Shown: piece by piece, positions 1 to 35,514 of the stretch
How the letters are laid out: every line of letters starts with the position of its first letter
How positions within the stretch are numbered: position 1 is the first letter of the stretch
Assembly: GCA_001767925.1 (NCBI GenBank)
Contig: MEMM01000142.1
Span: 10,456-45,969, forward strand
DNA length: 35,514 nucleotides
Direction: 5' to 3'
From: Alphaproteobacteria bacterium RIFCSPHIGHO2_12_FULL_63_12
GTDB lineage: Bacteria; Pseudomonadota; Alphaproteobacteria; Caulobacterales; Parvularculaceae
Made by a program: the position numbers and the translations under genes
The notes under the pieces: generated by a model
Database searches by the model: none
What the model was told of the DNA's origin: nothing
What the model saw: only the letters and a program-made list of their open reading frames with translations

Positions 1-62
1 TGCATCCGGCGCGGTTTTTCATTCGCGACCTGAAGCGGGCAAAGCGGATTCTCGCGAAATAG
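1..62 (+). CDS. 3' end of an unidentified upstream gene (partial)
   Basis: An open frame enters from the left edge and ends at TAG 60-62. The visible 19 residues are basic and end in ...RDLKRAKRILAK. The gene lies 64 bp before the next start and on the same strand. The family cannot be recognised from so short a tail. The phase is supported only by the absence of stops and the plausible residue composition. Confidence 0.45.
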   Translation, partial: HPARFFIRDLKRAKRILAK

Positions 63-126
63 CCGCCCGCCTTGCCGCCGGGCGCGGCATCAGGTTTAAG
101 AAGGCTGATCACGCAGGAGAGGCCGC

Positions 127-1515
127 ATGCACGAAACGCCGTTCGGTCCCGTTTACGACAACGTCCTTGAGGGCATCGGCAAGACGCCGATGGTGAAGAT
201 CTCGAAGATCGACACCGGGCCTTGCGACCTTTTCCTGAAACTTGAATCGAACAATCCCGGCGGCTCGATCAAGGATCGCATCGGCCTTGCGATGATCGAG
301 GATGCGGAAAGAAGCGGCAAGCTGAAACCCGGCGGCGCGATCGTCGAGGCAACCGCTGGCAATACGGGATTAGCATTGGCGCTTGTCGCCGCGCAGAAAG
401 GCTATCGCCTCACCATCGTCGTTCCCGACAAGATGGCGCAGGAGAAAATCTTTCACCTGAAAGCGCTCGGCGCCGATGTGCGCCTGACGCGCTCCGACGT
501 CGGCAAGGGACACCCGGATTATTACCAGGACGTCGCGCAGAAGATCGCCGACGAGACCGGCGCTTTCTACGTCAACCAGTTCGGCAACAAGGCGAACCCG
601 AAGGCGCACGAGGAAATGACCGGCCCCGAAATCTGGGGCCAGATGGAACACAAGATGGACGCCCTCGTCGCCGGCGTCGGCTCGGGCGGCACGATCTCGG
701 GCCTTGCGCGCTTTTTTGAAACCGCGGCGCCGCACGTCGAGATGATCCTCGCCGACCCCAAGGGTTCGATCCTCACCGAATACGTCAACACCGGCGTCAA
801 GCCGAACGAGGTCGGCTCGTGGCTCGTCGAGGGGATCGGCGAAGACTTCATTCCGGATATCTGCGACCTCTCCCGCGTCAAGAAAGCCTACGGCATCACC
901 GACAAGGAAAGCTTTGAAGCCGCGCGCGACCTGCTGAAGAAGGAAGGCATTCTCGGCGGCTCGTCCTCGGGCACCATCCTCGCCGCTGCGCTCAAATACT
1001 GCCGCGAACAGAAAACGAAAAAGCGCGTCGTCGCGTTCGTCTGCGACCGCGGCGACAAATATCTCTCCAAAATGTACAATGACTACTGGATGTACGATCA
1101 GGGCTTCATCAAGCGCCCGCCGAAGGGCGATCTGACCGATTTGATTACAAGGAAGCACTCCGAGCGCGCGACCGTCACCGTGAAGCCCGACGACACCCTG
1201 ATGGTCTCCTACGGCCGGATGAAGCTCTATGATATCTCGCAGCTCCCCGTCCTCAACGAAGACGGCACGCTCGCCGGCATCATCGACGAGGAAGACATTC
1301 TCTTCGCCGTCGTAAGGAATCGCGACAAGTTCAAGGACCCGGTGAAATCGGCGATGACCTATCGCGTCGAAACGCTGGACGCCGCGGAAAAGATGGAGGA
1401 GCTGCTCCCCGTCTTCGCCAAGGGCTATGTCGCGGTCGTCACCAAAGGCGGGAAGTTCGAAGGCCTCATCACGCGCACGGATCTGCTGAATTATCTGCGG
1501 TTGCAGGTAGCTTAG
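127..1515 (+). CDS. Cystathionine beta-synthase-type PLP enzyme with C-terminal CBS pair
   Basis: This is a fold-type II PLP enzyme of the cysteine synthase/cystathionine beta-synthase family, about 462 aa. The motif S-I-K-D-R at residues 47-51 carries the PLP lysine (K49). ATAGNTG (75-81) is the substrate loop and GVGSGGTISG (183-192) the phosphate-binding loop. Residues from about 340 to the end look like two CBS modules, as in full-length CBS. The expected reaction is condensation of serine (or an activated serine) with homocysteine or sulfide in the cytoplasm. The start follows a good Shine-Dalgarno sequence (CAGGAGAGG, 111-119). It leads a tight three-gene operon: its stop TAG shares a base with the GTG of the next gene. 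No cystathionine lyase is adjacent, so a cysteine-synthase role remains possible. Confidence 0.9.
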   Translation: MHETPFGPVYDNVLEGIGKTPMVKISKIDTGPCDLFLKLESNNPGGSIKDRIGLAMIEDAERSGKLKPGGAIVEATAGNTGLALALVAAQKGYRLTIVVPDKMAQEKIFHLKALGADVRLTRSDVGKGHPDYYQDVAQKIADETGAFYVNQFGNKANPKAHEEMTGPEIWGQMEHKMDALVAGVGSGGTISGLARFFETAAPHVEMILADPKGSILTEYVNTGVKPNEVGSWLVEGIGEDFIPDICDLSRVKKAYGITDKESFEAARDLLKKEGILGGSSSGTILAAALKYCREQKTKKRVVAFVCDRGDKYLSKMYNDYWMYDQGFIKRPPKGDLTDLITRKHSERATVTVKPDDTLMVSYGRMKLYDISQLPVLNEDGTLAGIIDEEDILFAVVRNRDKFKDPVKSAMTYRVETLDAAEKMEELLPVFAKGYVAVVTKGGKFEGLITRTDLLNYLRLQVA

Positions 1516-2015
1516 TGGTTCTTGACCGGAGCGCTGCGACCAAGCCGTTTGAGGTCTCGTTTTTCGACATTATCGAAAAGCATGGCTGGCACGTTATGTC
1601 GGTCGCGAATACGGAAGGCGAGGAGGGGCCGGTATTCTCCTATTCGACCGGAATTTTTCAGCGCCTGAAGGCGCCCGAGTTGTTAATCATCGGGCTTGGC
1701 GCCAAAATTTGTGCGTCGATGATCAATCATTATGGCCGCGAAATTCAGGGGAACGGGAAAATTTTCGAGGCGGGAAAATTCTACTCCGGCTTTCTTGAAG
1801 GCTTCGATATTTACATGATGGAGCCTGATGAGCGCGCCCGAAAGGAATACGCCATCTGGGCCGATTGGTATTATGAGCGGCAGCCATTTCCTATTCTCCA
1901 ATGTGTTTGGCCCGCAACGACGGGTCCATGGCCCTGGGACGAAACGGCAAGCGCATATCTTAAGAAAACGCAGCCGCTTCTGGGAATTGCGCCGGTTGGG
2001 AGCAGGCTGAATTGA
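1515..2015 (+). CDS. DUF4262 domain protein
   Basis: This 166-aa protein matches the DUF4262 pattern: an N-terminal 'HGWHVMSV' strand, then 'FSYSTGIF' and 'PELLIIGL' blocks, and an aromatic-rich C-terminal half. The family is widespread and its function is unknown. It starts at GTG, overlapping the last base of the upstream stop (TAGTG), so translation is probably coupled to the PLP enzyme. Its own stop overlaps the next start by four bases (TTGA). It has no signal peptide or membrane segment. The family call rests on remembered motif similarity. Confidence 0.7.
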   Translation: MVLDRSAATKPFEVSFFDIIEKHGWHVMSVANTEGEEGPVFSYSTGIFQRLKAPELLIIGLGAKICASMINHYGREIQGNGKIFEAGKFYSGFLEGFDIYMMEPDERARKEYAIWADWYYERQPFPILQCVWPATTGPWPWDETASAYLKKTQPLLGIAPVGSRLN

Positions 2016-2356
2016 AAGTCTACGGCCTGAAAAACTGCGATACCTGCCGGAAGGTGCGCAAGGAGCTAGATGCGGCGAAGGTCGCCTATGACTTCCACGA
2101 CGTTCGCGAGGAGGGTGTGACGAAGGCGCAAATCTCCCGCTGGGCGAAGAAAGCCGGATGGGAGGCGATGTTGAACAAATCCTCGACCACCTGGCGCGCG
2201 CTCCCCGACGCCGACAAAGCGGGGCTCACGGAAGCAAAGGCCGTCGCCTTGATGGCGGCCAATCCGGCGCTCATCAAGCGCCCGCTGATCACCCGCGGAG
2301 ACACTGAGGTTTACGTCGGCTGGACAAGCGATGTCGCGGAGGCGGTGAAGGGATAA
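2012..2356 (+). CDS. ArsC/Spx-family thioredoxin-fold protein (YffB-like)
   Basis: A 114-aa thioredoxin-fold protein of the ArsC/Spx superfamily. The N-terminal redox motif C9-D-T-C12 sits in 'GLKNCDTC', and 'IKRPLI' (88-93) is the family's C-terminal signature. The length equals that of YffB/ArsC-like proteins. Known members are glutaredoxin-dependent arsenate reductases or stress regulators. With no ars genes nearby, the substrate here is open, and a thiol-redox role beside a sulfur amino acid enzyme is an inference. The start is TTG within a TTGA overlap with the upstream stop, the third link in a translationally coupled operon. Confidence 0.8.
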   Translation: MKVYGLKNCDTCRKVRKELDAAKVAYDFHDVREEGVTKAQISRWAKKAGWEAMLNKSSTTWRALPDADKAGLTEAKAVALMAANPALIKRPLITRGDTEVYVGWTSDVAEAVKG

Positions 2357-2533
2357 CGCGCCGACAGACCGTGCGCCTGAACGCGCATCGGTTCCCCGTG
2401 TCTGAAGATGCGAGTGAAAGCTTATGGATGGCGCAGGAAAAATAACGAGGAAGGTCGAAGGCCTAATCGCCGACAGGCTGCGACAAACAATCAACTAGAA
2501 CATCGGGCGCAGGTCTGAATTCGCGCCGATAAT

Positions 2534-2737
2534 TCAGACGCGACGCGTTTCAACCGCGCCTGCGGACGATGACGGTGCGACCGGCGGTTCCGCGGCGTCA
2601 GCGGCCGGATCGGCGGACTGACGGTCGAGCTGCGAAGCCCAGCGCGACTTCGCCGCATTTTTGGGTCTTGAGTACAAGGACGCGGCGGCGACTGCAGGAA
2701 TCGCGACACCGCCCATACGGGACGCATTCGACGACAT
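2534..2737 (-). CDS. Small hypothetical protein (67 aa)
   Basis: This short ORF starts at the ATG complementary to 2735-2737. A clear Shine-Dalgarno sequence (GGGAG, seven bases upstream) argues that it is translated. The product is Ala/Ser/Pro-rich, with a hydrophobic-to-neutral stretch (residues 10-22), a basic middle and an acidic, proline-rich tail. I recognise no family. It lies 124 bp downstream of the cupin gene on the same strand and could share its transcript. The same frame is open to 2878, but no good ribosome site exists for the longer form. Confidence 0.4.
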   Translation of the reverse strand: MSSNASRMGGVAIPAVAAASLYSRPKNAAKSRWASQLDRQSADPAADAAEPPVAPSSSAGAVETRRV

Positions 2738-2861
2738 GGCGTTTCTCCCTTCGCCCGTCTGAGGCGGGCTTCCTACAGATAGGAGCCTATTGCGCGCCTT
2801 CAATCCCGGCAATGGCGTCGATCGAATTGATTCAATGCTCATATGGTATGCTGCAGTGCAG

Positions 2862-3203
2862 CTAAAGACGAATGACATATTCCTTGCGGGTGGTCTCGAC
2901 GACTTCCCAAACGCCTCTAAAACCGGGGCGGATGATGAAGCTGTCGCCTGCGGTCACGCGCCGACCGGCGCCGCCGTCTTCGGACACGATCGAAACGCCG
3001 CTGAGGATCCGGCAATATTCCCACTCGTCATACTGAATTCGCCATTTGCCGGGCGTCGATTCCCACAGGCCCGCGTATAACCCGCCGGGCTGCTCCTCGA
3101 TATTCCAGGTGCGGAATTTCGGGTCGCCCGAAATCAGGCGGTCCGGCGCCGGCGCGCCGATTTCCGGCTCGATCCCGGACACTGTCATCGACGCCATTTT
3201 CAT
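2862..3203 (-). CDS. Cupin-domain protein (cupin_3/DUF861-like)
   Basis: A 113-aa single-domain cupin. The pattern of Gly/Trp-rich strands ('GLYAGLWESTPGKWRI'), the 'E-W-E-Y-C-R-I-L-S-G' turn and 'AGDSFIIRPGFRGVWEV' is typical of cupin_3 (DUF861/EutQ-like) proteins. These are small beta-barrels that often bind a metal or small ligand. Several metal-ligand histidines of classical cupins are absent, so catalysis is uncertain. The start ATG has a strong ribosome site (GGAGAG, six bases away). It is divergent from the acyltransferase gene, with about 175 bp between them. Confidence 0.75.
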   Translation of the reverse strand: MKMASMTVSGIEPEIGAPAPDRLISGDPKFRTWNIEEQPGGLYAGLWESTPGKWRIQYDEWEYCRILSGVSIVSEDGGAGRRVTAGDSFIIRPGFRGVWEVVETTRKEYVIRL

Positions 3204-3379
3204 ACTGCTCTCCTATTTTGCGTTCGGGCGATTAACCAATCGGCGCAAGGCGATGCTATTAGCCGGCCGACGCCGCCGGCGTCGATTCTCATCCTTGGCG
3301 AAACGGTTTATTCCTTGCAACAAGCTGCGCGTTTGGCCTGTTGGCCATGACAAGGGCTTTGGGCGGGGGCTTTGTTGGA

Positions 3380-5395
3380 ATGACAAAGGGTGCCGACTAT
3401 CGACGCGATATCGACGGCTTGCGCGCCATCGCCGTCCTTAGCGTCTTCTTTTACCATCTCGGCGTTTCGCCGTTCTCGGGCGGGTTTGTCGGCGTCGACG
3501 TGTTTTTCGTTATCAGCGGATTCCTGATCACCCGCCTGATCGTCGAACAGAAGACATCGGGAAAATTCACCTTCGCCGAGTTTTATATTCGCCGCGTCCG
3601 GCGCTTGTTCCCGGCGCTTGCCTTCACCATCGCGGCGACGCTCGCCGCCGGGGTCTATTTCTTTACAACTGTCGATCTCGCGCGCATCGGCGGCAGCGCC
3701 ATCGCGGCGATATTGTCCTTCTCCAACATCTACTTCTGGCAGCAGGCCGGTTATTTCGACGCGGCCTCGGTCGTGAAGCCGCTGCTGCACACCTGGTCGC
3801 TGAGCGTTGAAGAGCAATTCTACCTGGTGTGGCCGGCGATGCTCGTCATTCTGCTTGGCCGATTTTCCCGCCGCGTGACGCTCATCGCCATAATTCTGAT
3901 CGGGCTGGCGAGCCTTATCGCCTGCCAGTTAATGATCGAAAGCATCGAAGCAGTTTTTTACCTGTCGCCGTTTCGCGCGGTCGAGTTCGCGGTCGGCGCG
4001 GCGCTGGTCTGGGGCGTCGAAAGGCCGGCCAAATCCGCCCTTGCCCGCGAGGTCGCGCTCGCGATCGGCCTTGCGCTGATCGCCTACGCCGTCTTCGCAT
4101 TTGACGAGGCGACGCCGTTTCCGGGCCTCAACGCGATGATTCCCTGCGTCGGCGCGGCGCTGGCGATTTATGGCGGCGAAGCGCCGATCCTCGGCCGCCT
4201 GCTCAGCAACAAAGTCGCGGTCCGCATCGGGCTGATCAGCTATTCGCTTTACCTCGCGCATTGGCCGATCATCGTATTTTACCAATACCAGAAAGGCGTC
4301 GATCCGCTTTCGCCGACGGATCAGCTGCTGATCGCCGCGATGACGTTAATCGCTTCGGAGCTGATGTATCGCTACGTCGAAACGCCGTTCCGCGCCTTCA
4401 GATCGCCATCCGGCAAAACCCGTCTGTCGAAACCCGCCTTCGGTCTGGTCTGCGCCGGAATTGCAATCGCGCTCATTTCGACCAGCGCGCATATCTGGGC
4501 GAGCGGCGGATGGCCGTGGCGGCTGACACCCGAGTCGCGCGCGATCGCTGCGGCCGTCGCCTATCCGCCCGGGCGCAGCACAGGCGCGGGCGAAGGCGCC
4601 AAATACCGGATCCTGGTGATCGGCGACAGCCATGCGACCCAGCATCTCGACATGCTCTCCGATTACTTCGCCGCTCATGACGCGAGTCTCGATTACTATC
4701 GCACGTGCCTTCCGTTCCCGGGTGCGATCGTCGTCAAGGAGGGCAAGCCCGACAAGGTGTGCGGCCGCGAGGCGCGCGGAATTCTCGAGGAGACGCGCGG
4801 CTATGACGCCGTGATCGTCGCCGCCCGCTGGGACACCTATACGGAGACGACCCATAACCCCGGCGAAGCGCGGCTCGCCAATCGCGATTTCTTCCTGTGG
4901 CGAAAGCCTGACGCCGGCGAACCGAAAACGCCGGAACATTCCAAGGCGGTGTTTTCACAAGCGCTTGGCGATTTTGTCGCTGAAATGGAAAAAACGGGTA
5001 TGCCGGTCCTGTTTTTAGGTCAGGTCCCGCCGATGGGCGCTGACTTCTCCCGTTGCGCTGCGCAGCCGATGTGGAGAGCGCCGGAAAAGTGTCGCCCCTA
5101 TTACACCCGGGATAAGGCGATGGCGCGCGTCGCCTATTCGGACGAGGCGCTGCGAAAAGTCGCGCTGAACTCGCCTCTCGTGCGGCATATTTCGTTTATC
5201 GACAGGCTTTGCCCCGACGCCGGGCGCTATTGCAGATACTTGTTGGATGGAGAGTACCTCTACCGCGACGACGATCACGTCAATTTTCTGGGCGCGCGCG
5301 TGCTCGGGATTGAGATTCGCCCCTTACTCGACGATTTTTACGCCTTGATGGCCGATCCGGACGGAAATTACTCAACCGCGGCAGAAATCAACTAG
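3380..5395 (+). CDS. OafA-type acyltransferase 3 with C-terminal SGNH domain
   Basis: An integral membrane O-acyltransferase of about 671 aa. The N-terminal 'DIDGLRAIAVLSVFFYHLG' opening and the following 'GGFVGVDVFFVISGFLIT' are hallmarks of acyltransferase family 3, with about ten membrane segments to residue ~385. The C-terminal part is a periplasmic SGNH domain: G415-D-S-H block I, with S417 as likely nucleophile, and D630-x-x-H633 as the terminal catalytic pair. Such fused proteins transfer acetyl groups to surface polysaccharides or peptidoglycan. No polysaccharide cluster is adjacent, so the target is unknown. Starts at TTG 3341 or ATG 3347 are also possible; 3380 is chosen because the family begins just before the 'DGLRA' motif. 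Confidence 0.88.
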   Translation: MTKGADYRRDIDGLRAIAVLSVFFYHLGVSPFSGGFVGVDVFFVISGFLITRLIVEQKTSGKFTFAEFYIRRVRRLFPALAFTIAATLAAGVYFFTTVDLARIGGSAIAAILSFSNIYFWQQAGYFDAASVVKPLLHTWSLSVEEQFYLVWPAMLVILLGRFSRRVTLIAIILIGLASLIACQLMIESIEAVFYLSPFRAVEFAVGAALVWGVERPAKSALAREVALAIGLALIAYAVFAFDEATPFPGLNAMIPCVGAALAIYGGEAPILGRLLSNKVAVRIGLISYSLYLAHWPIIVFYQYQKGVDPLSPTDQLLIAAMTLIASELMYRYVETPFRAFRSPSGKTRLSKPAFGLVCAGIAIALISTSAHIWASGGWPWRLTPESRAIAAAVAYPPGRSTGAGEGAKYRILVIGDSHATQHLDMLSDYFAAHDASLDYYRTCLPFPGAIVVKEGKPDKVCGREARGILEETRGYDAVIVAARWDTYTETTHNPGEARLANRDFFLWRKPDAGEPKTPEHSKAVFSQALGDFVAEMEKTGMPVLFLGQVPPMGADFSRCAAQPMWRAPEKCRPYYTRDKAMARVAYSDEALRKVALNSPLVRHISFIDRLCPDAGRYCRYLLDGEYLYRDDDHVNFLGARVLGIEIRPLLDDFYALMADPDGNYSTAAEIN

Positions 5396-5423
5396 ATCTT
5401 TCGCCGACCTTCCCCAATCGGCT

Positions 5424-5825
5424 CTACAGCGCCAAAATGTCTAGGACCGCAATCGCGATCAGGCATATTGAGCCGAGCGCGAAAGTCATGAATCTCAGCA
5501 TCACGCGCTGGACGATGATCTGCATGAAGGAATGAACGACGCGCAAGAAGACATAGGCCCAGGCGAGCGCGATCGTTGCCTCGCCTTCGGCGCCGGCGAG
5601 ATGCGTGTAAAACGCCAGCGCGTAAAAGATCGTCGGTTGTTCATGCAGATGATTGTAATTGTCGGCGACGACGCGAACATTTGCCGGCAGCGATGAGAGA
5701 GAGCCGGGATGAATGGCCGATTGCGGATCGATCTTCGCTTTCCGCATTGCGGGAATTCGCGTTGCATACATCCAGATCCAGACGACAAGGGTCCAGCAGA
5801 CAAGCGCGAGAACGGGGGTCAGCAT
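5424..5825 (-). CDS. MAPEG family membrane protein
   Basis: A 133-aa protein with four predicted membrane helices. It carries the MAPEG signature region 'RVVADNYNHLHEQPTIFYAL', in which N-x-x-E-x-x-P-x-F is the glutathione-binding helix pattern. MAPEG proteins are membrane-bound glutathione transferase or eicosanoid-metabolism relatives; bacterial roles are mostly unassigned. It begins 12 bp after the acyl-CoA dehydrogenase stop on the same strand, so the two are probably co-transcribed and both may act on lipophilic substrates (inference). It is convergent with the acyltransferase. Confidence 0.85.
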   Translation of the reverse strand: MLTPVLALVCWTLVVWIWMYATRIPAMRKAKIDPQSAIHPGSLSSLPANVRVVADNYNHLHEQPTIFYALAFYTHLAGAEGEATIALAWAYVFLRVVHSFMQIIVQRVMLRFMTFALGSICLIAIAVLDILAL

Positions 5826-5837
5826 AGTGGCGATTCC

Positions 5838-7061
5838 TCAGGCGTTGTTCGAATGTTTCTTGAACTCGATCCGGGAAATCGACCGGCAGTGAACCTCGTC
5901 CGGGCCGTCGGCGAGGCGTAAGGTCCTTATGCCAGCGTAAACCCGGGCAAGACCGAAATCGGAGGTGACGCCGGCGCCGCCATGCGCTTGAATGGCCTCG
6001 TCGATGACGCGGAGCGCGACGCGGGGCGCGGCGACCTTGATCATCGCGATTTCGGCCTGCGCCGCCTTGTTGCCGACGGTGTCCATCATCCACGCCGCTT
6101 TCAACGTCAACAGGCGCGCCATTTCGATGTCGATGCGGGCCTCCGCGACGCGCTGCTCCCAGATCGAGTGCTTGTAGATCGGCTTTCCGAACGCCTCGCG
6201 GGTCAAAATCCTCTTGACCAGTTTTTCAAGCGCGACCTCCGCCGCGCCGATGGTGCGCATGCAATGGTGAATGCGTCCCGGCCCCAGTCTTCCTTGCGCG
6301 ATTTCGAAGCCGCGCCCGTCGCCCAGAAGCATATTTTCCTTCGGCACCCGGACGTTTTCAAGAACGACCTCCATATGGCCATGCGGCGCGTCGTCATAAC
6401 CGAAGACCGGAAGGTGCCGGACGATGGTCACGCCCCTGGCGTCCGCGGGAACGAGGATCATCGACTGTTGCAAATGCGTTTCGGCGCGTTTGTCGGTCTT
6501 GCCCATGACGATGTAAATTTTGCAGCGCGGGTCGCCGGCGCCCGACGACCACCATTTGCGACCGTTGATGACATAGTCGTCGCCCTCGCGGCGAATGTCC
6601 GTCTCGATATTGGTCGCATCGGAGGAAGCGACCGCCGGCTCTGTCATCAAAAACGCCGACCTGATTTTTCCATCAAGCAGCGGCGTTAGCCATTCTTCCT
6701 GTTGCGCGGGCGAGCCGTATTTCATCAGCACTTCCATATTGCCGGTGTCCGGCGCCGCGCAGTTGAAAACCTCCGGCGCGATGTGGCAGCGCCCGGTCAG
6801 CTCGGCGATCGGCGCATAGTCGGCGTTGGAAAGGCCCGGACCGAATTTCGGATGGGTATGGAACATGTTCCAGAGCCCCTCGGCCTTCGCCTTGGCCTTC
6901 AGCTCCTCGATGATCGGCGGGATCTTCCAGCGCCCCTCGCCGAGGCCGAACGCCTGATGCTGGCGCTCGTAGATTTCTTCGCCTTCATAGACGTGACGGT
7001 CCATGAACGCGGAAACGCGGGCGAGATAATCCTTGCAGCGGGGCGAATAGGCGAAATCCAT
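5838..7061 (-). CDS. Acyl-CoA dehydrogenase (ACAD10/11-like)
   Basis: A 407-aa FAD-dependent acyl-CoA dehydrogenase of fatty-acid beta-oxidation. The middle beta domain shows '[14 protein letters not shown]' and '[12 protein letters not shown]', the FAD-contact strands. The C-terminal helical domain has '[15 protein letters not shown]' followed by '[10 protein letters not shown]', the form seen in ACAD10/11-like enzymes. Length fits a single-domain ACAD. The ATG at 7061 has AAGGAG seven bases upstream and is preferred over a longer open frame to 7391, whose extra residues look non-coding. It precedes the MAPEG gene by 12 bp. Chain-length specificity cannot be read from sequence. Confidence 0.92.
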
Positions 7062-7208
7062 GGGGCGCTCCTTTATTCGCGGCCATGATAGCCGACCCTG
7101 CCGCCCGCGAAAGGGCGCAGCGCAGCGATCATGAGCGGCTTTCTTTCCCCGCGCGGACGCGCCAGTCTCGGCGGGCGGTGATCGAGACCTGAGGCGGCCG
7201 GCCGATCG

Positions 7209-8045
7209 ATGGACGATGCTAGGATGGATGATGCGACGACCCTGGTGCGCCGGCAAATCGAGCGCGAACTCTCCGCCTCCCTGCGCCGGCCGCTGGTGAT
7301 CGGCGTCAGCGGCGCGCAAGGCTGCGGCAAATCGACGATGGCGCGCAGTCTGGTCAACCAGCTGACGACAGAAGGCGTCAGCGCGGCTCATCTATCGCTG
7401 GACGATTTTTACCTTGGCCGCGCCGAGCGACGCAAACTCGCGGCGCGCCTTCATCCGCTCTTCGTGACGCGCGGCCCGCCGGGCACGCATGATGTGGCGG
7501 CAGCGCGGGCGCTGCTCGGAAAAATAAAATTCGGCGCGGCGGCGCCTGCCCCGCAATTCGACAAGGGGCGCGATGAACCCCTCGATCTGAAAAGAGAAAT
7601 TCCGGCGAGGTTGCAGGTCTTCATTTTCGAAGGATGGTGCCTCGGCGCCAAAGCCCAAAACGAACGCGACCTTGCCGCCCCCATCAACATGCTTGAAACC
7701 GTCTATGACGCACAAGGGGTCTGGCGCGGCGCTGTCAACGACGCATTGGGCGGCGCCTACCAGCGATTATTCGCCGAGGTCGATCATCTCGTCTATTTGC
7801 GGGCGCCGAATTTCGACATTGTCAGCCGCTGGCGCAATGAACAGGAGCGCGCGCTCGCAGACGCATCGCCGCCCGATCAGCGACCTCTGCTGATGAGCGC
7901 CGACGAAATTTCCTTCTTCGTGCAGCATTTCGAGCGCGTCACGCGCTCGATGATGACTGATCTACCCGGCCGGGCTGGCCTGACATTGCAACTTGACGAG
8001 CGCCGCCGCGTCATTGGCGTCACGACGCCGAAGACCGCCCGCTGA
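7209..8045 (+). CDS. D-glycerate 3-kinase-like P-loop kinase (GLYK/Tda10 family)
   Basis: A 278-aa P-loop kinase. The Walker A motif GAQGCGKST lies at residues 35-43. Further family blocks are 'SLDDFYLG', '[15 protein letters not shown]', 'FDKGRDEP' and 'FEGWCLGA', matching the plant GLYK/yeast Tda10 group. The expected reaction is ATP-dependent phosphorylation of D-glycerate at C3, feeding glycolysis or serine synthesis; no glyoxylate or serine gene is next to it. Two in-frame ATGs (7209, 7224) compete and neither has a convincing ribosome site. Its 3' end overlaps the convergent hydrolase gene by 26 bp. Confidence 0.8.
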
Positions 8046-9153
8046 GCCATTGCGAGGACCACGCGGCAGCCGTCGCATCCGCGACGGCAAAGTCGCCCGC
8101 TTCAATCGCGGCCAGCAATTCCGGTTCAACCGCGGCGATCGAACGCCTGATCTCGCGGCGCCAGACGGGATCGCCTTTTGCGCGCCTTGCCGCCGCGAGT
8201 CCATCGCCGAACAGGCCTTCGCGAGATAGCGACCTGCAGCCGCCGTCGAACGACGCCGGCTTGAACAGCGAAATGCAGGGATGGATCGTGCCGGTGAAAG
8301 CGGCCCTCGGCGCGCCGTCTGCCAGCCGCACGACCATGGAGGCGGTTGACGCATGCGGCCGCAGCGGGCCCGACGCATGCAGGCAGACATCGCGATTGGC
8401 GCCGCCGTCAAATCCGTCGCCGGCGTCATGCGCGCGCAGCATTCCCGCGAGCGATGACAGCGACATGACGGACGGGGCCGATTGCGCCATTTGAAACGTC
8501 GTCCCGCGCCGCGCCGCCGCGCACGCCAGACGCGGCATCACGAATGATTCATGCGCCGCCCTGAAATCTCTTCCGGCGCTCGCCGACGCCCGATCATAAT
8601 CCGCTCCGATCGTATAAGCGTTCGAAATTGACCAGGCGTCCAATGCCTTCTTCATCGCCCAATCCCGCCCGGCGGTTTCGAGAACGATGATCTCGCGCGC
8701 ATCGGCGATCAGGAAGGAATTATCGTACCGGAAATTCCGGTCATGGAATCCCGCGCCGCCGCCTTGTCCATGTCGTTCCAGCAGAGAAATCATCACGTCC
8801 GCCGCGTCAACGGCGCTGGTTGCGCGCTCTAGTCCCAACCGGACGAGGTCCATGCCAAGCAGCGTCTCGCCTTTTTTGAGGATGCTTCTTGAAAATACCG
8901 CTTCATTCCCGATTGCGACGCCCGCGTCATTGACGCCCATTTCGGCGCCCCACATCCATGCGGGGCGCGACAGGATAACGCCGCGGCGCTCAGGCGCCTG
9001 ATCGATCTCGATATAAGTGCAGCGCAGCTTCCCCGGCGCCGCTTCGCGCGAAGGCGCGTGGATTTCGACTCGCTGGTCTTCCATCGGTTCGCGGTCGGAG
9101 TTCTTCGCGAACCAGACCGCGCCGCCGCGTTTGACCGCCAGAGTATCGCACAT
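8020..9153 (-). CDS. Secernin/peptidase C69-type N-terminal nucleophile hydrolase
   Basis: A 377-aa protein starting 'MCDTLAVKRGGAVWFAKNSD', the hallmark opening of secernin/dipeptidase C69 proteins. Removal of Met would expose Cys2 as an Ntn nucleophile. The 'AKNSDRE' and 'WGAEMGVNDAGVAIGNEAVF' blocks also fit. Family members are dipeptidases or amidases, and many secernins are uncharacterised. The frame is open upstream to 9351, but the conserved Met-Cys fixes the start at 9153 even though its ribosome site is weak. The gene points toward the glycerate kinase and overlaps its end by 26 bp. It is transcribed away from the Pho-like array at 9387. Confidence 0.82.
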   Translation of the reverse strand: MCDTLAVKRGGAVWFAKNSDREPMEDQRVEIHAPSREAAPGKLRCTYIEIDQAPERRGVILSRPAWMWGAEMGVNDAGVAIGNEAVFSRSILKKGETLLGMDLVRLGLERATSAVDAADVMISLLERHGQGGGAGFHDRNFRYDNSFLIADAREIIVLETAGRDWAMKKALDAWSISNAYTIGADYDRASASAGRDFRAAHESFVMPRLACAAARRGTTFQMAQSAPSVMSLSSLAGMLRAHDAGDGFDGGANRDVCLHASGPLRPHASTASMVVRLADGAPRAAFTGTIHPCISLFKPASFDGGCRSLSREGLFGDGLAAARRAKGDPVWRREIRRSIAAVEPELLAAIEAGDFAVADATAAAWSSQWLSGRSSAS

Positions 9154-9569
9154 TGAAAAAGCCCGCCGCCGCAGATGGGACCATCGCGAACGCACCTTAC
9201 GCGCAAGTCGCCTCGAATTGCGAGCGGCAAACCCTTGCTGCGCGCGACAGGCGGCGAAATCCGTCACGCGCGCCGGCGCATAAATCACGTTGCATCCCGC
9301 GGCCTTGGGGCAAGACGGTGACGGCGCGTATCGTCTTGTCCCGCCGCACACAGGCGAAATGGCGGCGCCTCTTCAGCATCCCGCAAGTGTCACCGTTCTG
9401 TTAGAAATCTGTCGTGAGGCTGCGATATTCGCCACATAGAAAGCGCGCGGAAACGACGTAATTCGGCGGGAACACGCTTAATGGCGCCGACCCGCCGGAG
9501 AATATGCCGGCGGCGTCAGGCGCGCAAAATGCGCTTAACCGTCGCCCTAGATGGCGTGCGCAACGGGGT
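9154..9569. other. Intergenic region between hydrolase and zinc-ribbon genes
   Basis: About 415 bp without a supported gene. Open frames here are short, arginine-rich and overlap each other on both strands, as expected of non-coding GC-rich DNA. The one structured signal is the direct-repeat array at 9387-9415. The promoter of the minus-strand hydrolase must lie in the left part, but I cannot place it. Confidence 0.5.
9387..9415 (+). promoter_or_regulatory. Triple direct repeat resembling a PhoB box
   Basis: Three heptamers, GTGTCAC (9387), CTGTTAG (9398) and CTGTCGT (9409), recur with exactly 11-bp spacing. This is the geometry of PhoB sites (consensus CTGTCAT, 4-bp spacer). A possible -10 (GATATT) follows near 9426-9431 on the plus strand. 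Downstream on that strand are the zinc ribbon (9570) and, further on, the lipoprotein/receptor pair. The match is imperfect in the second and third units. Confidence 0.45.
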
Positions 9570-9785
9570 ATGGCGAAGAAACTGCAATCCCACGGCCTTG
9601 GGCGATCCTGTCCGCGATGCCGGCATTTCACCGTCATCTTCTCGGGCGTCAGCCAGGAAGCGGTTCACCTTTTGCCGGTGACGGGTAAATTCAAATATCC
9701 GTGCGGCAATTGCGGCTGGACGCTTGAATGCGACACGCGATTTCTCGAGTCGGCGCCGCCACCCGAAAAATCCGCGAAGAAATAG
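9570..9785 (+). CDS. Small zinc-ribbon protein (71 aa)
   Basis: A 71-aa protein with two CxxC knuckles, C-P-R-C near residue 14 and C-G-N-C near residue 46, about 30 residues apart, the layout of a zinc ribbon. Beta strands between them ('HFTVIFSGV', 'AVHLLPVTGKF') fit the fold. The tail is Pro/Lys-rich and probably disordered. The ATG at 9570 has no strong ribosome site, and the frame is open upstream to 9504. It lies between two Pho-box-like arrays, but no functional link is shown. I recognise no named family. Confidence 0.55.
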   Translation: MAKKLQSHGLGRSCPRCRHFTVIFSGVSQEAVHLLPVTGKFKYPCGNCGWTLECDTRFLESAPPPEKSAKK

Positions 9786-9892
9786 AAGTTATTGTTGCGA
9801 TGAAGTGCGACGCCGACGCCGAAATCGCGTTTGGCGGCGCGACTTTTGTCATTTATTTTTATGCTTCAGCTTTGCGGGGCGCGCATCACTGA

Positions 9893-9921
9893 ATGTCATC
9901 ACCCTGACAAAAAACAATCAC
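9893..9921 (+). promoter_or_regulatory. Second PhoB-box-like repeat array at the lipoprotein promoter
   Basis: Units ATGTCAT (9893), CTGACAA (9904) and CAATCAC (9915) are again spaced by 11 bp. The first is one base from the PhoB half-site CTGTCAT and the others are weaker. A candidate -10, TAATAG (9929-9934), starts 8 bp after the array, as expected when PhoB replaces the -35. Transcription would begin near 9941, about 80 nt before the lipoprotein ATG at 10022. Confidence 0.42.
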
Positions 9922-10021
9922 TCAGATGTAATAGTCGTTGACTACGGGGTTCACCGCTGCAGCGCGTGGGGCGCTGCACAATGCGTGTCATCGCAACCAA
10001 TCAAAGCGGGGACTATTGTTC

Positions 10022-12796
10022 ATGCGCCAGTTGAAATCTCTGAAATTCGCCCTGTTGCTCGCCACTTCCGCGACGATCGCCGCCTGCTCGAATGCGGATG
10101 TCGCGTCGCCGGGCGCGCCCAATCCGATTACGCCGATTGTGCTGCCCCCGGGCGGCGGCGGCGGGTCCGGCGGCCTGGCGCAGAATCTGGTGCCGCCGTC
10201 CGGTTGCTCGGCCGGCACGACGCAAGTGACGCGTTCGAATTTTCCGGGATCCTCGACGACCTTCGCCGTCTGCTTGCTGAACAATAGCGCGATCGCCGCC
10301 GGCCCGGTCAGCGTCTCGCAGGCGTCGCAATATCCGATCCTGATTGAAAATACGGCATTCGTCGGCGCAGACGGCGGCGCCGCGGGCAATCTCACCATCG
10401 GCGCGGGCACGGTTTTGTTCGGCAATGACGCCGACGGCGTCGACATTCTCGTCGTAACCCGCGGATCGCAGATCAACGCGAACGGAACAGCGTCGTCGCC
10501 GATCGTCATGACCTCGGCCCAGGACCTTCTGGACGATGGACGCTCCAATGGCAGCGCCGGCAGCGGCCAGTGGGGCGGCGTTGTCATCAATGGCCGCGCG
10601 CCGATCAATGACTGCACGGTCAATCCCGCCGCCATTCCGGGGTCAGCGAATTGCGAGAAGGACGGCGAAGGCGGTTCGGGCCTCTTCGGCGGCGACCAAC
10701 CGAACGACAATTCCGGCGTCCTGCGCTATGTGCGCATCCAGCACGCGGGCTTCCAGTTTTCGGCGACCAACGAGCTGAATGGTCTGGCGCTTCAGGGCGT
10801 CGGCGACGGCACGACGATCGACTTCCTTCAGGTTCACAACAACGCCGATGACGGCGTCGAGTTTTTCGGCGGCACGGTCCGCGTTCGCCACCTCGTTCTC
10901 ACCGGCAATGACGACGACGCTTTCGACTGGACCGACGGATGGTCCGGCGACGCGCAATTCGTGCTCGTCGCTCAAACGCAAGGGCGCGGCGACAACGGCA
11001 TCGAGGGCGACAATCGCGGTTCCGATCCGCTGCTGACCCCGCGCTCCAATCCGCAGATTTCGAACATGACGCTCATCGGCCGCAGCAACGGCTCGGGCAA
11101 TGAAGGCGTGCAGGTGCGCGCCGGCACGAATGGCAGGCTCGTCAACTTTGTCGTCGCGGGCTTCGGCTCCGGCGTCGAATATGACGAGACGGCCGGCCTT
11201 TCCGATCCGGTGCTGCAATCCTTCGCGGTTGGCGGCAATGCGTCGACCGGCGACGCGGAAGGCGTTGCGCTCCTCAATGGCGATGCGACCAACCTGATCT
11301 TCGCCGCCAATACGCTGAACGGCGTCATTCCGGGCGTCAACGAGAATTCAGTGACGCCGACCGATCCGGCGACGCTCGGCTCGTTCTTCACGGCGGCGAA
11401 TTACGCCGGCGCCTTCGCGCCGACGGAAACCAATAGCGCGAACTGGACCAGCGGCTGGGCTATCGCCGTCCCGGGCGCGAGAGCCGCCGGGTGCCCGGCG
11501 GGAACAACGGCGACCAACGAAGCGGTTCCGGCCGGCCGGTCGGAATCAGCTGTTTGCCGCCTCAACCGTCCGGTGACGAGCAATGTGACGCTCACCAGCG
11601 GCAATCTCTACGAAATTGAAGGGTCGACCTTTGTCGGGGTCGATCTCGGGCCCGACCCCGCCGCCCCGCTCGCCAACGGCGTCGCGGCGTCTCTGACGAT
11701 CGAACCCGGCGTGACGCTTTTCGCCGAAGGCGGCGCCACCAGCAATCCGCTTCCGGGCGCCGGCGATACCGGACCGGATGATCTGCTGGTTGTTTCACGC
11801 GGGTCCCAGCTCATCGTCAACGGCTCGGCCGTGGCGCCGGTCGTGATGACCAGCCGCGAGGAAGTGTTCAACGGCGCCGGCGCTGCGACCAACTGGGGCG
11901 GCCTCGTCATCAACGGCCGCGCGCCGATCAACGACTGCACGGTTAATCCGGCGGCGATCCCCGGATCGGTCGGGTGCGAGAAGGACGGCGAGGGCGCATC
12001 GGGTCGGTTCGGCGGCGCAACGGCGTCGGACGACTCAGGCAGCATCAGATATCTGCGCGTCGAATTCTCCGGCAAGCAGTTTTCAGCGACCAATGAGCTG
12101 AACGGCATTGCGATGCAGGGCGTCGGCAACGGCACCGACATCGACTTCGTGCAAATCTATCAGACCGCGGACGACGGCATTGAATGGTTCGGCGGCACGG
12201 CCGACGCCAAGCACGTCATCGTCACCGGACAAGATGATGACGGCCTCGACTGGACGGACGGCTGGGTCGGTCGCCTGCAATATGCGATCGTCAACAAGCT
12301 CGCTGGCGGCGATAACGGCGTCGAAGGCGACAACCGCGGATCGAACCCGCTGCTGACGCCGCGCTCCACGCCGCTCTGGTCGAACATCACACTTGTCGGC
12401 AACGGCATCGGCGAAGGGCTCCAGGTTCGCGCCGGCACAGACGGCGAGTTCGCCAACATCATCGTCACCGGCTTCGCCGAGGGCATCGATTACACGCTGA
12501 CCCCCGGCCTTTCCGATCCGAGCGTTGATTCCTTCGCGCTGACCGCCAACACGGCGCAGCTGACCAATGACGCGCCGGCGATCTTCGGCGCGGGCGCCAA
12601 CAACATCCAGAACGCGGCCTCCACATTGACCGCGCGCGCCGGCGCCTCCGTTGCGCTGGTTCCGGGCGCCAATGAAGCAACGACGGCGATCGATCCGACG
12701 ACGCTCGATGCGACCTTCTTCGACGCGGCGACCTATGTCGGTGCGGTCAACGGCGCCGGCGACGATTGGTATCTCGGCTGGACGCGCGGCCTTTAA
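10022..12796 (+). CDS. Surface lipoprotein with two tandem beta-helix repeats, partner of the TonB receptor
   Basis: A lipoprotein of about 924 aa. Residues 1-22 form a lipoprotein signal with lipobox I-A-A-C22. A glycine/proline linker follows, then two homologous halves, about 62-480 and 491-924. Both start with C-x-A-G-T-T and both contain 'WGG(V/L)VINGRAPINDC', 'FSATNELNG', 'DWTDGW' and 'EGDNRGS(D/N)PLLTPRS'. Short Asp/Asn/Gly-rich repeated strands indicate a parallel beta-helix with acidic, perhaps calcium-binding, loops. Each half has four matching cysteines, suggesting two disulfides. It sits directly before a TonB-dependent receptor, so a role in ligand capture at the outer membrane is inferred by analogy with SusD-like partners; homology to SusD is not claimed. 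The start 10022 is chosen because it gives the lipoprotein signal. Confidence 0.8.
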   Translation: MRQLKSLKFALLLATSATIAACSNADVASPGAPNPITPIVLPPGGGGGSGGLAQNLVPPSGCSAGTTQVTRSNFPGSSTTFAVCLLNNSAIAAGPVSVSQASQYPILIENTAFVGADGGAAGNLTIGAGTVLFGNDADGVDILVVTRGSQINANGTASSPIVMTSAQDLLDDGRSNGSAGSGQWGGVVINGRAPINDCTVNPAAIPGSANCEKDGEGGSGLFGGDQPNDNSGVLRYVRIQHAGFQFSATNELNGLALQGVGDGTTIDFLQVHNNADDGVEFFGGTVRVRHLVLTGNDDDAFDWTDGWSGDAQFVLVAQTQGRGDNGIEGDNRGSDPLLTPRSNPQISNMTLIGRSNGSGNEGVQVRAGTNGRLVNFVVAGFGSGVEYDETAGLSDPVLQSFAVGGNASTGDAEGVALLNGDATNLIFAANTLNGVIPGVNENSVTPTDPATLGSFFTAANYAGAFAPTETNSANWTSGWAIAVPGARAAGCPAGTTATNEAVPAGRSESAVCRLNRPVTSNVTLTSGNLYEIEGSTFVGVDLGPDPAAPLANGVAASLTIEPGVTLFAEGGATSNPLPGAGDTGPDDLLVVSRGSQLIVNGSAVAPVVMTSREEVFNGAGAATNWGGLVINGRAPINDCTVNPAAIPGSVGCEKDGEGASGRFGGATASDDSGSIRYLRVEFSGKQFSATNELNGIAMQGVGNGTDIDFVQIYQTADDGIEWFGGTADAKHVIVTGQDDDGLDWTDGWVGRLQYAIVNKLAGGDNGVEGDNRGSNPLLTPRSTPLWSNITLVGNGIGEGLQVRAGTDGEFANIIVTGFAEGIDYTLTPGLSDPSVDSFALTANTAQLTNDAPAIFGAGANNIQNAASTLTARAGASVALVPGANEATTAIDPTTLDATFFDAATYVGAVNGAGDDWYLGWTRGL

Positions 12797-12807
12797 TCCA
12801 ATGAACC

Positions 12808-12833
12808 CGGGCGGCGGCCTGCGCCGCCGCCCG
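12808..12833 (+). terminator. GC-rich hairpin between lipoprotein and receptor genes
   Basis: A perfect 11-bp inverted repeat (12808-12818 with 12823-12833) with a four-base loop lies 12 bp after the lipoprotein stop. Only a short T run (TTT, 12837-12839) follows. It is likely an attenuator or an mRNA-stabilising 3' hairpin rather than a full terminator, which would set lipoprotein output above receptor output. Confidence 0.5.
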
Positions 12834-12892
12834 TCATTTGCCGAAACACAGTTCAAATGCCGGCGGAACGCCGCGCACAGGTGGGGCCTAAA

Positions 12893-15544
12893 ATGAGAGT
12901 TCAGAAAAAATTGACCGCGATGCTGCTGGGAACATCATCGCTCGCGCTTTGCAGCGCGGCGTCCGCCCAGGAGATAGATATACCCGCGCCGACCGACGAG
13001 ATCGTCGTCAGGGGCGTCAACATTCCAGATGAAAAGCGCGCGACGTCGGAAATCTCGGCGTTACTTGATGAAACGTCCTTCGACCGGACAGGCGACAGCG
13101 ACATCGCTGAGGCGCTGCGGCGGGTCACCGGCATCTCGCTCAGCCAGGGCCGATTCGTCATCGTTCGCGGCCTCAATGAACGCTACTCCAGCGTCACCAT
13201 CAACGGCTCCCCGTTGCCGAGCCCCGAGCCGCTGCGCCGGGTCGTGCCGCTCGACATCGTGCCGACCTCGATTCTCGCCGGCTCTCTGGTGCAGAAAACC
13301 TTCTCTCCGCAATATTCCGGCGAATTCGGCGGCGGCCTTGTGGAGCTGCGCACCAAGGGAATTCCCGACGAACCGTTCTTCGAAATCGGCGGAAACATCG
13401 GTCTTGATCTGTCGACCAGCGGCCGCGACGGGCTTATCCATGACGGCGGCAAGCGCGACTGGCTCGGCTTCGATGATGGCACGCGCAATACGCCGTCGCT
13501 GATGTTTGGAAACGGGACCATTCCGCCCGCCATTCAAGATCAGGTGGATGTAAGCATCGAAAGCGACAAGACGCTGCTCGCGCTCGAGAACACCATTCCG
13601 CCGAATTGGGGCGTCGACACGGCGTTCGGTACGCGGTTTGACCTCTCGAATGATATCAGCTTCGGAGCGACGGTCGCCCTCGGCTATTCAAACGAATGGC
13701 AGACACGCGAAGGTCGTCGCGAACAGGGCTTCCGTCAATCGGCGACGATTTTCGACGTCGACGCGTCGCAGGCTTACGATTTCCTTTCGACGACCAACAC
13801 GATCGAGGCCAACGGCTTTGCGACGTTTGGGCTTCAATTCGGCGACAATCACGAAATCACCTCCACCAATTTCATGTTGCGCTCGACCTCCAAGGACACG
13901 CGCCAGTCGATCGGCCTCGACGGCAATGATCCGACGGGTGCGGAATTCCTGCGCACCAATCTTGAATTTTTTGAGAGGCAAGTCTGGCAATCGCAGCTCG
14001 CCGGAGACCACGTTTTTCCCGGCCTGAACGACCTTTCGGTGAAGTGGCGCGGCGCCTATGGCGAAGCGTTCCGCGACGCCCCCTATCAGCGCGAATACAC
14101 CTATATTCGCGATCTTAACGTCGCCGATTCGCCGTTCCTTTATGACGCCAACGGCCAAGTCGGATCGACGCCGCACACGCTCAGCTTTTCGAAGGTCGAG
14201 GATACGAATGTCGATGCGGGAATCGACTTCGTTCTGCCGGTGACCCTTGCCGGAACGGAAATCGATCTCAAAACCGGCTACGCCTATACGGATAAGGACC
14301 GCGACACGCTGGCGCGAAATTACGAATATGTCTCACAGGTTCCGGTGCCGCAAATCATTCTCGGCAGCCGCGCGGACCAGCTTTTCGCGCCCTCGGTCAC
14401 GGGAACGGCGATCTTCGATCTGACTTTCGTCGGCGCGGCGATCGATCTCGACAATTCGGTCTCGACCCTGAAGGTGCACGGCGCTTACGCCGGCGCCGAC
14501 ATTCAGCTTGGCTCCTATGTGCGTCTCGCGCTCGGCGGCCGGTATGAAGACGGCGAACAGGTGACAAGCGCCTTTTCGACCCTGACGCCGGCCAATGTGA
14601 CGCAAACGATCATCGCCGAGGACTATCTTCTGCCGGCCGCCACGATCACCTGGAATCCGGTGAACGATGTTCAGGTGCGCGGCGGCTTCTCGAAGACGAT
14701 CACCCGTCCTCAATTTCGCGAGCTTACGCCTGCGATCTTCATCGATGACGCGACCGACCTCGCCTATCGCGGTAATCCGTTCCTCCGGAACACTGAGATC
14801 GACAATTACGACGCGCGCGCCGAATATTATTTCGGCCGCGGCCGGTTCGTGACGCTCGGCGGGTTTTACAAAACGCTCGACGGGCCGATCGAAGAAGCGA
14901 TCGATCGCGATCTCGGCGGCTTCGAGTTCGTCTCGTTCATCAATGCGCCGTCGGCGAAAATCTACGGCTTCGAGTTCGAATTCGAGAACACCTGGCCGGT
15001 GTCGGATCTCGTCGACTGGAAATTCATGTCGACCAAGGACCTTGTCTTCAAGACCAACTACACTTGGTCGAAATCGAAGGTCAGCAATCAGGGCGATGTT
15101 TCGACTTCCGCGCTTAATCCCCTGACGCGGACGGTTGACGAACAAATTCTGCCCGGCTCCTCCGTGTTCGAGGATGGGCGTGCGTTGCAGGGTCAGTCGC
15201 GGCATCTGTTCAACCTGCAAATCGGCGTTGAAGATGTCGAAGCGGAATCGAAAGCGACGATCCTCGTCAACTGGGCGTCGAGCCGGATCCGCCAGGTCGA
15301 GCTTATCCTCGGCGCTAATGACATGGTCCCGCGGGTCATCGAACAGCCGCCGATCACGCTCGATTTCGTGTGGTCGCGGCGATTTGAGCGCCTCGGCGGC
15401 ATGTGGCAGATCGGCCTCGAAGTGCGCAATATTCTCGGCGACGACTACGAAGCGACGCAGACATTTTCCGACGGATCGGTCTCCCAATATGACGTGTACG
15501 ATCTCGGGCGGAAAATTTCAGCGAGCCTGAAGCGGGAATTCTAG
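12893..15544 (+). CDS. TonB-dependent outer-membrane receptor
   Basis: About 883 aa. Residues 1-26 are a Sec signal ending in A-S-A. A TonB-box-like 'DEIVVRG' follows near residues 36-42. The plug domain ('SDIAEALRRVTGIS', 'FVIVRGLNERYSSVTING', 'YSGEFGGGLVELRTKG') runs to about residue 190. The rest is a beta-barrel of alternating aromatic strands ending in a terminal Phe, the usual signal for outer-membrane insertion. It would import a ligand using ExbB/ExbD/TonB energy; the ligand is unknown. The start at 12893 has AGGTGGGG upstream and gives the signal peptide. It lies about 96 bp after the lipoprotein gene on the same strand and is followed by a strong terminator. Confidence 0.93.
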   Translation: MRVQKKLTAMLLGTSSLALCSAASAQEIDIPAPTDEIVVRGVNIPDEKRATSEISALLDETSFDRTGDSDIAEALRRVTGISLSQGRFVIVRGLNERYSSVTINGSPLPSPEPLRRVVPLDIVPTSILAGSLVQKTFSPQYSGEFGGGLVELRTKGIPDEPFFEIGGNIGLDLSTSGRDGLIHDGGKRDWLGFDDGTRNTPSLMFGNGTIPPAIQDQVDVSIESDKTLLALENTIPPNWGVDTAFGTRFDLSNDISFGATVALGYSNEWQTREGRREQGFRQSATIFDVDASQAYDFLSTTNTIEANGFATFGLQFGDNHEITSTNFMLRSTSKDTRQSIGLDGNDPTGAEFLRTNLEFFERQVWQSQLAGDHVFPGLNDLSVKWRGAYGEAFRDAPYQREYTYIRDLNVADSPFLYDANGQVGSTPHTLSFSKVEDTNVDAGIDFVLPVTLAGTEIDLKTGYAYTDKDRDTLARNYEYVSQVPVPQIILGSRADQLFAPSVTGTAIFDLTFVGAAIDLDNSVSTLKVHGAYAGADIQLGSYVRLALGGRYEDGEQVTSAFSTLTPANVTQTIIAEDYLLPAATITWNPVNDVQVRGGFSKTITRPQFRELTPAIFIDDATDLAYRGNPFLRNTEIDNYDARAEYYFGRGRFVTLGGFYKTLDGPIEEAIDRDLGGFEFVSFINAPSAKIYGFEFEFENTWPVSDLVDWKFMSTKDLVFKTNYTWSKSKVSNQGDVSTSALNPLTRTVDEQILPGSSVFEDGRALQGQSRHLFNLQIGVEDVEAESKATILVNWASSRIRQVELILGANDMVPRVIEQPPITLDFVWSRRFERLGGMWQIGLEVRNILGDDYEATQTFSDGSVSQYDVYDLGRKISASLKREF

Positions 15545-15569
15545 CTTCGGCGGACACAAACGCCGAAGC
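15544..15569 (+). other. Hairpin directly after the receptor stop
   Basis: A 9-bp inverted repeat (15544-15552 with 15561-15569) with an 8-base loop begins at the receptor stop codon. It has no T run and probably protects the 3' end or assists the terminator 22 bp downstream. Confidence 0.45.
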
Positions 15570-15590
15570 CGGATATAATAGACCAGGACA

Positions 15591-15622
15591 AACGGCGCCC
15601 CTGCGAAGGGGCGCCGTTTTTT
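15591..15622 (+). terminator. Intrinsic terminator of the receptor operon
   Basis: An 11-bp GC-rich stem (15591-15601 with 15608-15618) with a six-base loop runs into a series of six Ts (15617-15622). This is a canonical rho-independent terminator for plus-strand transcription. The A residues on its left side could let it also act for the minus-strand HPr operon. Confidence 0.85.
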
Positions 15623-15655
15623 CATTTCCATCTGCGACATCCAGATCGACGCGGG

Positions 15656-15955
15656 CTATTCCCCCTCGCCGAATTTATCGGCGACGAGTTTCACCAGCGT
15701 GTCGAGCGCTTCGACGGCCTGCGGACCGTTCGCCTGGATTTGAACGATTGATCCAGCGCCGGCGCCAAGCATCAACAACCCCATGATCGACCGGCCGCCG
15801 ACCGTGATCTGATCCTTGGTGACGGCGATCCTGGCGTCGAAAGCGCCGGCGACCGCGCAAAAGCGCGCCGAGGCGCGCGCGTGAAGTCCCCGGCGATTGA
15901 CGATTGTCACCGTCGCCGAAAGCGGTCCGTCGGGCGCTGGCGCGTCGGCGCTCAA
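15656..15955 (-). CDS. HPr-like phosphocarrier protein of the PTS
   Basis: A 99-aa HPr. The active-site motif 'RRGLHARASARF' places the phosphorylatable histidine at H25, and 'GRSIMGLLML' carries S56, the site equivalent to HPr Ser46 that HprK modifies. It relays phosphate from EI to EIIA. In alphaproteobacteria such proteins regulate carbon/nitrogen metabolism rather than sugar uptake. The start is TTG in a four-base TTGA overlap with the EIIA stop, so the genes are coupled. It is the last gene of the chvI-chvG-hprK-EIIA-HPr order; no EI gene is in view. Confidence 0.92.
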   Translation of the reverse strand: MSADAPAPDGPLSATVTIVNRRGLHARASARFCAVAGAFDARIAVTKDQITVGGRSIMGLLMLGAGAGSIVQIQANGPQAVEALDTLVKLVADKFGEGE

Positions 15956-16359
15956 GCGCCCTCGCCGCCCAAAACCCAGGACGCGACATTGATATATTTG
16001 CGCCCCGCTTCATGCGCCGCCGCGACGGCTTCCTTCAGCGGCTTGTCCGTTCGTATCGACGCCAGCTTGATCAGCATCGGCAGATTGACGCCGGCGATCA
16101 CTTCCGCATTCGCCTTCTCCATGACCGAAATGGCGAGATTTGACGGCGTTCCGCCGAACATGTCGGTGAGAATGATGACGCCCGCGCCGTCATCGACGCG
16201 CTCTGCTGCCGCAACAATATCGCTGCGGCGCTTTTCCATGTCGTCATCGGCGCCGATTGAAACCGTTTCGATCCGCTCCTGGGGGCCGACGACATGCTCC
16301 ATCGCGGCGAGAAAGTGCTCCGCGAGGCGTCCATGCGTTACTATGACCAGTCCGATCAT
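15952..16359 (-). CDS. PTS EIIA component, mannose (fructose-like) family
   Basis: A 135-aa EIIA(Man)-fold protein. It opens 'MIGLVIVTHG', with phospho-accepting H9, followed by 'VIILTDMFGGTPSN', the conserved dimer/active-site loop. It accepts phosphate from HPr. No EIIB/C/D genes accompany it, which is usual for the regulatory alphaproteobacterial PTS. It starts 8 bp after the hprK stop and overlaps HPr by 4 bp. Confidence 0.92.
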   Translation of the reverse strand: MIGLVIVTHGRLAEHFLAAMEHVVGPQERIETVSIGADDDMEKRRSDIVAAAERVDDGAGVIILTDMFGGTPSNLAISVMEKANAEVIAGVNLPMLIKLASIRTDKPLKEAVAAAHEAGRKYINVASWVLGGEGA

Positions 16360-16367
16360 TCGCCCTC

Positions 16368-16880
16368 TTAGTCCTGAACGGGGTCCCTATCCTGCGTGCG
16401 TTGCGGATTTTGTCCACCCAAAATCGTCGCCATCATCCGGCGCAGCCGGTGGGGGGCGGTCGCCTCGACGCCGGCCCACACGAATGGATAGATCGCTATC
16501 GACTCGCCGGTTGCGGCGGCGACAAACCGCTCCAGCGCCGGAACTCGCTCGGTCGGCGCCTCAAGATCGACCGCTAGGGCGAGCGGGACGCTCGCGATGG
16601 TCCTCGCTTTCACGGGACCGAACCCTCGAACCTCAATGAGGCCGGCGATGGCCGGCGGCGCGCGCGCCAGGAGCCGCCCGCCGATCGCCTCGACAAGGAC
16701 CACGTCATCGGCGACAAGCGCCGTCCGCTGGTGGGGGCAGGTCTCGATCAGCGATAAAGCAAGGGCGGATTTTCCCGAGCCAGACCCGCCAAGAATAAGA
16801 ACGCCCGCCAGCGGCCCATCGGCGTCGACCGCGATCGCCACGGCGGTTGCATGCAACGTTTCGGTCATCCGGCCGGTCAC
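16368..16880 (-). CDS. hprK: HPr kinase/phosphorylase, short alphaproteobacterial form
   Basis: A 170-aa protein that contains only the C-terminal catalytic domain of HprK, the short form usual in alphaproteobacteria. The P-loop GGSGSGKS lies at 31-38, 'LVADDVV' at 57-63 and the HprK signature 'IEVRGFG' at 84-90. It phosphorylates and dephosphorylates HPr on serine. GTG at 16880 overlaps the chvG stop as GTGA; an internal ATG at 16868 is an alternative start. Its place between chvG and EIIA couples PTS control to the two-component system. Confidence 0.92.
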   Translation of the reverse strand: MTGRMTETLHATAVAIAVDADGPLAGVLILGGSGSGKSALALSLIETCPHQRTALVADDVVLVEAIGGRLLARAPPAIAGLIEVRGFGPVKARTIASVPLALAVDLEAPTERVPALERFVAAATGESIAIYPFVWAGVEATAPHRLRRMMATILGGQNPQRTQDRDPVQD

Positions 16881-18592
16881 GCGGTTGGAAGTTCGACGAC
16901 AAAGCGTGCGCCCGCGACGCCGTTGCCTCCGCCGGGGCGATTTTCAGCCCAGATGACGCCGCCATGGCTGACGACGATCTGGCGCGAAATAGCGAGGCCG
17001 AGTCCCGAATTATTGCCGAAGGCGGACCCTTGCGGGCGTTTCGTGTAGAACCGCGAAAATATTTTCTCTAGCGCATCGGGCGGAATGCCCGGCCCATCGT
17101 CGTCGACAATGATCTGGACGCTTCGGTGCCGGTCGGTCGGCGGCGAGACATAAAGGCGAACTTCGCCGTTCGGCGGCGAGAAGGAGCGCGCATTATCGAT
17201 CAGGTTACGGAATACCTGCCCTAGCGCGGCGGCGTTGCCGAAGAGGTAGATCGGAGAGCCAGAAGGATCAAAGGTGACGCGCGCCTCATTTTCCTTGCCG
17301 GTCATGCGGTAAATATCCGCGATATCGACCAGCAGCTTGCGGACATCGACCGCGTCGCGCGCTTCGCGGGCGAGTTCGGCGTCAAGGCGCGACGCATTCG
17401 AGATGTCGGTGATCAGCCGGTCCATGCGCGCGACGTCTTTTTTGATGACGCCCATCAATTTGTCGCGCGCTTCCGGCTTGGTCGCGATTTCAAGCGTTTC
17501 CGCCGCGCTGCGGATCGAGGTCAGCGGATTTTTAAGTTCATGCGACACGTCCGCGGCGAAACTTTCAATTGCTTCGATCCGCGCATAAATCGCCTGGGTC
17601 ATCGATCGCAGCGACGCCGACAGCTCGCCGATTTCGTCCTTGCGGTGCGAGAAATCCGGTATACGCGCGCGCCCGGCGGCGGCGATGCCTTCGCGGACCT
17701 TGTCGGCGGCGAACGCCAGCTGGCGGATCGGCTGGGCGATCGCGGTTGTCAGGAGCAATGAGGACAAGATCGCCGCGGCGCAGGCAAGGCCGAAAAACGG
17801 AAGGATCGCAAGGCGCGCTTCGGAAACAAGATCCTCGATCCCGCCGATTTCAGCCGTCACGACGCCGTAAATCGCCTGCACGCGGCGGATAGGCACAGAG
17901 ACCGACGCGACAAGCTCCTCATCCTCGTTGAACCGCACGGAGGTGGCGCCGCGCTCGGCCGCGAAAGGCGACGATGCGAGCGCTTCGTTCAGCTCGTCCT
18001 CAATCGTGCGCTGCGCCGCGTCGCGCCGGTAGCCGCCGGTCATGAACCGTTTCAGGAAATTTTCTGCGGTGCGGCCGATGCGCCAAAAAATATTGTCCGC
18101 GCTCGCATCATCGACCGGCGCGAGTTGCTCGACGACGATCTGGTCTTCGCGGAGCATGACGTCATCGATCAGCAGCGCGTTCGCGTCGCTGACGACCGCG
18201 TCGTCGGTCGATTGCGGCGCATTGAAAATCCTGACCCGGCCTTCGAAGCTGTCCCAAACGCGATTGAAGACCAGGTTCACGTCCGCTTCCGACAGGGTCG
18301 GGCGGCAAATGACGGACTCGTCGTTGTCTGAATTGGCCGGCGCGCAATCGGAGCCGCTGACCGCCGCTTGCGCAAGCACATCCGCGAACAGCTGCGCTTG
18401 CGCCCGGACGCCTTCAAGTTTCGCCTGGATCAGTCCGTCGCGGTACTGGGTGACGCCCAGCGAGCCGACAAGGAGGATGACGAGACCGATCAGATTGGCG
18501 AGCACGATCGTTAGCGTCAGCCGTGAAATGGCGACGCCGGCGCCCGCAGGTCGCGAGCGCTTGCGCGGACGCTTGGCCGCCACCTCTCGCAT
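16877..18592 (-). CDS. chvG: Sensor histidine kinase ChvG
   Basis: A 571-aa inner-membrane histidine kinase. TM1 is about 23-47 and TM2 about 262-285, enclosing a periplasmic sensor domain of some 210 residues. HAMP follows, then the H-box 'SHELKNPLTS' with H351, an N-box 'NLIDNARSFS' and the G1 box 'DDGPGIPP'. ChvG/ExoS proteins sense acidity or envelope stress and control envelope, motility and metabolic genes; the periplasmic inhibitor ExoR is not in the window. It begins 8 bp after the chvI stop and overlaps hprK by 4 bp. Confidence 0.92.
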   Translation of the reverse strand: MREVAAKRPRKRSRPAGAGVAISRLTLTIVLANLIGLVILLVGSLGVTQYRDGLIQAKLEGVRAQAQLFADVLAQAAVSGSDCAPANSDNDESVICRPTLSEADVNLVFNRVWDSFEGRVRIFNAPQSTDDAVVSDANALLIDDVMLREDQIVVEQLAPVDDASADNIFWRIGRTAENFLKRFMTGGYRRDAAQRTIEDELNEALASSPFAAERGATSVRFNEDEELVASVSVPIRRVQAIYGVVTAEIGGIEDLVSEARLAILPFFGLACAAAILSSLLLTTAIAQPIRQLAFAADKVREGIAAAGRARIPDFSHRKDEIGELSASLRSMTQAIYARIEAIESFAADVSHELKNPLTSIRSAAETLEIATKPEARDKLMGVIKKDVARMDRLITDISNASRLDAELAREARDAVDVRKLLVDIADIYRMTGKENEARVTFDPSGSPIYLFGNAAALGQVFRNLIDNARSFSPPNGEVRLYVSPPTDRHRSVQIIVDDDGPGIPPDALEKIFSRFYTKRPQGSAFGNNSGLGLAISRQIVVSHGGVIWAENRPGGGNGVAGARFVVELPTA

Positions 18593-18600
18593 CGGTCGGG

Positions 18601-19296
18601 TCAGCTCTCCTTGTATTTGTAACCAACGCCGTAGAGCGTCTCGATGGCGTCGAACTCCTCATCGACCACCCGAAATTTTTTGCGAATTCTCTTGATGTGG
18701 CTGTCGATGGTGCGGTCGTCGACATAGACTTGATCGTCATAGGCGGCGTCCATCAGCGAGTCGCGGCTTTTGACAAAGCCCGGGCGCTGCGCGAGCGCTT
18801 CCAAAATCAGGAACTCAGTCACCGTCAACGTCACCGGATCGCCCTTCCAAAGACAGGCGTGACGCATCGGGTCGAGCGTAAGGCTCGTCCGGCGGATGAT
18901 CTGTTTTTCTTCTTCCTTGGTCGGCGTCGGCGCGGCGTTGCGGCGGCGGAGCACCGCTTTCACCCGCTCCAGCAGCAAGCGCTGCGAAAACGGCTTCTTG
19001 ACGTAATCGTCGGCGCCCATGGTAAGTCCGAGCACTTCGTCGATCTCTTCGTCTTTCGACGTCAGGAAGATGAGCGGCAAATCCGAAGCCTGACGAATTC
19101 GGCGCAACAGCTCCATCCCGTCCATCGTCGGCATCTTGATGTCGGAGATGATGAGATCGGGCGGCGACGCCGTGATGTCGGCGAGCGCCGAGGCGCCCTC
19201 CTCAAAAGTCTTCACCGTGTGGCCTTCAGCCTCCAGCGCCATCGAGACCGAGGTCAAGATGTTCGCATCGTCGTCAACAAGGGTAATCGTCGCCAT
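18601..19296 (-). CDS. chvI: Response regulator ChvI
   Basis: A 231-aa OmpR/PhoB-type regulator. The receiver domain has acidic D8-D9-D10, phospho-acceptor D52 in 'LIISDIKMP', and the 'TSK' and 'KKPF' switch residues. The winged helix domain ends with '[17 protein letters not shown]' and 'YGVGYKY'. It is the first gene of the five-gene minus-strand operon and pairs with ChvG. The ATG is preceded by an AAGAGAAG ribosome site. Confidence 0.93.
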
Positions 19297-19370
19297 ATCT
19301 TCTCTTCCCGGTCATCCTCATTGGAACCCTAGCGGGCTTTGCCGGGCGCCACAAAGGCGCCGGCGCGGCT

Positions 19371-19664
19371 TTATTGTGACGCCAGACGATTGATCGCCCC
19401 GGCAAGGTCGAAATCGCGCATGGTAAGGCCGCCGGCGTCGTGCGTCGTCAGCCTGATATCCACCCGGTTATAGACGTTGAACCATTCGGGGTGATGATCG
19501 GCCTTTTCGGCGGCCATCGCGACCCGCGCCATGAATCCGAAGGCCTCACTGAAATCCGCGAAGGCGAACGAGCGGCTGATTGACCGATGATCGGCGCTTA
19601 AAGCCCAGCCCGCGACGCCGCCGAGCAGCGCCGCGCACGCCTCCGGATCGAGTTTCTGCATCAT
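19371..19664 (-). CDS. Pterin-4a-carbinolamine dehydratase
   Basis: A 97-aa protein with the PCD/DCoH signature E-K-A-D-H-H-P-E-W with following '[18 protein letters not shown]'. The two adjacent histidines and the later His/Asp are the dehydration site. It recycles 4a-hydroxytetrahydrobiopterin, usually for phenylalanine hydroxylase, or acts in molybdopterin-linked metabolism; no hydroxylase gene is in view. Two consecutive ATGs (19664, 19661) are possible starts. It lies 74 bp upstream of chvI on the same strand and is divergent from the permease. Confidence 0.9.
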
Positions 19665-19773
19665 GCCCGGGGGGCTCTACACCACTATTCCGTGCCAAGC
19701 CATGCCGCGAGCCGCCTTGCGCCCGGGGACAAAACCGGATGACAGTCCGCTGGAACCGCCAGCGGAGGGCAGA

Positions 19774-21195
19774 ATGAAAGACTTGTTCCGGCGCAAATCG
19801 ATTGACCAGCTCATCGACCATAATGCGCCGAACCGGTTGCGACCGACCCTTTCGGCTTGGCATCTCGTCCTCCTCGGCGTCGGCGCGATCGTCGGCACCG
19901 GGATCTACACGCTGGTCGGGGTCGGGGCGGAGCGCGCCGGTCCCGCCGTCATTCTTTCCTTTGCGATCGCCGGCCTGGTCTGCGCCTTCGCCGCGCTCGC
20001 CTACGCCGAACTCGCGACCATGATGCCGGCGTCAGGGAGCGCCTATACCTATTCCTATGCGTCCATGGGCGAGCTGGTCGCATGGATCATCGGCTGGGCG
20101 CTGATACTTGAATACTCCGTCGTCTGCTCCGCGGTCGCGGTCGGATGGTCCGGATACGCGGTCGGATTTCTTCATGGCGTCGGCGTCGATCTCCCCGTCG
20201 CCCTGTCCGGCGGCCCCGCCAGCGGCGGCCTGATCAATGTTCCGGCGATTCTCATCGTCGCCGCTGTCACCGGCATGCTCCTCATCGGCACGCGCGAGAG
20301 CGCCAACGTCAACAGCGTTCTTGTGGCGATCAAGCTGACGGCCCTCGCGATTTTTGTCGCCCTCACCTTGCCGGTATTCAACCTGGAAAATTTCGAGCCC
20401 TTCTCACCTTACGGGTTCGCCGCGCATGTCGACGCCGACGGCGCGAACCGGGGCGTGATGTCCGCGGCGGCGATAATTTTCTTCGCCTTTTACGGCTTCG
20501 ACGCGGTTTCGACCGCGGCGGAAGAAACAAAAGACCCCGGCCGAAGCCTGTCGATCGGCATCATCGGTTCGATGGTGATCTGCACGATCATTTACATGAC
20601 GGTCGCCGCCGCCGCCGTCGGCGCGATGCCCTTCGGCGATTTCGCCAAAAGCGGCGAGCCGCTCGCCCACATTTTGCGCACGCTCGGCCATGGAAAATCG
20701 GCGGCGCTGATCGCCGCCGCCGCGGTCCTCGCGCTGCCGACCGTCATACTCGCCTTCATGTACGGACAAAGCCGCATCTTTTTCGTGATGGCTCGCGACG
20801 GCCTGTTGCCGCACCAGCTCGGCCGCGTTCACGAGAAAAGCGGCGCGCCGGTCGCCATGACCATTATCACGGGCGTCGTCTGCGCACTGATCGCCGGCGT
20901 ATTGCCGCTCGCAACCATCGCAGAGCTCGCCAACGCCGGCACGCTCGCGGCATTCGTCGCAACCGCGGCGGCGCTGATGATCTTGCGCGTGCGCGAGCCG
21001 AACCGCGCGCGTCCGTTCAAAGTCCCAGCGCCCTTCATCGTTGGGCCGGCGGCGATCCTTGGCTGCCTCTATCTGTTTTTCAGCCTTCCTTCGGTCACCC
21101 AGGTTCGCTTCTTTATCTGGATGGCGATCGGCCTCGTCGTCTATTTCGTCTTCAGCCGGGGATCGAGCCTGCTTTCAAAACAAAAAAGCGCCTGA
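19774..21195 (+). CDS. APC-family amino acid permease
   Basis: A 473-aa transporter with about 12-13 hydrophobic helices. It carries the APC motif 'GVGAIVGTGIYTLVG' in TM1, 'PASGSAYTYSY' in the TM3 region and 'FYGFDAVSTAAEETKDPGRSL' in TM6-7, typical of the CAT/YfnA-like cationic amino acid branch. Substrate is not determined. ATG 19774 with GGAGGG a few bases upstream is preferred to longer frames. It ends inside a bidirectional terminator shared with the FKBP gene. Confidence 0.9.
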   Translation: MKDLFRRKSIDQLIDHNAPNRLRPTLSAWHLVLLGVGAIVGTGIYTLVGVGAERAGPAVILSFAIAGLVCAFAALAYAELATMMPASGSAYTYSYASMGELVAWIIGWALILEYSVVCSAVAVGWSGYAVGFLHGVGVDLPVALSGGPASGGLINVPAILIVAAVTGMLLIGTRESANVNSVLVAIKLTALAIFVALTLPVFNLENFEPFSPYGFAAHVDADGANRGVMSAAAIIFFAFYGFDAVSTAAEETKDPGRSLSIGIIGSMVICTIIYMTVAAAAVGAMPFGDFAKSGEPLAHILRTLGHGKSAALIAAAAVLALPTVILAFMYGQSRIFFVMARDGLLPHQLGRVHEKSGAPVAMTIITGVVCALIAGVLPLATIAELANAGTLAAFVATAAALMILRVREPNRARPFKVPAPFIVGPAAILGCLYLFFSLPSVTQVRFFIWMAIGLVVYFVFSRGSSLLSKQKSA

Positions 21196-21206
21196 CGGCG
21201 CTTTTT
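21183..21206. terminator. Bidirectional terminator between permease and FKBP genes
   Basis: A 10-bp stem (21183-21192 with 21197-21206) with a four-base loop, A-rich on the left and T-rich on the right, so it can terminate both converging genes. The permease stop TGA (21193-21195) lies in the loop. Confidence 0.85.
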
Positions 21207-21227
21207 CGCCAACGCTTTCAAGCGATC

Positions 21228-22190
21228 TCAGTCGACAACTTTAAGAAGTTCGACATCGAAAATGAGCGCTTCGTTCGGGCCGATCGGACCGCCGGGCGTG
21301 CCGCGCTCGCCATAGCCGAGATTGGGCGGAATGAAGAAGCGGAACTTGTCGCCTTCGCTCATCAGCTGGACGCCTTCGGTCCAGCCGGGAATGACGCTCG
21401 CCAGCGGAAATTCAATCGGCTCTCCGCGATCATAGGATGAATCGAACACCGTGCCGTCGACGAGGCGGCCTTCGTAATGGACCGACACCTTGTTGACGTC
21501 AGTCGGCTTTCTTCCGCCGGCCGGGCCTTCGGCGAGGACCTGATATTCAAGACCGGAGGCGGTCGTTTTGACGCCCGTCTTACGGCCGTTCTCGTCGAGA
21601 AATTTTTTGGCCGCCGCGAGATTGCGCTCGGGGCTGGAAACCTTGACGAGTTCAACATCGAAGATCAGCGCTTCATTCGGACCGATCGGCCCGCCGGGCG
21701 TTCCAGTCGCGCCATAGGCAAGTTCAGGCGGAATAAAAAAGCGGTATTTGTCGCCTTCGCTCATCAGCTGGACGCCTTCGGTCCAGCCTGGAATGACCTG
21801 ATCGAGCGGAAAGCGCGCCGCAGCGCCGCGCTTGATCGAGCTGTCAAATTCCGTTCCGTCGGTCAGCGTACCGACATATTGCACATCGACAATTTCTTCC
21901 GCCTTCGGAGAATAGCCGCCCGCGGGACCTTCGGAGAGCACCATGTATTGAAGACCGGACGGGGTCGTCTTGACGCCATCACGCTGCGCATTGTCGGCGA
22001 GAAATTTTTCCGCTTTCACTTCATTATCCGCTGCAAGTTTTTCAGGATCAGGTTTCGCCGGTTCCGCGACCGCCGCCGCGGCGCTGTCCGGGGCCGCTGC
22101 CCCCGCTTCCTGCGCGTTCTTTTTAGCGCAGGCGGGCGCAACGAGCAGCAGGGCGTATAGCGCCCCTGTCATCAACAATCTTGCCTTCAT
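21228..22190 (-). CDS. Exported tandem FKBP-type peptidyl-prolyl isomerase
   Basis: A 320-aa exported protein. The N-terminal hydrophobic segment ends 'LLVAPACAKK'; cleavage may be by signal peptidase I after ACA, or the Cys may be lipidated, though the lipobox is weak. An Ala/Pro/Glu-rich linker follows, then two FKBP domains of about 115 aa, each with 'V-Y-G-L-DGT-FDSS', 'VIPGWTEGVQLMSEGDK(Y/F)RFFIPP' and 'GTPGGPIGPNEALIFDVEL'. The two domains are nearly identical over their second half, a recent internal duplication. It would assist folding in the periplasm or at the outer membrane. The ATG at 22190 follows GGAGAG; the ATG at 22202 lies inside that site. Confidence 0.9.
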   Translation of the reverse strand: MKARLLMTGALYALLLVAPACAKKNAQEAGAAAPDSAAAAVAEPAKPDPEKLAADNEVKAEKFLADNAQRDGVKTTPSGLQYMVLSEGPAGGYSPKAEEIVDVQYVGTLTDGTEFDSSIKRGAAARFPLDQVIPGWTEGVQLMSEGDKYRFFIPPELAYGATGTPGGPIGPNEALIFDVELVKVSSPERNLAAAKKFLDENGRKTGVKTTASGLEYQVLAEGPAGGRKPTDVNKVSVHYEGRLVDGTVFDSSYDRGEPIEFPLASVIPGWTEGVQLMSEGDKFRFFIPPNLGYGERGTPGGPIGPNEALIFDVELLKVVD

Positions 22191-22280
22191 CCAACTCTCC
22201 ATTACGGGCGGCCGCTTCTGAACGAGCGGGGCCTTCGCCCTAGCCGGCGGACCCTAAACCAGCCATGGGAGGGAAAACAA

Positions 22281-24062
22281 TCAGAACGGCCAGAAAATCG
22301 GGATCACCAGCACCGCGGTGATCGCGCAGATCGTGTTCAGGGGGGCGCCAAGGCGGAGATAATCGGTGAATTTGTAGCCGCCGACCGAATAAACGAGCGT
22401 GTTCGTCTGGTAGCCGATCGGCGTCATGAAGCTGGCGCTGGCGGCGAACATGACGGCGACAACGAAGGGGCGCGGATCGACGCCGAGCGTCAGCGCGAGA
22501 TTGACCGCGATCGGCGTGACGACGATCGCCACCGCATTGTTGGTCACGATCTCAGTCAGCGTCATCGACAGGAGATACACGAGCGCGAGCGCGATCAGCG
22601 GCGGCGCGCCGGAGAGCGCCGGCGCGACCGCGTCGACAATGATCTCGACAAGACCCGTCTTCTCCAGCGCGGCGCCGATGCCGAGCATCGCAAGGATCAG
22701 GGAAAGGATCCGCCAGTCGACCGCCTCGAACGCCTCGTCCGCCTCGACGCAGCGGGTGATCAAAACGAGGCCGGCGCCGATCGCGGCAAGGCCGGCGATC
22801 GGCATGACTCCAATGGTCGCCAGAATGACGACGCCGGCGATCGTTGCAATCGCGATCGGGGCGTGACTCTTTTTGATCGCGCGCTCGCGCGGCATCGCGA
22901 CATTGACCAAATCGTTATCGTCGCAAAGCCGTTTGAGGTCTTCCGGCGAGCCTTCGATCAGCAACGTGTCGCCGACTTCGAGCGGCGAATATTCAAAACG
23001 GTCGGCGAGATTGGCGGCGCGCCGGTGAAGGGCGACCGGGTAGACGCCGTACCGGCGCCGCAGGCGAAGATGGCGCAGCGTCTTGCCGATGAACCGGGCG
23101 CCCGGTGCCAGCAGAATTTCAACCAGCACGGACGATCTGGTGCTGAGCGGCTGAAGCCCGCCGTCCGGCGTTTGCATTTCCGGCGCCTGTTTGAAGCCGA
23201 GAATGTCGCGGACAGGCGAGCGCAGGACGACGATGTCTCCTTCGGCCAGCACGACCTGGTCCATTTCCCGCCGGAGCGATGCGTCGCCGCGAATGACGTC
23301 GACCAGCCGGCTATCGGCTTGATTGAACGCCTTCACCTCGACCGCGCGCTCGCCGATATGCGGGCTCTCGCCCTCAATCGCGATTTCGACCATGTAGCGC
23401 TGCGCGCCCTTGTCCGACAGCAGGCTCGCCATCGCGGTTCGTTCAGGAAGGAACCGGCGAAAGATAAAAATGAACGTGACGCCGATGATCGCGTTAATGA
23501 CGCCGAGCGGCGCGATTTCGAACATGCCGAACGGAGCAAGGCCCTGTTGACGGGCGACGCCGTCGACCAGAATGTTGGTCGACGTGCCGACGAGCGTGAT
23601 CGTGCCGCCCAATATCGCCGCATAGGAGAGAGGAATCATATGGCGCGATGGGGCTTCATTGACCTGATCCGAAAGCGCAAGCGCGACCGGGATCATCAGC
23701 ATCACCAGCGGCGTGTTGTTCATGAACGCCGACAGCGCCGCCACGATGACAAGGAATCCGAAAATCGCGAGATTGGGGCGTTTGCCGACGCGCTTGATAA
23801 GCGCGCGCGCCAGTTCGTCCAGAACGCCGGTTCGCACCAGCGCCGCCGACATGATGAACATCGCGCCGATCGTCACCGGCGCGGGATTGGCGAGGACTTT
23901 GACGAAATCCTCGCTCGAAATGATTCCGAGCGCCAGAAAAACGCCGACCGCGGCGAGCGCGCAAACTTCCGGCGGACGCCACTCTTTTGCGAAAGCGATC
24001 AGCAGCGCGACGAGAACCAGAGCGGCGACATAAGGCGCGAATGCGTCAAGGCCGAATATCAA
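22281..24062 (-). CDS. SLC13/DASS-type transporter with internal TrkA-C (RCK_C) domains
   Basis: A 593-aa inner-membrane carrier of the SLC13 group. TM helices fill residues 1-~210 and ~400-593; each half has the family's hairpin motif: '[13 protein letters not shown]' in the first and '[19 protein letters not shown]' in the second. About 215-395 is soluble and resembles two RCK_C/TrkA-C domains, which gate many such proteins. Substrates of this branch include dicarboxylates, sulfate and other anions; none can be assigned. The start is TTG 24062, marked by a strong GAGGAG six bases upstream and a TTGA overlap with the ORF before it. It is the last gene of the LD-carboxypeptidase operon. Confidence 0.85.
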
Positions 24063-24202
24063 GTCTTGCTCCTCGCCGAAAATGGCGGCGCGACATGAGC
24101 ATTAGCGCCGATGCCGGTCAATGGCGCAAAGGTAAACGCCCGCGCGCTACCGATCATCATCGCGCCGTTTTCGTCTTTGTACGGGACGCATCCCATCATC
24201 AT
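24059..24202 (-). CDS. Small ORF (47 aa) sandwiched by four-base overlaps
   Basis: This frame starts at the ATG of an ATGA overlap with the LD-carboxypeptidase stop (24199-24202) and ends in a TTGA overlap with the SLC13 start (24059-24062). Third codon positions are strongly G/C-biased, like neighbouring genes. The product has two similar G-A-M-M-(M/I)-G segments, is short and mildly hydrophobic, and matches no family I know. The alternative is a frameshifted C-terminal extension of the carboxypeptidase. Arguing for a real gene: the two overlaps and the codon bias. Arguing against: the length and the lack of a recognisable fold. Confidence 0.45.
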
Positions 24203-25047
24203 GGCGCCGGTCGCGACATCGGAAAGGGAACGATTCGGTTCGACGCATCGTGGCCGATATCCGCATCGCCATGAAAAGGAACCCCGGCGCGCGCGCACCA
24301 ATATTGGACGATTTCCTGTTCGGTCTTTTCAAACGGCGGATCGTTCGGCGGTATCTTGCTCATGCGTCCGAGCCTGACGCCGGCCGCGCGCCGGACATTG
24401 GCGCTCGACATGACGTGAAACATCGTTCGATCTATGCGGTAATGCTGCTCGTCAATATCCTCGATCATCAAGATCGCGCCGGAGAGATCCGGTTCGGCGC
24501 GCGTGCCGAGCATCGAGCTTAAGACCGTCAGATTGAAGGCGAAGGCCGGCTGATCGGCCCGCCAGTGCGGTTCAAGCGCCGTTGAGTCGCGGTCGACCAG
24601 CCAGGAAAGAGCGCGCAGCGCCGCCGCTTCGCCGCCCTCCCGGTTGACATCCGTCGGCATCGGTCCGTGTACTGACGTTCCGACGCCTTCGCGGGCGAGC
24701 CGCCCGAGAAGCACGCCCATATCGGAATAGCCAAGATAGGTCTTCACGTGGGCCGCGCGATTGAGCTTGCCGAACAGCGCGTCGTCGAGGCGGCAGGCGC
24801 CGTAGCCGCCGCGCGCGAACCACACCGCGTCGAAGGCCGGGTCGTTGGCGACGTCGAGAAAGGCGTCCGAGCGTTCCTTGTCGGTTCCCGCAAAATGCCC
24901 CGCTGACAGGAAGCATTGGGGATGGAAATGAAGCCGGAGGCGGTCGCTATAGTGCGCCGCGGCGAGCGCGGCGACTTTTTCCGCCGTCTCGGGCGGGAGA
25001 CGATTGGCCGGCGCGACGACCGCGATCGAATAGGCCGGTTTCTCCAT
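24199..25047 (-). CDS. LD-carboxypeptidase, peptidase family S66 (LdcA-like)
   Basis: A 282-aa S66 enzyme. It starts with the family opening 'SIAVVAPANRL', has the Gly-rich 'ARGGYGACRL', and a nucleophile S108 in 'YLGYSDMG'. E196 ('MIEDIDE') and H266 ('DIGHDASN') complete the expected Ser-Glu-His triad. LdcA removes the terminal D-Ala from murein tetrapeptides in the cytoplasm, a step of peptidoglycan recycling. The C-terminus after H266 is short for the family (16 residues). ATG 25047 is chosen since the open frame to 25089 adds no family sequence. It is divergent from a Mur ligase gene with 65 bp between. Confidence 0.85.
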   Translation of the reverse strand: MEKPAYSIAVVAPANRLPPETAEKVAALAAAHYSDRLRLHFHPQCFLSAGHFAGTDKERSDAFLDVANDPAFDAVWFARGGYGACRLDDALFGKLNRAAHVKTYLGYSDMGVLLGRLAREGVGTSVHGPMPTDVNREGGEAAALRALSWLVDRDSTALEPHWRADQPAFAFNLTVLSSMLGTRAEPDLSGAILMIEDIDEQHYRIDRTMFHVMSSANVRRAAGVRLGRMSKIPPNDPPFEKTEQEIVQYWCARAGVPFHGDADIGHDASNRIVPFPMSRPAP

Positions 25048-25112
25048 CTGGTTGACGCGCCTCGCGAATAGATAAGAGGTTGTTCGCAAACCTCATTTAG
25101 GATGGTCCGACC

Positions 25113-26504
25113 ATGGGTGAAAAGCGTCAATATTTCCTCTGCGGCGTCGGCGGTTCGGGCATGCTGCCGCTCGCGATGATCCTGCGCGCCAGGGGCCATG
25201 CGGTTTCGGGCTCGGACCGGGCGCTCGACCAGGGACGCACCGCCCCGAAATTCGAATTCCTCAAGGCGCGGGGCGTCGGCCTTTTTCCCCAGGACGGGTC
25301 GGGCCTTGTCAGCCGCGACCAGATCCTCGTCGCCTCGGCCGCCATCGAAGAGACCGTGCCCGACATTCAGGCGGCGATCCGGCTCGGCGCCCGGCGCCTC
25401 GGACGGGCCGAGCTGCTCGCCGAGCTGTTCAACGCGGCGGCGACCCCCATCGGCGTCGCCGGCACTTCAGGCAAATCGACGACGACCGCGATGATCGCCT
25501 GGTGCCTTCATGAGGCCGGGCGGCGACCGACCGTGATGAACGGCGCGGTGATGAAGAATTTCGTTTCGGATGACGCCCCGTTCGCGAGCGCGCTCGTCGG
25601 CGATGGCGACGCCTTTGTCAGCGAGCTGGACGAAAGCGACGGCACGATTGCGCTCTATCAGCCGAAGATCGCCGTCCTCAACAACGTCTCGCTCGATCAC
25701 AAGTCGATGGAGGAGCTGCGCGCTCTGTTCGGCGACTTTCTCGCCAAGGCCGACACCGCCATCCTCAATCTCGATGACGATGAGACCATGCGCCTTGCGC
25801 ATCGCGCCAGAAGCATTCTCACCTATTCGATCGATCCGGGCGCCGCCGATTTCAACGCCCTCAATATCGCCCCGCAGCCTTTTGGCGTCTCCTTCATGGC
25901 GGTCGACCGGCGCGGCGGCGAGCAAATCGCCGTATCGCTGAAAATACCCGGACGGCACAATGTCTCGAACGCGCTAGCGGCGATCGCCGCGGCGACGGCG
26001 GCGGGCGTTCCGTTCGTCGACGCGGCGCGCGCGCTTTCCTCCTTCGCCGGCGTGAAGCGGCGCTTTGAATTTGTCGGCGAGTCGAACGGCGTCACCGTCA
26101 TCGACGATTTCGGACATAACCCGGACAAGATCGCCGCGACGCTGAAGACGTTGCACGATTTTCCGGGGCGGCTGCTCGTGCTGTTCCAGCCGCATGGGTT
26201 TGGCCCGCTGAAGAAAATGAAGGCGGAATTCATCGGGTGTTTTGCAACGCATCTTGCGCCCGGCGATGTCCTGTTGATGCCGGAGCCGGTTTATTTCGGC
26301 GGCACCGTCGACCGCAGCGTCGGCAGCCGCGACATCGCCATCGGCGTCACCTTGCGCCATCGGCGCGCGGAAGCGCTGGCGACCAGGGAGGCCTGCGGCG
26401 CGCGCCTCGTCGACCTTGCAAAGCCAGGCGACCGCATTGTCGTCATGGGCGCGCGCGATGACACCTTGTCGACCTTTGCGGCGGAGTTGCTGACGCGCCT
26501 GTAG
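25113..26504 (+). CDS. Mur ligase family protein, MurC/Mpl-like
   Basis: A 463-aa Mur ligase. The N-terminal Rossmann motif 'CGVGGSGMLPLA' is MurC/Mpl-like. The ATP-binding P-loop at 117-125 reads GTSGKSTTT, with Ser where MurC/Mpl usually have His and Ser where Thr is usual. The later 'DDFGHNPDKI' (331-340) has Asn where MurC/Mpl have a second His. Mpl attaches recycled tripeptide to UDP-MurNAc; MurC adds L-alanine. The divergent LD-carboxypeptidase favours a recycling (Mpl-like) role, but the altered motifs suggest a distinct subgroup. The ATG has AGGATGG six bases upstream. Confidence 0.8.
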   Translation: MGEKRQYFLCGVGGSGMLPLAMILRARGHAVSGSDRALDQGRTAPKFEFLKARGVGLFPQDGSGLVSRDQILVASAAIEETVPDIQAAIRLGARRLGRAELLAELFNAAATPIGVAGTSGKSTTTAMIAWCLHEAGRRPTVMNGAVMKNFVSDDAPFASALVGDGDAFVSELDESDGTIALYQPKIAVLNNVSLDHKSMEELRALFGDFLAKADTAILNLDDDETMRLAHRARSILTYSIDPGAADFNALNIAPQPFGVSFMAVDRRGGEQIAVSLKIPGRHNVSNALAAIAAATAAGVPFVDAARALSSFAGVKRRFEFVGESNGVTVIDDFGHNPDKIAATLKTLHDFPGRLLVLFQPHGFGPLKKMKAEFIGCFATHLAPGDVLLMPEPVYFGGTVDRSVGSRDIAIGVTLRHRRAEALATREACGARLVDLAKPGDRIVVMGARDDTLSTFAAELLTRL

Positions 26505-26957
26505 CCGGACAGCGTTCGCCTTCCAGGGGAAAAAAGTCCGTACCCTGCGGATTATCCCCGCAACGGATCCGGATTTGAATCCAGCCCCCATGCGGGTCGT
26601 CGCGCTTTTGTCCGTATTTTCCGGATTTTTGACTTTCGCCCAATCGGAGAAACGGCTCCGTCGCTGCATCAACCGGCGGAGGAGCGTTAAGGATTGGCGG
26701 CGACGCGTCTTACCGGGTCCCCGCCGAATTCACTTGTCAAAGAGCCGCGAGCGCCGCTTTCGCCGCGCCCGGAATATTCAACGGACGAACGCGCCGATTC
26801 CGTCGCACCGGAGAGATGTATTTGCGTGAGCGACTTCGCGCGAAACGGGAGAAGGCGCCCAAAGGGGTTTTGATAAGCGATGATTTGCGGCTCACTTCGT
26901 GAGTCGATGCTATTCGACCGGAGGAGCCGCCGCTTGGCGAATTTCAAATCCGCCACA
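26505..26957. other. Intergenic stretch without a recognisable gene
   Basis: About 450 bp between the Mur ligase stop and the usg stop, which is reached from the right. Open frames here are short, arginine/serine-rich and mutually overlapping, with no ribosome site or family similarity I can support. A small inverted repeat (CTCAC-TTC-GTGAG near 26890-26902) is the only structure seen. It could be a degraded gene or regulatory DNA. Confidence 0.45.
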
Positions 26958-27227
26958 CTAGTGGATCTGGAACAGCGTCCCGACGCGCATTTCGGCCGCC
27001 GAGACGATATCCCGGCCGGCGACCCGGACCGAATGAAGCGGCCCTTCAATCTGGCGCGACCAGAAATCGAGAAAGCGGTTCAGCACCGGATAGCGCGGGG
27101 CGATGTCGTAGTCCTGCCAGACATAGGTCTGAAGGAGCCCCGGATGATCCGGCAGGCGGTAGAGGATTTCAGCAGTCGCCAGACGATAGCCCTTCAGTTG
27201 GAGGGCGAGAGATGAACCGTTACGCAT
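26958..27227 (-). CDS. usg: Usg family protein
   Basis: An 89-aa protein matching the alphaproteobacterial Usg family: 'LQLKGYRLATAEILYRLPDHP', 'LLQTYVWQDYD' and 'FLDFWSRQIEGPLHSVRVA'. Usg was named from its place near tryptophan genes in some species, and its function is unknown. Here no trp gene is nearby. The ATG at 27227 has AGGGG six bases upstream. It is divergent from the ornithine decarboxylase, with 308 bp between them. Confidence 0.9.
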   Translation of the reverse strand: MRNGSSLALQLKGYRLATAEILYRLPDHPGLLQTYVWQDYDIAPRYPVLNRFLDFWSRQIEGPLHSVRVAGRDIVSAAEMRVGTLFQIH

Positions 27228-27340
27228 ACAACACCCCTGTTTCCCTGGGCGCCCGAACGAAATTTGCGCCCGTAAGGCAATGTTACCAATTGGATTTTGC
27301 CGCGCCCTGAACGCGCCGGCAAGGCTTGGATTGAATTTCT

Positions 27341-27346
27341 TATAAT
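27341..27346 (+). promoter_or_regulatory. TATAAT-like -10 element before the decarboxylase leader
   Basis: A perfect TATAAT lies in an A/T-rich island, in contrast to the GC-rich surroundings. It is on the strand reading toward the decarboxylase leader. No convincing -35 is found at 16-18 bp, so only the -10 is claimed. If used, transcription begins near 27353, leaving a leader of about 180 nt. Confidence 0.3.
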
Positions 27347-27399
27347 AAAATCAATGGGTTAGCAGCATTCCGCTTCGACTGCTGACAGCTAGCCCCTTG

Positions 27400-27535
27400 A
27401 TCCGCCGGGAAAATTTCGATTCGGAAATTCTTTACAAACCAGTGGAACGTTCTTATGTGCGCGTTTCGTCAATCCCATGGGACCTCTCCGCAAGATTGGC
27501 GTCTTGGTTGAAGCTGCTTAGCGAGGTTCCATGAG
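27400..27535 (+). ncRNA. speF-type leader RNA of ornithine decarboxylase
   Basis: The leader just before the decarboxylase holds a 10-bp helix, 27477-27486 with 27523-27532, one G-U pair. It encloses a second hairpin (CAAGA 27491-27495 with TCTTG 27502-27506). The right arm contains GAGG (27523-27526), the Shine-Dalgarno of the ATG at 27536, so the helix would block translation. The conserved core, including the 'AAGCTGCTTAGCGAGGT' segment, resembles the alphaproteobacterial speF motif (Rfam RF00518) as I remember it. The 5' limit is a guess. How it is switched, perhaps by polyamines, is not shown here. Confidence 0.6.
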
Positions 27536-28732
27536 ATGGACAGACACCAGTCTGCGCTTGCGCTGGTCCTAGCGGACCAGCCTGAACTCCCCGTTCATTG
27601 CCTGCGCCCGGAAGCCGCCAAAAAGGCGGCGGATTTCTTTGTGCGCACTTTCCCGGGCGACGTTCTTTACGCCGTGAAGGCCAATCCGCATCCGGCGATC
27701 ATCGACGCGGTTTACGCGGCTGGCGTGCGCGCTTTTGACGTCGCCTCCCTGCCGGAGATTGAACTCGTCGCGTCGCGCTGCCCGGACGCCAAGCTCGCTT
27801 TCATGCATCCGGTGAAATCGCGGCTCGCCATCCGCCGGGCCTATTTCGACTTCGGCGTGCGCGTCTTCTCGCTCGACAGCCTCGATGAGCTCGACAAGAT
27901 CATCAAGGAGACGAACGGCGCGAAGGATCTCCATCTCGTCGTTCGCATCGCGGTCTCGTCCGATTACGCGCAGCACAAACTTAACGGCAAATTCGGCTGC
28001 TCGGGCCAGGAGGCCGTGTTGTTGCTGCGTCAGGCGCGCGCCTCGTGCGAAGAGCTTGGCGTTTCGTTCCATGTCGGCTCGCAATGCATGCGGCCGGAGG
28101 CGTATCGCGCGGCGATGGAAATCGTCTCCGATCTCATCCGACAGGCGCAGGTGACAATCGATATCGTCGATGTCGGCGGCGGGTTCCCCGTCGCCTATCC
28201 GCAGCTTTCGCCGCCGCCGCTGAAATCCTATGTCGAGGAGATCGCTGCGGCGTTCGAATCGATGCCGGTCCTCGAAAACGCTGATTTGTGGTGCGAACCC
28301 GGCCGCGCGATCTGCGCCGAGGCCGGCAGCCATATCGTTCGCGTGGAGTTGAGGAAGGGCGACGCGCTTTATCTGAACGACGGCGCTTACGGCGCCTTGT
28401 TCGACGCGGCGCATGACGGGCTTGTCTATCCGACGCGCCTCCTGCGCGCAAAAAAAGGTCCGCGCCGCCAGCTGAAAGCGTTCCGCCTCTACGGTCCGAC
28501 CTGCGACTCGATCGACACGCTGAAGGGGCCGTTCCTGCTGCCCTCGGACGTTCATGAGGGCGACTACATCGAATTCGGCCAGACGGGCGCCTATGGCGCC
28601 GCGCTGGCGACCGCCTTTAACGGCTTTGGCCAATATGCCGAGGCGATCGTCGATGACGCCCCGCTGATGTCGATGTACGGCGAAGCGGAGGCGGCGGAAA
28701 ACGTCGTCAGCCTGCGCGCCTCCAAGGGCTGA
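27536..28732 (+). CDS. Ornithine decarboxylase-type PLP enzyme (fold III)
   Basis: A 398-aa alanine-racemase-fold decarboxylase. The PLP lysine is K48 in 'YAVKAN', and 'HVGSQ' (179-183), 'GGGFP' (214-218) and 'EPGRAI' (254-259) are the cofactor pocket. 'GPTCDSID' with C323-D324 is the substrate-binding element that marks ornithine/diaminopimelate-type decarboxylases; here it resembles the eukaryotic-like ODC branch. The product would be putrescine, or cadaverine if lysine is also accepted. It follows the speF-like leader and precedes a hydrolase and a deoxyhypusine-synthase-like gene. Its ribosome site lies inside the leader helix. Confidence 0.9.
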   Translation: MDRHQSALALVLADQPELPVHCLRPEAAKKAADFFVRTFPGDVLYAVKANPHPAIIDAVYAAGVRAFDVASLPEIELVASRCPDAKLAFMHPVKSRLAIRRAYFDFGVRVFSLDSLDELDKIIKETNGAKDLHLVVRIAVSSDYAQHKLNGKFGCSGQEAVLLLRQARASCEELGVSFHVGSQCMRPEAYRAAMEIVSDLIRQAQVTIDIVDVGGGFPVAYPQLSPPPLKSYVEEIAAAFESMPVLENADLWCEPGRAICAEAGSHIVRVELRKGDALYLNDGAYGALFDAAHDGLVYPTRLLRAKKGPRRQLKAFRLYGPTCDSIDTLKGPFLLPSDVHEGDYIEFGQTGAYGAALATAFNGFGQYAEAIVDDAPLMSMYGEAEAAENVVSLRASKG

Positions 28733-28881
28733 CGGCGTTTCGGGCGATCACAATTCGATCACTCGCGAAAGTGGAGCCTTTCGCGTTAACTCGCCATTGA
28801 GTTTCATCGGCTAATTTCCCCCGCAGCAGAACAAGGGCGTCGCTATTGTCAGGGCGCCCGCGTGAAAGCGGGGGAAGCGAC

Positions 28882-29898
28882 GTGGCTTTGGTAAGGCGCA
28901 AATTCGGCGCGCATCTTGACGCCGCCGCAAAGACGACATTGGCGTCGCAGCGCGCCTATCCGTCTGTAGCGGCCATGCGCAATCCGTTGACCCGGTCGAT
29001 CATACGACGCGTGGCGGAAGGCGACTGGCTCGCAACACTCGATCAGATAGATTTTCACTATTCGATGGAGAATATCTCCATTGGCGGCGTCCCGTGCGTA
29101 TCCTATCGCGCGCAAGGCGCGAAAGCGGATGCGCCGTTGATCTTGTATCTTCATGGCGGGGGCTTTGTCTGCGGCTCGGCGCGCGTCAACGCCTCAACGG
29201 TTTTACCGTCATGCCATCTTTCCGGGTGCGAGGCGATCGCGGTCGATTATTCGCTGACGCCCGAAGCCGTTTATCCGACGCAGCTTGACGAAATTGAAGC
29301 AGTCTATCGTGCGCTGCTCGCGGGCGGGCGGTCCGCCGACCAGATCGTCGTCATCGGCGATTCCGCCGGCGGCGCGCTGACGCTCTCGTCCCTCTATCGC
29401 TGGCGCGCCGCGGGATTGTCCCTTCCCGCCGGATTCGTCTTGCTTTCTCCGGTTCTCGATTCGCGCGCGGAAAGCGACACTCACCAAACGCTTCGCGGCC
29501 GCGATCCCCTGTTTTCGGCGAACAGCGCCGAAAACTGCACGCAATGTTTTCAGCTTTACGCCGGCGACGCCGACATCAACGATCCGCTGGTTTCACCGCT
29601 GGCGGGCGATCCGGCGGGATTGCCGCCGGCGCTGCTCCACGCCGGCACCCGCGAGGTGCTGCTCGGCGATTCGGCGCGATTTTCCGAAAAAGCCCGGCTG
29701 GCCGGCGTTGACGTCACCTTGCAGGTTTATGACGGCATGTTTCACCTCTTCCACCAGCACTGGCGTCTCTCCCAGGCCAAGTCGGCGCACCGCGATATCG
29801 CCGAGTTCATCGCGAGAACGACAGCCGCCTCCGTCGGCGCGATCGCCGACATGCGCCCGACCATCTACCCCGTCGAATTCGCCCGCTTCGGCGGCTGA
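28882..29898 (+). CDS. Alpha/beta hydrolase, hormone-sensitive lipase family
   Basis: A 338-aa alpha/beta hydrolase. The oxyanion motif HGGG lies at 91-94 and the nucleophile S161 in G-D-S-A-G-G, the HSL/abhydrolase_3 pattern. The catalytic His is in 'YDGMFHLFH' near the C-terminus. These enzymes cleave esters and some amides. GTG 28882 is chosen for its GGGGGAAG ribosome site; the TTG at 28846 would add 12 residues. It sits between two polyamine genes, 149 bp after the decarboxylase, so an N-acyl or ester intermediate of the pathway is a possible substrate (inference only). Confidence 0.83.
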   Translation: MALVRRKFGAHLDAAAKTTLASQRAYPSVAAMRNPLTRSIIRRVAEGDWLATLDQIDFHYSMENISIGGVPCVSYRAQGAKADAPLILYLHGGGFVCGSARVNASTVLPSCHLSGCEAIAVDYSLTPEAVYPTQLDEIEAVYRALLAGGRSADQIVVIGDSAGGALTLSSLYRWRAAGLSLPAGFVLLSPVLDSRAESDTHQTLRGRDPLFSANSAENCTQCFQLYAGDADINDPLVSPLAGDPAGLPPALLHAGTREVLLGDSARFSEKARLAGVDVTLQVYDGMFHLFHQHWRLSQAKSAHRDIAEFIARTTAASVGAIADMRPTIYPVEFARFGG

Positions 29899-29986
29899 AG
29901 CCGCTTGCCCGCGTCAGCGTCGCGACGGCCGGGTCCGGCGCTGCCGCGGCGGCGCGGGCTATTCGACCCCGGCGCGGCAGGAGGCC

Positions 29987-30014
29987 TTGTGACGGCGGAC
30001 AATCCTATTATATA
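29987..30014 (+). promoter_or_regulatory. Candidate promoter of the deoxyhypusine-synthase-like gene
   Basis: TTGTGA (29987-29992) and TATATA (30009-30014) are separated by 16 bp in a locally A/T-rich spot of the 192-bp gap. Each hexamer matches its sigma-70 consensus at four of six positions, so this is tentative. Confidence 0.3.
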
Positions 30015-30090
30015 GCGCGCGCATACGGCCCTCCGCGCGTCGATCCTGACGCGGCCCGGATCCGGTTTTTAACTGGAAGGACCGAGTGCG

Positions 30091-31140
30091 ATGACCAAAT
30101 CCGCCGACAACCGCAAAGCCGAACTCCTCGCGACCCAGGTCGAGCATATCGACATCACGAAATTCGACGCCCGCCCGATCATCGACGCGTGGGGCAAGAT
30201 GTCGTTCACCTCGCGCGACGCGGCCCGCGCCGCCCAGATCCTCAACATGGCGATCGAGGACGAGAAATGCTCGACCTGGCTCATCATGGCCGGTTCGACC
30301 GGCGCCGGCGGCTGCCTTCACGTCTGGCGCGACATGATCGAGTACAACATGATCGACGCGGTCGTCGCGACCGGCGCCTCGATCATCGACATGGATTTCC
30401 TCGAAGCGCTCGGTTTCAAACACTATCAGGCGAACGAAATCCCTGACGACAACACGCTGCGCTCGCTTTATATCGACCGCATCTACGACACCTATATCGA
30501 CGAAGAAGAACTTCAGAACGTCGACCACACCATCTACGAAATCTGCGAGAGCCTTGAGCCGCGCCCCTACACCTCGCGCGAATTCATCCATGAAATCGGC
30601 AAATGGCTCGCCGCCGGCAATGCGAAGAAAAAAGACTCGCTGATCCAGCGCGCCTATGAAAAGGGCGTGCCGATCTTCGTGCCCGCCTTCTCCGACTGCT
30701 CGGCCGGCTTCGGCGTCGTCAAGCATCAGGTCGAACGGCGCAAGGCGAAGAAGCCCTATGTGACGATCGACTCGGCCGGCGACTTCCGCGAACTGACCGA
30801 CGTGAAGCTCGCCGCCGGCACGACCGGCCTTTTCATGATTGGCGGCGGCGTGCCGAAGAATTTCGCGCAAGACACCGTCGTCTGCGCCGAAATCCTCGGC
30901 CATGACGACGTCGAAATGCACAAATACGCCGTGCAGATCACGGTCGCGGACGTTCGCGACGGCGCATGCTCGTCCTCGACGCTGAAAGAAGCCGCAAGCT
31001 GGGGCAAGGTCTCGACCGTCCATGAACAGATGGTCTTCGCCGAAGCGACCAGCGTCGCGCCGCTGATCGTCTCCGACGCCTGGCATCGCGGCGGCTGGAA
31101 AAAGCGCCAGCCGCGCCGCTGGGCGAAGCTGTTCGACTAG
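30091..31140 (+). CDS. Deoxyhypusine-synthase-family polyamine enzyme (homospermidine-synthase-like)
   Basis: A 349-aa deoxyhypusine-synthase homologue. Features are 'GSTGAGGCLHVWRDMI', 'DNTLRSLYIDRIYD', the NAD-region 'IDSAGDFRELTDVK' and the active-site lysine K306 in 'EAASWGKV', matching the catalytic Lys of eukaryotic DHS. Bacteria lack eIF5A, so such proteins act on free polyamines, either making homospermidine from putrescine or joining guanidino-butylamines. The adjacent ornithine decarboxylase suggests putrescine as substrate. The start ATG has GGAAGGA upstream. A separate promoter may serve it, since 192 bp precede it. Confidence 0.88.
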   Translation: MTKSADNRKAELLATQVEHIDITKFDARPIIDAWGKMSFTSRDAARAAQILNMAIEDEKCSTWLIMAGSTGAGGCLHVWRDMIEYNMIDAVVATGASIIDMDFLEALGFKHYQANEIPDDNTLRSLYIDRIYDTYIDEEELQNVDHTIYEICESLEPRPYTSREFIHEIGKWLAAGNAKKKDSLIQRAYEKGVPIFVPAFSDCSAGFGVVKHQVERRKAKKPYVTIDSAGDFRELTDVKLAAGTTGLFMIGGGVPKNFAQDTVVCAEILGHDDVEMHKYAVQITVADVRDGACSSSTLKEAASWGKVSTVHEQMVFAEATSVAPLIVSDAWHRGGWKKRQPRRWAKLFD

Positions 31141-31186
31141 CGCGCCGGGCGCAAAAGCGGAAACCGGTTTTGCGCAAAAAGGCGCG
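31141..31186. repeat. Nested palindromic intergenic element
   Basis: The dyad has nested arms: outer 6-bp arms (31141-31146 with 31181-31186), an inner 8-bp arm pair (31149-31156 with 31168-31175) and a CGG/CCG core. The 'AAGCGGAAACCGGTTTT' core recalls a short intergenic repeat common in Rhizobiales and relatives, as I remember it. It begins right after the stop of the deoxyhypusine-like gene. Confidence 0.5.
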
Positions 31187-31231
31187 CTGAAATAATAGCT
31201 GGATCATCGGTCGCGATTCAGATTCCGGCAG

Positions 31232-31675
31232 TCAGTTAGGGGCGCTCGCAAAAGAGCGCCCCATTTTTTTGGCGCGCCGGATACGGAAGATCGCGCAGCC
31301 GGCAAGATAGGCGATCGACATTTCAAACAGGCGATTCATGACGAACGCCGTCCACCAGAAGCTCATCTCCGACACCGTCGCCGCCAGATGAAAAAGAATG
31401 GAGGCGCCGTTCACCGCGAACAGCGGAACGGTCAATGCCCAGCGCTGCGACATCCGCCAGAAGGCGACGGCCTGAAACAGCGCGATCACCGAATATCCCC
31501 AGTTCATGCCCGAAGGCGCGAACTGGAAGTACCAGCCGATCGTCGCCGCCCAACCGATCGTCACTAGGATCGCCGCCTGGCGAATGACTTTATGGCCTGA
31601 AAGGAGGCAAAGGCCCTGCGTGACCGCAAGCGCGATCGCGTAAATAGCAATGACTAACCAATTCCAAGCAGTAAT
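31232..31675 (-). CDS. Small membrane protein with apparent ATT start
   Basis: The frame is open upstream of the first conventional start (GTG 31564) and continues as clear coding sequence to an ATT at 31675. A perfect GGAGG (31683-31687) stands seven bases before that ATT. From ATT the protein has about 147 aa and four hydrophobic helices; the first (residues 4-22) and part of the second are lost if GTG is used. No ATG, GTG or TTG exists in frame between. It overlaps the 3' end of the helical-protein gene by 22 bp. I recognise no family; the mix of Trp-rich helices and a short basic tail recalls phage or channel-like proteins but proves nothing. Confidence 0.6.
   Translation of the reverse strand: MTAWNWLVIAIYAIALAVTQGLCLLSGHKVIRQAAILVTIGWAATIGWYFQFAPSGMNWGYSVIALFQAVAFWRMSQRWALTVPLFAVNGASILFHLAATVSEMSFWWTAFVMNRLFEMSIAYLAGCAIFRIRRAKKMGRSFASAPN
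31239..31270 (+). terminator. Intrinsic terminator inside the end of the antisense membrane gene
   Basis: A 9-bp GC-rich stem (31239-31247 with 31254-31262), a six-base loop and a run of seven Ts (31264-31270) make a canonical terminator for transcription from the deoxyhypusine-like gene. It lies within the last codons of the opposing membrane-protein gene, so the two convergent genes share this DNA. Confidence 0.8.
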
Positions 31676-31971
31676 CTCACAACCTCCGAAGGCGGGTCTT
31701 TGGGCGCCCCGCCGCCGACCGCTTCAAGGATACGGACGCCGGCGTCCGATGCGTTCGACTGAATTGCGGCATGCGCCTGCGTGGTGACGTCGGCGAGATG
31801 AACCAGCGCTTCCCGGATATCTTGATAAGCTTTGAGCGTTGCCTCGCCGTTAATCTTGTCGGCGGCAGCGGCGGCGGTCGAGGAACCTGCAGCGACAAAT
31901 GCCGCGAGTGCGGCCAGTTTTTGTTCAAATTTTAGTAGAACGAGTTGCTCTTTACGAACGTCTTTAGTCAT
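31654..31971 (-). CDS. Helical hypothetical protein (105 aa) with atypical codons
   Basis: A 105-aa protein, alanine-rich and probably all-helical, with a Gly/Pro break near residue 87. The first 18 and last 8 codons favour A/T in third position, unlike every neighbour, which points to foreign or phage-derived DNA, while the middle has host-like codons. The start ATG has GGAG eight bases upstream. It overlaps the next gene by 22 bp, so the two form a coupled pair. No family is recognised. A role as a phage-derived accessory protein is a guess. Confidence 0.6.
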   Translation of the reverse strand: MTKDVRKEQLVLLKFEQKLAALAAFVAAGSSTAAAAADKINGEATLKAYQDIREALVHLADVTTQAHAAIQSNASDAGVRILEAVGGGAPKDPPSEVVRLLLGIG

Positions 31972-32075
31972 TAGTTAGCTCCGTTCACGTAAAAGGGATT
32001 GACGAGGATTAGCGACGACACAACCTTAAGCTGAGTCGTCTCGCGTCCTAGTAGCAATCGGGAGAAAACTCCCCA

Positions 32076-32369
32076 GTGGACGGGCTCATGTCGGAGTCAG
32101 GTGAAGACGCTTACGCCGCCGCCATCGGCCGCAACATGTGGCGGTTGGCGAAACGTCGCGCGATCTCGATGATCGATCCGACGGGGGACGCCGCCAAGCT
32201 TACGCGCGCCGCGCTTGGGGCTGCGCCCGAAAATAAAGCGCGGCGGCTTCCTCGCATGTCCGCTGAAGCCGGCGACGCGCCGGTTCCGGCGCCGACAAAT
32301 CTTCGAGAATTTCTGCGAAGACTGGCTGCAGAGCTTGGATCAGACGCTCCGGGCCGCGACGGGTCGTAA
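32076..32369 (+). CDS. Hypothetical protein overlapping the HTH gene in antisense
   Basis: A 97-aa frame from GTG 32076 (or ATG 32088). The first 41 codons lie outside the opposing gene and have clear coding bias; the remaining 56 overlap the 3' part of the HTH gene in antisense. The N-terminal half ('YAAAIGRNMWRLAKRRAISM') is an amphipathic basic helix. The ribosome site is weak: GGGAG lies 11 bases before GTG, inside a small hairpin. I do not recognise a family. The end of the frame may be fortuitous. Confidence 0.35.
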   Translation: MDGLMSESGEDAYAAAIGRNMWRLAKRRAISMIDPTGDAAKLTRAALGAAPENKARRLPRMSAEAGDAPVPAPTNLREFLRRLAAELGSDAPGRDGS

Positions 32370-32757
32370 CCGTCGACAGCGCCAAATAGGTGTGCGCCGT
32401 CGCATCTGCTGCAAGGCGCGGCAAATGTTCGTCCCCGACGCGTCGGGCGCCGCCGATGAGTTTTGGCAGCAAGGTCGCCAAAATCCCGGCCAGGAGGTCG
32501 GTGTCGATGTCGGCGGTCTCCCCGGCGAAACGACCGCGAAAGTCGACCACCGTCGCCGCGGCCGGCGTCTGATAAATCAGGTCCGACAGCTGAAGCGCGC
32601 CGCCGGTCGCATCGACCATGCGTTGCGCGACGGTGGGATCAACCGCTTCCTCGCCCGACAAAATGCGTTCGAGACGACCAGCGTCAAGCCCGATCAGCCT
32701 GGCGAACGCCTTGGGCGTCGTCCGGGTGTCACGAAGAAAGGCGATCAACGCATCCAT
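32200..32757 (-). CDS. HTH-domain protein (Cro/CI-like N-terminus)
   Basis: A 185-aa protein. Residues 1-55 form a helix-turn-helix of the lambda-repressor type ('TPKAFARLIGLDAGRLERILSGEEAVDPTVAQRMVDATGG' region, shown by the pattern of A-x-x-x-G and the recognition helix). The rest is helical with many Leu/Arg residues and could be a dimerisation or ligand domain. It is likely a DNA-binding regulator of neighbouring genes. The gene is divergent from the ABC-F gene, with 90 bp between, and runs tail-on into the small plus-strand frame. No specific target is apparent. Confidence 0.65.
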   Translation of the reverse strand: MDALIAFLRDTRTTPKAFARLIGLDAGRLERILSGEEAVDPTVAQRMVDATGGALQLSDLIYQTPAAATVVDFRGRFAGETADIDTDLLAGILATLLPKLIGGARRVGDEHLPRLAADATAHTYLALSTVTTRRGPERLIQALQPVFAEILEDLSAPEPARRRLQRTCEEAAALYFRAQPQARRA

Positions 32758-32847
32758 GGCCTGAGCCTCGCCGATAATCGCTGACAGGGTTTTAACGGCG
32801 CCAGGCGCATTGCCGCCGGGAGCTGCGCCTTGTAGAGCGCTCGCGCC

Positions 32848-34668
32848 ATGGCGCCGCCGCTATTAACTCTTGAGGACATCCGCCTCACCTTCGGGGGTGA
32901 GCCCCTGCTCGCCGGCGCCGCGCTCGTTGTTGAACCCCAAGCGCGCATCGCCCTTGTCGGCCGCAACGGGTCGGGAAAATCAACTCTGATGAAAATCGCG
33001 GCCGGCCTCATCGAGGCTGACAATGGCAAGCGATTCGTCGATCCTTCCGTCACCGTCGCCTATCTCCCGCAGGATCCGGACTTCACCGGGTTCGACACGG
33101 TCGCCGGCTTCGTCGAGGCGGGCCTTCCGCCGGCCGGCGCGCCCGGCGATCTCTCGCGTCTCTATGACGAGCTTGGCGTCGATCCGGCCCAGCGCTGCGC
33201 GGCGCTGTCGGGCGGAGAAGCGCGGCGGACCGCCCTCGCCCGCATCTTCGCCGCCGACCCGGACGTCCTCCTACTCGATGAGCCGACGAACCATCTCGAC
33301 TTGCCCGCGATCGAGGCGCTCGAAGCGCGGCTTCTTGCATCGCGCGCCGCCGTCGTCGCCATCAGCCACGACCGCCGCTTCCTTCAAAACGTGACGGCGC
33401 GGACCGTGTGGATCGACCGCGGCCAGACGCGCTTCCTCGATCGCGGCTTCAAGGATTTCGAGGCCTGGCGCGACAAGACGCTCGAAGAAGAGGAAACCGC
33501 CGCCCACAAGCTCGACCGCAAGATCGTCGCCGAGGAACATTGGGTCCGCTACGGCGTGACCGCGCGACGAAAGCGCAATGTGCGACGGATGCGCGAGCTT
33601 GCGGATTTGCGAAAACAGCGGCGCGACCGCAGACGGCCGATTGGAGCCGTGAATTTTTCGGCGAATGAGGGAACCCCGTCAGGCAAGCGCGTCATCCTCG
33701 CCGAAAAAATTTCAAAATACTATGGCGGGCGCGCCATCGTCGACGACTTCTCGATCGAAATCGCCCGCAGCGACCGCATCGGCATTGTCGGCCCGAACGG
33801 CGCCGGCAAGACAACGCTGCTCAGGATGCTGATCGGCGACCTTGCGCCGGATTCCGGCAAAGTGACCCTGGGCGCCGGGTTGCAGATGATCAATCTCGAT
33901 CAGCGCCGCGCCTCGCTTCGCGAGGATGACCGCGTCGCCGACGCGATCACCGACGGGCGCGGCGACTTCGTGACGATCGGCGATGAAAAGCGCCACGTCG
34001 CCTCCTATCTGAAGGATTTCCTGTTCAAGCCCGAACAGTGGCGGACGCCTGTTTCGGCCCTTTCGGGGGGCGAACGCGGCCGGCTCGCGCTCGCGGCGGC
34101 GCTGGTCAAGCCGTCAAACTTGCTCGTGCTCGACGAGCCGACCAACGATCTGGACCTTGAAACGCTCGACCTTCTTGAAGAGCTGATCGCCGACTATCAG
34201 GGGACCCTCCTGATCGTCAGCCACGACCGCGATTTTCTCGACAAGACGGTGACGTCGATCATTACGACCGATCCTTCCGGCAAGGAAGGTCAGTGGACGG
34301 AGTACGCCGGCGGGTATGACGACATGATCGCGCAGCGTCGCGGCGCGCCGGACGCCCGAAAGCGCGCCATCGCTCCGACGCCGTCGCCGGAGAAAGCGGA
34401 CAGCGGCGCCCCGGCGCGCGGGCGGGCGGACGCCAAACTCACCTACAAAGAGAAATTCGCGCTTGAAACGCTGCCGGCAAAAATTGAGGCGCTGACCAAG
34501 GAGATCGGCGCGCTGAAGGCGGCGCTCGCCGACGCTTCGCTCTTCGCGCGCGACGCGAAGGCGTTCAACGAACAAGCCGCACGCCTTGAAAAAGCGCAAA
34601 GCGGCCTCACCGCCGCCGAAGAGGAATGGCTGGCGCTCGAAATGAAGCGGGAAGAGCTCGAAAGCTGA
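32848..34668 (+). CDS. uup: ABC-F ATPase, Uup family
   Basis: A 606-aa soluble tandem ATPase without membrane segments. The first domain has Walker A GRNGSGKST (38-46) and 'LSGGEARRTALARI' plus 'LLLDEPTNHLD'. The second has 'GPNGAGKTT', 'LSGGERGRLALA' and 'LVLDEPTNDLD'. A linker of about 85 residues rich in Arg/Lys/Glu joins them, and the C-terminal 70 residues form the charged coiled coil typical of Uup. Uup acts on ribosomes and suppresses transposon excision and replication stress in E. coli. The start ATG is weakly supported by a ribosome site. Its length equals the family norm. Confidence 0.92.
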   Translation: MAPPLLTLEDIRLTFGGEPLLAGAALVVEPQARIALVGRNGSGKSTLMKIAAGLIEADNGKRFVDPSVTVAYLPQDPDFTGFDTVAGFVEAGLPPAGAPGDLSRLYDELGVDPAQRCAALSGGEARRTALARIFAADPDVLLLDEPTNHLDLPAIEALEARLLASRAAVVAISHDRRFLQNVTARTVWIDRGQTRFLDRGFKDFEAWRDKTLEEEETAAHKLDRKIVAEEHWVRYGVTARRKRNVRRMRELADLRKQRRDRRRPIGAVNFSANEGTPSGKRVILAEKISKYYGGRAIVDDFSIEIARSDRIGIVGPNGAGKTTLLRMLIGDLAPDSGKVTLGAGLQMINLDQRRASLREDDRVADAITDGRGDFVTIGDEKRHVASYLKDFLFKPEQWRTPVSALSGGERGRLALAAALVKPSNLLVLDEPTNDLDLETLDLLEELIADYQGTLLIVSHDRDFLDKTVTSIITTDPSGKEGQWTEYAGGYDDMIAQRRGAPDARKRAIAPTPSPEKADSGAPARGRADAKLTYKEKFALETLPAKIEALTKEIGALKAALADASLFARDAKAFNEQAARLEKAQSGLTAAEEEWLALEMKREELES

Positions 34669-34676
34669 GCGCCGCG

Positions 34677-35099
34677 TCAGGCGCTGATCATACCGGCGCA
34701 CATGCGCGCCATCGCTTCCTTCATCGCGTTGGAAATTCTCGGATCGACGCCTTCGTCGTCTATCGCGCGCGACATCGCGTCGATCCATTGCTGCGCGTGG
34801 TCCTGATCGATCAGGAATCGCGCATGCAACGACATCACGCAGCCGCCGCCTTTCAGCGGTTGCCAGCTTTCCGGGCCGCCGAGCCAGAATCCGAGATACG
34901 AGCTGAGAGACTGCCGCATCGGCGACAGATCGCGCGCATGCATTGACCGAAGACGCTGGAATTCCGGCGCCATGTCGATCAGATCGTAGAAACGATCGAC
35001 GATGCGGCGGATTTTTTCCTTTCCGCCGATCATTTCATAGGGCGTTGGTCGCGGCGCGGCGGCCGGCGCTCCACTTTCTCGATCTTCGGTCTTCGACAT
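34677..35099 (-). CDS. Group II truncated haemoglobin (trHbO-like)
   Basis: A 140-aa truncated haemoglobin. Family landmarks are Y38 at B10 in 'DRFYDL', the 'LSSYLGFWLGGPESW' E-helix region, proximal H92 at F8 in 'MSLHARFLID' and W105 at G8 in 'DHAQQWID', the group II signature. Such proteins bind O2 and NO and detoxify NO. The ATG at 35099 has a GGGA ribosome site; the open frame reaches 35186, but that extension is the promoter, including the FNR box. It lies downstream of nnrS on the same strand. Confidence 0.88.
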   Translation of the reverse strand: MSKTEDRESGAPAAAPRPTPYEMIGGKEKIRRIVDRFYDLIDMAPEFQRLRSMHARDLSPMRQSLSSYLGFWLGGPESWQPLKGGGCVMSLHARFLIDQDHAQQWIDAMSRAIDDEGVDPRISNAMKEAMARMCAGMISA

Positions 35100-35146
35100 G
35101 TCGTACATCCCGACTCGCGGCGACGGCCGCACTCGGCCGCCACGCC

Positions 35147-35186
35147 ACATAACCGGCCGCGGTGGAAGTTTCTTGATCAGGATCAA
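35147..35186 (-). promoter_or_regulatory. FNR/DNR-type promoter of the truncated haemoglobin
   Basis: TTGATCAGGATCAA (35173-35186) is a perfect TTGAT-N4-ATCAA palindrome, the site for CRP/FNR regulators such as FNR, FnrL, DNR and NNR. A -10-like TTATGT (complement of 35147-35152) lies 20 bp downstream of it on the minus strand. This places the palindrome centre near -40, the class II activator position, with transcription starting about 40 bases before the ATG at 35099. Confidence 0.8.
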
Positions 35187-35192
35187 GGCGGC

Positions 35193-35514
35193 TCAGGCGA
35201 GCTTTGGCGTCAGCAGGTAGCGGCCGTAAACAATCGCGAAGAGAAGGAAAGCCCCGCTCCAGATGAACGAGGCGGCGACGAGCGCCATCGGATAATCCGG
35301 GGTCCAGTAGGACGCCGCAACGCGCGCCAGGGCGCCGAGATTAACCAAAGCGTAGATTGCGACGGTCGCGGCGTCGGCCGCGAGCGGGCGCCCCGTATGG
35401 CCGCGCGTCGCCCGCGTCATCACCGCGAGAATCATCACGCCCGCCGCGCCCGCGGTGAAGGCGTGCAGCGCGGCCGAGGCGAGAACGGTCGCCGGAAACG
35501 CCGCGGACGCGCCG
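35193..35514 (-). CDS. nnrS: NnrS family protein, C-terminal part (cut by the window end)
   Basis: The last 106 codons of a membrane protein enter from the right edge. The motif 'MTRATRGHTGRPL' preceded by 'ALHAFTAGAAGVMM' is the NnrS signature, a haem/copper membrane protein linked to nitric-oxide stress. Three hydrophobic helices follow. The beginning lies outside the window. The gene directly precedes the truncated haemoglobin gene, with 93 bp between, in which the FNR-type box sits. Confidence 0.85.
   Translation of the reverse strand, partial: GASAAFPATVLASAALHAFTAGAAGVMILAVMTRATRGHTGRPLAADAATVAIYALVNLGALARVAASYWTPDYPMALVAASFIWSGAFLLFAIVYGRYLLTPKLA

Follow-up and report, generated by a model that had tools for sequence, protein, structure and literature searches.

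The stretch of DNA analysed here (the window, 35,514 nucleotides) carries on its forward strand an open reading frame of 924 amino acids, running from an ATG at 10022 to a stop codon at 12796, and 60 bp after it a gene for a TonB-dependent receptor of 895 amino acids (12857-15544, forward strand), in which the plug and barrel domains both exceed the Pfam cut-off. The first product begins with MRQLKSLKFALLLATSATIAAC, which on inspection resembles a lipoprotein signal peptide (10022-10087) with the lipobox IAAC and Cys22 as the lipidated residue. Two tandem beta-helix domains, delimited by profile matches and structure models, follow at 10202-11470 and 11489-12793. The sequence-only reading had proposed a lipoprotein of two homologous halves placed directly before a receptor, and both the duplication and the gene order were borne out. 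Residues 61-479 and 490-920 share 217 identities over 399 positions (54%), with an alignment score of 1005 against a mean of 57 and a maximum of 83 in shuffled sequences (n=200); Cys 62/84/198/211 stand in register with Cys 491/512/639/652, and the motifs WGG, DWTDGW and EGDNRGS occur once in each half. These four cysteines are typical of the alphaproteobacterial rows of the domain alignment (12 or 13 of 13), and are present in 34, 16, 15 and 16 of all 62 rows.

Upstream of the lipoprotein gene two further features were noted on the forward strand. At 9893-9910, 129 bp 5' of the ATG, lies a Pho-box-like site, ATGTCATCACCCTGACAA, matching 11 of the 14 specified positions of CTGTCATNNNNCTGTCAT, which we took to be the Pho-box consensus for scoring. 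Closer to the gene is an inverted repeat (GCAGCGC-GTGGG-GCGCTGC, 9959-9977) with a single match in the window. When the upstream regions of the window's close loci were compared, its core, GCGCGTGGGGCG, was also found just 5' of the lipoprotein ATG in loci L002, L003, L004, L006 and L143, and was absent upstream of the lipoprotein in L005; it is perhaps a regulator site or a leader element. Downstream of the pair, at 16877-18592 on the reverse strand, a sensor histidine kinase with a Sensor_TM1 domain is encoded, which we take to be ChvG-like and which has no obvious relation to the pair.

Database searches with the lipoprotein found no Pfam, NCBIfam or related PDB entry. An Fe-S Pfam match (E 0.021, below its cut-off), weak Pfam matches of one family member each and matches to dihydrofolate reductase (E 0.94-0.95) were all taken as chance. 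The lipoprotein gene of locus L104 shares 35% identity with window residues 11-508 (E 1e-55), in an alignment that runs beyond the stop codon. At L104 a one-domain lipoprotein of 518 amino acids, in which LAGC occupies residues 17-20, is followed by a receptor and next by gspD, and the N-terminus encoded at L106 is the same. In Caulobacter, the phosphate-starvation lipoprotein ElpS (cc0170) was described in 2010 as encoded just before the receptor gene cc0171 and type II secretion system (T2SS) genes, with the lipobox LAGC at residues 17-20 (PMC2996285). Since gene order and lipobox are as published, L104 is presumably elpS itself, and by homology to this likely counterpart, on sequence grounds, the window protein is a member of the ElpS (Cc0170) family, with which it also has in common a lipobox (IAAC, Cys22) and an adjacent TonB-dependent receptor.

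The suggestion made from the window alone, that this might be an undescribed capture system, thus has to be given up, as it is ruled out by ElpS and its Flavobacterium relatives as presented in two reports (PMC2996285, PMC8115612). According to the former, ElpS is induced by phosphate starvation, palmitoylated and exposed on the surface, as shown by proteinase K, and the co-occurrence of cc0170 and cc0171 homologues was read there as "probably" showing functional interaction. In the latter, three phosphate-induced lipoproteins of Flavobacterium, FI, FII and FIII, were described in 2020 as related to the Caulobacter protein, and a described relative ranks first in abundance among the exoproteins of Flavobacterium johnsoniae starved of phosphate. 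Fjoh_3856 and Fjoh_0546 are named in PMC7807042, and an ElpS homologue is mentioned in Xanthomonas (PMC8508651). The new findings are how strongly the two genes are coupled, that one receptor type recurs across phyla, the Pho-box statistics and a confidently predicted fold.

ElpS, of about 50 kDa (PMC2996285), has one domain in its likely counterpart L104, whereas the window protein has two. One domain was counted in L104-L112 and two in L113-L143; across the 53 loci from different phyla, two domains within one protein were present in seven (L002-L006, L033, L036), with some other proteins of this count cut by contig ends, and the plasmid proteins of Alteromonas and Pseudoalteromonas (L056 and L057) have three. 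From these counts the two-domain duplication is the usual form among the window's relatives, and the window pair is a genuine member of a known family, in the form typical of its lineage. A class-wide search found the family in three of 142 genomes, the window's own among them, so that with this query it is seen mainly in the window's order, and its wide distribution rests on the cross-phyla searches.

The coupling of lipoprotein and receptor was assessed in several samples. Among 299 genomes of the window's order (thresholds E 1e-3 for the lipoprotein and 1e-20 for the receptor), the lipoprotein was found in 201; both genes were present in 197, the lipoprotein only in four (G178, G240, G424, G426), the receptor only in one (G373) and neither in 97, counts from genomes that share kinship, so that Fisher values do not stem from independent events. 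All five single-partner matches touch contig ends: in G178, G240, G426 and G373 the match extends to the contig boundary toward which the partner would be expected, and in G424 a remote relative sits where the start of a long frame is cut off, the receptor not being nearby. Lipoproteins independent of the receptor, which would have spoken against the proposed partnership, were accordingly not found in the window's order (197 with both against five single, all at contig ends). The 53 cross-phyla loci include, as judged by record titles, Alpha- and Gammaproteobacteria, Bacteroidota, Verrucomicrobia, Myxococcota and Planctomycetota; 47 of them have a related receptor as same-strand neighbour, in either gene order and with gaps of -1530 to 439 bp as taken between stop-to-stop frames. 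In L035 the related receptor lies 1.1 kb off on the opposite strand. Five loci are without a receptor: L020 has a receptor fragment at the contig edge, and in L008, L031 and L037 the contig ends either inside the lipoprotein or less than 1.5 kb from it. The fifth, L049, holds a family member without a receptor in about 7.5 kb on either side and is a real exception to the pairing. In the order/class sample, with regions hand-picked at about one per genus, the receptor adjoins the lipoprotein in 39 of 40 loci, the exception, L140, being cut by a contig end. Five of the six plasmid loci examined, out of 21 records, likewise have the receptor beside the lipoprotein; for the one-domain family member on the Marinobacter salarius plasmid (L060) no receptor was found in 12.8 kb, which makes L049 and L060 the exceptions outside the window's order. 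Short annotated pieces lie just upstream of the L060 lipoprotein.

The window receptor scored at least 89 bits with each of 57 partner receptors, which had been recruited by similarity to it, such a receptor standing beside nearly every lipoprotein; those of L021, overlapping its lipoprotein frame, and L035, both counted as non-partners, score 202 and 234 bits. Within the window's genome 20 barrel matches were detected including the window receptor, and the other 19 loci reach at most 8.7 bits against it, none of them attaining E 0.001. This Cc0171-like receptor therefore resembles its counterparts beside the lipoprotein in other phyla but not its own paralogues. Pairwise distances of lipoproteins and receptors over 29 loci are correlated (r=0.89), and taking out GspD distances leaves a correlation of 0.79 (0 of 2000 permutations). 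Adjacency across loci together with co-occurrence in the 299 genomes rules out a chance pairing.

For the fold, one half of the lipoprotein was modelled with AlphaFold2 from 62 aligned domains; of the 61 domains from outside the window, 60 were aligned, L046 being left out as a near copy of L044. The model (residues 50-489) is a right-handed parallel beta-helix, as in pectin-lyase-like enzymes, with a mean pLDDT of 92.1 and a pTM of 0.92. The full-length model, from an alignment of 28 hand-picked rows, reached pLDDT 86 and pTM 0.59, the latter value leaving it uncertain how the two domains are arranged. In a structure comparison the single domain matched the alginate epimerase AlgE4 with Z 23.5 and an rmsd of 3.2 over 275 residues, and alginate epimerases, tailspikes, polygalacturonases and pectate lyases are among the 50 matches listed (Z 19.2-23.5). 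With Foldseek the single domain had no match under E 0.001 and the full-length model had four, whose TM to the query is 0.14-0.17. Invariant columns of the alignment consist of Gly, Pro, Phe and carboxylates; Glu251, Asp276, Asp277, Glu280, Asp298, Asp302 and Glu328 are kept in 62 of 62 rows. These carboxylate groups lie about 22-26 residues apart, apparently near successive strands of the model, as would be expected for successive coils of a beta-helix. The best-conserved polar residues of the 62 rows are mostly acidic, no His, Lys or Arg is conserved in 85% of them, and the single conserved Tyr, Tyr236, occurs in 56.

Phosphate is the element that was missing from the earlier interpretation. 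Pho-box-like sites with at least 11 of 14 matches were located upstream of 16 of 41 lipoprotein genes where shuffles gave an expectation of 0.6 (both strands scanned; L125 and L138 of 43 regions dropped, with no start assigned). For the remaining genes of these loci the count was 18 of 385 (Fisher p=2e-9), or 12 of 191 when only genes whose upstream DNA is largely intergenic were taken (p=4e-7). Restricting the scan to the coding strand and to positions -230 to -60 leaves 13 of the 41 lipoprotein genes with at least 11 matches. No site at 11 of 14 was present in 25 of the 41 upstream regions, which counts against the phosphorus-acquisition module proposed below. The site of L104 stands at -242, its best score between -230 and -60 being 8. 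Of the window's five closest loci L005 scores 11, L002, L003 and L006 score 10 and L004 scores 9, and a block related to the window's site aligns by eye in L003 and L004. Neighbouring genes were also inspected, at loci chosen by hand according to the length of the neighbours. The regulator beside the pair in L022, L039, L047 and L054 has PhoB as its top-scoring model, and for the kinase PhoR ranks first or second, in all cases below the curated cut-offs; the scanned neighbours in L044 and L015 are not phosphate regulators. On the Alteromonas plasmid, phoB, phoR and a gene for a phosphate-binding protein lie upstream of the pair with one gene between, and an oxygenase gene is likewise just upstream. 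The window lipoprotein gene may be controlled by PhoB. In Caulobacter the PhoB regulon is reported to cover the T2SS and a variety of TonB-dependent receptors (PMC11208175).

Secretion genes form a common, though not a defining, part of the neighbourhood in the ElpS (Cc0170) family: gspD was found within 29 of the 40 order/class-sample loci and is absent from 11. T2SS genes follow the pair on a plasmid of Indioceanicola, and on the Pseudoalteromonas plasmid exbB/exbD/tonB lie upstream of it with one gene between. The window pair shares with ElpS-Cc0171 (PMC2996285) a homologous lipoprotein directly 5' of a TonB-dependent receptor, the lipobox and, through its Pho-box-like site, a putative relation to phosphate starvation, and the T2SS neighbourhood of ElpS is common to 29 of 40 relatives sampled. 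In contrast to the elpS gene, which adjoins T2SS genes, the window pair is not linked to those of its genome: no gspD match was obtained on its contig, where the window and two further stretches were searched, and GspC and GspD are encoded on contig C12.

Taken together, the pair represents a genuine unit of surface lipoprotein and transporter, conserved very widely and linked to phosphate starvation. Building on the family membership, gene coupling, correlated divergence, Pho-box enrichment and predicted fold described above, we consider it fairly probable that a two-domain ElpS-family lipoprotein and its dedicated Cc0171-type receptor form a PhoB-controlled module for phosphorus acquisition at the outer membrane. 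Upon exhaustion of phosphate, PhoB would switch on the lipoprotein, which would be lipidated and anchored on the outer face of the outer membrane. The acidic face of its beta-helix would bind a phosphorus-containing substrate, probably a polymer or a phosphorylated glycan and possibly by way of divalent cations; direct binding of phosphate is not favoured, because the best-conserved polar residues are mostly acidic. The lipoprotein may also process the substrate, and in physical contact with the partner receptor would hand it or its fragments over for TonB-driven import, the steps presumably following in this order. The separation of the window pair from the T2SS genes counts against this module, as do results from Caulobacter given in PMC2996285: cc0171 is expressed in rich and poor medium alike, ElpS is still produced when cc0171 is deleted, supernatant phosphatase activity stays the same when elpS is deleted, and intracellular phosphate showed no change on a shift from rich to poor medium. 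The exceptions L049 and L060 count against it as well. If capture and import were confirmed, an outer-membrane route for the uptake of organic phosphorus in many Gram-negative bacteria would be named.

The main rival is an enzyme acting on a phosphorylated polymer, that is, a surface protein cleaving polysaccharides or phosphodiesters with an acidic site on one sheet of the beta-helix and freeing phosphorylated fragments for the receptor, with capture secondary. Lyases of the beta-helix fold usually need basic or Tyr residues, and the near absence of such positions from the conserved set (no His, Lys or Arg in 85% of rows, Tyr236 in 56 of 62) argues against it, although the seven invariant carboxylates recurring every 22-26 residues or so near successive model strands could line such a site. 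The high-ranking folds, among the matches listed alginate epimerases, tailspike depolymerases, polygalacturonases and pectate lyases, favour an enzyme, and FI, FII and FIII were modelled as polygalacturonase-like (PMC8115612), but a common fold shows no function and does not by itself discriminate between the two explanations. ElpS, refolded or immunoprecipitated, was moreover reported to be without phosphatase activity (PMC2996285), and on balance we regard a primarily enzymatic role as rather unlikely.

Considerably less probable is a lipoprotein that serves as co-factor, activating or displaying another secreted phosphatase and being released by proteolysis, while the receptor imports the product independently. 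It would accommodate the observations that overexpression of ElpS raises alkaline phosphatase activity in the supernatant and that its release, though not its arrival at the surface, needs the T2SS and is blocked by protease inhibitors; deletion of elpS, however, did not lower supernatant phosphatase activity in the same work (PMC2996285), and the pairing with one receptor type across phyla would be left unexplained. A plain adhesin or matrix protein, sharing an operon with a phosphate-regulated receptor by happenstance, is very improbable: the adhesin PfbA is among the structure-comparison matches listed, but near-complete co-occurrence and correlated divergence with the receptor would not be expected of an independent adhesin.

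Among known systems the proposed phosphorus-acquisition module has its closest counterparts, besides ElpS-Cc0171, in FI, FII and FIII of Flavobacterium (PUSIII/PUSIV), which the text of PMC8115612 presents as ElpS-related and phosphate-induced. FI and FII adjoin TonB-dependent transporters and FII lies in a phoBR cluster, whereas FIII, unlike the paired window lipoprotein, is called an orphan (PMC8115612). The sequence-only reading had likened the layout to SusC/SusD lipoprotein-assisted uptake with an unrelated fold, and this analogy is supported by the pairing and by the predicted beta-helix. SusD-SusC likewise combines a surface lipoprotein with a TonB-dependent transporter. Membership in SusD was rejected: proteins of that type carry their own Pfam families (PF07980, PF14322), neither of which matches the window lipoprotein, and no SusD match occurs among the families listed for the 62 domains. 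BtuG is a beta-propeller and not a beta-helix. As a surface lipoprotein dedicated to one TonB-dependent transporter it resembles the window protein, yet BtuG-BtuB is a vitamin B12 system with solved complexes (PMC10404256). PusCD, of SusCD type, is also phosphate-induced (PMC8115612). Tentatively, and with less confidence than for the window pair itself, ElpS-Cc0171 may represent a separate structural class of lipoprotein-assisted TonB uptake, in which a beta-helix lid is repeated one, two or three times by lineage, the invariant carboxylates form a ladder that binds a phosphorus polymer bridged by cations, and the receptor has co-diversified across many Gram-negative phyla, which would make it a general counterpart of SusCD for phosphorus.

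Two observations concern more distant members of the family. The remote relative of the beta-helix domain in G424 (L181) lies at the cut end of an open frame of 1650 amino acids with no receptor nearby, and is perhaps another use of this domain. Relatives of the lipoprotein are also held by three phage-labelled records (MT837092, LR745206 and MT838075), of which the short ones from faeces are possibly bacterial contigs with a wrong label.
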